Source: Candidatus Nomurabacteria bacterium (GTDB lineage Bacteria; Patescibacteriota; Minisyncoccia; Phycocordibacterales; UBA9973). From it: a stretch of DNA of 56,254 nt. The stretch covers positions 1 to 56,254 of the forward strand of contig JAHFNO010000008.1 of NCBI GenBank assembly GCA_023267275.1, read 5' to 3'. The position numbers and the translations under genes were made by a program. Under the pieces are notes generated by a model, which did no database searches, was not told the origin of the DNA, and was given only the letters and a program-made list of their open reading frames with translations. Shown here piece by piece: positions 1 through 56,254 of this stretch (within the stretch, counting starts at the first letter, position 1; every line of letters begins with the position of its first letter).

Positions 1-218
1 ATATTCTTTATATATATGTTTGTTTCTTTTACTAAACCAAAAATGGAGACGAGAAATGCGGTAGCAGTAAGTCCAAGGAAAAAGAATGGCTCAGTGTCAT
101 ATTTTGCGTCGAGCCACTTCCCCGCAACAAGTGCAAGAAGAATCGGTCCAATAACCCACCCAGACATTCGTCCAAAGGCAACAAGCGGATCTCTCCAATA
201 TGATTTTTTTTCATTCAT
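1..218 (-). CDS. AtpZ/AtpI-like membrane protein, partial (runs off left edge)
   Basis: The minus frame is open from an ATG at 218 to the window edge and gives at least 72 residues. Two hydrophobic segments are visible (about residues 20-36, GWVIGPILLALVAGKWL, and 46-62), separated by a short charged loop with the motif KWLDAKYDTEP. A small two-helix protein with a glycine-rich first helix and a short Asp/Lys loop is typical of the AtpZ/AtpI family encoded near F1Fo ATP synthase genes, where it helps assemble the membrane ring. The family call is from the pattern only; the 3' end and the ATP synthase genes would lie to the left of the window. A shorter start at 214 is in another frame and has no support. 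Confidence 0.55.
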   Translation of the reverse strand, partial: MNEKKSYWRDPLVAFGRMSGWVIGPILLALVAGKWLDAKYDTEPFFFLGLTATAFLVSIFGLVKETNIYIKN

Positions 219-365
219 AACAAATCAAATACTATTGAATGCTTACACTTGCTCTGTCTTATAAAAACAAATGAGGACGGTGCAAGAACTTGTTCTCATG
301 ACATCCGAATGCTGTTTTTATAAAGTACTCTTTATAAAAGCTAGCGAGGAAAAATGTGTGCTATG

Positions 366-437
366 TGCGTGCGGTAGGAATCGGACCTACGACCTCTGTC
401 TTATCAGGACAGCGTTCTACCACTGAACTACGCACGC
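366..437 (-). tRNA. tRNA-Ile (anticodon GAT)
   Basis: Read on the minus strand, the sequence folds as a full cloverleaf: 7-bp acceptor stem GCGTGCG/CGCACGC, D arm GTTC-AGTGGT-AGAAC, anticodon arm CTGTC-CTGATAA-GACAG with anticodon GAT, and T arm GTAGG-TCCGATT-CCTAC. The discriminator base is A and no CCA is encoded. The T loop reads TCCGATT, so the usual T at position 55 is C. The gene stands alone, followed on its upstream side by a damaged partial copy of itself. Confidence 0.93.
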
Positions 438-494
438 ACATAATACACATTTTTTCCGAGCGACGCTTTTATATCGTAAGCGATATCAGGGACT

Positions 495-565
495 CGTTCT
501 ACCACTGAATCCCGACGATTTATAATGTCGGGATCCCGACCTAATGCGTCGGGGCTACGCACGCA
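495..565 (-). pseudogene. Broken 5' half of tRNA-Ile, split by a 45-bp insert
   Basis: On the + strand, 495-509 (cgttctaccactgaa) and 555-565 (ctacgcacgca) reproduce exactly two adjacent stretches of the intact tRNA-Ile at 366-437, covering its acceptor 5' strand and D arm. They are separated by 45 bp inserted at the start of the D stem. The similarity weakly continues into the anticodon region (tatcagg), then stops. The 3' half of the tRNA is missing, so this copy cannot fold. It looks like a tandem partial duplication later hit by a palindromic element. Confidence 0.75.
510..554. repeat. 45-bp palindromic insert in tRNA half-copy
   Basis: The insert has outer arms cccgacg and cgtcggg and a central perfect 14-bp palindrome gtcgggatcccgac (527-540). 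It therefore can fold as two side-by-side hairpins or one long one. Its position inside a tRNA sequence that is intact next door shows that it moved in. Confidence 0.7.
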
Positions 566-662
566 TTTTCATTTTTTCAAAGGCTTAAAACACCTCTCAA
601 AACACAAGAAAACGACCCTTTTTGGGTCAAAAATACTATATCAAAAAAAACTCAATACAGCA

Positions 663-1103
663 ATGAACAAAAGGAGAACATATCACGAACTTGACAACAC
701 AATATACTTGATGCAATATGGAGCAAAACTATACTTTATGCACATAACAGAATTTTCCAAATACAGTTTGTTTAAAAACCACCTTGGTTTTCAAACAAAC
801 CTAAAACAGCTATACCAAATTCAGAAATTACTTGAATTGACGGTTAAAGATATCCAAAAAAATTGTTCCCATAAATTCTGCAATATCAGAAGTCTCCCTG
901 AAAAAGGTGAATCAATCGGTATTCTTCTTGAAAAAGAGTGTTCCGAATGTGGTTTCAGATTAGAAAAACCTCATGCTCATTCATGGCAAAAATGTAAGTA
1001 TTGCTGGGGTAATATGGAAGATATGGGTCAACGATTATTTGGTGAGGATAGAAGACACTATTTCAAATGCACTGAATGTGGCCAGGAACATTGGCACACA
1101 TAA
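663..1103 (+). CDS. Zinc-ribbon protein of unknown function
   Basis: This 146-residue protein carries four cysteine pairs in its second half: a CSHKFC pair, CSECGF, CKYCWG and CTECG, spaced as in tandem zinc ribbons. The ATG at 663 is preferred over upstream in-frame codons because the upstream stretch translates the tRNA half-copy and palindrome. The N-terminal half is rich in Tyr, Leu and Lys and has no recognised domain. A terminator hairpin follows 15 bp after the stop. The zinc sites suggest nucleic-acid or protein binding; no specific function is claimed. Confidence 0.6.
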   Translation: MNKRRTYHELDNTIYLMQYGAKLYFMHITEFSKYSLFKNHLGFQTNLKQLYQIQKLLELTVKDIQKNCSHKFCNIRSLPEKGESIGILLEKECSECGFRLEKPHAHSWQKCKYCWGNMEDMGQRLFGEDRRHYFKCTECGQEHWHT

Positions 1104-1117
1104 AAAAATAGAGAGTA

Positions 1118-1146
1118 AAGACCACGGTATTACCGCGGTCTTTTTT
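1118..1146. terminator. Rho-independent terminator, bidirectional
   Basis: Stem aagaccacggt/accgcggtctt with a 3-nt loop and one A-C mismatch, followed by six T on the + strand. It ends the zinc-ribbon gene and lies at the 3' end of the convergent GLUG-repeat gene, so it can serve both. Confidence 0.75.
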
Positions 1147-4100
1147 AATGTGAGTTCATATATTTCATTGTTGACGGACCAAATATGCCTGTGCCCTTTT
1201 TTAAACCAAGCGGTTCCAAAATATCGACAGAATGAAATTCCTGAAATAAAGTCAATGCTTTTTTTGTTGCTAGACCAAAATATGTTGTTTCGTTACCCAC
1301 AGATCCTGGGCCATCTTTGGTAACAAAAATTCCATGAGTGTTTAAATATTTTTGCAATTCAAAAACATCAAAACTGCGCATACCAAGCCCGAATGTAAAC
1401 TTAAAAATATGGTGTGATGTTTTTTGTAATGGAATATTTTGCGGTTGCAGAAATATAAAACCACCTCCGCCCGACATTCTTGTGGTAGTTGTTGTAGAAC
1501 ATGCACTTGTAGAAAATGATAATCCTGAACTTGTACCTGTCGTACCAAGTATGTCAGTCGAAATAACACGGAAATAATATGTTGTTCCGCATGTAAGACC
1601 AGAGACAATCGCGCTATGTAAAATTACTCGCGTCGATGTATCGGTTTCAGTTGTGAGAGTTCCATACCCAGTAGTCAAACCATATTCAACTTTTGATGAG
1701 GCATTCTTATCTGTTGTCCAAGTTATTGTGGAAGTAGTTTGTGCTGGCGAAACACTAATAGCAGAAAAAACTGGTGCTGAATCTGGACTATAAGTAAATG
1801 TACTCGATGCGACTGTTGAAAGTTTATCCGAAACACTTGCACCTTGCACATGTAAAGTAGCAGAACCTTCTGCTGGTGCAGGAATGTCAGCGCCATTTTG
1901 AGAACAATCTACCGTACTAAAAACTGTTGTATACGAATAGGTACAGGTTGAAGACGTTCCCCAATTTACAACTGGTGCCCATGTAAGAACAGTATCTGAA
2001 CTTGCCGGTGCAGTGATAGAAACAACAGGCGCAGTTGAAGTATCGAAAGCATAAAGTGTCGGATATGTTGCGGGATGTTTAATCCAAACACCCACTGGAG
2101 CAAAATCCCAATTGGTTGTACCGCCAGAAAATGGAGCATTCGTTGAGGTGTTATAAAAATAAGTTGAATTTGGCACACCAAGAGTATTTACTGCTGTACA
2201 TCCTGAAATATCACCCGACGTCAGACAAGTACTTTGTAAACTACCTATCTTGTCATAAAACGAATCACTTATTGTCAATGAATTTTTAGTTCCAATAAAT
2301 CCTCCTGTTGTAGAAACAAAATTTGATACCGCCCCGGAACTAAATGAATCCCGAACAATTCCACCTTCAATATGACCGACTAAACCACCAGCATCATTTG
2401 AACTGAAAGTATTAATCCCTGTAACACTACCTGACGCATAACTTCTTTGAAGAAAAACGTGTGCAGTCTCGATTTCACCAATAAGTCCCCCCACCTGCAA
2501 ATCGCCGGTAACTGCACCATTCGCATATATATCTGAAACGGTGAGCTGAACAACTGAAGGCTGAGAGACGTGGAGAGAAAGTAAATCACCCGCAAAACCA
2601 CCCGAGAGTGGTCCTGTGCCACCAATGGTTGCAAACGAATAGCTTTGCGAAATTGTTCCAGAAATTCGATCACTTGCCGTATCATCCTGTGACGAAATAT
2701 ATCCGAATTGTCCGCCGGTATACGCAACTCCGGAGATAGTACCACCTGTTTTATTTTGACTAAATGTATAGGTAACAATTCCTGTTCCCGTATATTCGTG
2801 CGCCTCATATGCACCGAACAAACCGCCAACATTTGCTCCCGTCGAAGATACAGTACCAGTCGCATATGAATTACCTGAAACCGTAAAATTGGCAGGGCCG
2901 CTCGAATCAGACTCAGAATATGCAAAACCAATGAGTCCTCCGACACTTGCTCCTGCACCTGTTACATTTCCAACAGAAGAATTGTTTGTGAAAGTAAAAT
3001 TGATTGTTCCTGTTGCTGTGTTCAATTCAGAAACCTGACCAATCATTCCTCCGATCGATCCATCCGTACTGCTACTTACATTTCCGGTAGAAGTATTTGT
3101 GTTAAACACAGCACTACTATCAACGCCATTTCGTGTTGCATTGTAATTTACAAAACCAACAAGTCCTCCAGCATATAAACCAACAGAACTAATAGTGGCG
3201 CTTACAGAATTGTTATCCATCTGCAACGTTGCAGCCGACAATAAATCAGCTTCACCAACCAAACCGCCCGCCACAATAGTGCCAGCACTCACTGAACCCA
3301 AAATCGTATTATGAGAAAATGTAGATGTTCCACTTTGTGTTACCAAATTTCCAACCAATCCACCAACACTACCACTCGAACCAGAAACAGTAACGTTGCT
3401 TGTAATATACTGAATCGTCAAATTTGTCCCATTACCCACAAGTACACCCAAATTACTTTCACCTGAAACAATACCAATCACTGTGAGATTTTCAATGGTT
3501 GCTCGATTTGCTATTGTAAATAATCCTTGATTTTTTATTGTCTGAGTTATAGAAAAATTGGTAATTGTATTAAGTTGCCCGTCAAAAATTCCAGAAAATG
3601 GTAGGTTCCATGAGAGTGTTTGAAAATCGATTCCCGTACAATCGATTGTAGCTACTGTTATATTGTAATTATCGGCATAACCGGTCAAAGGATCAGCATC
3701 AATTGCTTGCAGCTGTGCGCAAGATGTAATTGAAGTAGTAGAAGCAGAACCTGGTGTGGTATATGAAATAATTGAGGCAGGACCTTGACCTAAGTCATTA
3801 CCTGCAACGACCCCAATATCAAAATCTCCGTAGCCAGGTAATTGCAATGTTGTAGTAAAAGTTATTCCATCTGTACTTGTGGCAACAACATCTGAATCAG
3901 TCCAATCTGCAGTCGGTCGCTTCGCATTAATAAAATACTGCGTTGGCAATTGGCTTCCATTTGGTGTTGGAGCAGACCACGTCACAGTCACATTAAGATA
4001 CCCAACATCGGCAACAGCTGCAACATCATTGGGGACATCGGGAAGATCGACTGCATGAACAAATCCAAAAACACCCAAAAAAAGCAGAGCGAAGAAAAGC

Positions 4101-4162
4101 AAAAAACCAATAGAAATAGTGACTTTTTTTCTTAAAAAAATAGATTTCTGCTTGAATTGCAT
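1145..4162 (-). CDS. Large secreted GLUG-repeat surface protein with C-terminal peptidoglycan-binding-like domain
   Basis: The 1005-residue product starts with a signal peptide or membrane anchor (basic residues, then a run of about 20 hydrophobic residues from residue 17, ending FVHAV). A fibronectin type III-like domain follows (about 40-130). Residues 240-600 hold at least ten repeats centred on GGLVG, GGLIG, GGLFG or GGFIG, the GLUG motif of secreted adhesion-type proteins. A second Fn3-like unit lies around 770-870. After a Thr-rich linker comes a C-terminal domain (about 925-1005) of the form LQKYLNTHGI, YFGLATKKALTLFQ, GIFGPSTMKY, like peptidoglycan-binding domain 1. A TATACT box lies 10 nt before the ATG, so the mRNA may be nearly leaderless. 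Likely a cell-surface or attachment protein; the ligand is unknown. Confidence 0.8.
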   Translation of the reverse strand: MQFKQKSIFLRKKVTISIGFLLFFALLFLGVFGFVHAVDLPDVPNDVAAVADVGYLNVTVTWSAPTPNGSQLPTQYFINAKRPTADWTDSDVVATSTDGITFTTTLQLPGYGDFDIGVVAGNDLGQGPASIISYTTPGSASTTSITSCAQLQAIDADPLTGYADNYNITVATIDCTGIDFQTLSWNLPFSGIFDGQLNTITNFSITQTIKNQGLFTIANRATIENLTVIGIVSGESNLGVLVGNGTNLTIQYITSNVTVSGSSGSVGGLVGNLVTQSGTSTFSHNTILGSVSAGTIVAGGLVGEADLLSAATLQMDNNSVSATISSVGLYAGGLVGFVNYNATRNGVDSSAVFNTNTSTGNVSSSTDGSIGGMIGQVSELNTATGTINFTFTNNSSVGNVTGAGASVGGLIGFAYSESDSSGPANFTVSGNSYATGTVSSTGANVGGLFGAYEAHEYTGTGIVTYTFSQNKTGGTISGVAYTGGQFGYISSQDDTASDRISGTISQSYSFATIGGTGPLSGGFAGDLLSLHVSQPSVVQLTVSDIYANGAVTGDLQVGGLIGEIETAHVFLQRSYASGSVTGINTFSSNDAGGLVGHIEGGIVRDSFSSGAVSNFVSTTGGFIGTKNSLTISDSFYDKIGSLQSTCLTSGDISGCTAVNTLGVPNSTYFYNTSTNAPFSGGTTNWDFAPVGVWIKHPATYPTLYAFDTSTAPVVSITAPASSDTVLTWAPVVNWGTSSTCTYSYTTVFSTVDCSQNGADIPAPAEGSATLHVQGASVSDKLSTVASSTFTYSPDSAPVFSAISVSPAQTTSTITWTTDKNASSKVEYGLTTGYGTLTTETDTSTRVILHSAIVSGLTCGTTYYFRVISTDILGTTGTSSGLSFSTSACSTTTTTRMSGGGGFIFLQPQNIPLQKTSHHIFKFTFGLGMRSFDVFELQKYLNTHGIFVTKDGPGSVGNETTYFGLATKKALTLFQEFHSVDILEPLGLKKGTGIFGPSTMKYMNSH

Positions 4163-4205
4163 ATGTAATGAAAGTATACCACACCTCAGTTTATCTCTTC
4201 GGTCA

Positions 4206-7200
4206 TCAATGTGTATTTACATACTTCATTGTAGCTGGACCAAAATACCCTGTCCCCTGTGTCAGACCTATTGGTTTTAATATTTCATCAGCGTGTAATT
4301 CTTGAAATACACGGACTGCTTTTTGTGTAGCATACCCAAAATAATTTGTTTCGTTTCCTACGGATCCCGAACCAATCTCTGCCACAATTGCTCCATGTTC
4401 ATTCAAATATTTTTGCAGCGAGAGAACATCGACATTTCGATCACCCAAGCGCAACGTGGTTTTAAATATACCAGAATGTGGCGGTGTCACAACAGGAACC
4501 GTTGTAATCGTATTTCCAGTACTCGGTACTGTGTTTGATTTTATTGGTTGAGTGCTTTCTATCGGAACTGAAACCTTCTGTGGTCGTGTGACAGGCACCG
4601 CTCCTGTACCCACGCCACCATTTCGCGGATTTTTTATTTCAAATGTATTCAATGTAATTGTATTACTTGCTACTGTGGCCCAATCAAAGACCGTAATTGT
4701 ACATGATGCATATGTTCCGACAGGTAGTGTGGCAAACGAAACAGTGTTTGATCCCGCCACAGCATCGGTTGTCACCCCTTCACAAATACCGCCATACGAA
4801 ATTCCGCCTGCCTTAGTTGAAGTAAATGTAAACGATGGCGTACGATTTGTTGTTGGAGTTTCAACCTCGTTTACCAAAGAAATGATTGGCTCAACATCGA
4901 CAACAAACGATGAGATGCGAAGCGGAGTACTCACATTGCCTGCGTGATCGGTGAGTGTAATCGTGCAATCTACATATGACCCTTCGGCAAGTGTATTGAA
5001 GACGACTGTGTTTGTTCCCGTAGTCACATCGACAGTAGTACTTACACATCCATCTTCATACGTAATCGTTCCAGCTTCTGATGCATTAAATGTATAGCTC
5101 GGCGTAAAATTACTCGTTGGAGATGCTATTGCTGCCGACTCAGTCACCACGGGAAGAGTAGTATCCACGATAAAGCTATGAATGATGATCTCATTACTGA
5201 GATTTGTTGCCGAATCAATAACAGAAATTTTACAGTTTGCATGTTCCCCATCAGCAAGCGATGAAAACAAAATCGTATTTGTTCCGTTTAATGCCGTAGT
5301 GTTTGTGCTTGTACAATCACCGCTAAATACGATAATACCCGGCTCGTTTGTTGTAAATGTGTATGTTGGTGTGTGTGTTGCTACATATGTTGACACTGCA
5401 GTTATTTCAGAAATTGTTGGAGCAACAGTGTCGACAATAAATGAGGTGACGACGAGTGGAGTACTCACAAGACCGACACCGTTGGTCACTGTGATGCGAC
5501 AATTTGAATGAATTCCATCCGCGAGTGTTGTAAATACAACAGTATTTGTTCCGGCAATCGCCGTAGTATTGGCGCTGGTACAATCTCCAGTGTATGAAAT
5601 CGTACCGGAATCAGTCGAAGTAAATAAATATGATGGAGTAGGATTTTTTGTTGGTGTTGGCACAGGTGTTGATTCAAAAAGAGTGGATGCTGTTGTATCG
5701 ACAGTAAATGTGTTCACGGCAAGCACGTTGCTATGATTTCCGATTTGGTCTGTTGCCTGAATTGTACAATCGCTGTACGTACCATCGGCAAGAGAACTAA
5801 ATGTAACCGAATTCAATCCTGGCACACCAGAATGCGTTGAACTTGTACAACTACCTCCATACGCAAGTGTGACTGGTTCGTTTACAGAAAATGTATAACT
5901 TGGTGTGTGATTGTTTATCGGAGTAGGCACAGGCACAGCTTCAGTAAGAACTGGATCGTCAATATCAACATAAAAACTCGAAACACTTATTTGATTGCTT
6001 GGATTCGAAGCAGAATCGGTTACGATGATTTTACAATTTGAATGAAGGCCGTTTGAAAGCGCAGAAAAAGTAATTGTATTTACACCCACCGTTGCAGTAG
6101 TCGTTGTGCTCGTACAATCTCCAGTATATGAAATCGTACCTGCCTCACTTGAGGTAAAACTATACGACGGAGTTGCTGTACCTACCACTGCCGGCACAGG
6201 AGTAGTTTCAGAAATAACGGGTGCAATAGTATCGACAACAAATGCAACAGAGTCAGAATTTGCCGCAAGGAAACTGGTTGAACTATCTGATGAATCAGTA
6301 ACAGAAATTCCCCAATAGTACGAGCCACTTGCTAGTGTTTGCCCAACAGAACCAGCAGTATATGTACCGCCGGCAAGTGCCTGTCCAACAGTAAACGACG
6401 AGTTGCCTTGCGCGAGTAACGCTGAAGTATAATCGACAACGGGCGAAGAAAAATCGCTGTGTGTTGAAATTTTTATTCGGTATTTTACCGAATCAGCATC
6501 ATCAGGATCGGTCATGGTAAATGTGAGATTTGGTTGATTTACGTTTGAAATACTGCCATCTACTTTATTTGCCGGACCAAAATTTATTGGATCATATGGA
6601 GAAGTATTTAAAACTACCACCGCAGACCAAACGTTGGTATTCGAATTAACAGTCGCAAGAGTAAGTCCGTCTGAAGACATTGTGGTACTCTGCCAACTAT
6701 CATTACTATCTGCTACATTTTGTTTAGTCCATGTATTACCAAAGTTTGTAGAGAGCCAAAGTCCTCCAGAAGAAAGCGCTCCAGCAAAAATGATTGATCC
6801 ATCAGAAGATGAAACTATTGAACTCCAAAAATGTTGACCCGAGGCAAGAGCTTCCGTCCATGTTCCTCCAGTATTGATTGAGGTAAACATATATGAGCCA
6901 ATCAACCCAACAGCCATTTTTGTACCATCGGAAGAAATTGCAGATGTATACCACGACCCGCTACCAAGAGAAGAAAGGGTGGTCCAACTGGTTCCCGAAT
7001 TTGTTGATAGATAGATGTATCCTCCGTTTGTTCCTGCAATAATTTTAGTTCCATCATCAGATATCGCAAGCGTTCCCCAACGTAAGTTACCAAGTGAAGA
7101 TAAACAAGTGGCAACACCCCCAGAAATTTTTTTAAGACAACCATTGATAGGTCCAAAAAGTGCGTAGGTGCCATTGCGCGAAACTGCTACTACAGGACTT

Positions 7201-7646
7201 GTACCATCTGCTGATTCATATGAATTCCATGTCACGCCAGAATCGGTTGATAAATTTGCGGAAGCTGGAACATTTACCGTATCTCCAATATCATTATCAT
7301 AATAACTATAGGCGGGAGCAGAGACAAAAATTGTACTGTTATTTTGTGAAGCCGCGAGATTTGAAAGATTTAAAAAATTGCTTATCACTGACCAACTACT
7401 ACCGTTTGTTGAGCCAACCAAACCTGCATCGCTGATTCCGATATATCCTGTACTATTCGTATTTGCGTGTATCAATGAAACCCCCGTCGATACTCCCTTC
7501 TGTACCCAACTCGAACCAGACGCACATACTACTGGGCAGTGCGAAAATTTGCTGTGAAAAAAAATAACTGTTAGAGAAAAAACCACGAAGGAAGTAGCAA
7601 TACCCCACATCATAATTGTGTTCCAATTTTCTCGGATGTAACCCAT
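4206..7646 (-). CDS. Giant secreted BNR/Ig-like repeat protein with C-terminal peptidoglycan-binding-like domain
   Basis: About 1146 residues. An N-terminal membrane segment is followed by beta-propeller-like BNR repeats (about residues 50-330), each with a phrase such as LSTNSGTSWT or ISSDGTKMAVG. A cadherin/Fn3-like stretch follows. Then come six near-identical Ig-like modules of about 85 residues, each ending in a phrase like FIVDTVAPTISE and holding one Cys pair (GDCTS and a later NCK or DCT). The last 80 residues match the C-terminus of the neighbouring GLUG protein. ATG at 7646 is chosen because a TATACT -10 box ends 8 nt before it, giving a leaderless transcript; a TTG 18 bp upstream is the alternative. 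Role in surface structure or host contact is inferred. Confidence 0.8.
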   Translation of the reverse strand: MGYIRENWNTIMMWGIATSFVVFSLTVIFFHSKFSHCPVVCASGSSWVQKGVSTGVSLIHANTNSTGYIGISDAGLVGSTNGSSWSVISNFLNLSNLAASQNNSTIFVSAPAYSYYDNDIGDTVNVPASANLSTDSGVTWNSYESADGTSPVVAVSRNGTYALFGPINGCLKKISGGVATCLSSLGNLRWGTLAISDDGTKIIAGTNGGYIYLSTNSGTSWTTLSSLGSGSWYTSAISSDGTKMAVGLIGSYMFTSINTGGTWTEALASGQHFWSSIVSSSDGSIIFAGALSSGGLWLSTNFGNTWTKQNVADSNDSWQSTTMSSDGLTLATVNSNTNVWSAVVVLNTSPYDPINFGPANKVDGSISNVNQPNLTFTMTDPDDADSVKYRIKISTHSDFSSPVVDYTSALLAQGNSSFTVGQALAGGTYTAGSVGQTLASGSYYWGISVTDSSDSSTSFLAANSDSVAFVVDTIAPVISETTPVPAVVGTATPSYSFTSSEAGTISYTGDCTSTTTTATVGVNTITFSALSNGLHSNCKIIVTDSASNPSNQISVSSFYVDIDDPVLTEAVPVPTPINNHTPSYTFSVNEPVTLAYGGSCTSSTHSGVPGLNSVTFSSLADGTYSDCTIQATDQIGNHSNVLAVNTFTVDTTASTLFESTPVPTPTKNPTPSYLFTSTDSGTISYTGDCTSANTTAIAGTNTVVFTTLADGIHSNCRITVTNGVGLVSTPLVVTSFIVDTVAPTISEITAVSTYVATHTPTYTFTTNEPGIIVFSGDCTSTNTTALNGTNTILFSSLADGEHANCKISVIDSATNLSNEIIIHSFIVDTTLPVVTESAAIASPTSNFTPSYTFNASEAGTITYEDGCVSTTVDVTTGTNTVVFNTLAEGSYVDCTITLTDHAGNVSTPLRISSFVVDVEPIISLVNEVETPTTNRTPSFTFTSTKAGGISYGGICEGVTTDAVAGSNTVSFATLPVGTYASCTITVFDWATVASNTITLNTFEIKNPRNGGVGTGAVPVTRPQKVSVPIESTQPIKSNTVPSTGNTITTVPVVTPPHSGIFKTTLRLGDRNVDVLSLQKYLNEHGAIVAEIGSGSVGNETNYFGYATQKAVRVFQELHADEILKPIGLTQGTGYFGPATMKYVNTH

Positions 7647-7654
7647 CTCCCATA

Positions 7655-7660
7655 AGTATA
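7655..7660 (-). promoter_or_regulatory. -10 box for the BNR/Ig surface gene
   Basis: TATACT on the minus strand ends 8 nt before the ATG at 7646. No good -35 is seen because the region upstream is the terminator hairpin. The same spacing is seen before the FAD oxidase. Confidence 0.4.
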
Positions 7661-7677
7661 ACAAAAGAGGTTCAAAT

Positions 7678-7716
7678 AAAAAACACGCGCCACTAAAAAG
7701 TGGCGCGTGTTTTTTC
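7678..7716. terminator. Bidirectional terminator
   Basis: Arms acacgcgccact (7683-7694) and agtggcgcgtgt (7699-7710) with a 4-nt loop, flanked by A6 on the left and T6 on the right. No rightward gene ends here, so its main role may be to stop the leftward RRM transcript from reading into the surface gene. Confidence 0.85.
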
Positions 7717-7859
7717 TAAAATAGTTAGAAAAGAAAAATTTACAGAAACGGATGCAGTTCGAGGCGCGAGCGAGGCTTGTGACCAAGGTGTACTAACGTA
7801 CTCCGCGGGAGCAAACGAGCGAAGCAACAAAGAAATGCACCGTTTATATAAATTTGATA

Positions 7860-8120
7860 TTAGAATCGAGCTTCTTGTGGTCGAGCTGGAGAAACTGTAA
7901 GTTTGCGTCCCTGGAAGTCTGTGTTGTTCATCTTATCAACAGCAGCATCAGCATCAGCATCGTTTGTCATTTCAACGAAACCGAAACCTTTTGAACGACC
8001 AGTCATTTTATCCATGATAATAGTCGCAGATTCAACTGGACCAATTGTCTCAAAGTGTGCCTTGAGATCATCGTTTGTTGAAGAGTAAGGAATACCTCCA
8101 ACGTAGAGCTTCTTTGCCAT
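7860..8120 (-). CDS. RRM-domain RNA-binding protein
   Basis: An 86-residue single RNA recognition motif. RNP2 is LYVGGI at residues 5-10 and RNP1 is KGFGFVEM around residues 44-51, with the expected spacing. The C-terminus is short, with no glycine-rich tail. Small stand-alone RRM proteins of this size occur in cyanobacteria and CPR bacteria and bind single-stranded RNA, often linked to cold response. No promoter is seen close to the start; the 5' flank to about 8410 is long and could be an untranslated leader. Confidence 0.92.
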   Translation of the reverse strand: MAKKLYVGGIPYSSTNDDLKAHFETIGPVESATIIMDKMTGRSKGFGFVEMTNDADADAAVDKMNNTDFQGRKLTVSPARPQEARF

Positions 8121-8411
8121 ACATTAACTGTGCGCAAACGCGGCGCACGCGCGAAACTTATAAAAGCAGGTGGTTCGAAAGCCACCTCTTATATCACGTC
8201 TTCGTTCGCGAATCATGTCTGAGTACAGACGCGATTTCGCTCACTAGCCGTGATTAATTGAAAACCTTCGAGGTTTCCAGTAGCGCGTTCACACCGTACA
8301 ACACTTGCGTAACAAGGGAGCACATTGAGAGACGAGAACTACTGTATATAGCATATCAAATGCTGTATACAATGTCTAATGACTAATTTCTAATGTCTAA
8401 GGATGCAAAAC
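8121..8411. other. Non-coding stretch upstream of RRM gene
   Basis: No gene is seen. It contains a short hairpin aggtgg/ccacct near 8177-8196, a hairpin around aaccttcgaggttt (8263-8276) and an imperfect inverted repeat tgtata..tataca (8344-8372). A long structured leader for the RRM gene is possible, as for cold-shock genes, but no known RNA family was recognised. Confidence 0.3.
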
Positions 8412-8437
8412 AAAAGCTCACGTAAGTGAGCTTTTTT
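8412..8437. terminator. Terminator after 51-residue ORF
   Basis: Perfect 10-bp stem aaaagctcac/gtgagctttt with loop gtaa and T6 on the + strand, A4 on the other side (T run for leftward transcripts). Next to it lies the 12-bp palindrome taccgtacggta (8437-8448). Confidence 0.8.
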
Positions 8438-8474
8438 ACCGTACGGTAATTTTTGAGTCTTGCGACTCGCTTAG

Positions 8475-8630
8475 TTAACCTCCAATTGATGTGCTAACAC
8501 CTCTTGGATTGTCAGCCTCGCAGTCTTTTGGATTGTCACCATCGCGACCTTTTGTATCTGTGTCGTGGTGACCCCAGCCAACATCATGTGATGAAGAAAA
8601 TTTCTTCATCAATGCTTTTACGTTCGCCAT
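8475..8630 (-). CDS. Small acidic/His-Asp-rich protein, unknown
   Basis: A 51-codon ORF from an ATG at 8630. The product has a lysine-rich start (MANVKALMKKF) followed by a polar segment rich in Asp, His, Asn and Gly (GWGHHDTDTKGRDGDNP). It fills the gap between prfA and a terminator hairpin and lies in the same direction as both neighbours, which supports it as a gene. No family recognised; metal binding is conceivable from composition only. Confidence 0.45.
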   Translation of the reverse strand: MANVKALMKKFSSSHDVGWGHHDTDTKGRDGDNPKDCEADNPRGVSTSIGG

Positions 8631-8687
8631 AAAAATTGTTTTAGCACCAGGTTAAGAAATGTATTTATTCAAATAGTACCATACGTT

Positions 8688-9668
8688 TTATTCCTCGTCA
8701 CTCGCTTCTCCTTCCTTCCCTTCTTCAAGAGCAGCAATAATTTTTCCAAGATTTCCAGCCATGATACCAGGAATATTTGACCATGATTGTTTGATACGAT
8801 GATCAGTGACGCGGTCTTGCGGATAGTTGTAGGTACGGATTTTCTCACTGCGGTCTGCTGTTCCCACCTGAGTTTTACGCTCAGCAGAATATTTTGCATG
8901 CTCCTCCTGCTCTTTCAACATTTGGATTTTTGCTGTCAAAATTTCCATTGCCTTTTCGCGGTTTGCGAGCTGACTACGTTCACTTGTTGAACGTACATCG
9001 AGTCCAGTTGGGCGGTGAATCAAACGTACTGCCGTTTCCACTTTGTTCACATTCTGACCTCCCTTTCCACCAGCACGAGAATATTCCATATCAAGATCAC
9101 CGGGGTTGATTTCAAATTTTACTTTTTTACGAATCGGAAGCACTGCCACTGTTACGGTCGAAGTATGAATGCGTCCATTTTTTTCTGTATCAGGAATACG
9201 CTGCACACGATGGGTGCCTGTTTCAAAACGAAGTTCTTTGTATACATCTTTTCCGCGCACTTCAAATGAAGCTTCCTTATATCCGCCAACATCTGAAGCA
9301 GAACCTTCGAGCTTTTTCCAACTCCATTTTTTTGTTTCGGCATACGCTTGATATGCACCCGCGAGTTCGGCAGCAAAAAGACTTGCTTCATCCCCTCCCG
9401 CACCAGCGCGAATTTCCAAAACGATTTCGTTTGGAAATTGTTCTTCTTCTTTTTCAGAAGCTTCGATTGCAGCAATCTGTTCTTCGATTCCGTGTTTTTG
9501 TGTTTCGATGAGTTCAAGTTCTTTTACTGCCATCTCATGCAGGCTACTATCGCCTCCGAGCAATTCGCGAACTTGTTCTTCTTCACGCAAAAGTTTCTCA
9601 TAACTCTCGGCGAGGTATGAGGTCTTGTGATCTTTTTTTAATTCTGGAAGTCTATCGATTAAATTCAT
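8688..9668 (-). CDS. prfA: Peptide chain release factor 1
   Basis: A 326-residue class I release factor, slightly shorter than the usual 350-360. The catalytic GGQ motif is in [13 protein letters not shown], and the decoding tripeptide region reads [10 protein letters not shown], a PxT form expected for RF1 (UAA/UAG) rather than the SPF of RF2. [15 protein letters not shown] stretch of domain 2 precedes it. It releases finished peptides by positioning a water on the ester bond in the ribosome. ATG at 9668 starts the family-typical [10 protein letters not shown]; the upstream in-frame extension reads through the rpmE terminator and is rejected. Confidence 0.95.
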
Positions 9669-9680
9669 GTGAGTTTCAGT

Positions 9681-9703
9681 ATACAGTATACCGTATACTG
9701 TAT
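9681..9703. repeat. Short inverted repeat before prfA
   Basis: Perfect 10-bp arms atacagtata/tatactgtat around ccg, just upstream of prfA. Part of a gtatactgtat-type motif also seen near 8344-8372; could be an operator or a repeat-family member. Confidence 0.45.
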
Positions 9704-9710
9704 GTAGTAT

Positions 9711-9750
9711 GAAAAGCACAAAATCGCCTAGCGGCGATTTTGTGCTTTTC
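9711..9750. terminator. Strong terminator between rpmE and prfA
   Basis: Perfect 18-bp stem (9711-9728 with 9733-9750) and loop tagc. The arms begin and end with A4/T4 runs, so it can stop transcription both ways; here it separates rpmE from prfA. Confidence 0.9.
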
Positions 9751-9757
9751 AAATACG

Positions 9758-9991
9758 TTATTTAGTAGCTTTTTTTGCTTTGATTGAAGTAGCTGTTGCC
9801 TGGCGCTTCTTGAAGCGATCAAGACGTCCAGCTGTGTCGAGAATGTTTTCCTTACCTGTATAGAAAGGATGACATGCTGAACAGATTTCAACAGTAAGCG
9901 CGTCTTTAGTAGAACCTACTGCATACGTAGCTCCACATACGCATTTTGCCGTTGCGTTTGAATGATATGTTGGGTGAATGTTTTTTTGCAT
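9758..9991 (-). CDS. rpmE: 50S ribosomal protein bL31
   Basis: A 77-residue protein starting [10 protein letters not shown], the standard bL31 opening. The zinc-binding form is present: KCVCGATY and [13 protein letters not shown] supply the Cys ligands. The conserved [12 protein letters not shown] follows, with a basic C-terminal tail. bL31 bridges the two ribosomal subunits at the central protuberance. Linkage of rpmE to prfA is common in bacteria and supports both calls. Confidence 0.97.
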
Positions 9992-10023
9992 AACGGGCTT
10001 TATATTAGCATATCAAAAATACT

Positions 10024-10051
10024 TTGACAAGCTACAAAACAGGCGTATAAA
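10024..10051 (+). promoter_or_regulatory. Sigma70-type promoter for 10069 gene
   Basis: TTGACA (10024-10029), 16-bp spacer, TATAAA (10046-10051). Transcription would start about 10 nt before the ATG at 10069. Confidence 0.65.
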
Positions 10052-10068
10052 TAAAGAAAAACATTGCT

Positions 10069-10410
10069 ATGGAATATTTAGATAGCGGACAACTTACTCG
10101 GCGAGTAATTATTCTTCTTTATTTATCGGGAGGTGCCACAATCCAAACCGCAACCCCAAACAAAACTAAAAACTCTCATGGTTCATGGTCAGTTTTTGTT
10201 ATGAATGGAGGGAATCCAATAATGGAGGTGTATGAAGACGAATTAGATTTCCTTTTGGAAGATAAGCTTATTGAAAACACTTCTGGAAGCGGTGAAGATC
10301 CTGACCTAAATTTCTGGTACGAAACTTATACGATAACCGATACGGCGTGGTCGCGTTTTAAAACTATTCGTGAGAAAATATTGAAGAAACAAAGGACTGC
10401 TCATAGCTGA
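10069..10410 (+). CDS. Conserved-looking small protein, winged-helix-like, unknown
   Basis: 113 residues, preceded by a good promoter and followed by a terminator-like hairpin (about 10393-10421). The opening SGQLTRRVIILLYLSGGA and the phrase LDFLLEDKLIEN, then YTITDTAWSRFKTIREKI, resemble the helix-turn-helix and wing of PadR or YdjM-type winged helices (a line such as 'leedgLI' then 'YxiTexGwxxl'). This is a pattern impression, not a firm family call. It is transcribed opposite to its neighbours. Confidence 0.55.
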   Translation: MEYLDSGQLTRRVIILLYLSGGATIQTATPNKTKNSHGSWSVFVMNGGNPIMEVYEDELDFLLEDKLIENTSGSGEDPDLNFWYETYTITDTAWSRFKTIREKILKKQRTAHS

Positions 10411-10439
10411 TGGCGGTCTTTTTTATTTAGTCATTAGTC

Positions 10440-10512
10440 ATTAGCTTTGCATAAGTGTTCCCTTAAGATTTAGACATTGTATTTCCCTTAGCTTTACATA
10501 GGTGTTCCCTTA
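10440..10512 (+). repeat. Two direct copies of a ~24-bp motif
   Basis: ttagctttgcataagtgttc and ttagctttacataggtgttc, both followed by cctta, start at about 10441 and 10487. They lie just beyond the 3' end of the transglycosylase gene and have no coding role. Confidence 0.5.
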
Positions 10513-11892
10513 TCTACGCGAAATCCCGTATTGTTTCAAATAATCAATATCACTCTGAATGCTTGTTTTGAGACCCATAACACTTCGTCCATACGAACAA
10601 GTTGATCCGCCAGTTCCGTAATATTTACATGCGGCGCGGATCTGTCCGGTGTAGGTATCTCCTACGGCACCAAGGTCAGTAAGATAAAGCGCAGAAGCCA
10701 TAAATGCATCTTGAGGTGCCCATGGATTTGCATCATAGCCAAGTGCACTCTTCAAACGATCGGCAAAGAGTTGCCATGTTGAGGCGATAAATTGGGCAGG
10801 ACCCATCGCTCCTCCGTATCCACCAGCTCCTGCAATCGGACAAGAAACTACAGTCTTCATTGGATCGAGACCTAGACGACCAGTAATAGCAAGAAATGGT
10901 GGCACATCACGCGAAGGCTTCATCACATTTGGAAATACGCGGCCGGATTTGATACTCATTCCAGCACCAGTGCCAGTGTCGGTGAGATAACATGTTCCCA
11001 CATTCGAGCCGAGGTTTGATTCCTGCGTAGCAATCGCAAGCAAATACGCAGGATCGATACCAGTTTTGTTTGCTGCGGTTTGCGCATACTGCAATGCAAT
11101 ATCAAATCGAATAGCCTGGCCTCCTCCCGCGAGCTGGAAGAGTTTTGCTTTAATCTGCGCCACTTTTGCCTGTTGTTGCGCTATGACCTTCTGATATGCT
11201 GATTCTTTACTTTTACTTATTGAGAGCAATGTTTTCTGTGTAGACTGATCCTGCTCGATGCTTTTCTGCACCGACAACAAATTTTGTTTTTCGTCGATTG
11301 TTTTATTCTGTTCTTTTTCAAGATTTGCTTTGGTTTGTTCCGTCACGCCTTTGATCTGATTGATGGTATCTACAGAAGCTTTCACTTTTGCCTTCAGCGT
11401 ATCAAAGCGACTTATGTCGGAATAAAATTCAGATAGCGACTGTGATGCAAGCAAAAAATTCGTAACAGTTTGATGATCCATTTCGTTTGTTTTGCGAATA
11501 AGTTGGGCGAGCGATTCCTTCTGATTTTGAATTTTTTCAGAAAGAGAAAGAATAGTAGATTTTTTTTCACTAATCGAAGCAGAAAGTTGTGCCACTTTGA
11601 GTTGCTTGGCTTTGATCTCGGCTTTTTTTGCATTGATTTGTGTAGTAAGAATATTGATATCACCCTGGAGTGTTCCAGAGTTTGCTTTCTGAGCAGCAAG
11701 TTGATCACTCAGTACCTTGAGTTGCGCTTCAAGGTCATTGATTTGGTTTTGACAGTATGCACGCTGGTCGGGGGTGGCAGAAGATGTGAGCGTAAGACAA
11801 TCAAAATCGGCGTGCGCGAGCTTTGTGCCTGCAGGCACAAAGCTCGCGCATAGCACAACAATTAAGATGCTTGGTAAAAAATACTTTTTCAT
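10510..11892 (-). CDS. Secreted coiled-coil lytic transglycosylase-like murein hydrolase
   Basis: About 460 residues. A signal peptide (MKKYFLPSILIVVLCASF ending AHA) precedes a long coiled coil (about 30-270, with repeats such as LEAQLKVLSDQLAAQ) of the kind found in PcsB/CwlO-like proteins. The C-terminal 190 residues hold a lysozyme-like fold: ATQESNLGS (catalytic Glu) and GGAMGPAQFIASTW are the classic SLT/MltB motifs. It should cut glycan strands in the wall, possibly during division, with the coiled coil controlling it. ATG at 11892 gives the signal peptide; the in-frame upstream extension reads into rplY and its terminator. Confidence 0.88.
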   Translation of the reverse strand: MKKYFLPSILIVVLCASFVPAGTKLAHADFDCLTLTSSATPDQRAYCQNQINDLEAQLKVLSDQLAAQKANSGTLQGDINILTTQINAKKAEIKAKQLKVAQLSASISEKKSTILSLSEKIQNQKESLAQLIRKTNEMDHQTVTNFLLASQSLSEFYSDISRFDTLKAKVKASVDTINQIKGVTEQTKANLEKEQNKTIDEKQNLLSVQKSIEQDQSTQKTLLSISKSKESAYQKVIAQQQAKVAQIKAKLFQLAGGGQAIRFDIALQYAQTAANKTGIDPAYLLAIATQESNLGSNVGTCYLTDTGTGAGMSIKSGRVFPNVMKPSRDVPPFLAITGRLGLDPMKTVVSCPIAGAGGYGGAMGPAQFIASTWQLFADRLKSALGYDANPWAPQDAFMASALYLTDLGAVGDTYTGQIRAACKYYGTGGSTCSYGRSVMGLKTSIQSDIDYLKQYGISRR

Positions 11893-11894
11893 AT

Positions 11895-11926
11895 AATAAA
11901 ACAACCTCGTTAGAGGTCGTTTTATT
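11895..11926 (-). terminator. rplY terminator overlapping the next gene's start region
   Basis: 14-bp stem aataaaac..cctc/gaggtcgttttatt with one wobble and a gtta loop. It ends rplY and sits only 3 bp before the ATG of the transglycosylase, so that gene must be started from within or very near this hairpin, or depends on read-through. Confidence 0.8.
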
Positions 11927-11956
11927 ATACCATTCTTAATTCCTAATTCGTAATTC

Positions 11957-12598
11957 TTAATTCTCTGTAGGTGCTTCTTCCTCTTTCTTTCCTTTCTTTT
12001 CAACTTCGATAGCTGCAAAGTCGATTGCTGCAGGAGCTTCTTCAACTTCTTCCTTCACTGCGGTGATTGAGGCAACAACGTCAGTAGGTTTTGCAAGAAG
12101 TTCTACGCCTGATGGAACAGCAAGATCAGAAACATTGATGTGACTATCAACAACATCGAGTGTTGAGATATCGACAGAGATTGAGTGTGGCAAATCCTTT
12201 GGAAGACCCTTCACATTGATTTCATGAATAACCTTTACGAGTGTTCCAAGACTTCCCTTGACTGCAGGAGAAACTCCAACGAATTCAAGTGGAACTGTAA
12301 CTTCGATAGGTTTGTTGACATCGATAGCAAGAAAGTCTACGTGCTGAGGAACACTTTTAATCGGATCATCAGAAACATCCTGTACAAGTACTGTAACAGT
12401 GCCAGTTGGGAGTTCGAGAGAAATTGTGCCAGATTCACCAGCTTCTTTGTACACTTTTACAAAATCGGTAAACGGTACTGAGATTGAAGCAGTCTCGCGA
12501 CCTGCTCCGTACACGACAGCAGGAATCATCCCTTCTGCGCGAAGATTACTAATGTTTTTACCCGCTTCACGGGCTGTTCCTTTAAGTGATATAACCAT
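11957..12598 (-). CDS. rplY: 50S ribosomal protein bL25 (long CTC form)
   Basis: 213 residues. The N-terminal 5S rRNA-binding domain (MVISLKGTAREAGKN, LRAEGMIPAVVYG) is followed by the C-terminal TL5/CTC beta domain (HVDFLAIDVNKPIEVTVPLEFVG, IHEINVKGLPKDLPHSISVDISTLD), then an acidic Ala/Glu/Lys tail. The family binds 5S rRNA in the large subunit. Length is typical for the two-domain CTC form. It appears monocistronic, ending at its own terminator. Confidence 0.95.
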   Translation of the reverse strand: MVISLKGTAREAGKNISNLRAEGMIPAVVYGAGRETASISVPFTDFVKVYKEAGESGTISLELPTGTVTVLVQDVSDDPIKSVPQHVDFLAIDVNKPIEVTVPLEFVGVSPAVKGSLGTLVKVIHEINVKGLPKDLPHSISVDISTLDVVDSHINVSDLAVPSGVELLAKPTDVVASITAVKEEVEEAPAAIDFAAIEVEKKGKKEEEAPTEN

Positions 12599-12654
12599 AG
12601 ACTGCTATTATACACACAAAATGCAATGAGTCAAAAATAACTCAGCGAAACAAA

Positions 12655-12749
12655 TGCAAACTATTTTCAAAGACACCCATAAAATTCTGCTGAATTTTTG
12701 GTCACGCTCGGCTCGTCAGCCTGTGCGAGGTCTTTGAAAATAGTCTGCA
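12655..12749. repeat. Long 20-bp-arm inverted repeat in intergenic region
   Basis: Arms 12655-12674 (tgcaaactattttcaaagac) and 12730-12749 (one mismatch) enclose 55 bp with a second small hairpin. The 12599-12909 gap holds only this repeat and the promoter at 12800. Confidence 0.65.
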
Positions 12750-12799
12750 TACGTTTCTAGCCTCGAAAAAGCTTATAATACAAGGATGAAATGAATTTC

Positions 12800-12828
12800 T
12801 TGACTTTTTCTTATTAAAGTGATATAAT
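12800..12828 (+). promoter_or_regulatory. Sigma70-type promoter with structured leader
   Basis: TTGACT (12800-12805), 17-bp spacer, TATAAT (12823-12828). The transcript would start near 12835 and include a hairpin with arms gttaggaat/attcctaac (12842-12891) before the ATG at 12910. Confidence 0.75.
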
Positions 12829-12909
12829 TAAGAAAATTAAGTTAGGAATTTCCTAGCGCTTATGTATGTGAGCCTTAAGATATTCCTAACTTTTAAAGCA
12901 CATTAGAAT

Positions 12910-13167
12910 ATGCGTGAATTATTCAATAGGATCTGGACACGTCCAAGATATGGAGCAGGATTTTTATTAGTATTATTCTTCGGATGGTTATTTTTCTGGA
13001 GGCTATTCAATCCTGAATCTTTTACAGAAAACATGAATGGTTTCTGGAGAGACGTCAACACATTATTCTGGTATTTGATAAAACTTGTATTAGTTATTAT
13101 CGGTTTAGCTGTAATGTGTGGCTGGCGTCCGTTCAAAAAGAAAAACACTGGGAGTGGGCATAAGTAA
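12910..13167 (+). CDS. Small two-helix membrane protein, unknown
   Basis: 85 residues with two transmembrane segments (about 16-32, GAGFLLVLFFGWLFFW, and 53-69, YLIKLVLVIIGLAVMC) and a basic C-terminus (FKKKNTGSGHK). A strong promoter and a roughly 75-nt structured leader lie upstream. No family recognised. It is a single-gene unit on the + strand between leftward genes. Confidence 0.65.
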   Translation: MRELFNRIWTRPRYGAGFLLVLFFGWLFFWRLFNPESFTENMNGFWRDVNTLFWYLIKLVLVIIGLAVMCGWRPFKKKNTGSGHK

Positions 13168-13233
13168 AATAATTTTGTTGTGAAAATGAGGGTTAAGGGG
13201 TAAGCGCGCCACGCTTGCCTCTTTTTTATTTGT

Positions 13234-13352
13234 ATTATTCTCCTCCTTTACTAAGGAGGAGTGTTTTGTATAAGTGTATCCTTAAAAACGAGGTGGTTCC
13301 TAAATCAAAATGCACCCCCTCTTAATCTCCCCCTTGGTAAAGGGGGAGAAAA
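13234..13352. repeat. Two GC-rich hairpin repeats of the ctccccctt/aagggggag type
   Basis: ctcctcctttactaaggaggag (about 13239-13261, arms ctcctcctt/aaggaggag) and ctcccccttggtaaagggggag near 13328-13350. The same family recurs at 19802-19922. They lie in the 212-bp gap after the membrane protein gene. Confidence 0.55.
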
Positions 13353-13379
13353 AATACCCTACACCCTAACCCCTATCCC

Positions 13380-15095
13380 CTATCCCCTAATGAGATACTT
13401 CCCAATATCACTCTTCATCAGTCCTACTTTTTTTCCAGGATTGAAAATAGTTTGTGGATCAAAAATCTTTTTTACTTCAGCAAACAATGCAATTATTTCC
13501 GCACCATATTGATCCAAAAGAAATGGCGTGCGAATAATTCCATCGTTGTGCTCGGCGGTAATAGATCCACCAAGCGAAAGTACGAGCGAGTACACTTCGT
13601 TGGAAACATCAAGAATCATTTTCTCTGCGAGACGTGCATCTTTTTCGATGAGTGGAATAATATGAAAATTTCCATTCCCCGCATGGCCGTGAATGTTGTA
13701 ATTGAGTTTATGTCCTTCCAAAATTGCTTGGAGTTTTGGCAAAAATTCTGGAAGTTTTTCTGGTGGCACAATAACATCGTCCACAAACGGTGCCGTGCGC
13801 TTCCCAGAAAAATGTTCGCGGAGAAGAGCGAAGCTATCGCGACGTATCGTCCAGTATTTTTCTCCATCAGCGTGATGTTCTACCATGCGAGTAGAAAGTT
13901 GTGGAAACCTTTGCAATTTCTTTTCAAGCAGATTGAGACGTGACAACGCTTCAGCTTTGTTTGGTCCGGCACATTCTACAAGAAGCACGATTTTCGGCAT
14001 TCCCGCTATCATCATCCAAAATTCTGGAATAAATCGTAGGCCAAGTTTGATTGCGCCCCAGAATCCTTGTTTTTTTATGAAGCCTCGCCAAAATTTTACG
14101 GCAAGCAATATTGTCTTGTCATCATATGCTTCTACAGCCTCAGGGCTCACAGTGAGCGTCTCGTCGACAACACTGCCGAGAATACTGAGGTCACACAGAA
14201 AAATCACAAGCAATGCAGAATGCTTTTCATCTTCAATATTTTCAACAAGACGCAGTGTCGCGCTGGTGGTAATACCGAGTGTTCCTTGCGAACCGGCAAT
14301 GAGCTGACTCAAATCTACCATTTCATTTCCCGACTTCTCGTCACGACGAACAATATTCCACAAATTGTATCCAGCAGAATTTTTTGAAACATGTGGACGT
14401 TTTGATTCAATCAGACTTTTATTTGCATCAAGAAGCGCAAGGAGAGATTTGTATATTCCACCCACAAACGAATTCTCACTAGCGCGATGTTCGGCTTCCT
14501 GTCGAGGAATTTCACTGAATGTTTCCACCGAGCCATCAGCAAGAACAACTTCAACACTCTTTATATAGTCTTGTGTCTTTCCGTATTTGAGTGAAAGCTC
14601 GCCACCGGAATTGTTGTTGATCATTCCACCAAGTGCGTTGATGCTTTTTGAAGCAGTAAAGCATGGCAAAAGTAAATCTTGCCTAAGTGTGAGATCCTCA
14701 AGGTCACGGTAAAAAGTGCCCGGCTCAATATGCGCCTCGCCAGAAATTGTCACTTCATTTGCATGATAAAAATGCGGAAGAATTGTATACGGAGAAACTT
14801 TTTTTATCTCAGGAGTTTTGTTAAGATAGCGAGTGGTGTCGAGACTAATAGAGTTGTTCAGCGATCCTCCTGCCATGCACGTCCCGGCTGAGCGAGCAGT
14901 GATAGAAATCGCAGGATTTGTTGCTTTTTCCTTTGCGACAAAACGCACGAGAGCGGAAACATCGGCAACATTTTTTGGATAGACAACGAGCTCTGGGCGA
15001 ATGTCGAACAAACTCGCATCACGACTATGTGTTGCAAGTGTTTTTTCACTATCATCAATGTCACCCGTAAAGAACTTTTGTATCTCCTGCTTCAT
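13380..15095 (-). CDS. FAD-linked oxidase, D-lactate/glycolate dehydrogenase (GlcD) type
   Basis: 571 residues. The FAD-binding-4 domain runs from PKNVADVSALVRF to about residue 260, with the flavin-phosphate loop ARSAGTCMAGGSL and GGMINNNSGGELSLKYG. The C-terminal FAD-oxidase domain ends with HGHAGNGNFHIIPL and ITAEHNDGIIRTPFL, where His residues of the family bind metal or substrate. These enzymes oxidise 2-hydroxy acids such as D-lactate or glycolate. ATG at 15095 is chosen because an extended -10 (TGATATAAT, box at 15104-15109) lies 8 nt before it, predicting a leaderless mRNA; a TTG 9 bp upstream is the alternative. Confidence 0.88.
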   Translation of the reverse strand: MKQEIQKFFTGDIDDSEKTLATHSRDASLFDIRPELVVYPKNVADVSALVRFVAKEKATNPAISITARSAGTCMAGGSLNNSISLDTTRYLNKTPEIKKVSPYTILPHFYHANEVTISGEAHIEPGTFYRDLEDLTLRQDLLLPCFTASKSINALGGMINNNSGGELSLKYGKTQDYIKSVEVVLADGSVETFSEIPRQEAEHRASENSFVGGIYKSLLALLDANKSLIESKRPHVSKNSAGYNLWNIVRRDEKSGNEMVDLSQLIAGSQGTLGITTSATLRLVENIEDEKHSALLVIFLCDLSILGSVVDETLTVSPEAVEAYDDKTILLAVKFWRGFIKKQGFWGAIKLGLRFIPEFWMMIAGMPKIVLLVECAGPNKAEALSRLNLLEKKLQRFPQLSTRMVEHHADGEKYWTIRRDSFALLREHFSGKRTAPFVDDVIVPPEKLPEFLPKLQAILEGHKLNYNIHGHAGNGNFHIIPLIEKDARLAEKMILDVSNEVYSLVLSLGGSITAEHNDGIIRTPFLLDQYGAEIIALFAEVKKIFDPQTIFNPGKKVGLMKSDIGKYLIRG

Positions 15096-15103
15096 ACGTG
15101 ACA

Positions 15104-15112
15104 ATTATATCA
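15104..15112 (-). promoter_or_regulatory. Extended -10 promoter of FAD oxidase gene
   Basis: TGATATAAT on the minus strand, with 8 nt between it and the ATG. No clear -35 box, as expected for an extended -10. Confidence 0.5.
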
Positions 15113-15129
15113 TGTAAACAATAAAATTT

Positions 15130-15207
15130 GTGTCATCCTGAACTTGTTTCAGGATCTAGTATTGAATGTATTAACCCATGGATCCTGAAACAAGTTCAGG
15201 ATGACAC
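15130..15207. repeat. Perfect 27-bp inverted repeat, hairpin-type intergenic element
   Basis: Arms 15130-15156 and 15181-15207 (gtgtcatcctgaacttgttt.. and its complement) are identical over 27 bp with a 24-bp loop. Related elements starting tgtcatnccgg lie at 16236-16340 and 18990-19066. Its right arm supplies the -35 region of the next gene. Confidence 0.85.
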
Positions 15208-15229
15208 TCGAAAAAGTAAAAGGTATAAT
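15201..15229 (+). promoter_or_regulatory. Promoter of PfkB kinase gene, partly inside the repeat
   Basis: ATGACA (15201-15206), 17-bp spacer, TATAAT (15224-15229), 7 nt before the ATG at 15237: a leaderless transcript is predicted. Confidence 0.65.
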
Positions 15230-15236
15230 AGACACT

Positions 15237-16226
15237 ATGAATACGTACGATTTTATCGCCATTGGCGACGTTGTTATTGATGATTTTATCCGATTGAAAG
15301 ATGCGGAGGCCACATGTGACCTCGATCAAGAAAATTGTAAACTTTCTTTGCGCTTTGGCGACAAAGTCCCCTATGAATTCAATCAGGTTTTATACGCTGT
15401 TGGAAATGGAGCAAATGCTGCAGTGTCGGCATCACGACTTGGAATCAATTCGGCACTCTCTGGTGTTGTCGGAAATGATGAACGTGGAAAATTGTGCATA
15501 GAAGAACTCAAGAAAAATAATATCGGCCTCGATTATCTCGAAACAGATCCTGCGCTTCCAACAAATTACCACTACGTTCTCTGGTATGGACCAGAGCGCA
15601 CTATTCTCGTGAAGCATGCATCATTTGAAAGAAATTTCTTAAACACTATTGTTGCGCCAAAGTGGATATATCTCACCTCACTCGGAGAAAATACCGAGGC
15701 ATTTCATCATGGATTTGCACAGTGGTTGAAAGCACACCCCGAAACAAAGCTCGCCTTCCAGCCAGGAACATTTCAAATGAAAATGGGCACGGAAAAATTG
15801 AAAGATATTTATCTCGCAACTGAAATTTTCTTTTGTAATTTTGAAGAAGCACAACGTATTCTCGCTACGCCAGAGACCGACCACAAAAAATTGATGGACA
15901 TGCTTCATGCACTCGGACCAAAAATCGTGGTGATGACCGATGGTATCAAAGGTGCATACGCTCGAGAGGAAAATGGCACGTGTTGGTTTATGCCAATCTA
16001 TCCACACGACCCAATAGAACGCACTGGTGCTGGTGATGCATACGCTTCAACAATCACTTCCGCTCTCCTACTTGGAAAAACAATGGCCGAAGCATTACTC
16101 TGGGCACCAATCAATGCCATGTCGGTGACTCTCGAAATCGGCGCACAAAAAGGATTGCTCACTCAGGAAAAAATTCAGGAATATCTTGCAAAGGCTCCAG
16201 CAGACTACAAGCCGGTTCAGATATAA
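15237..16226 (+). CDS. PfkB-family sugar kinase
   Basis: 329 residues of the ribokinase/PfkB fold. The N-terminal signature region VGNGANAAVSASRLG (substrate pocket) and the C-terminal signature IERTGAGDAYASTITSALLLG with the catalytic Asp are both intact. The DGIKGAYA segment forms the ATP site. It phosphorylates a sugar or nucleoside with ATP; the substrate cannot be read from the sequence. Its place next to pentose-phosphate genes suggests a pentose, ribokinase-like role, but the genes lie on opposite strands. The start at 15237 fits the -10 box and the family opening FIAIGDVVIDDFI. Confidence 0.88.
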   Translation: MNTYDFIAIGDVVIDDFIRLKDAEATCDLDQENCKLSLRFGDKVPYEFNQVLYAVGNGANAAVSASRLGINSALSGVVGNDERGKLCIEELKKNNIGLDYLETDPALPTNYHYVLWYGPERTILVKHASFERNFLNTIVAPKWIYLTSLGENTEAFHHGFAQWLKAHPETKLAFQPGTFQMKMGTEKLKDIYLATEIFFCNFEEAQRILATPETDHKKLMDMLHALGPKIVVMTDGIKGAYAREENGTCWFMPIYPHDPIERTGAGDAYASTITSALLLGKTMAEALLWAPINAMSVTLEIGAQKGLLTQEKIQEYLAKAPADYKPVQI

Positions 16227-16235
16227 CCCTGGGGT

Positions 16236-16340
16236 GTGTCATTCCCGGCCTGACCGGGAATCTAGGTTAATACATGCCAATACGACTGGATCCCCGAGCG
16301 CCAAGCGCGAATTTGCTAATTCGCAAGTCGGGGATGACAA
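16236..16340. repeat. Composite hairpin repeat (tgtcattcccgg family)
   Basis: Outer arms tgtcattccc../..ggggatgaca and an inner hairpin attcccgg/ccgggaat. Same family as the elements at 15130 and 18990. Confidence 0.6.
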
Positions 16341-16378
16341 CCTATCAGATAGATTGTATATGGAACAAAAAAATACAC

Positions 16379-16407
16379 TTGTCAAATTCATTTGGCAGGT
16401 GTATAAT
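16379..16407 (+). promoter_or_regulatory. Strong promoter with no ORF downstream
   Basis: TTGTCA (16379-16384), 17-bp spacer, TATAAT (16402-16407). The next feature in this direction is a terminator at 16605, with no coding sequence between. Confidence 0.75.
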
Positions 16408-16413
16408 CTGCTC

Positions 16414-16631
16414 AAATCATAACTATTATGCAAAATTCACTACTTGTCGCTCCCCAAAGGAGACTGATTTTGATTAGAAGTTTTTGGGTAATAATCAAAA
16501 TCAGCAGGCACTCAGTAAGATTTTTTACCCCTGGTGAAAATTATCGTTTTAATTGGAGAGATCGCCTGTATTTTGCAGGCAAATAATGTTTCTAAATAAA
16601 TTTTAAAAGCTGGTCTCCACCAGCTTTTTTT
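16414..16631 (+). ncRNA. Candidate structured non-coding RNA, about 220 nt
   Basis: Bounded by the promoter at 16379-16407 and the terminator at 16605-16631. The interior has a perfect 13-bp stem (16464-16476 with 16492-16504, 15-nt loop) and a smaller hairpin gcctg..caggc (about 16564-16580). No reading frame is open across it. I did not find the marks of tmRNA (tag or T arm), RNase P RNA or SRP RNA. A 6S-like RNA fits by size and position only. Confidence 0.55.
16605..16631 (+). terminator. Terminator of the candidate RNA
   Basis: 10-bp stem aaaagctggt/accagctttt with loop ctcc, followed by a run of seven T. Confidence 0.85.
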
Positions 16632-16672
16632 ATTTCTTGCATTGTATTACCTAGAGCCTAATAATCTAGAGC

Positions 16673-17668
16673 CTAGTTCTTCCTATCCATCACTTTTTTA
16701 ATTGCAGCAATAATATCCTTTACTCCCATTCCATAATGCTCAACGAGTTCGAGCGGTGTTCCAGACTGACCGTATTCGTCTTGTACACCCAGAAATTCTA
16801 TCGGCACTGGAAATTGTTTTGCCAAACATTCAGCCACTGCGCTTCCCATTCCTCCTGCCACTTGGTGTTCTTCTACTGTGACAATTGCTTTTGTTTCTTT
16901 TGCGAGTGCAACGATTGCCGGTACATCGAGTGGTTTGATTGTGGCGAGATTCATGACCTTCACGCGAATTCCCTCTTTCTCAAGTTTCTTTGCAGCACGC
17001 ATTGCATTGTGCACAAGCGATCCACACGCAATCACTCCAACATGAGCGAGTCCGTCAGGAGAAAAAAATACTTGTGCTTTGCCAATTTCAAATGGAGTAT
17101 CTTCTGTGGTAATCACTGGAGTTTTTTCGCGAGCGAGTCGAATATATGCAGGCTGTCCGAGTTTTGCGAGTGCCATCGTTGCTTTCTTTGCCTCAATAGA
17201 ATCACATGGAGCAATCACATTCATACGAGGAAGCACGCGCATGAGCGCGATATCTTCAATGGCTTGATGTGTGCCACCATCTGGTCCAACAGAGACACCT
17301 GCATGACTGCCCACGATAATCACAGGTACGTTGTTGTATGTGATGGTCGTGCGAATTTGTTCCCAATTTCTTCCTGGAGAAAACATGGCGTATGAAGAAA
17401 CGAATGGGATTTTCCCCATCGCCGCCATTCCCGATGCCGTGGTTACCAAATTTTGTTCTGCCACACCCACTTGTACAAATCGTTTTGGAAAACGATCAGC
17501 AAAGAGATTCATTTTTGTAGACTCGGTGAGGTCGGCACAGAGGCCAACAACTTTTTCATTGTCGATTCCCGCTTGCAAAAGTCCCTCGCCAAAACCCTGA
17601 CGAATCGGCACTTGCTCGACATCGTCATTCCAAATCTTGGGGTTAAGTTTTTGTAATGGATTTAACAT
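16673..17668 (-). CDS. Transketolase, C-terminal (pyrimidine-binding) subunit
   Basis: 331 residues. It covers the pyrimidine domain (GFGEGLLQAG, LCADLTESTKM, FVQVGVAEQNLVTTASGMA) with the conserved Glu that activates thiamine diphosphate, and the C-terminal domain (PLDVPAIVALAKETKAIVTVEEHQVAGGMG). It forms the second half of a two-gene transketolase whose N-terminal half is at 18118-18981. The enzyme moves two-carbon units between sugar phosphates. Split transketolase is common in archaea and CPR bacteria. The gene is separated from its partner by a four-helix-bundle gene. Confidence 0.93.
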   Translation of the reverse strand: MLNPLQKLNPKIWNDDVEQVPIRQGFGEGLLQAGIDNEKVVGLCADLTESTKMNLFADRFPKRFVQVGVAEQNLVTTASGMAAMGKIPFVSSYAMFSPGRNWEQIRTTITYNNVPVIIVGSHAGVSVGPDGGTHQAIEDIALMRVLPRMNVIAPCDSIEAKKATMALAKLGQPAYIRLAREKTPVITTEDTPFEIGKAQVFFSPDGLAHVGVIACGSLVHNAMRAAKKLEKEGIRVKVMNLATIKPLDVPAIVALAKETKAIVTVEEHQVAGGMGSAVAECLAKQFPVPIEFLGVQDEYGQSGTPLELVEHYGMGVKDIIAAIKKVMDRKN

Positions 17669-17711
17669 TTAATTTGTATTTCTATTATAGCGCATTATTT
17701 AATGAAGGCAT

Positions 17712-18100
17712 TAGGCGTTAGGCTCTAGGCTCTAGCTTTTTCAGTCAATTTATTTAATATTTTCATTACCTCAACAAGATTTGTATCAATTTTAGAATAA
17801 TCAAATTTCTTTGCTCTAAATATTTCCTTGGAAATTATAATTTGTGTTTCTAATTCTGCTGCCGAAGCAAACGCTATTGATAAAAATCTTTTAAATTCAA
17901 TATCTCCTCCTCTCATTTTACCTTCCGCAATATTTGAAGGAATAGAAACAGCAGCACGGCGCATTTGTGATGTTAATCCAAATATTTCTTCTTTTGGAAA
18001 TTTATCGGTTAAATCATAAACAGCAACAACTACTTTTATCGCCTTTTGCCAAACTATAAGGTCTTTATATGTTGTATTCATTGCTAGAGCCTAACGCCTA
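17712..18100. repeat. 17-bp inverted repeats flanking the four-helix-bundle gene
   Basis: taggcgttaggctctag at 17712-17728 and its exact complement at 18084-18100. A related ctagagcct copy lies near 16650-16677. The pair encloses the gene between the two transketolase halves. Confidence 0.7.
17725..18081 (-). CDS. Four-helix-bundle protein (23S rRNA intervening-sequence protein family)
   Basis: 118 residues with the family landmarks: LIVWQKAIKVVVAVYDLTDKFPKEEIFGLTSQMRRAAVSIPSNIAEG, then FKRFLSIAFASAAELETQ. This family was first seen in rRNA intervening sequences and is now found widely as single genes in CPR genomes; its role is unknown. The DGR accessory protein Avd is a distant structural relative, but no reverse transcriptase lies here. 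Flanking inverted repeats and its position between two subunit genes suggest insertion. Confidence 0.92.
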   Translation of the reverse strand: MNTTYKDLIVWQKAIKVVVAVYDLTDKFPKEEIFGLTSQMRRAAVSIPSNIAEGKMRGGDIEFKRFLSIAFASAAELETQIIISKEIFRAKKFDYSKIDTNLVEVMKILNKLTEKARA

Positions 18101-18117
18101 GTGCCTAAAGCCTGGGA

Positions 18118-18981
18118 TTATTGGTGTTCGCTTTTAATCTTACCTCCGAGTGTTCGCAATTCTGCGAGAGCTTTTTTGCCCTGTTCAGCGTTTGGTGGAA
18201 CGCCATGCCAATGATAATCACCTTCCATAAAGTCTACGCCTTTACCAGGAATCGTGCGGGCAAGAATGACGGTGGGTTTTTCAAAAACAGTTTTTGCTTC
18301 TTCAAATGCAGAATCGATTGCGTTGAAATCATTGCCGTCAATCTCTATCACATGCCAATTGAAGCTTCGCCATTTTTCTGCAAGTGGTGCGAGTGGCATA
18401 ACATTTTCAACATATCCTTCGATTTGAATATTGTTGTAATCCACTGCTACTGTGAGATTGTGCAACTTGTACTTTGCTGCAAGCATCACTCCCTCCCAAG
18501 TATTTCCTTCTTCGAGTTCACCGTCGGAAAGAAATGCATATATTCGGCGTGTTGCAGTGTCACCAAAATCCATTTTGTCGGAAATAGCCATACCCACTGC
18601 TTGCGAAAGACCTGCACCGAGCGGACCAGATGATGTCTCCACGTATGGAAGCCATTCGCGATGTGGATGACCTTGGAGTCTACTGCCAAATTTGCGCAGC
18701 GTCTTGAGTTCGGCGATAGGAAAATAGCCCGCATGTGCGAGCGTGGAATAATACACAGGACAAATATGTCCATTGGAAAGTACAAAGCGATCACGTTCTA
18801 CCCAGTCGGGACGTTGTGGATCATGACGAAGCGCATGAAAATAGAGATACGTAAACATATCTGCCATACCAAGTGGTCCAGCAGAGTGTCCGCTTTTTGC
18901 TTCGAGCAACGCTTCAATAATCGACATGCGAATATTGTTTGCCGTTGTTTGCAGTTCTAAAATTTTTTCATCTGATAGCAT
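18118..18981 (-). CDS. Transketolase, N-terminal (thiamine-diphosphate-binding) subunit
   Basis: 287 residues. The thiamine-diphosphate motif is present as SDGELEEGNTWEGVMLAAKYKLHNLTVAVDYNN, with the initial GDGE written SDGE. SGHSAGPLGMADM and NGHICPVYYSTLAHAGY are standard substrate-site segments. It pairs with the product of 16673-17668 to make an active site at their interface. The genes run in the same direction, N-half first, with the four-helix gene between. Confidence 0.93.
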   Translation of the reverse strand: MLSDEKILELQTTANNIRMSIIEALLEAKSGHSAGPLGMADMFTYLYFHALRHDPQRPDWVERDRFVLSNGHICPVYYSTLAHAGYFPIAELKTLRKFGSRLQGHPHREWLPYVETSSGPLGAGLSQAVGMAISDKMDFGDTATRRIYAFLSDGELEEGNTWEGVMLAAKYKLHNLTVAVDYNNIQIEGYVENVMPLAPLAEKWRSFNWHVIEIDGNDFNAIDSAFEEAKTVFEKPTVILARTIPGKGVDFMEGDYHWHGVPPNAEQGKKALAELRTLGGKIKSEHQ

Positions 18982-18989
18982 GATTCTTA

Positions 18990-19066
18990 CTGTGTCATTC
19001 CGGACTTAATCCGGAATCCATTCTTAGTTCTCGTGGATACCGGATCGTAGTCCAGTATGACAATAC
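18990..19066. repeat. Hairpin repeat (tgtcattccgg family)
   Basis: gtgtcattccggacttaatccggaat with an inner hairpin attccgg/ccggaat, and a distal arm ggatcgtagtccagtatgac. Intergenic between rpe and the transketolase N-half. Confidence 0.55.
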
Positions 19067-19071
19067 TAGTA

Positions 19072-19788
19072 TTATTTTAACACAGATTTGAATCGAGCAA
19101 TTGTCTCTGGAATGTTTTCTGCGGAAAAAATTGCTGAGCCGACAACAAGACGCGTTGCTCCTGCAGTAATAAGAGCCTGAGCATTTTCGAGATTGACTGC
19201 ACCATCGACAGCAATCGGAATATTTGGATAGCGAGCACGCAAGATTTCAATATTTTTTATCACTCGATCGTCAAATGGTTGTCCTTGTACGCCAATCTTT
19301 GCGATCCCCATACACTGTACTGAAGTTACAAGACCTTCATCAAGTAATTCAAAAATAATCTCTGGATTTGTATCAGGATTGATTGCAATGACTGGTTCCA
19401 CAATAGTAGGCATGAGCTTGCAACACTCCTCTATCTCAGTGTAATAGTCGATAAACGCTTCTACCTGAAATACAACGCGCGCTGGACCGATAGCCATCAA
19501 GTCTGGGATGAGACGCTTGGCATCTGCCACCATGAGATGCAATTCAAAATCGAATTGTTCCCAATGAGGCATTTCCATTTCGTCAGCAATCATTGCCTTC
19601 AAACCATTTTCAATATTGAGTGATTTTCCTACAACAACGGAAGAAAGAAATGGCCAAGTAACAGTCGGCACAAAAGTACCGTCACAAATATCAATCTGTA
19701 CGGTTTTTGCCGAACCAACAATCTGGTCGAGTCGGTTTGCAACACTATCAAAATCTGCTTCTAAAATTGCGGGAATTATTTCTGCCAT
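19072..19788 (-). CDS. rpe: Ribulose-phosphate 3-epimerase, divergent
   Basis: 238 residues with a TIM-barrel layout. IPAILEADFDSVANRL, QIDICDGTFVPTVTWP, ELHLMVADAKR, and the C-terminal phosphate loop VDGAVNLENAQALITAGATRLVVGSAIF match the family in order. The metal-binding His and Asp positions are partly changed (QIDICDG where HxDxMDG is usual). It interconverts ribulose- and xylulose-5-phosphate. It belongs to the same leftward cluster as transketolase and rpiB. Confidence 0.85.
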   Translation of the reverse strand: MAEIIPAILEADFDSVANRLDQIVGSAKTVQIDICDGTFVPTVTWPFLSSVVVGKSLNIENGLKAMIADEMEMPHWEQFDFELHLMVADAKRLIPDLMAIGPARVVFQVEAFIDYYTEIEECCKLMPTIVEPVIAINPDTNPEIIFELLDEGLVTSVQCMGIAKIGVQGQPFDDRVIKNIEILRARYPNIPIAVDGAVNLENAQALITAGATRLVVGSAIFSAENIPETIARFKSVLK

Positions 19789-19801
19789 TGTATTGTATTT
19801 C

Positions 19802-19922
19802 TTCCCCTCCTTACCGAGGAGGGGTGGCTGTACTCAGACGAGGTGGTGATTTTTTTGTATTAAATTTAATCACCACCCCTCGCGCGAGTGCGCGTCGTTC
19901 CCCTCCTCGACAAGGAGGGGAA
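19802..19922. repeat. GC-rich hairpin repeats between rpiB and rpe
   Basis: Two cccctcctt..aggagggg hairpins flank a third inverted repeat, gaggtggtgatt/aatcaccacccctc. Same family as 13234-13352. Confidence 0.6.
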
Positions 19923-19929
19923 AATTATA

Positions 19930-20370
19930 CTAATTATCTAATTTTTTAATTCTTCGAATGTGTCGTTCTTCTCCAGAAAATGGAGTTTCGATAAAAATCT
20001 TTACTGCCTGTATTGCTTCATCATCGTTTATAAAACCTGTGGCGAGAGAAAGAATATTGGCATTGTTGTGTTCACGAGCGAGTTTTGGTATTTCAAGATT
20101 TCCGCCATGATACACAGCGGCGCGCACGCCTTTTGTACGATTTGCACACATTGCCTCCCCTTCACCTGTCTTTCCCATGATAATTCCAAAGCTACCTTCT
20201 TCGCCTGCGACTCCTTCTGCAACAAGAGAAATAAAATCTGGATAGTCGTCGTCTTCCATGTAAGTAAAAGCTCCTTCATCTTTTATCGCCACACCCAAAT
20301 CAACCAAATATGCTTTGATTTTTTCTTTGAGTTCGTATCCGGCATGATCTGTTCCTAGATATATTTTCAT
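19930..20370 (-). CDS. rpiB: Ribose-5-phosphate isomerase B
   Basis: 146 residues starting MKIYLGTDHAGYELKEKI, the RpiB/LacA opening with the substrate Asp and His. The central loop reads IIMGKTGEGEAMCANRTKGVRAA: the usual catalytic Cys of CGTGIG is absent and a Glu follows, as in the mycobacterial subclass where Glu is the base. REHNNANILSLATGFI follows as normal. It interconverts ribose- and ribulose-5-phosphate. Confidence 0.93.
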   Translation of the reverse strand: MKIYLGTDHAGYELKEKIKAYLVDLGVAIKDEGAFTYMEDDDYPDFISLVAEGVAGEEGSFGIIMGKTGEGEAMCANRTKGVRAAVYHGGNLEIPKLAREHNNANILSLATGFINDDEAIQAVKIFIETPFSGEERHIRRIKKLDN

Positions 20371-20372
20371 AA

Positions 20373-20672
20373 TTATTTTTCTCCTTTTACAACAAATCCT
20401 TTTTCAAATCCGCCTTTGTCTGCTAATTTTTGCATTCTTGTTTCAAACAAATTAGTGAATTCGGGAAATTTTTTTAGTGATTCAATTACTTCAACAATAT
20501 CGGCAAGTTCTTCTACATTTTTTGCTTCAAGAAATTCTTTTACTTCTTCTTCAAGTTTTTTAATCAATTCATTTTTATATTCTTCTCCTTCCACAATTCT
20601 TTTCTCGTGAGGAATACCCTACGATTCAAGAATGTCAGGAATTTTATCTCGTACTAGTTTGTTGTATTCCAT
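20373..20672 (-). pseudogene. MazG-like/phosphoribosyl-ATP pyrophosphohydrolase family gene with in-frame TAG
   Basis: From ATG 20672 the frame reads MEYNKLVRDKIPDILES, a TAG stop at 20619-20621, then GIPHEKRIVEGEEYKNELIKKLEEEVKEF and the rest of a MazG-like helical protein to 20373. The opening NKLVRDKIP is characteristic of this family, so the region before the stop belongs to the gene. Only codon 18 blocks it. It may be a true pseudogene, a read-through case, or an internal start at GTG 20594 may give a short protein. It abuts rpiB (2 bp gap). Confidence 0.75.
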
Positions 20673-20841
20673 ATAAACATCATAACACGAGAACAAGGAG
20701 CATAAAAACAAAATACGGATAGAGATAGTTTTAGATGGTCAACTATAACGTAATATATTGACTTTTTGAATACTAATACGGTATACTACTACTCGTAAAT
20801 GGCTTCGGCCCTCCCCGCAAGGGGTCAAAATAAGAGACGCT

Positions 20842-21231
20842 TTATTTCAGAAATGAGCTAAGGCGTTTTTTGATTTCTTCAAAATCGTTCTCAGGAACCA
20901 TACCGATTTTATAACTCAATCTCTTGCTGTCGATAAGCCTCAATTGTGAAAGAATGGCAGAAGTAGACTCGCCTTCTCTGTATTCGAATTGAAAATAATA
21001 TTTTCCTTTCTTGTCTTTCTTTGTGGTCGGCACAACCCAGCACACCTCATTGTTAAATTTTTTTACAACGATTATGGGGCGCAAAAATTCTTCACCTTTT
21101 CCATCTTGTTCAAAACCAAGATTCAAGCCGATTGAAGAAAACCACATCTCACGCTCATGAAAAAATGGTCGATTCTTGTTTTCCTGCAAATTACTTTTTT
21201 GGCTATGCCATTCACCAAAATTTTTAATCAT
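20842..21231 (-). CDS. PemK/MazF-family toxin-like protein
   Basis: 129 residues. HEREMWFSSIGLNLGFEQDGKGEEFLRPIIVVKKFN and CWVVPTTKKDKKGKYYFQFEY match the MazF/PemK beta-barrel with the usual 'RPvvVvs..n.v.vvPlT' pattern, though with a longer N-terminus. The family members are mRNA-cutting toxins. No antitoxin-like gene is directly adjacent, so this may be an orphan with another use. Confidence 0.75.
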   Translation of the reverse strand: MIKNFGEWHSQKSNLQENKNRPFFHEREMWFSSIGLNLGFEQDGKGEEFLRPIIVVKKFNNEVCWVVPTTKKDKKGKYYFQFEYREGESTSAILSQLRLIDSKRLSYKIGMVPENDFEEIKKRLSSFLK

Positions 21232-21239
21232 GTTTTTAC

Positions 21240-21362
21240 TTATTTAATCGTCTTTCCTGTCTTAACTACATGTTCAACAAGCGTATAGGTATACCCCAGT
21301 TCATGGTCATACCACGTCAGTGAAATCCCTTTTTCGACCGATGTTGCTTGTGTTGTTATCAT
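21240..21362 (-). pseudogene. C-terminal fragment of glyceraldehyde-3-phosphate dehydrogenase
   Basis: A 40-codon frame, MITTQATSVEKGISLTWYD then HELGYTYTLVEHVV, matches the last strand and helix of GAPDH, whose hallmark is sWYDNEwGYs followed by a short helix. The rest of gap is missing; it should lie to the right, where the prophage begins. A 3'-end fragment next to an integrase is what is left when a phage integrates into the end of a gene and brings its own copy of that end. Confidence 0.65.
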
Positions 21363-21412
21363 CGGTCTATTTTACCATATTAGAATTTCTTTTGAAATTT
21401 CCTGTCTAAGCT

Positions 21413-21454
21413 CGCCTGCTGATTCCCCGAATTCCTTCAGAATCTCAGCAGGCG
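21413..21454. repeat. 10-bp-arm inverted repeat near probable prophage end
   Basis: cgcctgctga (21413-21422) and tcagcaggcg (21445-21454), perfect arms, 22-bp spacer. It lies between the GAPDH fragment and the integrase-side genes. Could be a terminator core or integrase arm site. Confidence 0.5.
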
Positions 21455-21529
21455 GGCGAAGTCTGTTTTCTTCTTTCAAGGATCGCTATTTTGTATTTTA
21501 CTCCAACTCCTAACAGGAAGCAAGCAAGT

Positions 21530-21781
21530 TTACCGCTTCTTGGGAGTGGATATCATATGGGGGTATTTTGTCTTGACAACTCGTGAAGATTGGGCTTTTT
21601 TGTCGCCTTGTTTAGCCTTTTCTCGCATGTAGATTTCATGCAAAGTAGACCGTGCAAGCGGCTTCCCTGTTTTCTTGTTTTTGTAGCGTGCCGATAGATT
21701 TGCAAATGAATGCTTTATCGGATCAAGGTCATGCAGTCGTACAATCTCATCATTTCGTTTTAGGTTGGGCTTGTTTGCCAT
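21530..21781 (-). CDS. Small basic HTH-like protein downstream of integrase
   Basis: 83 residues, very basic. The middle (LHDLDPIKHSFANLSARYKNKKTGKPLARSTLHEIYMREK) reads as helix-turn-helix with a basic recognition helix; the tail is Lys/Arg-rich. It follows the integrase by 29 bp in the same direction, so an excision or integration-control role is possible. No family is recognised. Confidence 0.55.
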   Translation of the reverse strand: MANKPNLKRNDEIVRLHDLDPIKHSFANLSARYKNKKTGKPLARSTLHEIYMREKAKQGDKKAQSSRVVKTKYPHMISTPKKR

Positions 21782-21810
21782 TACCCTATAATACTACGAA
21801 AATAGTTTGA

Positions 21811-22947
21811 TTAAAACTTTGACCACTTGCCTCCACCCGGTGTGTTTACGATCGTGTTGTGCTTCGGGCGATTAATAAATTGATCATTCGAGGGTATATT
21901 TCCTTTCTGCATAAATTCAATGAAGGAATCAAATATCTCTTTGGCGTTATCCAAGTTGTCGAGACTCATGATCCCTTTCAAGTTTTTATTGAGTCTGGCT
22001 TTGTCTTGTTTCGGATTACCCACGGTGTTTTGGAAAAGATTCCATCGCTCTTTCAAATCGGTTCCCCACATCATTGTGTAAAACTGTGAGCTCTCAAGGT
22101 TTGAGTGGCCGAGAATGTTTGTAACATCTGCACTTGCCCCGCCTTCCTTGATGATCTTTCGTCCTCCGTAGTGACGAGCTGAGTGTGCATTGAAAATTGA
22201 GGGCAGTCTGGCACGGTTCGATATCATTCTAAAAACTTCGCACACAGACCGATTCGTCATGCGCTTACCGCTAACATCGTATATGCCACACTTTCTGATT
22301 GAAATAAATACTGCGTTGGGATCGTCGAATGTCATGAGTTTTTGTATCTCACTTTTCTTCTTCAGCCACGCTTTGAGATACTTGCCAGTTTTTGCCGTCC
22401 AGAATATCTCTCGGACCGGACGCTTACCTCTCGATTTCTCGGTTCGTATAAGTGCACAGCCAGATAGGTCTTTATTAAATTGGAGCTCGTCTTCGTCTAC
22501 TGATATTATTTCTCCAGTTCGTGCCCATGAATCCCACACCATATGTACCAAGGCTAGATTTCTGATGTTGTTCGGATTGTTATCGCGCGGAATCGCGCTC
22601 ACTAGTTTTTTGAAGTCTTCATCATTTGCCACGCGCGGGATATTAAATTCTTTCTTTTGAAGCGGAATGAGTGATTCGTTGATGCAGTTGTGTCCTCTTA
22701 AGTTATAAAACTCGAAGAATTTTCGCAAGGCAAGTGCGACAATGTTTATGCCATTGCGCTTCCACCCGAGCCGTTCCATTTCTTTCATGTAGTGCAGTAT
22801 GTGGTGGATTTGAATCTGTTCGATATCTTGATCTCCCATGACAAGGCAAAAAATCCGCAGTGCGGAGTCATATCGAACGACCGTTTGGCCGGTTACTTTG
22901 AACCCTCTCCAATTTTTGAATTCTTCTATTGCTTGGCTTAATTTCAT
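21811..22947 (-). CDS. Phage integrase, tyrosine recombinase
   Basis: 378 residues. N-terminal SAM-like DNA-binding domain (about 1-100: IEEFKNWRGFKVTGQTVVRY and HILHYMKEMERLGW), then the catalytic domain with Arg in WDSWARTGEIISVDEDEL, Lys region LIRTEKSRGKRP, HSARHYGGRKII (His-x-x-Arg), LGHSNLESSQ and the Tyr nucleophile in QFYTMMWG. All catalytic residues are in place. It extends about 80 residues past the Tyr, longer than usual. It should insert and excise the prophage. Confidence 0.92.
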   Translation of the reverse strand: MKLSQAIEEFKNWRGFKVTGQTVVRYDSALRIFCLVMGDQDIEQIQIHHILHYMKEMERLGWKRNGINIVALALRKFFEFYNLRGHNCINESLIPLQKKEFNIPRVANDEDFKKLVSAIPRDNNPNNIRNLALVHMVWDSWARTGEIISVDEDELQFNKDLSGCALIRTEKSRGKRPVREIFWTAKTGKYLKAWLKKKSEIQKLMTFDDPNAVFISIRKCGIYDVSGKRMTNRSVCEVFRMISNRARLPSIFNAHSARHYGGRKIIKEGGASADVTNILGHSNLESSQFYTMMWGTDLKERWNLFQNTVGNPKQDKARLNKNLKGIMSLDNLDNAKEIFDSFIEFMQKGNIPSNDQFINRPKHNTIVNTPGGGKWSKF

Positions 22948-22957
22948 ACATGGGCAA

Positions 22958-23197
22958 TCAAAAAGTCCACCTGATGCTAGTCAAAGTGGACTTTTTGTGA
23001 CGCATGCCTATTAATGAAATTAACTGGCTGTCGTCGCTCCCAAGCTTGGGATACATACTCTCGCGAGTATGCACTATCATCTTATTCAATCCCGAGGGAT
23101 ATAGCAAGACGCATGCTTGGCTAAAGTCCATTGCTAGCTTCTGACCGAGTATCGGCCTGATCCCTTTCGGGACAATGGATTCATATTTGATTGTCAC
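22958..23197 (-). CDS. Possible small protein upstream of integrase
   Basis: A 79-residue ORF from GTG 23197. The composition looks protein-like (GIRPILGQKLAMDFSQACVLL, SMYPKLGSDDSQLISLIG), but its last codons lie inside the hairpin and the predicted promoter would start transcription at about its first codon. No family recognised. It may be a leader peptide or chance. Confidence 0.3.
   Translation of the reverse strand: MTIKYESIVPKGIRPILGQKLAMDFSQACVLLYPSGLNKMIVHTRESMYPKLGSDDSQLISLIGMRHKKSTLTSIRWTF
22960..22996. terminator. Hairpin between integrase and upstream ORF
   Basis: Arms aaaaagtccac/gtggacttttt (22960-22970, 22986-22996), A5 and T5 at the ends, 15-nt loop. It sits 13 bp before the integrase ATG, so it could attenuate integrase expression or end the transcript from 23190. 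Confidence 0.7.
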
Positions 23198-23229
23198 TAC
23201 ATCCTAGTGTAGTGGCAATCTATTGTCAA
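23190..23229 (-). promoter_or_regulatory. Integrase-side promoter overlapped by an operator-like palindrome
   Basis: Minus-strand TTGACA (23224-23229), 17-bp spacer and TAGGAT (23201-23206). An inverted repeat with 13-bp arms (gattgtcactaca/tgtagtggcaatc, one wobble, 6-bp centre, 23189-23220) covers the -10 box, as an operator would. Confidence 0.65.
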
Positions 23230-23306
23230 GAAGGACAATCTATGTTCTAGCTGTAAAATCAATAAAATATCAAAAAAGTCAATTAAAATAAGGGTATTTT
23301 TAACCT

Positions 23307-23341
23307 ATAAAAAAGTCGCACCGCCTTGTGAGCGATGCGAC
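23307..23341 (-). terminator. Terminator of the PRTase-like gene
   Basis: Minus-strand stem AGTCGCATCGC/GCGGTGCGACT (one G-T pair) with a 7-nt loop followed by T6, 28 bp past the stop of the 23369 gene. Confidence 0.75.
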
Positions 23342-23368
23342 TGTATTTCTAAAACCAAAAAAACTCTT

Positions 23369-24385
23369 TCATACAAGCTTGTTTCTCATTTTCTGAAGAA
23401 AACCTACAACCTCAGCATCCAAAGCTGGCAAAGTCTGATGATCCCCCATTAAAACGGGCAAGGAGACCCTCGGGCAAGCCTTGAGGAGATCCGCAATCGT
23501 GATCTTGCGACCAGTCAACTCGTCTACCCGACCAAAGATTTCGATGCTTGTATCCAAACAAAAGCGAGACAAGTCTCGAGCACCTTCGGTCGGCATCGTT
23601 GCCCACTTTTCCATTTTGCCGAACGGCAGAATGTAGGGATAGGCACAGCTTATACCGCTCACTGTCTGCACAGGCATGTATCCTGACGGCAATTGCTCGC
23701 CGAGTACGCGCCCGCAGTTCGGTATGAACGGAATCAAATCGTGATCAGGAATCCAGTCTACTAAGTTTTCGAGCGGATCGACAATCACAAGCTCTCCGTG
23801 GAATACTTCTTTGAGAACTGCGAGTGCACGGGTGCAACAGAAACCTATAACGACAGCTGTGACCTTGAGACCGAGATCGCTCAGTCTGTTCAGCACAAAG
23901 TGCATCGTACCGCCAGTAAATGCTCCGTCTTCGATTAATACAACGGATCGACCTGCAATCTTGTCGGCCAGTTCGTTGAATTGCTCATCTAACGGCTTGA
24001 AGCCCGGGCGAGCTCCGTGTCCTATCATTTCTCCTTCCGTATTGAACAGTCGGTTAATGTTGAGGACTAAGCCTTCGCTCTTTGGATTCGAGTCTGCGAT
24101 TTCTTGGCAAGTGCTGAGCACAACTTGGTTGGTCATGTCTTGAATGCGAGTCTCTACTTCTTTCCAGATTTTGAGTCTCACTTTAGTCATGCCGATCGTG
24201 TGTATGTTCACGTTCGGAAGAGCGTTTTGCATCTTCTCGAACAGGAGCCGATGAAAGCTCCCGAACAAGTGATCGTGTGGGTGCGGAACTTCTAAAGCGC
24301 CAGACCGGAATGCTTGAAGACGGCTGTCGACATCGTAGGTAACCACATAGGTACCACGATGTGTAGCCACATGTGCTGATTTCAT
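23369..24385 (-). CDS. Phosphoribosyltransferase-like protein, unknown substrate
   Basis: 338 residues. RSVVLIEDGAFTGGTMHFVLNRL (about 156-178) fits the PRPP-binding loop of type I phosphoribosyltransferases (hydrophobic run, D/E-D, small, T-G-G-T). A hood-like N-terminus and a C-terminal 120 residues without clear match complete it. A very strong ribosome site AAGGAGGT lies 5 nt before the ATG at 24385. It has its own terminator. Base composition is a little higher in GC than its neighbours. Function in nucleotide salvage is only a guess. Confidence 0.6.
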   Translation of the reverse strand: MKSAHVATHRGTYVVTYDVDSRLQAFRSGALEVPHPHDHLFGSFHRLLFEKMQNALPNVNIHTIGMTKVRLKIWKEVETRIQDMTNQVVLSTCQEIADSNPKSEGLVLNINRLFNTEGEMIGHGARPGFKPLDEQFNELADKIAGRSVVLIEDGAFTGGTMHFVLNRLSDLGLKVTAVVIGFCCTRALAVLKEVFHGELVIVDPLENLVDWIPDHDLIPFIPNCGRVLGEQLPSGYMPVQTVSGISCAYPYILPFGKMEKWATMPTEGARDLSRFCLDTSIEIFGRVDELTGRKITIADLLKACPRVSLPVLMGDHQTLPALDAEVVGFLQKMRNKLV

Positions 24386-24415
24386 GGTACCTCCTTTTTT
24401 AGTTGTTATGAAAAT

Positions 24416-24447
24416 AAAAAGAACACGGGACCTTCCCGCTCTTTTCT
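24416..24447 (-). terminator. Terminator of the TrpR-like gene
   Basis: Imperfect stem aaaagaacacggga/tcccgctctttt; T5 follows on the minus strand. Positioned 30 bp past the 24478 gene. Confidence 0.55.
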
Positions 24448-24477
24448 AGTGTATCGTTTTATAGAAAATAAGGCGAA

Positions 24478-24798
24478 TTATTTTTGCTCGCCTTTCATCC
24501 GATCAATCATCATTTTGTATCCGCCAGTACCTTCTTTCAGCCAACGATTTATCTTGGTGATCGTAACTGGAGACTCTCCCGTTTCCTCAGTGATTTGGGT
24601 AAACGAAACGCCGGCATCAAGTTTCTTTGCGACTTCCCATCGCATTGCAAATTCTCGCAGATCTCGTTCGCTCATTAAATCTCGAAAGAATGCCTTTAGT
24701 TCATCCTCATTCTTTAATGACAAAAAAACCTTTATTAAATCAGGGGATTTCTGCTCAAGTTCAGCCCATATATCATTTTTTTCTACATCAGATATCAT
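24478..24798 (-). CDS. YerC/YecD-family TrpR-like regulator
   Basis: 106 residues. FFRDLMSERDLREFAMRWEVAKKLDAGVSFTQITEETGESPVTITKINRWLKEGTGGY is the TrpR-fold helix-turn-helix of the YerC/YecD family (the hallmark is 'R..a..L..G.sy..I...tG.StaTItRvnr.L..G.gGY'). TrpR itself senses tryptophan; the YerC group has no known ligand. Located in the cargo part of the prophage or its border. Confidence 0.88.
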   Translation of the reverse strand: MISDVEKNDIWAELEQKSPDLIKVFLSLKNEDELKAFFRDLMSERDLREFAMRWEVAKKLDAGVSFTQITEETGESPVTITKINRWLKEGTGGYKMMIDRMKGEQK

Positions 24799-24934
24799 AC
24801 TACAGTCAAGTGTAGCACTTTTTGTGAAAAAAGGAAAGTTTAGAATTTCTTTATCTTTTCTTTATAAAAAATTCATCCACAGGACACTTCCCCTCCGACT
24901 ACGAAGAAAAAAAATAGTATGCTAACTTTTCAGT

Positions 24935-25207
24935 ATGCCTAAATTTGAAATTGATCCATTCAAAGATTTACGAAAAAATGGACACATTTGGGAAGGAGAT
25001 AAAGCCACCCTTTGGTATCATGAAAAACTTGATGGCTCTTTCGTGCTGACCGCACTCTACGATTTTGAAGATAAAAAACGACGACTATATCTAGAAGTCG
25101 ACAACTATAAAAGAAAAGTTGAATTCAAAAACGAAGACATCTCTGACGAGCTATACCGCCATGTTCTGATGGAGATTGAGATGTTTAAGGGTATAGCAAA
25201 AATATAA
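24935..25207 (+). CDS. Small hypothetical protein
   Basis: 90 residues, start ATG 24935, acidic and aromatic-rich, mostly predicted beta strands (LWYHEKLDGSFVLTALYDFEDKKRRLYLEVDNYKRKVEF) and a C-terminal helix (ELYRHVLMEIEMFKGI). It is the only + strand gene in the 21.5-47 kb stretch. No family recognised. Confidence 0.5.
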   Translation: MPKFEIDPFKDLRKNGHIWEGDKATLWYHEKLDGSFVLTALYDFEDKKRRLYLEVDNYKRKVEFKNEDISDELYRHVLMEIEMFKGIAKI

Positions 25208-25223
25208 ATATCTCTACGTTGGC

Positions 25224-25445
25224 TTATCTAATGAAATAATTAATATCTTTATTATAAATCTTCGCAAAAGCTTTGAGCTCCACGATGTCAACTCTTTGTT
25301 GCCTTGATTCAACATTAGAAACATGAGACTGCGGTCGCTTAAGTTTTTTAGCAACTTGTACTTGAGTCAATCCTGCTTCTTGTCGTGCCCTTATCAACCT
25401 CTCAACAAAATAAGCGTATTCTTTTGTGTGAATTGACTTGACCAT
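25224..25445 (-). CDS. XRE-family helix-turn-helix repressor
   Basis: 73 residues, almost all one HTH-3 domain: ERLIRARQEAGLTQVQVAKKLKRPQSHVSNVESRQQRVDIVELKAFAKIYN. Helix 3 (RPQSHVSNVE) would read DNA. Being tiny, it has no cleavage domain, so it is not a LexA-like phage repressor. A perfect palindrome overlaps its start codon, suggesting self-repression. It may be the lysogeny control gene or a cargo regulator. Confidence 0.88.
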   Translation of the reverse strand: MVKSIHTKEYAYFVERLIRARQEAGLTQVQVAKKLKRPQSHVSNVESRQQRVDIVELKAFAKIYNKDINYFIR

Positions 25446-25461
25446 ATATTACTATATGGTC
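25440..25461. promoter_or_regulatory. Operator-like palindrome over HTH start codon
   Basis: gaccatata-ttac-tatatggtc, perfect 9-bp arms, covering the ATG at 25443-25445. A second palindrome tagatatcta lies at about 25489. Confidence 0.6.
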
Positions 25462-25529
25462 TATCTAAAATATGAATATCCAAAGTTTAGATATCTATAT
25501 TCCCTAATGAGTCGATGCTTATTTGATTT

Positions 25530-26465
25530 TTATTTCCAATCGAACCCTCTACCAAAATGCCCCCACGTGCAAGTATCTTTGAATTTTACCTGATCAAGTT
25601 TCAGGTACTCCCGCAATCCGCGAGGACTTAGATCGTAGCCGGTGATTTCTTGCTCCTTTCCATCAATGATTGCTACTGCCATCACTGGCTCGTTCTTCCC
25701 TATCGCATATGCGAGCTTTGTTTGAACTTCTTTCGCTGCGTGTTTTTCCAAGAGCTCGACAGCAATTCTTCGAGCCATGTATGCACCCGATCGATCGACT
25801 TTCGTATAATCCTTGCCTGAGAAAGAACCGCCGCCGATCGTAATCTCGGGACCGTAATTGTCTACAATCAACTTGCGACCAGAGAGTCCAGTGTCTGCAT
25901 CAAAACCTCCCTGTGTCCATTCACCTGCGGGATTAATGAGATATTCTTCAGCAGGAATTATTTCCTGCACAAACTTTAAGAGCTCATCGTTTTTTGTATT
26001 CTGAAAACTCGCCACCACTGTGATAACTTTCTCGCCATCGATTGTTACTTGGGTTTTTCCGTCGTAGGGATACTTCTCGAAAATCTTCTTGCAAAGCATT
26101 CGGGCAAGCTGATATTCAAGTGGCATGAAGTTTGGAGTTTCTGCTGTTGCATATCCCTTCATGATTCCTTGGTCGCCAGCACCGCCGGTATCCACGCCGC
26201 GAGCTATCTCGGGGCTTTGTAGGGCAATGTGCGTTATAACCTCGAAATCTGCCCCTACGATGGCTTTTACAATCTGTTCTACCTCGGGCTTTGCTCTGCT
26301 TGTTACCTCGCCGTTTATCGTGACAAGGTTATGCCCACCCATAACTTCGATCGCCACACGGCTCTCTGGATCGCCCTCTAAATAGGCATCGAGAATGCTA
26401 TCGGCGATGTAGTCACATATTTTGTCCGGATGTTTCGGACTCACAAACTCACTTGTTTTTCTCAT
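25530..26465 (-). CDS. metK: S-adenosylmethionine synthetase, compact form
   Basis: 311 residues against about 380-400 in most bacteria. Both signatures are present: SPKHPDKICDYIADSILDAYL, GAGDQGIMKGYAT, and GGGSFSGKDYTKVDRSGAYMARRIA with TGLSGRKLIVDNYG. The middle domain is shortened around VVASFQNTKNDELLKFVQ. It makes SAM from methionine and ATP. It lies behind a SAM riboswitch and next to a defence operon with two methyltransferases, both of which consume SAM. Confidence 0.92.
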   Translation of the reverse strand: MRKTSEFVSPKHPDKICDYIADSILDAYLEGDPESRVAIEVMGGHNLVTINGEVTSRAKPEVEQIVKAIVGADFEVITHIALQSPEIARGVDTGGAGDQGIMKGYATAETPNFMPLEYQLARMLCKKIFEKYPYDGKTQVTIDGEKVITVVASFQNTKNDELLKFVQEIIPAEEYLINPAGEWTQGGFDADTGLSGRKLIVDNYGPEITIGGGSFSGKDYTKVDRSGAYMARRIAVELLEKHAAKEVQTKLAYAIGKNEPVMAVAIIDGKEQEITGYDLSPRGLREYLKLDQVKFKDTCTWGHFGRGFDWK

Positions 26466-26475
26466 GGTTGTAAAT

Positions 26476-26624
26476 AAAAAATCCTCATAAAGAGGAAAGA
26501 TCGAGGACTAATCGTATCTTTCCGTGACGGCACTTTCGCATCGTCTTGGCTGGATGTGGCACCTTCTTATTTCTAAGGGTTGCCGGTGGGTCGTTGAGCC
26601 AGTCTCTCGCCACTCTCTTGATAA
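26476..26624 (-). promoter_or_regulatory. SAM-I (S-box) riboswitch controlling metK
   Basis: Minus strand shows TTATCAAGAGAG at the 5' end, GACTGGCTCAACGACCCACC, the GGCAACC core and AAGGTGCCACATCC, all landmarks of the S-box. Downstream, GGAAAGAT/ATCTTTCC can pair as an alternative stem, and TCCTC-TTTAT-GAGGA followed by T6 (26476-26496) is a terminator just before the metK ATG. High SAM should stop transcription. Confidence 0.9.
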
Positions 26625-26689
26625 CAAACTATTTTATTGTAAATGGATTATACCAAAATTATAAAAGATCAGCTAGCTCATTCATAAAT

Positions 26690-28345
26690 TTATGGTGTCA
26701 TTTTTGTTGATCTGTCTAACCGATAAAAAAGATGTGATAAGAGACTTAAAGCATCGAGACAATCTTTCTCAGTAAAAAGCCCAGAGTCTTTGAGGTCTGA
26801 CACGACCTCGTGTGCAACAACATTTCTTCCTCCTACAACTATTCCGTGAGAAAATTCTCGGTGGGCATTTTTTATGTTTTTTATCGTGTCTGGATCAAAG
26901 TCTGTTCCATCAGCTCTTTTGAAATTCTCCGTCACTGACAGGACTGGTGTCGCGAGTTGAAAAACATTTTCCATCATTGGAGCCGCATCTGCGATTGTTG
27001 ATCCTGATTTGTTTTTTACCGCGTTTATGTATACCTTGGCCGTTTCCAAAAAAGCAGTGTAGTAGTTTCCGTCTTCGTAGTATTGTTTTGAAGCTGTTTG
27101 AACCTCTGGATGCATATATCTCCAATGATAAAAAGCGTATTCTGGAATCAGTCCATGGATTTTTTTAACGGCACCACCCATTGCTTCAACTGGAAGTTCC
27201 GAATCTCTTTCCAAACTTTGAATAAGAGGCTTCACTTGATCTCTAATTTCAGGTGGTAATTTACTAAACCATTCAGGAATGTTAACTCCTGTAGATTCTG
27301 AGAGTTGACCTTCTCGCTTTGCTGCTCTTTTGTCGCGCCAGTCTTTTTCAAGCCATCGAATCATGCTCTGTAAATAGGCCCGCAGTTCGGCCATCTCTGG
27401 ATGATCCCAAATTAAGGATTGCCGATTAGTTTCAATTACATCTTCTGGAAGGTCGTCGATAAAATCAACCTCGAGCCAACCTGTTAGGTACGAAAAGAAG
27501 TGGCTCGATTGGCTATCAGAAAAATACTCGGCCTGATTCACCAATTTATTTCTCGAAAAAAGAACAATGCCACGCATGTTTGTTTTTGGAGAAATCGGCT
27601 TTTCAGTTGCAATAAGGTGTCCGACAACCTGAGCTTTGCGTGAGTATTCACTTTCTATGCCAATATCTACCGGCACATCCCACTCGATTTCTTTGTCGAG
27701 ATCAGCGTACTTGCGTTCGTTCGTTACTTCAATTGGAGCACTCGAATTGTGTTGTAGCGTGATTTTGAAACTAGTATCAATAATAAATATTTTTGAGAGA
27801 CTCGTAGCTATGTCTTCAGGTAAAAAATCTGAATCCCTCTGAAGTCGTCTTAGAGTGATTATTGTTCCATGTTCTCTGGGACCGCAGGGTTCATCTTTCT
27901 TCACAATCACGGGTGTATACTCCTTGTCGGCTCCTTTGATATCTTCCCATCGCATTATGAAAACATTCAACATGCCGTCCTTCTTTGTGGCGATTTCAAT
28001 CTCGTGTGATATTCCAAAAAAAGAAAGCTTTCCTAGACCTTTCTTACCTATAGCCTTTCGTCCTTTTACTGAAGCGTGATCACCATCATCGTCTCGACGA
28101 TTTCTGCCGATTCTTAAAAACTTATCATTGATGTCATCGAAACTCATTCCAACTCCGTCATCCTCTATTATGATTTCTTTGTCGGCAGTATTGTCTTTAA
28201 GATTTAATTTAATATTCTCGGCATCAGCATCATAAGAGTTTGCGATGAGCTCGGCTAACACGGGAGGAAGAGTTGAATACATGCGGACACCTAAGTGCTC
28301 GATGGTATTGGGATCAAATGTCATTTTTAGTTTGGCAGTAGGCAT
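26690..28345 (-). CDS. GHKL (MORC/Hsp90-like) ATPase with C-terminal Ymh-like domain
   Basis: 551 residues. The Bergerat ATP fold is complete: N box ELIANSYDAD (32-41), G1 box DDGVGM (62-67), and G2 region KAIGKKGLGKLSFFG. The last 120 residues (YYEDGNYYTAFLETAKVYI, GRNVVAHE) resemble the TIGR02391/Ymh domain found in defence proteins. Such ATPases often accompany C5 methyltransferases in restriction-type islands, as here, 15 bp after the 28361 gene. The exact mechanism is not known. Confidence 0.8.
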   Translation of the reverse strand: MPTAKLKMTFDPNTIEHLGVRMYSTLPPVLAELIANSYDADAENIKLNLKDNTADKEIIIEDDGVGMSFDDINDKFLRIGRNRRDDDGDHASVKGRKAIGKKGLGKLSFFGISHEIEIATKKDGMLNVFIMRWEDIKGADKEYTPVIVKKDEPCGPREHGTIITLRRLQRDSDFLPEDIATSLSKIFIIDTSFKITLQHNSSAPIEVTNERKYADLDKEIEWDVPVDIGIESEYSRKAQVVGHLIATEKPISPKTNMRGIVLFSRNKLVNQAEYFSDSQSSHFFSYLTGWLEVDFIDDLPEDVIETNRQSLIWDHPEMAELRAYLQSMIRWLEKDWRDKRAAKREGQLSESTGVNIPEWFSKLPPEIRDQVKPLIQSLERDSELPVEAMGGAVKKIHGLIPEYAFYHWRYMHPEVQTASKQYYEDGNYYTAFLETAKVYINAVKNKSGSTIADAAPMMENVFQLATPVLSVTENFKRADGTDFDPDTIKNIKNAHREFSHGIVVGGRNVVAHEVVSDLKDSGLFTEKDCLDALSLLSHLFYRLDRSTKMTP

Positions 28346-28360
28346 ATATGATATCTGTTT

Positions 28361-29416
28361 CTATTTACTCTCTAACGACCTGACTATTTGATCTCCCAGA
28401 ATCTTTCCGAACGCGGGAGGAACAGCATTGCCGATCATCTTCGATATTGAAGCGACGCTGTTTCCTATGAATTCGTAGTCCTTCGGAAAAGTCTGGATAG
28501 TGGCACCCTCTCGAATCGAGATGGCTCTGTTTTCTTCTGGATGTGCAAAGCGGCCATTGCTTATGCTGTAAAATTTGGTAGTGATTGTTGGGGCCGGACG
28601 ATCCCACCACATTCTGCCGTATGTGTCGTAGAACTTCTTTTCGCCCGAAGAATAGCATTCGAGTTTATATTTCTTTTTATTCTGCCAACCAGAACGATCT
28701 CCTCCATTCGCCGGCGTCATTTGCAATCTCTCAATATTCTTTTGGTTTAAATTTGCAGCACTATGTAAAAACTTACTAGAATCTTTTGTTCCTGCTTTTA
28801 TTTTTGAAAATCCATTTTTGGGGCCCAGAATATCCTTAAGAGTTTTTTGTTTGTTTGTTGGCTCAGGGAGAGAGATGTTTGACACTCTGGAAGCAAGCAA
28901 GGTGAACCTCTTTCTTTTCTGAGGAATTCCATACTGTGACATGTCCGTAACATGATGAGCAACTTTATATCCAAGTGATTCTAAAGTGCTTATAAATTTA
29001 CCCATTGGACTTCCCTCTTTTGAAGATATCCCGGGGACATTTTCTACAAGAACAAAGCCCGGATTAAAGTATTCGACAAATCTTTGAAAATCAAGTATTA
29101 AATCTTTAGTTTTTTTCGACTTTTCTCGGCTTGTGTGTATGATGCTCCAAAATTGGCACGGAGCACATCCCGCAAAAATCATGTTATTATCGTTTCTTTT
29201 TATTTTTAAATCCTTTTCGAGTTCTAGAGGAGAGTATTTCGTTACATCTCTTTCAAGGTATATTGATCCTTTGTTGTTTTTTTCATATGTCTCCTTACAA
29301 GACGCTTCAATGTCGACACCCGCAAGAACATTAATACCTGCCGATCTAAGACCGTGCGTGAGCCCCCCTGCACCAGAAAAGAAATCGATGGCTTTTAATG
29401 TGTTTTTTTTAATCAT
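28361..29416 (-). CDS. DNA (cytosine-5) methyltransferase
   Basis: 351 residues. Motif I DFFSGAGGLTHGL, motif IV with catalytic Cys in GCAPCQFWS (Cys 87), motif VI VLVENVPG, motif VIII QKRKRFTLLAS, motif IX IREGATIQTFP and motif X IGNAVPPAFGK are all present. It overlaps the upstream HinP1I-like endonuclease gene by 8 bp. A target cannot be read, but it is unlike the HhaI-type enzyme next door and probably has another site, perhaps linked to the GHKL ATPase. Confidence 0.92.
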   Translation of the reverse strand: MIKKNTLKAIDFFSGAGGLTHGLRSAGINVLAGVDIEASCKETYEKNNKGSIYLERDVTKYSPLELEKDLKIKRNDNNMIFAGCAPCQFWSIIHTSREKSKKTKDLILDFQRFVEYFNPGFVLVENVPGISSKEGSPMGKFISTLESLGYKVAHHVTDMSQYGIPQKRKRFTLLASRVSNISLPEPTNKQKTLKDILGPKNGFSKIKAGTKDSSKFLHSAANLNQKNIERLQMTPANGGDRSGWQNKKKYKLECYSSGEKKFYDTYGRMWWDRPAPTITTKFYSISNGRFAHPEENRAISIREGATIQTFPKDYEFIGNSVASISKMIGNAVPPAFGKILGDQIVRSLESK

Positions 29417-30197
29417 GGTTTTTTTCTTTGGTTGGAATTTTTACTATTTCACAAGGATCAATTTTAAATTGAAGCATAGCAGCAGAAGGACGTCCGTTAT
29501 CTCCACCCTTTCTTTGCATACCGATTCGACCGATTTTGAGACTACCATCTCTGGTGATTCTTACTGGACCGTTTCCATAAAAATTCATAACCATTGCCAT
29601 TGGAAGCAAAGTCCACACGCTTATATTTTTTTGGTATAAAAGAAGCCAAGATGCAGGGAAACTATCGCGGCCTTTAAATAAATCCGCAACGATTAATATT
29701 TTGTTTTTCTCAAAAAAATCGATAATTTCCGCTTGCTCTTTTGAGGTTAGCTCATCTAGGAAAATCCTTCTTGAATCTTCTGGACTTGGTTTTGGAGGAG
29801 TCAATTCGCCAGTAAAATATTTTAATTGTTTTCCTATTCTCTCTGGTATACCCCAAAGCTCCACATATTTATCTATCCACCTCTTGTCTATTTGATTGAA
29901 TCCAGAATTGTTGCTTACGAGTTTTATTGAAATATTTTCTATACCAGTTCCTTTTTTGAAAAAAATTGTGATCTCCACCTGAACATCTGTTTTGAAATTA
30001 CCTGTTATTTTAACAGCCTTCACGTTTTCGATGTCTTTCATTTGATAGCCCATGACATCCAACCATTTTTGTGCGTCTTCGTCGCTTTTCCATGCGTTGA
30101 ATTTATCAACGACATCCTGTTCATTTTTAAATCCGCCTTTGGCTGTGGCGGAACCTCTTGCGATGAGCTCTTTTAGTTTTAAATTTGTGTCATCCAT
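29409..30197 (-). CDS. Type II restriction endonuclease, HinP1I-like (predicted GCGC)
   Basis: 262 residues. From my knowledge of R.HinP1I, many segments agree in order: TAKGGFKNEQDVVDKF, AQKWLDVMGY, VKAVKITG, KLVSNNSGFNQIDKRW, YFTGELTPP, MQRKGGDNGR and AMLQFKIDPCEIV. HinP1I cuts G^CGC. The PD-(D/E)XK-type site would be Asp 71 and Lys 92 (SIK); the residue two before the Lys is Ser, not Glu or Gln, so activity should be tested. The adjacent gene is an HhaI/HinP1I-type methyltransferase. Confidence 0.85.
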   Translation of the reverse strand: MDDTNLKLKELIARGSATAKGGFKNEQDVVDKFNAWKSDEDAQKWLDVMGYQMKDIENVKAVKITGNFKTDVQVEITIFFKKGTGIENISIKLVSNNSGFNQIDKRWIDKYVELWGIPERIGKQLKYFTGELTPPKPSPEDSRRIFLDELTSKEQAEIIDFFEKNKILIVADLFKGRDSFPASWLLLYQKNISVWTLLPMAMVMNFYGNGPVRITRDGSLKIGRIGMQRKGGDNGRPSAAMLQFKIDPCEIVKIPTKEKNHD

Positions 30198-30203
30198 ATA
30201 AAA

Positions 30204-31232
30204 TTAAGTTGTTAATGTTAAGTCGGGATACGCTTTTATAATCTGTTGAAATATTAATTTCAATACAGGTACGGATACGCTATCGCCAAACTGTTTGTAT
30301 GCTTCATTTCTATTTTCTGCTATTTCATAGTCTTCTGGGAAGCCTTGCATGCGGGCACATTCTCTCGGAGTCAGCTTTCTGACTTTACCGTTAATCAAAT
30401 ATGCTCCTGTTTTGCTTGCTGCACCGCCTCCATAGGCCGACAACGTTATACCGGCGGCTTTTGTTGAGTATATCCTCTCTCCTTGTCCACCCCCATTTAT
30501 CTTGCCTATCTGCAAAGGACGACGAGGGTCTACTACTTCCGCATCAGGCTTCGTTATTTTCATGTCTGGTCTGTCGATAAAACCATGAAAGATGTTATCT
30601 TGCTCAAGAATATCTTCAACAGTTTTAAACTCCTTGATTGGTTTTGGAAATTCAAAATTCTTTATTCCAAGGTCTTTCCTGAAGGCAACGATATAGACTC
30701 TTTCTCTCGCCTGAGGAACTCCGTAATCGCTTGATCTCAAAACTTTTATAAAGTGATCATATCCGATTTCTTCAAGTGTGTCTTTGACCACTTGGATTGT
30801 TTTTCCATTATCGTGTTTTAAGAAATTTCTTACGTTCTCCAAAAAAAGAACTTCTGGTTTTGCTTTTTTTGCGATTCTTGCAACATCAAAAAATAAAGTG
30901 CCTCTAGTATCACCGAAACCTTTCATTTTCCCTGAAATACTGAAGGCTTGGCAAGGAAAACCTGCACACAAAACGTTGTGCTTAGGAACTTCTTTTTCGT
31001 CTATTTTTGTAATGTCTCCTTCTGGGCACTCACCGAAGTTTCTTTCGTAAGTATCTTGAGACTTTTCGTCCCATTCTGATCCAAAGACACACTCCCCTCC
31101 ATGACTTTCTAGAGCAATGCGAAATCCTCCAATGCCAGCAAACAAATCAATGAAATCAAAAGTCTGTTGGGTTTTTTCCCAACTTTTCTTTTTGTTTACC
31201 TTTTGAGTTTGAAATAGTGTTGCGACTGGCAT
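30204..31232 (-). CDS. DNA (cytosine-5) methyltransferase, M.HhaI/M.HinP1I type (predicted GCGC)
   Basis: 342 residues, close to M.HhaI along the whole length: FIDLFAGIGGFRIALES (motif I), EGDITKIDEKEVPKHNVLCAGFPCQAFSISGK (motif IV, Cys 94), LFLENVRNFL (VI), QARERVYIVAF (VIII), the recognition segment KINGGGQGERIYSTKAAGITLSAYGGG, then LTPRECARMQGFP (IX) and FGDSVSVPVL (X). The recognition part is especially like HhaI, which methylates the first C of GCGC. It protects host DNA from the endonuclease 6 bp downstream. Confidence 0.92.
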   Translation of the reverse strand: MPVATLFQTQKVNKKKSWEKTQQTFDFIDLFAGIGGFRIALESHGGECVFGSEWDEKSQDTYERNFGECPEGDITKIDEKEVPKHNVLCAGFPCQAFSISGKMKGFGDTRGTLFFDVARIAKKAKPEVLFLENVRNFLKHDNGKTIQVVKDTLEEIGYDHFIKVLRSSDYGVPQARERVYIVAFRKDLGIKNFEFPKPIKEFKTVEDILEQDNIFHGFIDRPDMKITKPDAEVVDPRRPLQIGKINGGGQGERIYSTKAAGITLSAYGGGAASKTGAYLINGKVRKLTPRECARMQGFPEDYEIAENRNEAYKQFGDSVSVPVLKLIFQQIIKAYPDLTLTT

Positions 31233-31234
31233 AT

Positions 31235-31513
31235 TTATATTCTAATTACTAAATTAATTCCCGACAATTTTATTATTAATATTTTTCCTTCCAATTTCTT
31301 ACTCGTTTGTTGACCTATAAATATTCTTCCAGATAAATCTATTTTTCGATCCTTTAGTGTAATGTGACCGATTCTTACTGAAAATTTTTCACCAAGTTTT
31401 TTTCTTGCCTCCTTATCCATGGTCACAAACAAATAGCCTCGACTGACTTCACTCTTAGTGAGTGTCCTTTTGATACCGTCGTTAAGTCTTCTGAGTCCTT
31501 GCAGTGCGGCCAT
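31235..31513 (-). CDS. Small basic protein heading the restriction operon, unknown
   Basis: 92 residues from ATG 31513, with 2 bp to the methyltransferase gene. Lys/Arg-rich N-terminus (ALQGLRRLNDGIKRTLTKSE), then beta-rich segments (GYLFVTMDKEAR, FSVRIGHITLKDRKIDLSGRIFIG). The start is chosen because a promoter would begin the mRNA about 2 nt upstream; the longer ORF to 31603 covers that promoter. It may regulate the operon, but it is not a typical HTH C-protein. Confidence 0.5.
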   Translation of the reverse strand: MAALQGLRRLNDGIKRTLTKSEVSRGYLFVTMDKEARKKLGEKFSVRIGHITLKDRKIDLSGRIFIGQQTSKKLEGKILIIKLSGINLVIRI

Positions 31514-31521
31514 ACAAATAC

Positions 31522-31550
31522 ATTTTACAAACTTTGCGCTAGAATAGCAA
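31522..31550 (-). promoter_or_regulatory. Promoter of the restriction-modification operon
   Basis: TTGCTA (31545-31550), 17-bp spacer, TAAAAT (31522-31527) on the minus strand. The spacer holds a GCGC site, the predicted target of the encoded methyltransferase. Confidence 0.55.
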
Positions 31551-31610
31551 CTAACAATAAGAAGCACCATTAATGTGCCGTTGAGTCTACACTTGTCAGA
31601 CAATTAGATA

Positions 31611-31790
31611 TTATTTTCCTGCGTATGGTTGGGTCGTTTCCCCTTTGTTTGCAAAGTAAAAGGCGAATGCCATTGATGCGAGAGTCAAGAAATCCTTGGC
31701 ATCAATCTTGCCGATAAGCATGCCTGCGATCGTCGCAAGTGCCATCAAAATAAAAACGACCTTGGATGCTGATTGGTATATTGGTTGCAT
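31611..31790 (-). CDS. Holin-like two-helix membrane protein
   Basis: 59 residues (ATG 31790). Two hydrophobic segments, SKVVFILMALATIAGMLIG and FLTLASMAFAFYFANKG, separated by a short KIDAKD turn. It lies just downstream of the lysin gene in the same direction. Size and topology fit a class II-type phage holin; only position and topology support this. Confidence 0.6.
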   Translation of the reverse strand: MQPIYQSASKVVFILMALATIAGMLIGKIDAKDFLTLASMAFAFYFANKGETTQPYAGK

Positions 31791-31803
31791 AAATTTTTAT
31801 GAA

Positions 31804-32805
31804 TTAATTATAAAGTTCATTGAGCTTTGCGATCGTCTTCGGACCACACTGCACGCCTCCATTATTTGATCCAAGATATTTATTTTGGAAAAGAAGGACA
31901 CCTCGCTGCGTAACTGGGCCGTACAAGCCGGTACTGTCCACGTTCGTCGGGAACATTCCCTCGTACTTGAGAATGTCTTGAAGTGCGATCACGTCTGCAT
32001 TCCTGTCTCCCCGCTTGAGCCAGTGCGTAAAGTTGTGATGCGGTTTATTGTCATTCGGCTCGTAAACAAAGTTGATCGTGTAGCCTGCGTAAAAACAACG
32101 AGCCTTGAGCCATTCTTGCGAGAGATATCGTTGTCCGAACTTTGCGTAATTCGGGCCCCATGAATCGTCCATCACAATATACTTTTTGCCACTGACGAGG
32201 ACATTGTCTACGCCTGCGGTTCCATGCCCGCACGTAAGCTTTGAATTTGGATCAACGGTCGGAAAGTCTGTCCATTCTGAATAATCGAATCTGTGACCAA
32301 GAAGGACACCTTTGCCTAGTGTGGTAATCGCTGCGATCGCATCAATGTCAATTGGAAGTGCGACTCGACCTGCTGACTTGTATCTTTGAGCTGTTGCATC
32401 TGTGTCGGCTGTGATTCCTGTCTTGTCATTCATTTCAGTCTCGCCTTTGTTTTCGGATGGGAGCAAAGATTCGAGTGTCGCACCGTGATTTCTTCCAATA
32501 TCCAAGGCTTCAGGCAGATACATACCGCCTCCCTGTGTTGTGCGACGTGTATAAATGTCACGAGGAGAAAGATGCACGAATTCCCTGCCCTCATAGACCT
32601 CGTCGATACCAAGAATTTTTGCCACCGCAAACGCTACACAAGCACTCGATCCGTCTTGATTGAAGATTGGGAATTGTTTTGGCGTACGCTCATCCCATTT
32701 CGGTGCGGGCGGTGCTGAGAATAATTCCTCGTGAATAAAACCTGTCTCTTTTTCTTTTATGTCTCTGATCGGGTCATCTACGATTCCGTTATAATTTTCG
32801 TTCAT
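31804..32805 (-). CDS. Papain-like cysteine peptidase with peptidoglycan-binding domain, probable lysin
   Basis: 333 residues. The papain (C1) core is visible: Gln 50 and Cys 56 in NQDGSSACVAFAVA, His 194 in CGHGTAGVDNVLV, and VMDDSWGPNYAKFG where papain has NSWG, so the usual Asn is Asp. The C-terminal 75 residues (LKRGDRNADVIALQDILKYEG, GLYGPVTQRGVLLFQ) form a peptidoglycan-binding-1 domain. There is no signal peptide. Next to a holin-like gene at the end of the tail module it probably cleaves wall peptides at lysis, an unusual fold for an endolysin. Confidence 0.75.
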   Translation of the reverse strand: MNENYNGIVDDPIRDIKEKETGFIHEELFSAPPAPKWDERTPKQFPIFNQDGSSACVAFAVAKILGIDEVYEGREFVHLSPRDIYTRRTTQGGGMYLPEALDIGRNHGATLESLLPSENKGETEMNDKTGITADTDATAQRYKSAGRVALPIDIDAIAAITTLGKGVLLGHRFDYSEWTDFPTVDPNSKLTCGHGTAGVDNVLVSGKKYIVMDDSWGPNYAKFGQRYLSQEWLKARCFYAGYTINFVYEPNDNKPHHNFTHWLKRGDRNADVIALQDILKYEGMFPTNVDSTGLYGPVTQRGVLLFQNKYLGSNNGGVQCGPKTIAKLNELYN

Positions 32806-32834
32806 ATATTCTTTAACTTTTCTTTATAAATCTT

Positions 32835-33110
32835 TTAATTTTTCTTGAAGAAACCTTCAAGAAGCGCAATCAGTCCGCCGACTGCGGCTGCTGTGCCAAT
32901 AAGATATGCGAGGACTTTGCCAAATCCGCGCACGTTTGTGCCGAGCTCGATCGTCGGTTGCGCGCGCTCTTTCCACTCGTTGTCAGATTTGATATAGTCG
33001 TCGACTTTCTTATTCAAGTTGTCGATCTTTCCATTGACGGTCGCTTTGACGCTGATTTCGATCTGCTCAGTTACGACCTTTTGTAATTTTTCAAATTGTT
33101 CGGGTGTCAT
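32835..33110 (-). CDS. Small phage membrane-anchored coiled-coil protein
   Basis: 91 residues from ATG 33110. The first two thirds are an amphipathic helix (TPEQFEKLQKVVTEQIEISVKATVNGKIDNLNKKVDDYIK), followed by one membrane helix at the C-terminus (VLAYLIGTAAAVGGLIALLEGFF) and a KKN end. Position between tail fibre and lysin and the topology fit a holin or spanin-like accessory. Confidence 0.6.
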   Translation of the reverse strand: MTPEQFEKLQKVVTEQIEISVKATVNGKIDNLNKKVDDYIKSDNEWKERAQPTIELGTNVRGFGKVLAYLIGTAAAVGGLIALLEGFFKKN

Positions 33111-33114
33111 ATTT

Positions 33115-34254
33115 TTATGCTCCAAGATTAAACTCATAAATGACACCAGTTGCTCCGTTTGTGCCTGATCCGCCGTTTGAACCTGCGGGAATGCTTGGAG
33201 AAACTGTTAGGCTTCCACCAACTCCACCCGCACCACCTGATCCGCCGGCGACACTCTTGGTGATCGTGGTCGACCTTTTGTAGTAAGCGATAATCATTAT
33301 TCCTCCGACACCACCGCCCCCTCCACCTCCACCACCGCCGGCACCACCATTTCCACCGGCAGCAGTTCCCGAGTTTCCTCCCTTTCCGCCCGCGCCTCCA
33401 GTACCGCCGATACTTTCAAAAAGATTTCCACTGCCGTTGTCTACGATACTAAAAGCAAAAACCCAGAGAATACCCGCAGAGCTTGCACCACCACCACCTC
33501 CACCGCCCGCAGCAGAAACTCCGTTGAAGTTATTGTGTCCGCCACCTGCGCCACCTCCACCTCCTGCGGCTCCGCCCGCCACACGATAGCGATTCAAGGT
33601 ACCCACAACGAGGTCATGCATAAGATTCGCTGTCCACAATGAACGAGGAGCAGTGATTGCGGCCGTTGCAGTTCCGGCGGAACCGCCAGACGAGCCAGTG
33701 CCTCCACTCAATCCACCCGAAGTCAGACTTGGGCCGCCGTTTCCTCCAGTGCCTCCACCGGCTCCGCTTGATCCAAGTGCCTGAGATATTGGCGAACCGT
33801 TGTTTCCGTTTCCGCCCGGATTCGTACTGCTGTTGTTGTTTCCGGCACATCCCGATCCTCCCTGAGCTCCGGTAGCACCTTGTACGCCACCATCAACTGT
33901 TCCCGAGTTTCTCGCACTTGCAAGACTGCCGGAAGTTCCGCCCGATGAAGATGATCCGTTGTTATCAAGACCTGCTCCGCCTGCACCACCGTTGTTTCCG
34001 TTGGTGTGAATTTTATACGAGCTACTTCTAGTGAGAATTCCTTTAATGAAAATTTTGTAGCCATTCGCATCAATATTTCCTCCCGAGAGAGTGAGGTTGT
34101 TGTAGTACATGTCTCGAGTTATTGTCGTGTCGGTTCCGATCGTGACATCTCCGTCAGAACCATCACCGAACGGATGCTTCATCGGAATATCAAAGTTTCC
34201 GTTGAGATCGGATGCATTGACTGTATCTCCTGCGTTCCAAATTTTTACTCCCAT
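33115..34254 (-). CDS. Glycine-rich tail fibre-like protein
   Basis: 379 residues. The first 90 are an ordinary beta-rich domain (VKIWNAGDTVNASDLNGNF, GDVTIGTDTTITRDMYYNNLTLSGGNIDANGYKIFIKG); the next 270 are runs of GGAGG, GGTGG, SGGS and poly-Gly with short hydrophobic breaks. There is no Gly-X-Y periodicity. Similar Gly-rich domains occur in phage receptor tips, where they form stacked polyglycine helices. The gene lies directly after the tail protein at 34257, fitting a fibre or adhesin role. Confidence 0.65.
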   Translation of the reverse strand: MGVKIWNAGDTVNASDLNGNFDIPMKHPFGDGSDGDVTIGTDTTITRDMYYNNLTLSGGNIDANGYKIFIKGILTRSSSYKIHTNGNNGGAGGAGLDNNGSSSSGGTSGSLASARNSGTVDGGVQGATGAQGGSGCAGNNNSSTNPGGNGNNGSPISQALGSSGAGGGTGGNGGPSLTSGGLSGGTGSSGGSAGTATAAITAPRSLWTANLMHDLVVGTLNRYRVAGGAAGGGGGAGGGHNNFNGVSAAGGGGGGGASSAGILWVFAFSIVDNGSGNLFESIGGTGGAGGKGGNSGTAAGGNGGAGGGGGGGGGGVGGIMIIAYYKRSTTITKSVAGGSGGAGGVGGSLTVSPSIPAGSNGGSGTNGATGVIYEFNLGA

Positions 34255-34256
34255 AA

Positions 34257-34808
34257 TTAGCTGATGGTATATTTACAACTGACAAAAAGACTCTGGGCGC
34301 TCGACTTCACCCATCCGCCGGTTGCGATATATGAGAACAACTGTCCAGTGTTCACCGATGCCGTTCCGTCAATCACATTTCCAAATTCCGTATATGTGCC
34401 GTTCGTATCGCCCGCCGTATAGAAAAAATCCACGTAGGCGATGTTGTTATCGTATGCAAGACTCGAAGCGAGCTTGCGGAATACTTCCGTACCGAGCTGA
34501 GTGCTTGAGTTACTTGGTGACGGGCTTACTTGTGTTCCAAGCAAGCCGTAGTTGATTGAGCCAGTGTAGGTTGTGTTGCCCGCAAGCCTGCGTGCGAGGA
34601 CAGTTCTACCTGCCGTAGTGATGAGATTGTGTTTGTGTTTTGAAAAAATAACGGCTCCACTTTTTTTCAGACTCGCCAAAATACTTTTTTTGCCAGTCTT
34701 TACATATTCACGGAGCATCATCACTTCTTTGCCAGTTTCTTTTACCCACTCGGCAAGGACAAATGTGTTGATGTTTACCTTTATTGTCATTTCGTGTTGA
34801 AGATTCAT
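34257..34808 (-). CDS. Phage tail protein, unknown (possible fibre/baseplate part)
   Basis: 183 residues. Segments such as HNLITTAGRTVLARRLAGN and LGTEVFRKLASSLAYDNNIAYVDFFYTAGDTNGTYTEFGNV are typical of phage proteins that describe 'unit/loading' tail fibre domains (AGR..la..l.G). Overlaps and small gaps tie it to the tail operon. No firm family. Confidence 0.55.
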   Translation of the reverse strand: MNLQHEMTIKVNINTFVLAEWVKETGKEVMMLREYVKTGKKSILASLKKSGAVIFSKHKHNLITTAGRTVLARRLAGNTTYTGSINYGLLGTQVSPSPSNSSTQLGTEVFRKLASSLAYDNNIAYVDFFYTAGDTNGTYTEFGNVIDGTASVNTGQLFSYIATGGWVKSSAQSLFVSCKYTIS

Positions 34809-34812
34809 ATGT

Positions 34813-36303
34813 TTAATAAACTTTTAGCGAATAATCCAAGCGACCCATGCGTTTAGTATCGGTCTGACTTGTTGGTGTGTAATCTGCAAGCACCCACAGC
34901 GGTTCGACACCGGCTCCGAGTGGATCATTCAGAATGCTTTCAGCGAGAGTGACGGTTACAAAATCTTGATAGGGTGAGAGCGTTGTAATGAGTTCGTCTA
35001 TCGTCACTTCCGCCGTGTCTGTTTTGATTGTCTCGGCAACTTCGGCATCATCCGCTTGTTGCGGATCAGGCTGAAGAATTTGCTGAAGAAGCTCTATCAA
35101 TCCGAATTGGCGAGTTGTCACAACGTCAACGGAATAGGTGAAATCGTTCAGGGTTCTCGCTTTGAAGTCGACTGAGCTGATTATGAAATCAACATTTGCA
35201 CCTCGTCGTGTACTTGTGAGATTGATAACCATGCCAGTGCGCAAGCCTGCAGTGTAGGTATCAAACTTCAGCGAACTGATCGGGTCTTTGTATGTATCCA
35301 CCTCCGCACCCGCACGTTTGCGAGCGACGGCCAAGTCTTGAATTGTGGTGTCTCGTATCAATTTTTCTTTCGCTCCATACAAAGCGATTGATGCGGGATC
35401 GCTTGCGATGGCAAGGACTGGAACTTTTGGATTTCCTGAGAATTGGATTTGATCGCCGTCGGCAAGCACGGCATTGAAACGGATTATCTTTTCTGTGAAG
35501 TTATACAAGACATCCTTTGCAGGAAAACTGTCGATGTTATCGATACCGACGGTCTTACTCACTCCATTTACGGTGATAGCCAAATTGGAGAATTTATACG
35601 GAAGAGTAAAAGTCTTTGAATTGTTTCCGTTGACCGTGATCTTGTCTGTGTAGGTCGCACCATCGTATTCTCCACCACGAACTTTTACCGTGTTAGCGAT
35701 CTGCGTTCCGTCTATGGAGCGTTCTAGTGTTTCGTTCACATAGTTGCCACTTGTATCCGTCAGATTGTACGGAGCGGAATTTGTAAACTTTGAGAAGAAG
35801 TGAATGTCTTTGTTTTCGTCGACATACCAGTCGTACCGAAGGACATCCGCAAGACGCTTGATGCATTGACTGATGGGTACCTGATTGAAAACAATTTTTG
35901 TGATAGAGAAAGTGCTTGATACATTTACCGAAGTGAATCCTGAAGCGTATTTAGTGAGAAGATCATTGATGATGTAGGCGACGGTCTGACTTGAATATGT
36001 TTCGCTCACGAGTTTGCTGTCGAGAAGAAATGTGTAATCGGTTACCTTCACTTCATACACGAGACCGTCAGCGGTGCTGATTTCCGTTTCGTTTACGGAT
36101 GTGATCGTTCCGCCGAATATCTTTGTTGTGTCTTGGAAGATACCAATATCATCGCCAACTGTCGGCACGACACTACGGCTTCCGTATTTCCGTAAAAGAA
36201 AAACCGCCGTATCCACTTGGGACGTTAGTATTTGATTTATTTCCAGACTGTCTCGTACCACAAGCGACGATCGGTCTGTGCTGTTTATCTTTAGGATGAT
36301 CAT
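34813..36303 (-). CDS. Tail hub/baseplate protein (gp27-like)
   Basis: 496 residues starting 4 bp inside the end of the tape-measure gene. The N-terminus (DDIGIFQDTTKIFGGTITSVNE, VYEVKVTDYTFLLDSK) and middle (QCIKRLADVLRYDWYVDENKDIHFFSKF) are typical of phage-tail hub proteins that follow the tape measure and distal tail proteins. A Gln-rich linker then a small C-terminal domain follow. It probably forms the tail tip ring. Confidence 0.7.
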   Translation of the reverse strand: MIILKINSTDRSSLVVRDSLEINQILTSQVDTAVFLLRKYGSRSVVPTVGDDIGIFQDTTKIFGGTITSVNETEISTADGLVYEVKVTDYTFLLDSKLVSETYSSQTVAYIINDLLTKYASGFTSVNVSSTFSITKIVFNQVPISQCIKRLADVLRYDWYVDENKDIHFFSKFTNSAPYNLTDTSGNYVNETLERSIDGTQIANTVKVRGGEYDGATYTDKITVNGNNSKTFTLPYKFSNLAITVNGVSKTVGIDNIDSFPAKDVLYNFTEKIIRFNAVLADGDQIQFSGNPKVPVLAIASDPASIALYGAKEKLIRDTTIQDLAVARKRAGAEVDTYKDPISSLKFDTYTAGLRTGMVINLTSTRRGANVDFIISSVDFKARTLNDFTYSVDVVTTRQFGLIELLQQILQPDPQQADDAEVAETIKTDTAEVTIDELITTLSPYQDFVTVTLAESILNDPLGAGVEPLWVLADYTPTSQTDTKRMGRLDYSLKVY

Positions 36304-37706
36304 ATTCGTTGACTTGCTTTAATCTGTCCCATAAGAACATCACTGATATCGTTTGCCATTTTTCGGATATCGATTTTGTTGTCGACGTTTGCTTCAACAT
36401 TGAGAGTGATATTATTTTGATTGTTGTTTATTACTCCCCCTCCACCTGCGAGACTTTTTAAACGATCGAGAGGTATGACTGCTTCGGCTCCTGCCTCACC
36501 CACCATTGCGAATGTTGGTTTAGTAATGATTCCACCGTCAGCAAAACCGAGAGCATGACCAACATTTGTAAGTCCTTGACCAACTGCGTTTATTCCTCGG
36601 CCGACAAGCGATCCTACAGCCTGCGCGCCACCTATAACTTTGTTGACTGCATCAAGGAAGGGCTGAATGAGTGCCATGAGCCAATCAATCGCCGACTTGA
36701 AAACATCTTTTATTTGATTCCAGATGTTTGTGAAAAAGTCTTTGACGGCCGTGAATATCTCAATCGCTTTTTCTTTGAGCATTCCCCAATTGTCGACGAC
36801 CCAAACCACACCCGCGATTATTCCGCCGATGATTGCACCGCCAATAATGAATGGGGCAAGTGCCACGGCTGCAGCAAGAAACGCCGTCACCGCCGCATAC
36901 ACCGCGGGGACCAACGCACCTATGATCGCACCGGCAACTGCATACAAAACGGCGGGATGCTGTCTCAAAAATTCAATCAATTCTTTTGCTTTGTCTATCC
37001 ATTTCGGAAGAACACCAGTGATGAATTCAGTGGCAGCAGATGCCAGTTTTGTAAGTGCAGGCAGTACCTGTTCGCCGAGCGATTCCTTGAAATTTTCAAA
37101 GGTTACGGATAGCACCGCCATCTGTCCTTGGAATCCGCCCGCGAACGCCTGTGCTTGTCCACCCACTCTTTCTTGCAAGATACCTAGTGCTTCGAGCGGT
37201 GTCGCGCTGTCTTTTATGTCGATACCGAACTGTTTCAACACACGGCTGTTTCCGCTCAGCACCATACCTACGAGATTGCTCGCAGTCGCAAGGTCGATAT
37301 GTTTTGCTCTCGCCAAATCCATAGCAGTGCTGTTGAGTTTTTGTGCTTGAGTCAGATCGCCAGTGCGTTGATAGAGGCGTGCCATACTTACCGCAGCATC
37401 TTCGTCATCAAAGCCGAGCTGTACTGCAGCTTGAGACATTTTTATGATCGAGTCGTGTGCTTCCTCGCCTCCTTTTCCCATCGCACGGAGTGTTGCATCC
37501 ATGCTTGCAATTTGTGTCTGTGCTTCGGAAGCGGCTTTGACTACCGAATATCCAAATCCGACCGCAGCAACGCCGACACCAAGAAGTCCAAGGGCGAAAC
37601 CCTTGGATGCACTCTCAGCATCTTTCAGAGAGCCACCGAACTTTTTCATTCCGTCCGATGCCTCGTCTTTTAACTGCAATAAAATTTGTAATACGGTCTG
37701 ATCCAT
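36300..37706 (-). CDS. Tail tape measure protein (short)
   Basis: 468 residues. An N-terminal helical part (LLQLKDEASDGMKKFGGSLKDAESASKGFALGLLG), a TMP family stretch (LYQRTGDLTQAQKLNSTAMDLARAKHIDLATASNLVGMVLSG), long hydrophobic helices (about 255-320), and a Gly/Asn-rich end. MVGEAGAEAVIPLDRL is the well known C-terminal phrase of tape measures. At about 0.15 nm per residue it would set a tail of roughly 70 nm. Position after the frameshifted chaperone is diagnostic. Confidence 0.92.
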   Translation of the reverse strand: MDQTVLQILLQLKDEASDGMKKFGGSLKDAESASKGFALGLLGVGVAAVGFGYSVVKAASEAQTQIASMDATLRAMGKGGEEAHDSIIKMSQAAVQLGFDDEDAAVSMARLYQRTGDLTQAQKLNSTAMDLARAKHIDLATASNLVGMVLSGNSRVLKQFGIDIKDSATPLEALGILQERVGGQAQAFAGGFQGQMAVLSVTFENFKESLGEQVLPALTKLASAATEFITGVLPKWIDKAKELIEFLRQHPAVLYAVAGAIIGALVPAVYAAVTAFLAAAVALAPFIIGGAIIGGIIAGVVWVVDNWGMLKEKAIEIFTAVKDFFTNIWNQIKDVFKSAIDWLMALIQPFLDAVNKVIGGAQAVGSLVGRGINAVGQGLTNVGHALGFADGGIITKPTFAMVGEAGAEAVIPLDRLKSLAGGGGVINNNQNNITLNVEANVDNKIDIRKMANDISDVLMGQIKASQRI

Positions 37707-37709
37707 AAA

Positions 37710-38227
37710 TTATTTTTTATCTTTACTTGCTCGTGATTCCGCTTGGAGCATGTCGATGATCATGTCTATGAACCAACTAGGAGAGTTCAGGTATTCCTCG
37801 TATGTCCACTTCATCTCTCGACATATCACTGCTTGCACCATTTCTGGCGACAGCTCTGCTTTGCCTGCGGCGAAGTAACGCTCCCACTGGTACGTTACTT
37901 CGCCGCGATTAAATTTCCCTTGTTGACTTCCATTGCCTCTTTGACAACGAAGTCGTATTCTTCGGGCGTTGATTCAAGAAGTCTGTTGAGAATGTCATCA
38001 GAGTTTCCGTTATAGGAAGTGATGATCACTTCAATCAACTTTTTTTCCGATACTTCGAGCGTATCTCCCGAGAGTTGTGCTTGCCCGATTTCTTTTCCTT
38101 CGGTATCAAACTTCATATTGCCGAGAAGAATTGCACGGAGCTCATTGCGTTCTCGAGCCGTGACATATTCCTTAAGAATAAGTTCTTTGCCGAGCGGAGT
38201 TTGTAGTGTTTTTGTTTTGCGTTCCAT
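37710..38227 (-). CDS. Tail assembly chaperone, -1 frameshift product (G-T type)
   Basis: The frame opened at 38227 can shift -1 at the heptamer A AAT TTA (37910-37916) into a frame that continues NRGEVTYQWERYFAAG, ELSPEMVQAVICREMKW, TYEEYLNSPSWFIDMIIDML and stops at 37710, 3 bp before the tape-measure ATG. The product would be about 172 residues. The extension resembles the T part of lambda gpGT by composition and place. A 14-bp hairpin just after the heptamer supports the shift. Confidence 0.85.
37867..37916 (-). promoter_or_regulatory. Programmed -1 frameshift signal
   Basis: Slippery heptamer AAATTTA at 37910-37916 in the frame A AAT TTA, 3 nt, then a perfect 14-bp stem (37893-37906 with 37867-37880) with a 12-nt loop. 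The 0-frame stop (37895-37897) lies inside the stem. Confidence 0.88.
37895..38227 (-). CDS. Tail assembly chaperone, unshifted product (G type)
   Basis: 110 residues: TPLGKELILKEYVTARERNELRAILLGN, then LIEVIITSYNGNSDDILNRLLESTPEEYDFVVKEAMEVNKGN. The helix-rich C-terminus and the position between tail tube and tape measure fit the gpG/gp13-type chaperone that keeps the tape measure soluble during tube assembly. Confidence 0.85.
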   Translation of the reverse strand: MERKTKTLQTPLGKELILKEYVTARERNELRAILLGNMKFDTEGKEIGQAQLSGDTLEVSEKKLIEVIITSYNGNSDDILNRLLESTPEEYDFVVKEAMEVNKGNLIAAK

Positions 38228-38229
38228 GG

Positions 38230-39219
38230 TTAGTAAGAAGTGACGAGGTTCGTTGCGACGATTTGAACCATTTTTGTGTCAGTGATTGAATAATGCGCCT
38301 TAAAATTCAAGGTCTGCTTGACCATGTCGTTGACTTTGATTGGTCGAGTGAGCGGCTCAAAGACGACTTTTGCGAGATCAATCTTTATTTCAGGATGTGC
38401 TGATGTTCCAATTGTCACATCGGAATTGATGATATCGATTCGCATCGCTTTCGTTGTACCTGCAAGAACAAACGTCTTGAAGTCGGACTCGTTCTGCCAC
38501 ATTGCTTCAACGGTTCCAGTGATAGTGAATTGCTTGTTGAGAAAATCAACGGGTGCGATATTTCCCAGAACATAGTCATCTTCAGTATTGTTTTCAAACT
38601 TCAAACTCAAAGATTTTATGATTTGAGCCGATGCTCCAGTAAGACCTGCGTAGGTTGATGCAAGTTTGAATATGACGTGCTGTGGCAAAAATCTGTTTTC
38701 TGCTACGGTGGAAGGCGTATTGGTTGTCGATACTCCTTTCAGTGCCTTTATATCGAGCGAGTAGTCGAGGAATTTGCCCATTTCGTAGGCAATTTCAAGG
38801 CTCAAAGCCACGCCGTTTGCGTGCTTATAATCGGCACTTGAGAGAGGATCATCAAGGAAATAGGTCAGCGACTGATGCTGTGCAGTTTGCCCGACCGTGA
38901 TTGTGTGATCTTTTACTGATCCTGATCCGTCAGGGTTTGCTCCAGTTGAGAGCGAACCGAGGACAGAAAGCAGTATCAATGGGAAGTGTCGGTCGCCGAC
39001 TGGCGCTTTCATCTTCCCTTCTGCCCACTGCTTGGTGATTGTTTGACCGAGCGAGTCTTCAATGACTCCGTAGGATTGGTCGTCCACGATCTTGGTGTCT
39101 TTTTCTTCAATCGAAAGCTCGGAGAAAGGTATCCAAAACGCTGCAGATGCAATTGCAGTACCACGAACGACTTCTTTTGCTATTCCAACTTGGAACAGTC
39201 TTCCGATTCCTTTGCTCAT
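38230..39219 (-). CDS. Major tail (tube) protein
   Basis: 329 residues, beta-rich. GRLFQVGIAKEVVRGTAIASAAFWIPFSELSIEEKDTKIVDD is the typical start of siphovirus tube proteins; LKFENNTEDDYVLGNIAPVDFLNKQFTITGTVEAMW and LNFKAHYSITDTKMVQIVATNLV are the strand pattern of the tube fold. Genes on both sides are tail genes. It should form stacked hexameric rings of the tail. Confidence 0.85.
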   Translation of the reverse strand: MSKGIGRLFQVGIAKEVVRGTAIASAAFWIPFSELSIEEKDTKIVDDQSYGVIEDSLGQTITKQWAEGKMKAPVGDRHFPLILLSVLGSLSTGANPDGSGSVKDHTITVGQTAQHQSLTYFLDDPLSSADYKHANGVALSLEIAYEMGKFLDYSLDIKALKGVSTTNTPSTVAENRFLPQHVIFKLASTYAGLTGASAQIIKSLSLKFENNTEDDYVLGNIAPVDFLNKQFTITGTVEAMWQNESDFKTFVLAGTTKAMRIDIINSDVTIGTSAHPEIKIDLAKVVFEPLTRPIKVNDMVKQTLNFKAHYSITDTKMVQIVATNLVTSY

Positions 39220-39398
39220 AGTGTTTCAGATTTATTAACTGGTAATGGTTCGACTTTTTGTTTTGTTTTTTCGTAGATTTCCTCAGCTTCTTCTTTGCTG
39301 TGTGCAGTCACTGTCTGTGGCTTGTACTCAAGCCCACCGGCAAAAAAGAATTCTTGCGGAGCTCCATCGATGATTTTGTTTTTTGATGGTGTTTGCAT
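39216..39398 (-). CDS. Small phage protein before tail tube gene
   Basis: 60 residues from ATG 39398; stop overlaps the tail tube start by 4 bp. IIDGAPQEFFFAGGLEYKPQTVTAHSKEEAEEIYEKTKQK has one beta segment then a helix. No family recognised; typical of small head-tail genes. Confidence 0.55.
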   Translation of the reverse strand: MQTPSKNKIIDGAPQEFFFAGGLEYKPQTVTAHSKEEAEEIYEKTKQKVEPLPVNKSETL

Positions 39399-39402
39399 GA
39401 TG

Positions 39403-39849
39403 TTAGAAATTAAGCAGTTTGCTTGCATGAACTTTTAAATTGACGGCGAAGACTATATACGACTTGTCTTGTGTGACCATCAGCTCGGGACTACTGCTCG
39501 ACGGTTCGACACCGCCATCTGCCAATCCCGAGAGAGTTGGATTGTTGTCGAACGCATCGAGAATTGTTTCCGATAATTCTTCAATGTCTTCAGCCGACTG
39601 TAGGTTCTCGCTTTTCTGAACGACCGTGATCACGAAGGTATAAATCCTCATGTTCTCTCGATTTGTCGAGTATCCGCTATCTGTGCTTGGAGCAATCAGA
39701 ATCGCGGCAGGGAATTTGGGTATATCTCTTTCGAGAGCGGCACTTCTTCGCAAATCGTCGATGATCGCACACTTAAGAGTTCCGGCGGTCACAAGTGCAT
39801 CAAGCATCTCTTTGATTTTCAGTTTTATGTTTGTTGCGTTTGATGCCAT
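39403..39849 (-). CDS. Tail terminator/completion-like protein
   Basis: 148 residues. Opening helix NIKLKIKEMLDALVTAG, then PAAILIAPSTDSGYSTNRENMRIYTFVITVV (central strands) and a late helix/strand (YIVFAVNLKVH). Size, secondary structure order and position between gp10-like and tail tube genes match siphovirus tail terminators (lambda gpU-like). Confidence 0.6.
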   Translation of the reverse strand: MASNATNIKLKIKEMLDALVTAGTLKCAIIDDLRRSAALERDIPKFPAAILIAPSTDSGYSTNRENMRIYTFVITVVQKSENLQSAEDIEELSETILDAFDNNPTLSGLADGGVEPSSSSPELMVTQDKSYIVFAVNLKVHASKLLNF

Positions 39850-39851
39850 TT

Positions 39852-40310
39852 TTAAGTGCTTAGTTTTCCGATTTCTCGGATGATAATATCGGCGGCTTGT
39901 CTGAATAATTTTTGTATGTCAGCTTGAGAATTTTCTACAATCTTTTTCATGAACGGTCTTGGTTTTGATGGTCGAGCGTATCGTGCAAAAACCATCTTTC
40001 CGTCGGCTCCTTGCCAAGAAAGCATTTTCCCTTTTTTTGGATAGACGAATCCCCTGCCATATTCGACAAACGGTGCATACGATGCGGTCGGGAACCATCT
40101 GCCTTGCAGTCTTCCCGATTGAAATCGGAAACTATGCAAGAGATTTCCTGTCCGCCACGGGACCGGATCGTCCTTGAGCGTATGCTTTGCGAATGTTGCC
40201 TGTGCCGCATCAATCGCTCTTTGTAGTATCGGTTCGGATATCTGCGGATAATTTTCGAGTGATCGTCTCAACCCGCTCAGACCTTTGATCTCTACCTCAA
40301 TGAGTGCCAT
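39852..40310 (-). CDS. HK97 gp10-like head-tail joining protein
   Basis: 152 residues. IEVEIKGLSGLRRSLENYP, DDPVPWRTGNLLHSFRF, YAPFVEYGRGF and the C-terminal RPFMKKIVENSQADIQKLF follow the HK97_gp10 family layout (kGld.l...l..., tG.L..si, ya.fvEyGt, p.pFl.pa). Part of the neck between connector and tail tube. Confidence 0.8.
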   Translation of the reverse strand: MALIEVEIKGLSGLRRSLENYPQISEPILQRAIDAAQATFAKHTLKDDPVPWRTGNLLHSFRFQSGRLQGRWFPTASYAPFVEYGRGFVYPKKGKMLSWQGADGKMVFARYARPSKPRPFMKKIVENSQADIQKLFRQAADIIIREIGKLST

Positions 40311-40313
40311 ATG

Positions 40314-40943
40314 TTAGGAAAGAGTCGGGAGTCGACGATATCTATCCAAGACTCGCTTATCTTCCTCGACCAATGAATCGCGCCACGCGATTTGAGCACG
40401 CTCAAATGCATCGCTCACTTTTCCTTCCGCCTCTCGTCTTTTAAAGAACTTCACTACTAAACGCTCAGCAAGGTCGGTGAGATCGCTTGGAAGCGTGTGT
40501 AGTGATTCGTCGTAGCTGTTATCCCAATCGATCTTGTATCCCGCGGTGTACGAGATTCGCATGTATTTCGGAAGTGAGCCGAGCAACACTTCAATGATCC
40601 CCGACGATCCGCCCTCGAGTAGATCCCAAACATTCGGATCGAAGTCAATCCATTGAGCACTCGTATTCATGCCTATGCGAAATTGAAACGAAGTTATTTC
40701 TTTTACTGGTGCTTGCCTCAGAACAAGAAATAACTGACCGTAGGTGTGTATTGTGTAGAGCTCGTTTGTATACGTCGTCTCCTTGAGTTTTCTTCCGCAC
40801 TCGCCTTCAATAAAATCACTAACGCTGTTTATCAGATTAATGAACAACGTATCAAAACCGTCGGAGTCAATTCCGAGTCTGACTTGTCGCACTCGATCTA
40901 CGGTCGTGAGTGCGTATGATTTTGTTTGCGGTGTATTTGGCAT
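40314..40943 (-). CDS. Head-tail connector (gp6-like)
   Basis: About 209 residues. YALTTVDRVRQVRLGIDSDGFDTLFINLINSVSDFIEGECGRKL is the opening of phage head-tail connector proteins; the rest is an alpha/beta domain ending in a helix (SLVEEDKRVLDRYRRL). ATG 40943 is preferred because it places the conserved opening 10 residues in. A TTG at 41006 would add 21 residues, but that stretch holds an 11-bp inverted repeat (gagtctcgattc) that looks like a signal, not coding. Confidence 0.75.
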   Translation of the reverse strand: MPNTPQTKSYALTTVDRVRQVRLGIDSDGFDTLFINLINSVSDFIEGECGRKLKETTYTNELYTIHTYGQLFLVLRQAPVKEITSFQFRIGMNTSAQWIDFDPNVWDLLEGGSSGIIEVLLGSLPKYMRISYTAGYKIDWDNSYDESLHTLPSDLTDLAERLVVKFFKRREAEGKVSDAFERAQIAWRDSLVEEDKRVLDRYRRLPTLS

Positions 40944-41012
40944 AGGGATTGGATCAAGTCTCGATTCCTCCCTCCCATTGTTGAGAGAGAGCGAATCGAG
41001 ACTCAATCAGGT

Positions 41013-41408
41013 TTAGTTGACTGGCTCATTGAATGCTCGGCCGAGCGCAAAGACAGCAGAACATGCAATTGACGGCGTGGTACCACCGACGACAAGCGAG
41101 GCACGAAGATATCGCTTGCGATCTCCCGTGTTTAATCCTTCAAGTCGGATCAGACCAACTTCGTCAGTTTCGGTGATCTCCACTTCCGTGTCGGAAATGG
41201 GTTCCCATCCAGTCGAACCATCATCTGATTCTTCTACATGGAACACATAGCTTTCGTCGCCGTCAGCTGTGTCAACGGTGCCGGCTGAGATGACTAATGC
41301 TGCCGATCCGAATCCAACGGTATCGACTGCACCACCATCTTCGCTAGCAGTTCTTGCGTTAGGCACAAAAGAAGCGAGAAACTTTATTGCGTCATAGACT
41401 GATTTCAT
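41013..41408 (-). CDS. Phage head protein, decoration-like, unknown
   Basis: 131 residues, beta-rich and acidic: DGDESYVFHVEESDDGSTGWEPISDTEVEITETDEVGLIRLEGLNTGDRKRYLRASLVVGG. Similar small proteins next to HK97-type capsids describe structural proteins seen in many actinophage and CPR phage. Start overlaps the previous stop by 4 bp. Function is from context. Confidence 0.55.
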   Translation of the reverse strand: MKSVYDAIKFLASFVPNARTASEDGGAVDTVGFGSAALVISAGTVDTADGDESYVFHVEESDDGSTGWEPISDTEVEITETDEVGLIRLEGLNTGDRKRYLRASLVVGGTTPSIACSAVFALGRAFNEPVN

Positions 41409-41713
41409 AGATTTTCGTCAGGCTTATTATCGGTTTGAGTACCTTCCGTTTCTTTCTTTTCAGTCTCCGCACCGTCTTCAGGTTTCTCGGGTTCGGTAGG
41501 TTCTTTCTTTTCCTCCGGCTCCTTTGGTTGCTCAGGTTCATCGGGTTCTTTTGGAATCTCTGGTTCGTCGGCAGGCTCTGCCAACTTCAGATATTCCCCG
41601 CCGATGTTCTTGGCTTCCTCGAGGCTCAGGTGAATGATCGAACCTTTCTCGATACGATCGCCTTTGTACGCGATTGGTTTCTGAACTTCATATGGAAGTG
41701 TTGCTTCACTCAT
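41405..41713 (-). CDS. Pro/Glu/Lys-rich head protein
   Basis: 102 residues. The first 45 form a small domain (YEVQKPIAYKGDRIEKGSIIHLSLEEAKNIGGEYL), the rest is a low-complexity tail of PEEPK-like repeats ending in Thr/Glu. Overlaps the next gene by 4 bp. Probably a capsid decoration or linker protein. Confidence 0.5.
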   Translation of the reverse strand: MSEATLPYEVQKPIAYKGDRIEKGSIIHLSLEEAKNIGGEYLKLAEPADEPEIPKEPDEPEQPKEPEEKKEPTEPEKPEDGAETEKKETEGTQTDNKPDENL

Positions 41714-41737
41714 AGTGATTTACTCAAACGCTAGCTA

Positions 41738-42922
41738 TTAAGAGGCAGCAGTTTTTACGACTACAAATGCTGCACCGAGTGCGACTACGAGAGCCACACG
41801 TTTCTTGATGACAAGCGCACGCTGATCTGCGAGCGCGATTTCTTTGCCACCAAAGGTTCCTGACTCGTGTTGTGACACGGTCATTTCGCCTTTTTCACCA
41901 AAGGCCAATGCCTTCATGTTTCCGAAGATGATGAATTTCTTGGAAACGGCTGATGCACCCATGCCCGGCAAATGTCGGGACGTGTACACAGCGAATCCGC
42001 CGATTTCTCCGGCAGGACGCAAACCGCCGCCTGTTGGACTGTTTGCGAGGACTTGAGCGGAGACCGCACCTGCTTGTGGCAAGATAAAGTTTCCGGCTGA
42101 GTCTTTTTGCGTTCGCAATTTTGCCCACACCGTGCGGTTCATGTACCAAGCGGCACCGTCGAGAACTGATTCCTCGAGGTTTGCGATCGTGTCGGCGGCA
42201 TCGGTCACCACATCAAACAAATCAAACGAGACTTTTCCTGTCGGCAAAGTGAACACCGTAACATCGTTGTGGTTAAGCACACCAATGAACGGACTTCCAG
42301 TACCAACAAAGCCTTGCTTGTCTGTCATGTTTGCGAGAGCTTCGCCACCGAGAGCAAGAAGCCAGTCAGCGAGTTGAACGCTTGCATCCGCGAGCAAATC
42401 ATTGCCCACAACAAACGCCAACTGCCACTTCTTGGCGATAAGATTCGCCTGACCGAAGTTGATTCCGGTCACACTGCCCACTGCATCGAAACCGAGGAAT
42501 TCGCCCTCAAGAAAGGCACCGGTGTAATTCGGAATTCCTTTTTCATCGGTACCCATAGGCCAAGATTGCGCTTGACTCATGATGAGACCGACGGATGCTG
42601 CGATCCTTAAGATTGCAGATTCCACTTCTTTGGATACCAAGTATCCACCGCGCGAATCCTGCTCGCCAATGAGAGCCTCGTTCGCTTTGGTTTTTATTCC
42701 GGCAGCCGCTTTCACGACTTCCACGAACTGAGTCTTTTGATCGTCGGACATTCCGGTGCGATCCTTGCCGAAGAGTGAGCGTTCGATTTGGAGTTTCTCC
42801 ACGATCGCACGTGTTTCTTTTGCAACAATTGGTGAGATAGCTTCGCCAAGGCGCTTTTCCATGACTTCGTCTACGACGGTCTGAAGCTGTGCCTTGATAG
42901 CTTCTAATTGTTTTTCATCCAT
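41738..42922 (-). CDS. Major capsid protein, HK97 fold
   Basis: 394 residues. An N-terminal helical delta-like region (1-105) precedes the mature part starting about ALIGEQDSRGGYLVSKEVESAILRIAASVGLI. GIPNYTG, AEWLGE-like AFLEGEFLGFDAVGS, FVVGNDLLADASVQLADWLLALGGEALAN and PTGGGLRPAGEIGGFAVYTSRHLPG follow the HK97 order (N-arm, P domain, A domain). The scaffold part would be cut by the protease encoded next. Confidence 0.9.
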   Translation of the reverse strand: MDEKQLEAIKAQLQTVVDEVMEKRLGEAISPIVAKETRAIVEKLQIERSLFGKDRTGMSDDQKTQFVEVVKAAAGIKTKANEALIGEQDSRGGYLVSKEVESAILRIAASVGLIMSQAQSWPMGTDEKGIPNYTGAFLEGEFLGFDAVGSVTGINFGQANLIAKKWQLAFVVGNDLLADASVQLADWLLALGGEALANMTDKQGFVGTGSPFIGVLNHNDVTVFTLPTGKVSFDLFDVVTDAADTIANLEESVLDGAAWYMNRTVWAKLRTQKDSAGNFILPQAGAVSAQVLANSPTGGGLRPAGEIGGFAVYTSRHLPGMGASAVSKKFIIFGNMKALAFGEKGEMTVSQHESGTFGGKEIALADQRALVIKKRVALVVALGAAFVVVKTAAS

Positions 42923-42931
42923 ATGTTTGGA

Positions 42932-43912
42932 TTAGGAGTGATTCTTTTCGTTGAATTTACGAAGAGCATCACTCGTTACGTTATTAATAACCCTGAGCAA
43001 CTGACGCTCTTGGTTCCATTCTTTGAAACCTTTATGAGCGTCAATCTCAGTGATCGACCTTTGTGCGGCATCGCCCTCGTCAGGCTCGCCAGTTTCTTCT
43101 TCACCCCCAAGGTCAACTGCTTTGAGCAGTTCCTCCAAGGCGACGAGGGAACTTTTGATTCCGACAATTGCCGTTTCTATATGTCCGCGACTTTTTGCTG
43201 ATATAACTCGACCCGATTTCATTCCCTTTTCTTCTTCAGGTTCATCTTCGGCGACTGGCTTGCATACAAGCGTTCCATCTTGATCTTCGTACACACCATC
43301 TTCGCCATCGTCCGTCGTACATGGATCGCCTGCCTGATTTCCCTTTTCTGTTTTTTCTTCAAGCAATAATCCTTTCTGAATAAAATCTGCGGTGTCGAGA
43401 TTCACTTCTTTCATGAGTGATAGTGCCATTGGATTTGCAGGCACTGGCACGAATGAAAACTCGAGCAACTCGGCTTTTGTAATCTTATTGCCATCCATTT
43501 CTCGGGCAATAAATCCGACCGATGTTGAGCGAAGAATTTTCGCATCGTACAAACGACGCACTTGCTGTGCGAATGGATTGGCTGACTCAGGTGCAAAGCG
43601 ACCGCTCGCCACGAGCTTGCCGTCTTTGATGTCGATTGAATCGGTCACGCCGATCGGAAGTCCTGTGTAGTTGTGACCCCACAAAACGATCGGATTGTTT
43701 TTGTAATGAGACAAATCCCATCCCGCTTGATCAATGACTTCACCTTGTCGGTCTTGATCTGCGGTTGAAATAATGACCTCGAATCTACCCGAGTCTTCAT
43801 CTGATGCCTTCATCTTCTCAATGAATTCTTTTGTCTCGGGAGTATTTAAATAACTGAACAGCTTCTCGCTGATTTCTTCGCTTATTTTGTTGTATGTGTT
43901 TTTTGTATCCAT
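42932..43912 (-). CDS. Prohead protease (HK97 U35 type), long
   Basis: 326 residues. Protease domain in the first 180: ISTADQDRQGEVIDQAGWDLSHYKNNPIVLWGHNYTGLPIG holds the catalytic His; KILRSTSVGFIAREM holds the Ser. FVPVPANPMALSL closes the domain. The remaining 140 residues are acidic with a helical end, perhaps a scaffold. It matures the capsid by cutting the delta domain. Confidence 0.9.
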   Translation of the reverse strand: MDTKNTYNKISEEISEKLFSYLNTPETKEFIEKMKASDEDSGRFEVIISTADQDRQGEVIDQAGWDLSHYKNNPIVLWGHNYTGLPIGVTDSIDIKDGKLVASGRFAPESANPFAQQVRRLYDAKILRSTSVGFIAREMDGNKITKAELLEFSFVPVPANPMALSLMKEVNLDTADFIQKGLLLEEKTEKGNQAGDPCTTDDGEDGVYEDQDGTLVCKPVAEDEPEEEKGMKSGRVISAKSRGHIETAIVGIKSSLVALEELLKAVDLGGEEETGEPDEGDAAQRSITEIDAHKGFKEWNQERQLLRVINNVTSDALRKFNEKNHS

Positions 43913-43931
43913 AGCTTTGTAAAATTAATAA

Positions 43932-46118
43932 TTATTCGATCGAGATATCTTCAGGCTGTGTGTAGCATCGACAGCTCACATGAAGCGGAGGACTCCCGAC
44001 GCTGTCATACGTGATTGGTAATGTCGACCCACCAGTTCCCGTTACTTCGTCGCCTTTATCAAAAAAGTCATCTTCAATATCGATCGTTTTTCCGTCCATG
44101 CTATCGCACCATTCGCACACGCTGTCATCTTCGGCGGTGTACCACTTAATGCTTTTAACAACACCAGATTGTTTCCATGCTTCTTTGGTTGAATCGTTTG
44201 CAATACGGAATACTTCGGTGCGAGCGACTTGCCCCGCACGCACTTCGTTGCTGTAGTCGTACACGGCATTGATCTTGTCGGTCAGCTCGGGCAGTGACAT
44301 TCCCTCTGATAGACCTTGATCAAGCGTGTCTTTCAAAAGTCCGAGGGTTGTTTCGTTGTAGCTGTCCGCCATAAGTTCGATGGAATGATCAAGCGACTGT
44401 CTTACTTCTGGTGTCATGCGAAAGTTATCAAAGCCGACCAATGATCCGGCTTGTTTGGCTTCTTCTTGATATAGCTCTCGCATGATCGGACTTGAAAAAT
44501 CAATCATAATTCCAAGCCATTCTTGTTTGTTGAAAATGTCGGATGTTGAAACTGCTTTATAACTCTTGAGCTTTTGAATGTTCTTGATTACTTCTTTTCT
44601 TTGGTCATCATTGAAGGTTCGCACACGATCAGCGTGGAGCTTTTCGTAGGGACCAACTCGGATCGCAAATGCTTTATAAAAAATGGCGTATTCTTCGTGC
44701 GATAGCTCGGTTATATCTTTCACTTTCTTTGTCTTCAGTTCTTCAAGTTTTTTATTTTGAACATCAAGTGACTCGGTCAATCGCTTTGCTATTTCTTCCG
44801 AGATGCCCTTTCGTGCCTTGTGATTCTTTGCGAATCGAGTGGATGGTTTCTTTTCAGGTTCAGTATTTTTCTTGCTGAATCTTTTTGCGACTTTTGGTTT
44901 AGGTGCACCAAGTGGAACCTTCGAGAAATCAGTCATTACGCTATCGCCTTTATCGACACCATCAAGACCGAAGTATTCCTCTCGGGCTTCGTTGATTGAC
45001 ATGACTGGTTGCTGTCCAGTCGCTGCTTTCATTTCTTCTATGCGTTGTGCGCGGTCTTCAGGAACAGGATCGCTAAAGTCGAGGTACAAATTTTCGCCAA
45101 AGCGAGGCACAAGAAATTCGTTCAGCTGTTGCACTATCAATTCCATTTTTGGTTTGATGGTTCGAGCGGCAAAGACATAGTTTGCTGTTTCGGCAGTGGC
45201 ACGGTTTGTTTCTGATTCAGAGCTTCCAAGAATTGTTTTTGGCACACGGAACCCGCTCAGAATTTTGTCTCGCATTACTGCCTGCATGTTGGCGAAATCC
45301 ATGTCTTTCGGTGTACTGCTTGCCTCGTCATATTTCACACCTTTTGGAAGGACAGCTACTCGGTACGCATTGCCTGCACCTTTGTATAGATTTTCAAACG
45401 ATGCACGCAGAACTTTCATTTGTGCATCGGTGATTGCCGTCTCTGAAGAAAGCACACCGCCGAGACGAGCACCGTTTCTGAAGTAATTTAGATTTACGTC
45501 ATTGGCGAAGTTGTCTGTTTGAATCCAGTCCATGATTGCCTGCACTGTTCCGATGCCTTGGTATGGATCGTTTGGATCGGGGTATTTGAAATGCAAAATC
45601 TCATACGGCTTGAACGTCTGTGTTTCTCCGTTGATTGAATACTTGTAGCCTTTTATAAACTCCGGTAACTTGGCAGGAATCGGTGATGTGTATTTTGGAC
45701 TAAGTAAAAAGATTGCTTTTGGTATGTCAGTTTCGCTTTTAACTCCATCGAGAAGCCAGTAAGTATTACCAGTGAGTTCAAGGTGTGATGCTGTTAGATA
45801 TTTTAAATCGTAGCCGGTTTGATATGGATTTACTCCTTCGAGCAAATCAAGAATTTCGTGGTCAAATATTTCTTCGTGAACTCCGTCTTTGTTTACTTGA
45901 AAAAGTCGGAAGCGTTGCTTTGCAATTTCTTCAGCGATTGAGCGGACGCATGCATACACCCATCCGTTATATGTGGTCATTGCTTTGTCGATACCCACCT
46001 TTCTTGATTGCGACCACAAGAGAAATGGATCGACATCTGCGACGGCCGAAGCAAGCGCCAGTGTTGCCGCTTTTCTTACGAGACCGATTGTGTTTAATGC
46101 TTTATCAAAAATATTCAT
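43932..46118 (-). CDS. Portal protein fused to a MuF-like domain
   Basis: 728 residues from ATG 46118. The first 400 are the HK97-like portal (YNGWVYACVRSIAEEIAKQRFRLF, HEILDLLEGVNPYQTGYDLKYLTASHLELTGNTYWLL, IGTVQAIMDWIQTDNFANDVNLNYFRNGARLGGVLSS). After a Lys-rich linker, residues 500-728 hold a MuF-like domain: ARTEVFRIANDSTKEAWKQSGVVKSIKWYTAEDDSVCEWCDSMDGK and PPLHVSCRCYTQP. In most phages these are separate genes. The fused protein would place the MuF part inside the capsid at the vertex. Confidence 0.88.
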   Translation of the reverse strand: MNIFDKALNTIGLVRKAATLALASAVADVDPFLLWSQSRKVGIDKAMTTYNGWVYACVRSIAEEIAKQRFRLFQVNKDGVHEEIFDHEILDLLEGVNPYQTGYDLKYLTASHLELTGNTYWLLDGVKSETDIPKAIFLLSPKYTSPIPAKLPEFIKGYKYSINGETQTFKPYEILHFKYPDPNDPYQGIGTVQAIMDWIQTDNFANDVNLNYFRNGARLGGVLSSETAITDAQMKVLRASFENLYKGAGNAYRVAVLPKGVKYDEASSTPKDMDFANMQAVMRDKILSGFRVPKTILGSSESETNRATAETANYVFAARTIKPKMELIVQQLNEFLVPRFGENLYLDFSDPVPEDRAQRIEEMKAATGQQPVMSINEAREEYFGLDGVDKGDSVMTDFSKVPLGAPKPKVAKRFSKKNTEPEKKPSTRFAKNHKARKGISEEIAKRLTESLDVQNKKLEELKTKKVKDITELSHEEYAIFYKAFAIRVGPYEKLHADRVRTFNDDQRKEVIKNIQKLKSYKAVSTSDIFNKQEWLGIMIDFSSPIMRELYQEEAKQAGSLVGFDNFRMTPEVRQSLDHSIELMADSYNETTLGLLKDTLDQGLSEGMSLPELTDKINAVYDYSNEVRAGQVARTEVFRIANDSTKEAWKQSGVVKSIKWYTAEDDSVCEWCDSMDGKTIDIEDDFFDKGDEVTGTGGSTLPITYDSVGSPPLHVSCRCYTQPEDISIE

Positions 46119-46240
46119 AAATTTGCAACAAAAAAAGGGATTGCAACGCAAGCCCATCTCCAGTAGAGACGAAATCGCGTTACAAGCCCTCTTGTGTATC
46201 AAGTCAGACTGTACGAACCAAATTAAAAATGTACTCTTAT

Positions 46241-46268
46241 ATTATACCGGCTTACTTTTTTAATACAA
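46241..46268 (-). promoter_or_regulatory. Candidate promoter for the head/tail operon
   Basis: Minus-strand TTGTAT (46263-46268), 16-bp spacer, TATAAT (46241-46246), overlapping the end of the reverse transcriptase gene and about 115 bp before the portal ATG. The leader contains an imperfect stem ttgcaacgc/gcgttacaa. Confidence 0.55.
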
Positions 46269-47240
46269 GGCAATCCCTACCCGCTTTTGCACTTTGTAAG
46301 TGTTGCCGTGACCAAGCAAACCTCTATATGAGCTTATTGTTTCGGGCTTCGGATATCCCTTTAGTTTTCTGATTAATTTCCGCTTTGTCGTAGTCCTGAT
46401 CTTTCGGTGATGCGGGAAATGGACCCAACCAAGGAAATCCACACCCGAACCATATGTTTTGATATATACCTTGTGAGGATGAAGTTTCAGTTTTAACCTT
46501 TCGTTCAGAAAATCATCAATCTTTGGAAGTAAATCTTCTAGATATTTTTTATTATCTGACAAAATAGCGAAGTCGTCTGCGTAACGAATATAATGTTTGA
46601 CCCGGAGTCCTTGCTTCATGTACATGTCAAACTCGTGCATGTAGATATTCACGAGAAGTTGAGACGTTAAATTTCCCAATGGCAACCCAACACCTTCTTG
46701 TTCCGTATGAAAACTTTTCACCACTTGGTTTATGAGCCAGAGTATTTCTTCGTCTTGGATATGTCTCTTCAGGATGGAACGCAAAATATCATGATCCACA
46801 CTCGCAAAGAATTTTCTTATATCGCATTTCAAAATGTAGCATGTACGCGTGTTATTTTTTGATACCCTGTCGGCAAAAACTTTGAAACGCTCAAATGCTC
46901 GGTGCGTTCCTTTGTGCTTCCTGCATGAGTAAGAATCAAAAATAAAACGTGAATCAAAATACCAATACAATTCTTTATAAATCAGATGGTGAAGAACCCT
47001 GTCTCGAACGATCGCCTTGTGAATGTTTCTCGGTTTGGGATCGGAAATATTAAAAGCTGAATACCCAGAATGTTCGTACGTTCTGTCTTTGAGCATGACG
47101 TAAAGTTCAATGAGATTATCCGACAGTTGGACTTCGAATTTCATAACGTCCTTCTTTTGCCTTTTCCCACAGATAAAATGATTCCATGTGGAGAGGATAT
47201 TTTCTATCGATATGATATTGTTATATTTATGAGTGAACAT
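46260..47240 (-). CDS. DGR reverse transcriptase
   Basis: 326 residues from ATG 47240. The palm motifs are complete: CDIRKFFASVD (139-149), GVGLPLGNLTSQLLVNIYMHEFD (the LGNLTSQ form is typical of DGR enzymes), YADDFAIL (220-227), and LKLHPHKVYI, VDFLGWVHFP for the last strands. The N-terminus SIENILSTWNHFICGKRQKKDVMKFE matches DGR and group II-like RTs. It has no maturase or endonuclease domain. It copies the TR RNA with errors at adenines. A longer ORF to 47426 is rejected because it runs deep into avd on the other strand. Confidence 0.95.
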   Translation of the reverse strand: MFTHKYNNIISIENILSTWNHFICGKRQKKDVMKFEVQLSDNLIELYVMLKDRTYEHSGYSAFNISDPKPRNIHKAIVRDRVLHHLIYKELYWYFDSRFIFDSYSCRKHKGTHRAFERFKVFADRVSKNNTRTCYILKCDIRKFFASVDHDILRSILKRHIQDEEILWLINQVVKSFHTEQEGVGLPLGNLTSQLLVNIYMHEFDMYMKQGLRVKHYIRYADDFAILSDNKKYLEDLLPKIDDFLNERLKLKLHPHKVYIKTYGSGVDFLGWVHFPHHRKIRTTTKRKLIRKLKGYPKPETISSYRGLLGHGNTYKVQKRVGIALY

Positions 47241-47627
47241 AAGGAAACTACTAAACCTGCCATGACGCAAACCCCTCTCGTTTTGGTGAGAACCAAAGAA
47301 GCATACCGCACTTGGCACGACGCACTGGTTAAAGTGAATCGAGTCGATCGCTATACGATCGGTGCTCGAATCGATGAAACCTTCCTTTCCTTGCTTGAGA
47401 CTATTTTCAGAGCTACTTTCGCCCACGATAAATTTGAGAAGCTTTCTCTTGTTTCTGAGGCTTTAGGTAAAAACGATCTTCTGAAATTCTTTCTTCAGAT
47501 TGGCTGGGAACAAAAAGCTATTGATCATACTGTATACGGTGCACTGATTCTTAATCTCGACGAGGTTGGAAGGATGCTCGGCGGATGGAAGAAAAATCTG
47601 CAAGAAAAAACTCCCACCAACAAATAA
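47229..47627 (+). CDS. avd: Avd-like DGR accessory protein
   Basis: 132 residues forming a four-helix bundle. The C-terminal phrase LNLDEVGRMLGGWKK is the Avd hallmark (EVGRILGSW in the Bordetella phage protein); FLSLLETIFRATFAHDKFEKLSLVSEALGKNDLLKFFLQIGWE gives the basic middle helices. Avd forms a barrel pentamer that binds the reverse transcriptase and TR RNA. Its ATG overlaps the RT start by 12 bp on the opposite strand, an unusual orientation. An alternative ATG lies at 47262. Confidence 0.88.
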   Translation: MSEHKETTKPAMTQTPLVLVRTKEAYRTWHDALVKVNRVDRYTIGARIDETFLSLLETIFRATFAHDKFEKLSLVSEALGKNDLLKFFLQIGWEQKAIDHTVYGALILNLDEVGRMLGGWKKNLQEKTPTNK

Positions 47628-47638
47628 TGTGGTGGGAG
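47605..47638 (-). terminator. Hairpin after the template repeat
   Basis: 8-bp stem ctcccacc/ggtgggag with a 12-nt loop (47611-47638), followed on the minus strand by T6 (47605-47610). It would end a leftward TR transcript 14 nt after the TR. Its loop holds the avd stop codon on the other strand. Confidence 0.6.
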
Positions 47639-47651
47639 AAAAAAATGAGTA

Positions 47652-47770
47652 GCAGAAGCACAACAGGCAGTTGTCGTCATTCCAGTCATTCTCGAAGTAA
47701 CCGAGGTTGAACTTCCAGTCACCGTCCGAGTTGCGGTTCACGTTCGGCACCCTGTGGTTGCCGTCAGCGT
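47652..47770 (-). repeat. DGR template repeat (TR)
   Basis: 119 bp matching the VR at 48116-48234 with 8 substitutions. On the coding (minus) strand the TR has A at every one of the 8 positions. Translated in the VR frame it is rich in AAC (Asn) codons, as in known DGR templates. It lies inside an open frame but not in a supported gene. Confidence 0.97.
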
Positions 47771-48035
47771 ACGCACAAGCAATGTACGAGAGATCATCCA
47801 TTCCACCACGCTCAGCACCAGCCAAGCGTTGTATTTCATTCGGAGTTTTTAAACTCTCCAATATCTCGCACCGACTTATTTTTGTTTTTTCATAAAAGGA
47901 GGCACTCATCCGGAAGCCGTGACCGCCGAACCACTCGCCAAACCCTTATACGAGATTTCGACTCCGCGAAGCCTTGACCGCACGATAATATCTACTTTCT
48001 GGATATCAGTATATCGGATATTCAAAATAAAAAAA

Positions 48036-48059
48036 GAGCCTTTGCTTTCGCAAAGGCTC
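48036..48059 (-). terminator. DGR-type hairpin, also a terminator of the target gene
   Basis: Perfect 10-bp stem gagcctttgc/gcaaaggctc with loop GAAA on the minus strand, 57 bp past the VR end, followed by T7. In the Bordetella phage DGR a similar stem with a GAAA-type loop just past the VR is needed for homing; here it also has terminator form. Confidence 0.85.
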
Positions 48060-48106
48060 CAAGGGTCAAAGACCCAATTGATACTAAGTGACCAAGCGAC
48101 CAAGGA

Positions 48107-48772
48107 CTACTTGTCGCAGAAGCACAACAGGCAGTGGCCGTCATCCCAGTCATTCTCGAAGCAACCGAGGCTGAACTTCCAGTCACCGTCCGAGTAGCGG
48201 TCCACGCTCGGCACCCTGTGGTTGCCGTCAGCGTCTTCCCAGAGAGCGTCCTTCTCATCGAAGGAAACAGTCCATTTGGACACTGGGAACTGGTCCGCCT
48301 TGCTGTCCTGCAACAACGTGATGCCCTGTCCGCCGACGAGGATGGCCCCCTGCTTCTTCAGGAAGGTCATGCAGTCTCCGCTCGTTACTGTTGCCAGTAT
48401 CGGGAAGATTCGCACGCGGTAGGTTTTGCCCGGCTCGAGTTTGTTCGTCGCTTTCGCGAAGTTCTCGCTCGAGAGGTCATCGTTGAAGTAGTAGGTGGTC
48501 TTCAGCTTCTTGGTCTTCTTGGCGAAGGTGTCGAGCTGGGTGTCGTGCTTGTAGTCTGCCGGCACCGTAAACTCGAAGTCCTTCATCGCGGGACCGAAGC
48601 GCTGATCCACCATGGCGAGCTTCTGCAGGATGGGCTTCATTTGCTCTTGCAACGTGCCACCTGCTTTAATGATTTCCTGAGCCTCATCTTTCGAGAAGCC
48701 CAACGCACGAACCGCGTCTCTTACGAGATCGGCAATGCGATTTTCTTGGTTTGACGTGATCTTTTCAGTCAT
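48107..48772 (-). CDS. DGR variable target protein
   Basis: 221 residues from ATG 48772, with a ribosome site AAGGAA 7 nt before it. The N-terminal 60 residues are helical (NRIADLVRDAVRALGFSKDEAQEIIKAGG), the middle is beta-rich (YYFNDDLSSENFAKATNKLEPGKTYRVRIFPILATVTSGDCMTFL), and the C-terminal 40 (DGNHRVPSVDRYSDGDWKFS, then LGCFENDW) are encoded by the VR. Layout fits a variable C-type-lectin-like end. No signal peptide or membrane segment is present. The gene is richer in GC (about 55% in sampled lines) than its flanks, a sign of separate origin. The binding partner is unknown. Confidence 0.9.
   Translation of the reverse strand: MTEKITSNQENRIADLVRDAVRALGFSKDEAQEIIKAGGTLQEQMKPILQKLAMVDQRFGPAMKDFEFTVPADYKHDTQLDTFAKKTKKLKTTYYFNDDLSSENFAKATNKLEPGKTYRVRIFPILATVTSGDCMTFLKKQGAILVGGQGITLLQDSKADQFPVSKWTVSFDEKDALWEDADGNHRVPSVDRYSDGDWKFSLGCFENDWDDGHCLLCFCDK
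48116..48234 (-). repeat. DGR variable repeat (VR)
   Basis: Encodes residues 180-219 of the target. Relative to the TR, the codon changes are N189S, N191D, N193Y, N201S, Y204C, N210D, D212G and N213H, each a single change at a TR adenine. The last 20 bp before the stop are identical in both copies, as expected for the IMH end. Confidence 0.97.
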
Positions 48773-48842
48773 CGTATTTCCTTTTTTGAATGTACAATCC
48801 AGAATCTGCTGGAACAGTTGCAAGGATACTTGCTATGGGAAC

Positions 48843-48871
48843 ATTATAGCAAAAACAACACTATTTGTCAA
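48843..48871 (-). promoter_or_regulatory. Perfect-consensus promoter of DGR target gene
   Basis: Minus-strand TTGACA (48866-48871), exactly 17-bp spacer, TATAAT (48843-48848). The best promoter in the window; the mRNA would start near 48836, 64 nt before the ATG. Confidence 0.85.
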
Positions 48872-48891
48872 TATGTCAAGTATGCCTTTAT

Positions 48892-49086
48892 TTATAAAGG
48901 GAAAGCAGTGAATTCGTCGGTTTCTTCCCCTTTTCTTTTTATTCTATATTCCGTAAGAATAACCTTTTGGTCTTGGATTTTTATTATAATTTCTCCGAAC
49001 TTAATTTGAGACGCCAAAGTCATGATCTCATCCCATTCAGAGGTAACTTCTCTCACAACTCTCGGTTTTTGTTTTTGTTGGTTCAT
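48892..49086 (-). CDS. Small protein resembling DUF2292
   Basis: 64 residues; ATGA overlap with the terminase stop. MTLASQIKFGEIIIKIQDQKVILTEYRIKRK looks like the short DUF2292 strand pattern (lkfGsi.Iviqdgrvv.ie..ekir). Function unknown; likely part of the terminase operon by coupling. Confidence 0.55.
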   Translation of the reverse strand: MNQQKQKPRVVREVTSEWDEIMTLASQIKFGEIIIKIQDQKVILTEYRIKRKGEETDEFTAFPL

Positions 49087-50537
49087 ATGAGTCCTATTAC
49101 TTCGGGATTCTGCATTCCTTGCTGCACTAATCCAAGGATTAAATACACGAATGCATCGACAAGGTCATCGTGTTCTTCCACTCCAAATCCGAGAAGCTGA
49201 ATCAATAAGTCTTCACATCCGTAGCGAGGAAAAACCACTGTTCCGTTTTGAATGTATATTGCGATCGCACGAAGTCTCGCTCGCTTGTCCCCACCGGCAC
49301 GCATCGCAATCACTGGTAAAAGTGCACGCTCCATTTCTTCGATCGCTGCACGCTGATACTGAACGTCTTCTACGAAAAAAATTCCGAACGGATTGCCGAC
49401 AGCCATTGCTTTAGTTGTCTCGATTGTTTCGTGGAATGAAAGACGAGCATTAATCGGATTTGGTTTTATGTAAATTTTCGGGATGCCATCTCTCACGAAT
49501 GATGTACCGGAAACCATCGACGTGTAGTCGGCAGTTTCCTTTTTTGAAATAGCGAGGTCAATGCCTGTGCCATGCAGTCCGTCTTCAAGCTCGGGAGGTA
49601 TTCTATCGTAGTATTGTATCCAGTCTTCATGCACGTCGGCTCCTTCTTCCGGTACGACTTTGAGCAGATACTCTCTTTGGTATGCATTCAATCCTACTTT
49701 GTCACGCTGAGCATCGAGTGCATATTGATTCGGATACTTTCCAAGCCACATAATCTTGCCGTCTTTTACGAGTGGATAGTCCAGTTGCTTGAACGTCTTG
49801 TCTCGCTTGAGTCGTGCCATCAATGCATCGGTGTGCAATTGGTTGCCGATAACCACAAGTCGTCCGTTCAATTCGTCGATAGCAGGAATTACTTCGCCTC
49901 TGAGCCATCTCTCTGTCTTGTCTCTATTTTCTTTAGTACGCACCCATTCCAAATCTTCAGGATCGTCTACGACTATGAGTTTTGGTCTGTGTTGGTTGTG
50001 TCTCAATCCACGAACCTTTTGCCCTCGGGACCGAGCAAGGATGCGAACACCATTTGAGAGAAGCATGTTCTTTGCTTGCCATTCTTCTTCGCTTTCAAGC
50101 GTCCAGTCAGCGACAAACTCGCCTTTCACAGCTCCGTAATCTTGTTTTATGATCTCGTTGTTTTCGAGCTCGTTCTTAATGTTGGCGATGTTGATTGCCG
50201 ATTGCAGTCCAGTGTCAGCGATCGGCAAAATGAATTTATACTGTTCGGGATATTCGAGTGCTGCCCACAACGGTAACGCCAACGATCCGAACGTACTCTT
50301 TGCACTTCCACGGAAACCGACAATCTCAATCATCTTTTCTTTATGGTCGCCAAGTATTCCCAAGAGTTCCGAATGAAAAATCGCAGGCTCTATGTCTAAG
50401 TAGTGCGACAAATACACGAGACAAAATCCAGTAAGTGTTTTAGCGAGCAGTCGGCGCGTTTCGTAATCATCAGGAAATGCGTTACTGTTCCGCCACTCTG
50501 CTGTCTGTTGATTCAATTGTGAGGGTTGGTTCTGCAT
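49083..50537 (-). CDS. Terminase large subunit
   Basis: 484 residues. Walker A GFRGSAKST (74-82), Walker B PKLIVVDDPED (185-195) and the C-terminal nuclease with GIDLAISKKETADYTSMV, then VEEHDDLVDAFVYLILG. It packages DNA by ATP hydrolysis and cuts the concatemer. It overlaps the small subunit gene by 56 bp; the true start could be a little further in. Confidence 0.93.
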   Translation of the reverse strand: MQNQPSQLNQQTAEWRNSNAFPDDYETRRLLAKTLTGFCLVYLSHYLDIEPAIFHSELLGILGDHKEKMIEIVGFRGSAKSTFGSLALPLWAALEYPEQYKFILPIADTGLQSAINIANIKNELENNEIIKQDYGAVKGEFVADWTLESEEEWQAKNMLLSNGVRILARSRGQKVRGLRHNQHRPKLIVVDDPEDLEWVRTKENRDKTERWLRGEVIPAIDELNGRLVVIGNQLHTDALMARLKRDKTFKQLDYPLVKDGKIMWLGKYPNQYALDAQRDKVGLNAYQREYLLKVVPEEGADVHEDWIQYYDRIPPELEDGLHGTGIDLAISKKETADYTSMVSGTSFVRDGIPKIYIKPNPINARLSFHETIETTKAMAVGNPFGIFFVEDVQYQRAAIEEMERALLPVIAMRAGGDKRARLRAIAIYIQNGTVVFPRYGCEDLLIQLLGFGVEEHDDLVDAFVYLILGLVQQGMQNPEVIGLI

Positions 50538-51054
50538 GTGGAATGATGCCCCAGTTTGCGAATGCTTTGAGCATTTGTGCTTTCAGCTCCGGCGACAATG
50601 GGCGGCTGCGTTTTTCTATTTCAAGTTTGCCAAGGTGTCTTTCAAAGATTCCTGCATCAAGCTCGGCACCGAAGATGGCCACGTCGAGTTTGCTTATTTC
50701 TCGGAGCGCGGTGATTTGATCACGATAGCTTGGTGGAGGCATTCCGTCTTTTTTCATGTCGTCACTGTAGAAAGCGATGCGTACCAATCTCTCAAAGACA
50801 AGACGATATCTTTCTTTGAGTTGAGCGATTCGTTCGGTCACTTCCTGATGGTTGACGTTCTCGATTGATTGCCGATGAACTTTGTTTTTTAATCGTGCGA
50901 CATAATCCCAATCGAGAGACTGATTGCTGTGTGTCTTGTAGCCTTTTTCAAACAACGCATCTTGGAGGCGGGCGATGGAAATAAGCGGATCAATGACGAT
51001 CACGTCTCGTATCGCCCTTTTTATCTTTTCCTCTTGGGTGCGTGGCTTTTTCAT
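50482..51054 (-). CDS. Terminase small subunit
   Basis: 190 residues. The N-terminal HTH-like part (AIRDVIVIDPLISIARLQDALFEKGYKT) and a long coiled-coil middle (EVTERIAQLKERYRLVFERLVRIAFYSDD, SYRDQITALREISKLDVAIFGAELDAGIF) fit TerS proteins that recognise DNA and form a ring. Directly upstream of the large subunit, overlapping it. Confidence 0.75.
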   Translation of the reverse strand: MKKPRTQEEKIKRAIRDVIVIDPLISIARLQDALFEKGYKTHSNQSLDWDYVARLKNKVHRQSIENVNHQEVTERIAQLKERYRLVFERLVRIAFYSDDMKKDGMPPPSYRDQITALREISKLDVAIFGAELDAGIFERHLGKLEIEKRSRPLSPELKAQMLKAFANWGIIPHAEPTLTIESTDSRVAEQ

Positions 51055-51179
51055 TTACGATTCTTGATGCTTTTAATTGCAATGTGCAATTTGTGTTTGA
51101 GTTCGTCTACTTTCGGCCAGTTCTTCTCTGCCCGATAAATCTGTATCAAGCGTTTAAGGTTTCTTATTTCGTCGTGCAT
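51051..51179 (-). CDS. Tiny basic phage protein (42 residues)
   Basis: ATG 51179, reading MHDEIRNLKRLIQIYRAEKN then WPKVDELKHKLHIAIKSIKN; stop overlaps the TerS ATG as ATGA. One long charged helix. Translational coupling supports it as a real gene; role unknown. Confidence 0.6.
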   Translation of the reverse strand: MHDEIRNLKRLIQIYRAEKNWPKVDELKHKLHIAIKSIKNRK

Positions 51180-51221
51180 ATTTTGCGTTCAGGGTTATTC
51201 AGGGTTATTTTTAATAAATCC

Positions 51222-52319
51222 TTATTTTGCAAGGAGCATACGGCTGATGACTTCACGCACTGTGTTGACCGTGACGGCGTTTCCGAGGCACTTGTAGCGT
51301 GCTGTGTCGCTGACGCCGGCAGTCCAGTTGTCGGGAAATCCCTGAAGCCGTTCGCACTCGACAGGCGTAAGTCTGCGTATGGTTGTGCCATTAAATACGC
51401 CATGCTTGTCTTGTGCCGTCAATGTGAAGCTCGGGTCGTTATGGCTCTTTACTCGCCTGCCATTCTGCCGTTTGTTGATACGGTCGGGAGTAAGCACAGG
51501 AATGGCGTACAGCCCTGTTTTAGCCCCAACACCGCCCGCCTGACTGGCCAATGTGATTGATATTCCCTTGGGATCGTAGACTCGGTATCCTTGGGACCCG
51601 CCCGCAAGCTGTACCAAATCCCACGAATGCTTTTTACTTACGCTCCCACGACCGCCAGTTCTGATCGTATTTGAGAGATTAGTTTCCTTGTTAGTTTCGG
51701 CGAGAGGAAATATTTTTGCGGTACGTCCTTTTCCAAGATGTCCGACAATGAACACTCTTTCCCGATTTTGCGGTACCCCGAAGTTTTTGCTGTTAAGCAC
51801 CTGCCATTCAACGTCATACCCCAACTCATGAAGGGTTGAAAGGATGACAGCAAATGTTTTTCCTTTGTTGTGAGATAGAAGCCCTTTGACGTTTTCAAGA
51901 AGTAGAAAGCGTGGCCGCTTTTGTTTAATGATCCGAGCGATTTCAAAGAAGAGCGTACCTCGCGTATCTTTGAACCCGAGACGCTTTCCAGCGATCGAAA
52001 ATGATTGGCAAGGAAAGCCTCCGATGAGCAGATCAAAGTTTGGTAATTCTTTGGTTTTGATTTTTCTGATGTCTCCATAATTTTTTTGCTCTGGGAAATG
52101 TTCCTTATAAATTTTAATTGCCGACTTTTCAATTTCGGAATATCCAACACAAGAGGCACCTGACCTCCGCCCATTCCCATTGCTGATGTGAGACAAGGAC
52201 AAAGTTCTACCATGAGTGCTGCGTTTCTTTGCTGACTTCCTAGTGCGATGCTGATCATATGCTTGTTGTATTCCGAGCTCGAACCCACCGATGCCTGAGA
52301 ATAGACTGAAGTATTTCAT
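51222..52319 (-). CDS. Phage DNA (cytosine-5) methyltransferase
   Basis: 365 residues. YFSLFSGIGGFELGIQQAY (motif I), IGGFPCQSFSIAGKRLGF (motif IV), LLLENVKGLL (VI), QNRERVFIVGHL (VIII), LTPVECERLQGFPDNWT (IX) and LGNAVTVNTVREV (X) are present. A 35-residue basic insert (HRTRKSAKKRSTHGRTLSL..) lies between motifs I and II. ATG 52319 overlaps the ParB-type methyltransferase stop by 4 bp. No endonuclease is adjacent, so it is an orphan that probably protects phage DNA. Confidence 0.92.
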   Translation of the reverse strand: MKYFSLFSGIGGFELGIQQAYDQHRTRKSAKKRSTHGRTLSLSHISNGNGRRSGASCVGYSEIEKSAIKIYKEHFPEQKNYGDIRKIKTKELPNFDLLIGGFPCQSFSIAGKRLGFKDTRGTLFFEIARIIKQKRPRFLLLENVKGLLSHNKGKTFAVILSTLHELGYDVEWQVLNSKNFGVPQNRERVFIVGHLGKGRTAKIFPLAETNKETNLSNTIRTGGRGSVSKKHSWDLVQLAGGSQGYRVYDPKGISITLASQAGGVGAKTGLYAIPVLTPDRINKRQNGRRVKSHNDPSFTLTAQDKHGVFNGTTIRRLTPVECERLQGFPDNWTAGVSDTARYKCLGNAVTVNTVREVISRMLLAK

Positions 52320-53581
52320 TGCTTTGCATGATTCATTCGCTCCCATCTGTCGCGTATCACATCACAGAATTTAGGGTCGAGTTCAATCATGAATGCACGC
52401 CGACCGACTTTTTCGGCTGCCGTCATCGTACTACCTGAACCTCCGAATGGATCGAGTACGATGTCGTTTCTTTTAGTGGAGTTTCGCAATGCTCGCATAC
52501 AGAGCCAGTCTGGTTTTTCCGTCGGGTGTAAATAACGAGCCGTTGCTTTGCGTGGCATTTCCCACACATCATATTCGTTGTCGCCGAAGAACATGTGCGT
52601 ACCGACTTTCCATCCATAGATAATGCTCTCTGCTGTTTTCGGATCGGGTTTCTTTGCCTTGGCGATCCACTCGTGCTTGTAGCGGTAATCGTTCCATCCC
52701 ATGCTCGGTACATTCTTGACCCATATGATCACTCCAGAATGTCTGAAGCCGTTGGAGAGCATGCTCTGTAAAAATTGCGGGTACGAGCTCCATCCCGAGC
52801 AGATATAGAGGGACCCGCCCTCTTTGATATAGGTGATCATTCCCGAGAATGCACCGTCAATAAACGCCTTGAATTCTTCGGGAGTCATATTGTCGTTTTT
52901 GATTTTCTCCAAGTTGTCGCCTTTGAGTTTTTCTCCACGTGAGTGATAGTCCACGTTGTATGGCGGATCGGTGAATATCATGTCGGCTCTTTCTTTGCCA
53001 AGCAGTGCTTTGTACACCTCGGGGTCGGTTGAATCTCCGCAAATCAAACGGTGCTGTCCAAGCTCGTATATTTCGCCGAGCTTTGAGCGTGCCTCTTTGG
53101 TTTCGTCTATTGGTTCTTCTTCGTCCTCGTCTTCATTGAGTGTCTGATCGAGAATACGACTGATTTCGTCTTCTCTGAATCCCGAGGACGGAAGTGTTGG
53201 GCTTTCTTTGATGTCGACAATAAGTGTGTAGAGTTTTTCTTCGTCAAACTTTCCGTGAATCTTATTAAGACCTAGATTGAGTTCAACTTCTTCAGTAAGA
53301 TTCTCTAACTCAACAAAGACAACAGGAATCAAATAGTCATCGCCTTGCTTCTCTATGTTCTTTGGAGTGATTGATCGGGCGATTAAGTATTCGATTGCCG
53401 CGAGCCTTTGGTGTCCGCCGATAATAATTCCGTATCTGTCTTTGAAAGAATTGACCACCATCGGCTCTACGAAGCCTTTTGTCTCGATGGATTTTATGAG
53501 TGCCTGCATTTCAGAGTCAGGCATGATGCGCGGGTTGTAGTCGGCCCGCTTGAGGTCTCGGATTTTAATTGTCGTCTGCAT
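52316..53581 (-). CDS. ParB-domain plus N6/N4 DNA methyltransferase fusion
   Basis: About 421 residues from ATG 53581. The first 110 form a ParB/Srx-like domain (LKRADYNPRIMPDSEMQALIKSIETKGFVEPMVVN, IIGGHQRLAAI). The rest is an amino-methyltransferase: catalytic IFTDPPYNVDY and the SAM motif LDPFGGSGSTMTAAEKVGRRAFMIEL. Such fusions are common in phages as orphan enzymes. It is coupled to the C5 enzyme, so two types of base change are made together. Confidence 0.9.
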   Translation of the reverse strand: MQTTIKIRDLKRADYNPRIMPDSEMQALIKSIETKGFVEPMVVNSFKDRYGIIIGGHQRLAAIEYLIARSITPKNIEKQGDDYLIPVVFVELENLTEEVELNLGLNKIHGKFDEEKLYTLIVDIKESPTLPSSGFREDEISRILDQTLNEDEDEEEPIDETKEARSKLGEIYELGQHRLICGDSTDPEVYKALLGKERADMIFTDPPYNVDYHSRGEKLKGDNLEKIKNDNMTPEEFKAFIDGAFSGMITYIKEGGSLYICSGWSSYPQFLQSMLSNGFRHSGVIIWVKNVPSMGWNDYRYKHEWIAKAKKPDPKTAESIIYGWKVGTHMFFGDNEYDVWEMPRKATARYLHPTEKPDWLCMRALRNSTKRNDIVLDPFGGSGSTMTAAEKVGRRAFMIELDPKFCDVIRDRWERMNHAKQ

Positions 53582-53951
53582 ATAACGATTCGTCGTATTT
53601 GAAGTCTTTTGCAAATTCGACCCTGTGTCTGAGATTCTTTATTTTCTCAGTATCTTTTCTGATGCTTTCATTTATGAGACTGATCGTCTCATCACAACTC
53701 ACAATAAAGCTCTCTGCTTTTTCGATATTCGCCTCGAGTTCTTTTCTATGCAGGCGAGTTGCTTTTGATGTATCACGTGGAGGAATTGCGGTGAGATCAT
53801 TTCTTAATCCATCGAGCTCGGTTTGCTTGTCATCCTGAAGTTTTTTTACATCAGGGATTTTTGTTTTATCGAATTCGATATTTACCGCCTTTCTCCAGAT
53901 TTGCTCATTGAGCTCGTTTGTAAAATTTTGCAAATATAATTTTGTGTCCAT
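53565..53951 (-). CDS. Coiled-coil phage protein, unknown
   Basis: 128 residues, almost wholly helical: KIPDVKKLQDDKQTELDGLRNDLTAIPP and LHRKELEANIEKAESFIVSCDETISLINESIRKDTEKIKNL. It overlaps the ParB-methyltransferase gene by 17 bp. No family recognised; position among recombination genes suggests early-phase function. Confidence 0.6.
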   Translation of the reverse strand: MDTKLYLQNFTNELNEQIWRKAVNIEFDKTKIPDVKKLQDDKQTELDGLRNDLTAIPPRDTSKATRLHRKELEANIEKAESFIVSCDETISLINESIRKDTEKIKNLRHRVEFAKDFKYDESLYADDN

Positions 53952-53953
53952 GA

Positions 53954-54367
53954 TTAGATATTTAGAGCTATGTCGACTTCGACTCGACCTTTGCCGTCTG
54001 GTGAATAATGAGTTTCAAAACTACCATCAAGATATTTGTCATTCTTGAAGAGTGCATCGGCAATACCTTTGAAGATGTTGTCAGGATCGCCGTGGATACC
54101 ATTGCGCCAATAAATGCGGATATCCATTCGAGCTTTTTCGCCTGAGCTCGTTGTGAATGGTTGCAAGTCAGTCAGCATAGTATTTCCGGCTCTCATCAGA
54201 TACTCAGGGTAGTCGCCGTAAAAAGAACGTCTGACATAACTTTTCCATGCGTTGTATCTTTTTGCTGCAGGTAACCACAAGGCTCGCTTCACGACTCTCA
54301 CATACGGAATCGGATTGCCGTGCCAGTCTTCTTGGTTGCCTTTGACTGTAAAAGTGATTTTTTTCAT
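53954..54367 (-). CDS. RusA-like Holliday junction resolvase
   Basis: 137 residues. The RusA centre HGDPDNIFKGIADALF (Asp 94, 96, 104) and KYLDGSFETHY (Asp 114) give the acidic metal site; WLPAAKRYNAWKSYVRRSF supplies the basic DNA-binding segment. It resolves branched DNA before packaging. Located next to the replication protein gene. Confidence 0.85.
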   Translation of the reverse strand: MKKITFTVKGNQEDWHGNPIPYVRVVKRALWLPAAKRYNAWKSYVRRSFYGDYPEYLMRAGNTMLTDLQPFTTSSGEKARMDIRIYWRNGIHGDPDNIFKGIADALFKNDKYLDGSFETHYSPDGKGRVEVDIALNI

Positions 54368-54385
54368 TTCTTTATAGTGAATTTC

Positions 54386-54925
54386 TTAATTTCTAATGGT
54401 CATCTTTTTTGCTAGGTCTTTCACCTTTTGATTGAAGTTATCCCCAGAAAAATCATTAATTTTTCTAAAACTAGGTTTCTCTTTTTTCTCTTTCTTTTGT
54501 GTGTTAAATTTTTTAACCACTTTTGGTAAAGATTTTTTACTACTTTTAGTTAGATTTCTTAACTGGTTAATTTCTTTAACTACTTTATCCACATCCATAT
54601 GCAGGTTGAGTCGGTACCTGTTTCCCTTGGCTCTTTGCTGAACGGAAATGACCCCCACCTTGATGAGACATTGGAGTGCGGCGCTTACGGATGGACGAGA
54701 CATGCCAGTGCCAAAATCAAGCTGTTTCCCTTGGCTTGTTTTGATACCCCTTTCAAACTGAGACAGGCTGATATTGTCCTCGTCCTTATGGAACCCGAAT
54801 GTACGCCTGCAAATGTAAAGCAGACATCGAGCTTCCGCCTCGGATATGCGTGGAAGAACGAGATCCAAAATTACATTTGGAATTTGCGAGCTGTTTGGTA
54901 TTAAGTTTTGTTTATGTTCGTCCAT
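54386..54925 (-). CDS. Phage replication protein O-like, winged helix
   Basis: 179 residues. PNVILDLVLPRISEAEARCLLYICRRTFGFHKDEDNISLSQFERG then GMSRPSVSAALQCLIKVGVISVQQRAKGNRYRLN is the Phage_rep_O winged-helix pattern. The C-terminal third is Lys-rich (SKKSLPKVVKKFNTQKKEKKEK) and would bind partner proteins or DNA. It probably starts phage DNA replication and may load the host helicase. Confidence 0.8.
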   Translation of the reverse strand: MDEHKQNLIPNSSQIPNVILDLVLPRISEAEARCLLYICRRTFGFHKDEDNISLSQFERGIKTSQGKQLDFGTGMSRPSVSAALQCLIKVGVISVQQRAKGNRYRLNLHMDVDKVVKEINQLRNLTKSSKKSLPKVVKKFNTQKKEKKEKPSFRKINDFSGDNFNQKVKDLAKKMTIRN

Positions 54926-54935
54926 TGCTTTATGA

Positions 54936-54972
54936 AGAGAGAAGCATCGACGATTAATCGATGTTTCTCTCT
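54936..54972. repeat. 15-bp hairpin just before the replication gene
   Basis: Arms 54936-54950 and 54958-54972 (agagagaagcatcga and its complement with one G-T pair), 7-nt loop; centre cgattaatcg is itself a palindrome. Lies 10 bp before the ATG. Confidence 0.7.
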
Positions 54973-55021
54973 ATTTGGTTTTATTGTCGACCTTTATGGC
55001 TGCAGGATGTTAGCCACCTAT

Positions 55022-55061
55022 CTCAGCCCTCATGCCACTGAATCAGGGCTGAGTCAGTGGC
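55022..55061. repeat. Two interlocked inverted repeats
   Basis: ctcagccct/agggctgag (55022-55030, 55045-55053) and gccactga/tcagtggc (55034-55041, 55054-55061) overlap so that only one can form at a time. In the 144-bp gap between the ATPase and replication genes. Confidence 0.6.
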
Positions 55062-55069
55062 CAAGTTAC

Positions 55070-56251
55070 TTACTTGCCACTTTTCTTTCCCTTGTCAGTT
55101 GCTGATTTTTTGGGACTGTCTTCTTTCGAGTCCCGCAGATCTTTATCGAACTTTTCCGCAGGTGTAGGTTCGGCAGGAAGCTCGCCTTTTGCTTCAGCGA
55201 TCTTTTGTTTTCCGAACTCCACCACTCTTGCGAATCCATCCTCGAGCATCTCGGGATGCATTGCTTCGATTGCAGACCAACTTCGAGTTGCAAATGCATA
55301 CTCGAGCGCATCAGTTTTGTTTTTCTTTTCTGCTGCACTTGTACTTGGCCAGACCGATACAAGGTATCCTTCGATTTCTTCGAGCCATCGCTTTTTTGCT
55401 CTGACCCATTCACGCTTATCTTCTTCAGTCTTGATAAGCTCGCCTGCATCCTGTTCAGCATGGCTGAACCGTGCAGCTACAGGGTCTTTAATCACGGCTT
55501 CCACCGCAGGAGCAAAGTCTTCGTAGGTCGGGTTCTTGAAAACCTTTCCGTCTAGGAGATTGCCTCGGCCTTTGAGCACAGTCGCTTGTCGCCATACTTC
55601 TCGCTTTGTGCGAGTGATGAGCTCGTGGCGTTCCATGAGTACCAAGACATCAAATTCGTATGCTGCGTTCTTTTCCGCTTGCATCTTCACTCCAGTCTTA
55701 GTGAACTCTTTGCGACCATCTTCGTCTACTTCCTGTTCCATGCGATCCGACACACGGCCGGTTGCAAGGATGTGCAGGGGCGATTGCACAAGTGGGATTG
55801 AGAAGTATTTATTCCACTCGCTTTTGATCGACATCCAATCCTGTATTTGGAAAGTTGTTCGATTCAGCTTTCGCTTGTAGGCTTCTTGGAAGTCCATCCA
55901 GATGTGGGTGATACTGTCGATCACCATGATGTCTGAATATCCATCCGAGCAGAGCTTCATCGCTCTTGATAGATCGGCGAGTGAATGTGTTTCGCGCACC
56001 ATCACTTCGACTCCGTGTTCTTTGAACAGGGGGACCAAGAATTTCGACGCTTTCTCGGTATCGATAAGCACGATCGGCTTTTTGCTGTTGATCTTCTTGT
56101 GAAGACCAATTGCTACTAATGCGACAGACCAACTTTTGCCGGTTCCCGGCTCCCCTTCAAATGCCGCTTTGAAGTAGGGTTTTGTATTCCCGATGGCTGT
56201 GAAAAATTCACTTTCCACACCTTGGGAATTGCTTCGTTCTAGTGTTTGCAT
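55070..56251 (-). CDS. Sak4/AAA_24-type ATP-binding recombination protein
   Basis: 393 residues from ATG 56251, close to the edge; the frame could continue to the right. RecA-like P-loop GEPGTGKS (33-40), Walker B SDIMVIDSI (106-114), then LHILATGRVSDRMEQEV and EFDVLVLMERHEL. The last 130 residues are helical and end in Lys-rich DSPKKSATDKGKKSGK. Phage proteins of this kind (Sak4 and relatives) anneal or pair single strands during replication. Confidence 0.8.
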   Translation of the reverse strand: MQTLERSNSQGVESEFFTAIGNTKPYFKAAFEGEPGTGKSWSVALVAIGLHKKINSKKPIVLIDTEKASKFLVPLFKEHGVEVMVRETHSLADLSRAMKLCSDGYSDIMVIDSITHIWMDFQEAYKRKLNRTTFQIQDWMSIKSEWNKYFSIPLVQSPLHILATGRVSDRMEQEVDEDGRKEFTKTGVKMQAEKNAAYEFDVLVLMERHELITRTKREVWRQATVLKGRGNLLDGKVFKNPTYEDFAPAVEAVIKDPVAARFSHAEQDAGELIKTEEDKREWVRAKKRWLEEIEGYLVSVWPSTSAAEKKNKTDALEYAFATRSWSAIEAMHPEMLEDGFARVVEFGKQKIAEAKGELPAEPTPAEKFDKDLRDSKEDSPKKSATDKGKKSGK

Positions 56252-56254
56252 AAT

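Follow-up and report, generated by a model that had tools for sequence, protein, structure and literature searches.

A complete diversity-generating retroelement with a covarying template leader RNA in a Paceibacteria prophage

Genomic location and gene content

The window, that is, the whole stretch of 56,254 nucleotides analysed here, belongs to a genome of 1.02 Mb, assembled into 33 contigs and estimated to be 100% complete. Its nearest named relatives, reached via the target gene described below, are Ca. Nomurabacteria and other Paceibacteria, so that the CPR host named in the initial annotation is indeed a Patescibacterium. Host genes (prfA, transketolase and rpiB, read from translations) extend up to 20.4 kb of the contig and are followed by an integrase and then by tail, capsid, protease, portal, terminase, methyltransferase and replication genes. 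The phage genes downstream of the integrase have relatives in IMG/VR contigs. The prophage setting that had been recognised earlier is thus borne out by integrase, terminase, portal, capsid and tail genes joined to the host chromosome. The contig ends at position 56254 inside the phage early region; the integrase end alone is present, and the second attachment site lies beyond the contig. In viral contig L112 the integrase adjoins the early genes, whereas in the window it adjoins the host and the early genes stand at the contig end, from which we infer that the phage integrated between integrase and early genes.

The phage part of the window contains a diversity-generating retroelement (DGR) with a reverse transcriptase (RT), an Avd protein, a template repeat (TR) and a variable repeat (VR). 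These genes and features, with their flanks and the integrase, are as follows.

21811-22947, minus strand: prophage tyrosine integrase (PHROG integrase, 5e-19), sharing 79% identity with its counterpart in L112
43932-46121: portal gene, downstream flank of the cassette
46260-48880, minus strand: inserted cassette of ~2.6 kb, between the small ORF and the portal leader and gene
46260-47144, minus strand: DGR reverse transcriptase (RVT_1, 3e-24; PHROG 1423, 2e-92) with LGNLTSQ and YADD
47232-47627, plus strand: avd gene, between TR and RT, antisense to RT, TR and target gene
47652-47770, minus strand: TR, 119 nt, from direct TR/VR comparison
about 48035-48060, minus strand: intrinsic terminator after the target gene (stem of 11 bp with a GAAA loop, then a T-run)
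48107-48772, minus strand: target (variable) protein gene, 221 aa, with VR at its 3' end and the frame stopping just after VR
48116-48234, minus strand: VR, 119 nt, with 8 differences from TR, all at TR adenines
48843-48871, minus strand: target gene promoter, TTGACA-17-TATAAT with an extended -10 and 12/12 consensus matches
48892-49083: small ORF, upstream flank of the cassette

Since RT, Avd and the C-terminal VR in the target gene are all intact, the element is a genuine DGR in a Paceibacteria (Nomurabacteria-like) prophage. A complete DGR, with TR/VR adenine bias, RT and Avd, had been claimed from the sequence, and every one of these components was found.

The RT carries PLGNLTSQ (GxxTSQ type) and the catalytic YADD; LGNLTSQ and YADD had been noted before and were located in 46260-47144. 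In a profile search, its closest solved relative was 8ub7_A (E 1.2e-35), which we take to be the DGR RT of Bordetella phage BPP-1, and a group II intron RT came next (9e-19), which gives 8ub7 a lead in E-value of ~17 orders of magnitude over group II RTs. By sequence profile, the RT is nearer to the solved RT 8ub7 than to group II or defence RTs. The alignment with 8ub7_A displays GSLTSQ and YMDD, and the YMDD is consistent with 8ub7 being a BPP-1 RT, as an SMAA-inactivated BPP-1 RT has been described (PMC12875486). Avd matched Pfam bAvd (1.3e-10, over the cut-off) and PHROG 3206 Avd (9e-16), as well as NCBIfam DivGenRetAVD at 2.9e-14, which is under the cut-off of that model. The motif EVGRMLGGW, previously given as the end of the protein, is present and is followed by 14 more residues.

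The target protein had no family match in Pfam, PHROG or NCBIfam. Homologues (54-86%) are encoded in Nomurabacteria/Paceibacteria chromosomes, and no relatives were found in IMG/VR. We compared an AlphaFold model of the protein (mean pLDDT 76) with the PDB, where the top-ranked matches were nearly all C-type lectins; the best single E was 0.19 and none was significant, so that a C-type-lectin-like fold is likely rather than proved. Inspected by eye, the target sequence has no obvious signal peptide.

Adenine-specific differences between the repeats

TR and VR differ at 8 of 119 positions. On the minus strand, which is the coding one, every mismatch coincides with an A of TR: six are A>G, one is A>T and one is A>C. 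TR contains 29 adenines, and the hypergeometric P for all eight mismatches lying on A was 5.5e-6. This re-comparison agrees exactly with the 119-bp copies, the 8 differences and their confinement to TR adenines in the initial annotation, and the P value matches its hand-counted chance of ~5 in a million. No further copies of TR or VR occurred elsewhere in the genome, and the window TR has no other VR there.

TR/VR pairs in related loci were detected by a local scoring scheme. Pooled over 49 related loci, 861 of 889 mismatches fell on TR adenines against an A content of 27% in the TRs, which shows that these pairs are not due to chance. The BPP-1 RT reportedly prefers G at AC (PMC12875486), and the spectrum here agrees: G was the commonest substitution overall and strongly so at AC. 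The TRs of the window and of locus L130 differ at only 2 of 119 nt and their VRs at 18, 16 of these at TR adenines, which indicates that the template is held while the target is rewritten.

Conservation of the gene order

The order target, VR, TR, antisense Avd and RT was common to 42 of 42 related loci, namely all those that have a TR/VR pair and in which BLAST detected Avd, and the gap from TR to RT was usually 475-560 nt. The same order recurred in a second DGR of this genome (contig C22 of G000, locus L009), with 19 of 19 mismatches at adenines. The layout, which had been supposed to be novel, is therefore not new. The prophage setting, for which novelty had also been claimed, is rare without being unique: a DGR of this type lies beside a terminase in L144, and another is found in phage contig L186, which is compared below.

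The GAAA-loop hairpin past VR, part of the earlier description, is present, and it is best read as an ordinary terminator. A hairpin follows VR in the relatives as well, usually with a T-run; its loop varies (ATAAAA, TAAT, CTTT, TTTT, GAAA and others), as do the stems. We therefore rejected the GAAA hairpin as a homing element and assigned it to the target gene as its terminator, on the grounds of the T-run after the stem and of a loop that is not kept in relatives. Hairpins flanking the IMH have been described for BPP-1-type systems and are not known to be a requirement for DGRs in general; downstream of VR in these loci, we found no conserved hairpin of that kind in either loop or stem.

Structured leader RNA of the template

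The ~240 nt before TR, between the target terminator and TR, fold into a strongly covarying RNA. RNAalifold on 23 loci gave 44 consensus pairs, 39 of them with compensatory changes, and no family in Rfam matched the leader. The predicted elements of the template RNA are as follows.

47611-47638, no strand: bidirectional terminator of TR and avd, an inverted repeat with a T-run on either side, located a few nt past TR
47784-47985, minus strand: structured leader of the template RNA, supported by covariation
47784-47871, minus strand: P3, a long helix of the leader, ending 13 nt before TR
47896-47947, minus strand: P2 with a nested hairpin, part of the leader
47964-47985, minus strand: P1, part of the leader
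48001-48013, minus strand: -10 box TATACT of the putative template-RNA promoter (TATAMT in most aligned loci)

The TATAMT box opens the conserved stretch between the target terminator and TR and stands at the same place ahead of the leader in most aligned loci, with no clear -35. At the other end, most relatives have an equivalent hairpin after TR.

We built a covariance model, R1, of the TR-proximal half of the leader (the P3 side), which matched 22 DGR loci among 37 sources outside the model-building set. In these 22 matches, 94.4% of the P3 cells were paired and 147 were doubly changed, compared with 43 in shuffled controls; sliding the partner strand gave no more than 46. The R1 matches were aligned to the model's own structure, which somewhat favours the pairing counts. 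Shuffled controls ignore relatedness, whereas slid controls keep it and still fall far below the real counts. For P1 and P2, the corresponding values (135 versus 46) were computed on the sequences from which these elements had been derived.

A protein-coding gene in place of an RNA, represented by the ORF at 47463-47909, is most improbable for the stretch before TR. Its frame is open through TR in the window and L130 is similar in frame over it; the compensatory changes in 39 of 44 pairs, many odd-length gaps in the alignment and the lack of any family match all speak against coding, and on these three counts we rejected the TR-spanning ORF as a gene.

With a threshold of E <= 1e-4, and R1 E-values being rough, 99 of the 297 genomes in the order and 50 of the 287 in the phylum contained an R1 match. 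Among the 64 matches in the phylum set, 54 are followed on the same strand by a DGR-type RT, at a distance of 553-691 nt (typically ~640 nt). The other ten include three (L221, L222 and L223) with a TR/VR pair whose mismatches are adenine-only (17/17, 27/27 and 21/21, respectively). BLAST detected no RT or Avd within about 6 kb of these three, and their genomes carry a DGR-type RT elsewhere. The presence of the leader in three RT-less TR/VR cassettes suggests that it marks the template for an RT supplied in trans.

A candidate long-range pairing, P4, would link the part of the leader immediately preceding P3 to the bases directly downstream of TR. It scored better than permuted partners (z -5.9), and on a collapsed set P was 0.005. 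The post-VR control was mildly positive as well (z -2.3), and P4 is therefore graded as suggestive rather than firm.

Insertion of the cassette into the head module of the prophage

In ten related IMG/VR phages (identity to the window of 70-92% for TerL and 52-84% for portal), a 64-aa gene lies directly between TerL and portal, and the site holds no DGR; the empty-site junctions were aligned for five of the ten. Chromosomal prophages L142 and L143 have an empty site as well. Because ten close phages have the same site without a DGR, the DGR is an insertion in the phage. In L102 the same gap holds a GNAT-like (acetyltransferase-like) gene, from which the site seems to accept cargo. The cassette runs from the target promoter, its upstream edge, to the RT stop codon, after which the portal leader begins directly. 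No convincing target-site duplication or terminal repeats were found at the cassette ends, and no transposase was seen with the cassette.

At the DNA level, the complete cassette shares 70-79% identity with the cassettes of five loci (L130, L031, L033, L131 and L134) that lie among ordinary chromosomal genes, and the target promoter and 5' UTR are common to the chromosomal copies. Target genes without an adjacent RT were found beside rpiB in L132, L133 and L141 and beside prfA in L139 and L140. Single-sequence viral scans with the RT and the target protein gave no matches. With target relatives that are chromosomal, none having been found in IMG/VR, and with the kin of the cassette in chromosomes, the phage copy appears to be a captured chromosomal DGR.

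Proposed mechanism and alternative explanations

The locus would be expressed as four short units: the target gene to its terminator, the template RNA, and the diverging avd and RT genes. A dedicated promoter would yield a short RNA that consists of the structured 5' leader and TR and ends at the terminator shared with the convergent avd. RT and Avd may bind this RNA through the leader, which is the likely recruiter of RT-Avd in view of the few bases and the hairpin that alone follow TR. TR would then be copied with errors at adenines, with cDNA synthesis probably ending at P3 and with priming possibly set up by the suggestive pairing between the leader and the bases just after TR. Replacement of VR by the cDNA at the end of the target gene would alter the binding face of the C-type-lectin-like protein. 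Mutagenic retrohoming of this kind is the most likely mode of action to judge from the sequence. The phage probably carries the DGR as cargo with its own promoter, acting in the lysogen (lysogenic conversion) rather than as part of a tail adhesin.

We hold with good confidence that a Paceibacteria prophage has received, as a 2.6-kb insertion, a complete, intact DGR of the chromosomal Patescibacteria type, which lies between the portal gene and a small gene of the head module, most likely works by mutagenic retrohoming from a leader-TR RNA and probably represents cargo rather than a tail adhesin. The main rival to cargo is a virion role of the target protein, namely a tropism-switching DGR of the phage itself, the target being a receptor-binding virion protein as in BPP-1. 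The position in the head module beside TerL and portal, the lectin-like appearance of the target and the occurrence of the same DGR type with two VRs in phage contig L186 would fit such a role. We nevertheless regard it as unlikely, because the DGR is absent from all ten close phages and lies outside the tail module, the target gene has its own promoter, and relatives of the target were found in several chromosomes, some without an adjacent RT, and nowhere in IMG/VR.

The low number of mismatches could also be taken as the mark of a decayed relic, a former DGR that is now inactive cargo: just 8 of the 29 TR adenines differ in VR, and most of the other related loci have more differences between VR and TR (9-27). 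The same count fits recent homing equally well, however. Every part (RT with its catalytic YADD, Avd, TR, leader, promoter and terminators) is preserved intact, and TR and VR have not acquired a single non-adenine mismatch; decay is accordingly improbable in our estimation. It is very hard to see the locus as an assembly chimera in which a chromosomal DGR was misjoined into a phage contig. The contig does come from a MAG, and the same genome has a second DGR, but the two flanks come from one and the same phage and are ordered as expected (TerL and the small ORF on one side, the portal leader on the other), and neither TR nor VR occurs anywhere else in the genome.

Beyond this locus, captured cargo may be one instance of a wider pattern. 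Patescibacteria DGRs could form a class with a separate template transcript, whose structured 5' leader (P1-P2-P3) recruits RT-Avd in trans, reversed with respect to the 3' spacer of BPP-1, and in which the leader-TR unit, with or without RT, is mobile and exchangeable and occurs as RT-less satellites and as prophage cargo. We consider the arguments for and against this generalisation to be evenly balanced.

DGRs are kept in Patescibacteria despite tiny genomes. A phylum-wide covarying RNA provides a testable element by which these retroelements would recognise the right template, and it predicts which RNA should be supplied when such a DGR is rebuilt. The leader model also permits the detection of DGRs without an RT, as in the three RT-less TR/VR cassettes already found. 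The empty sites show that a DGR of chromosomal type can enter a phage in the form of one compact cassette, a point relevant to the spread of DGRs.

Comparison with known DGRs

DGRs in phages and in Patescibacteria are already known. What does look new is the covarying leader RNA that travels with the template and is absent from Rfam. A partial literature search found no description of the antisense-Avd rule, of a 5' leader RNA in CPR DGRs or of RT-less satellites, and because of that partial coverage we do not take the absence of descriptions as proof of novelty.

Clade 2 of the DGRs is restricted to Patescibacteria and is almost entirely cellular (Roux et al., 2021; PMC8144416); the main text of that study makes no mention of Avd, RNA structure or prophages. 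The present DGR resembles this clade, to which it is likened by phylum and context, in its phylum, in a target without recognisable domains and in mostly chromosomal relatives, and it differs in that the window copy lies inside a prophage. The IMG/VR phage contig L186 (IMGVR_UViG_3300012942_000022) has the same DGR type with an RT of 56% identity, an antisense Avd, a leader RNA scoring 65 bits and adenine-biased VRs (15/16 and 21/21), beside phage replication, terminase- and portal-like genes. In contrast to the window, its DGR is located before the terminase genes and has two VR-like copies and other target proteins.

The DGR of BPP-1 shares with the present element a GxxTSQ RT, Avd, adenine-only changes relative to TR and a VR at the 3' end of the target gene. 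In BPP-1, avd lies upstream of TR, and a structured spacer 3' of TR, between TR and brt, is the RNA that recruits RT-Avd (PMC12875486). Here, the structured RNA lies 5' of TR and would likely serve as the recruiter, a terminator follows TR almost directly, and avd is antisense between TR and RT. Whereas BPP-1 diversifies a tail protein, the target gene in the window lies outside the tail module.

Accessory genes and the DGR insertion site

Two further features lie within or beside the window's prophage:

25530-26627: SAM riboswitch and metK-like gene, in the interval that separates the integrase from the methyltransferase cluster
26690-31603: two cytosine methyltransferases and adjoining genes, inside the prophage span

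The genes at 26690-31603 look like a restriction-modification cluster. The metK-like gene may be phage-carried, because a relative with 55% identity sits amid phage genes in a chromosomal prophage (L143). In a related phage contig (L102), an acetyltransferase-like gene (7611-8150) fills the gap between the small ORF and the portal gene, which holds the DGR in the window, and this shared position suggests that the gap is a cargo site in these phages. The window's prophage also adjoins rpiB; target-gene copies without RT or TR adjoin rpiB at three compared loci (L132, L133, and L141) and prfA at two (L139 and L140).

Other RTs, DGRs, and TR/VR cassettes

Elsewhere in the genome containing the window, we located the following features on contigs C22 (locus L009) and C1 (locus L003):

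C22, L009:6241-8771: second complete DGR, in a chromosomal setting
C22, L009:4642-4798: tandemly repeated 8-bp unit, TAGAACAA/TAGAACAC, flanked by two chromosomal genes
C1:22728-23216 (L003): third, distant RT, inside a 703-aa frame

The second DGR had the same layout as that of the window, and all of its TR/VR mismatches (19/19) were at adenines. Among the compared loci, L041:7249-12311 held two RTs, with 32% and 61% identity to the window RT, and 24 of the 25 mismatches in its second TR/VR pair were at A. In three other genomes, the leader RNA was accompanied by a TR/VR cassette with mismatches at adenines only (L221, G549:C4; L222, G480:C4; L223, G587:C22). Neither RT nor Avd was found inside approximately 6 kb around these cassettes, which are possibly satellites served by an RT whose gene lies in another part of the genome.
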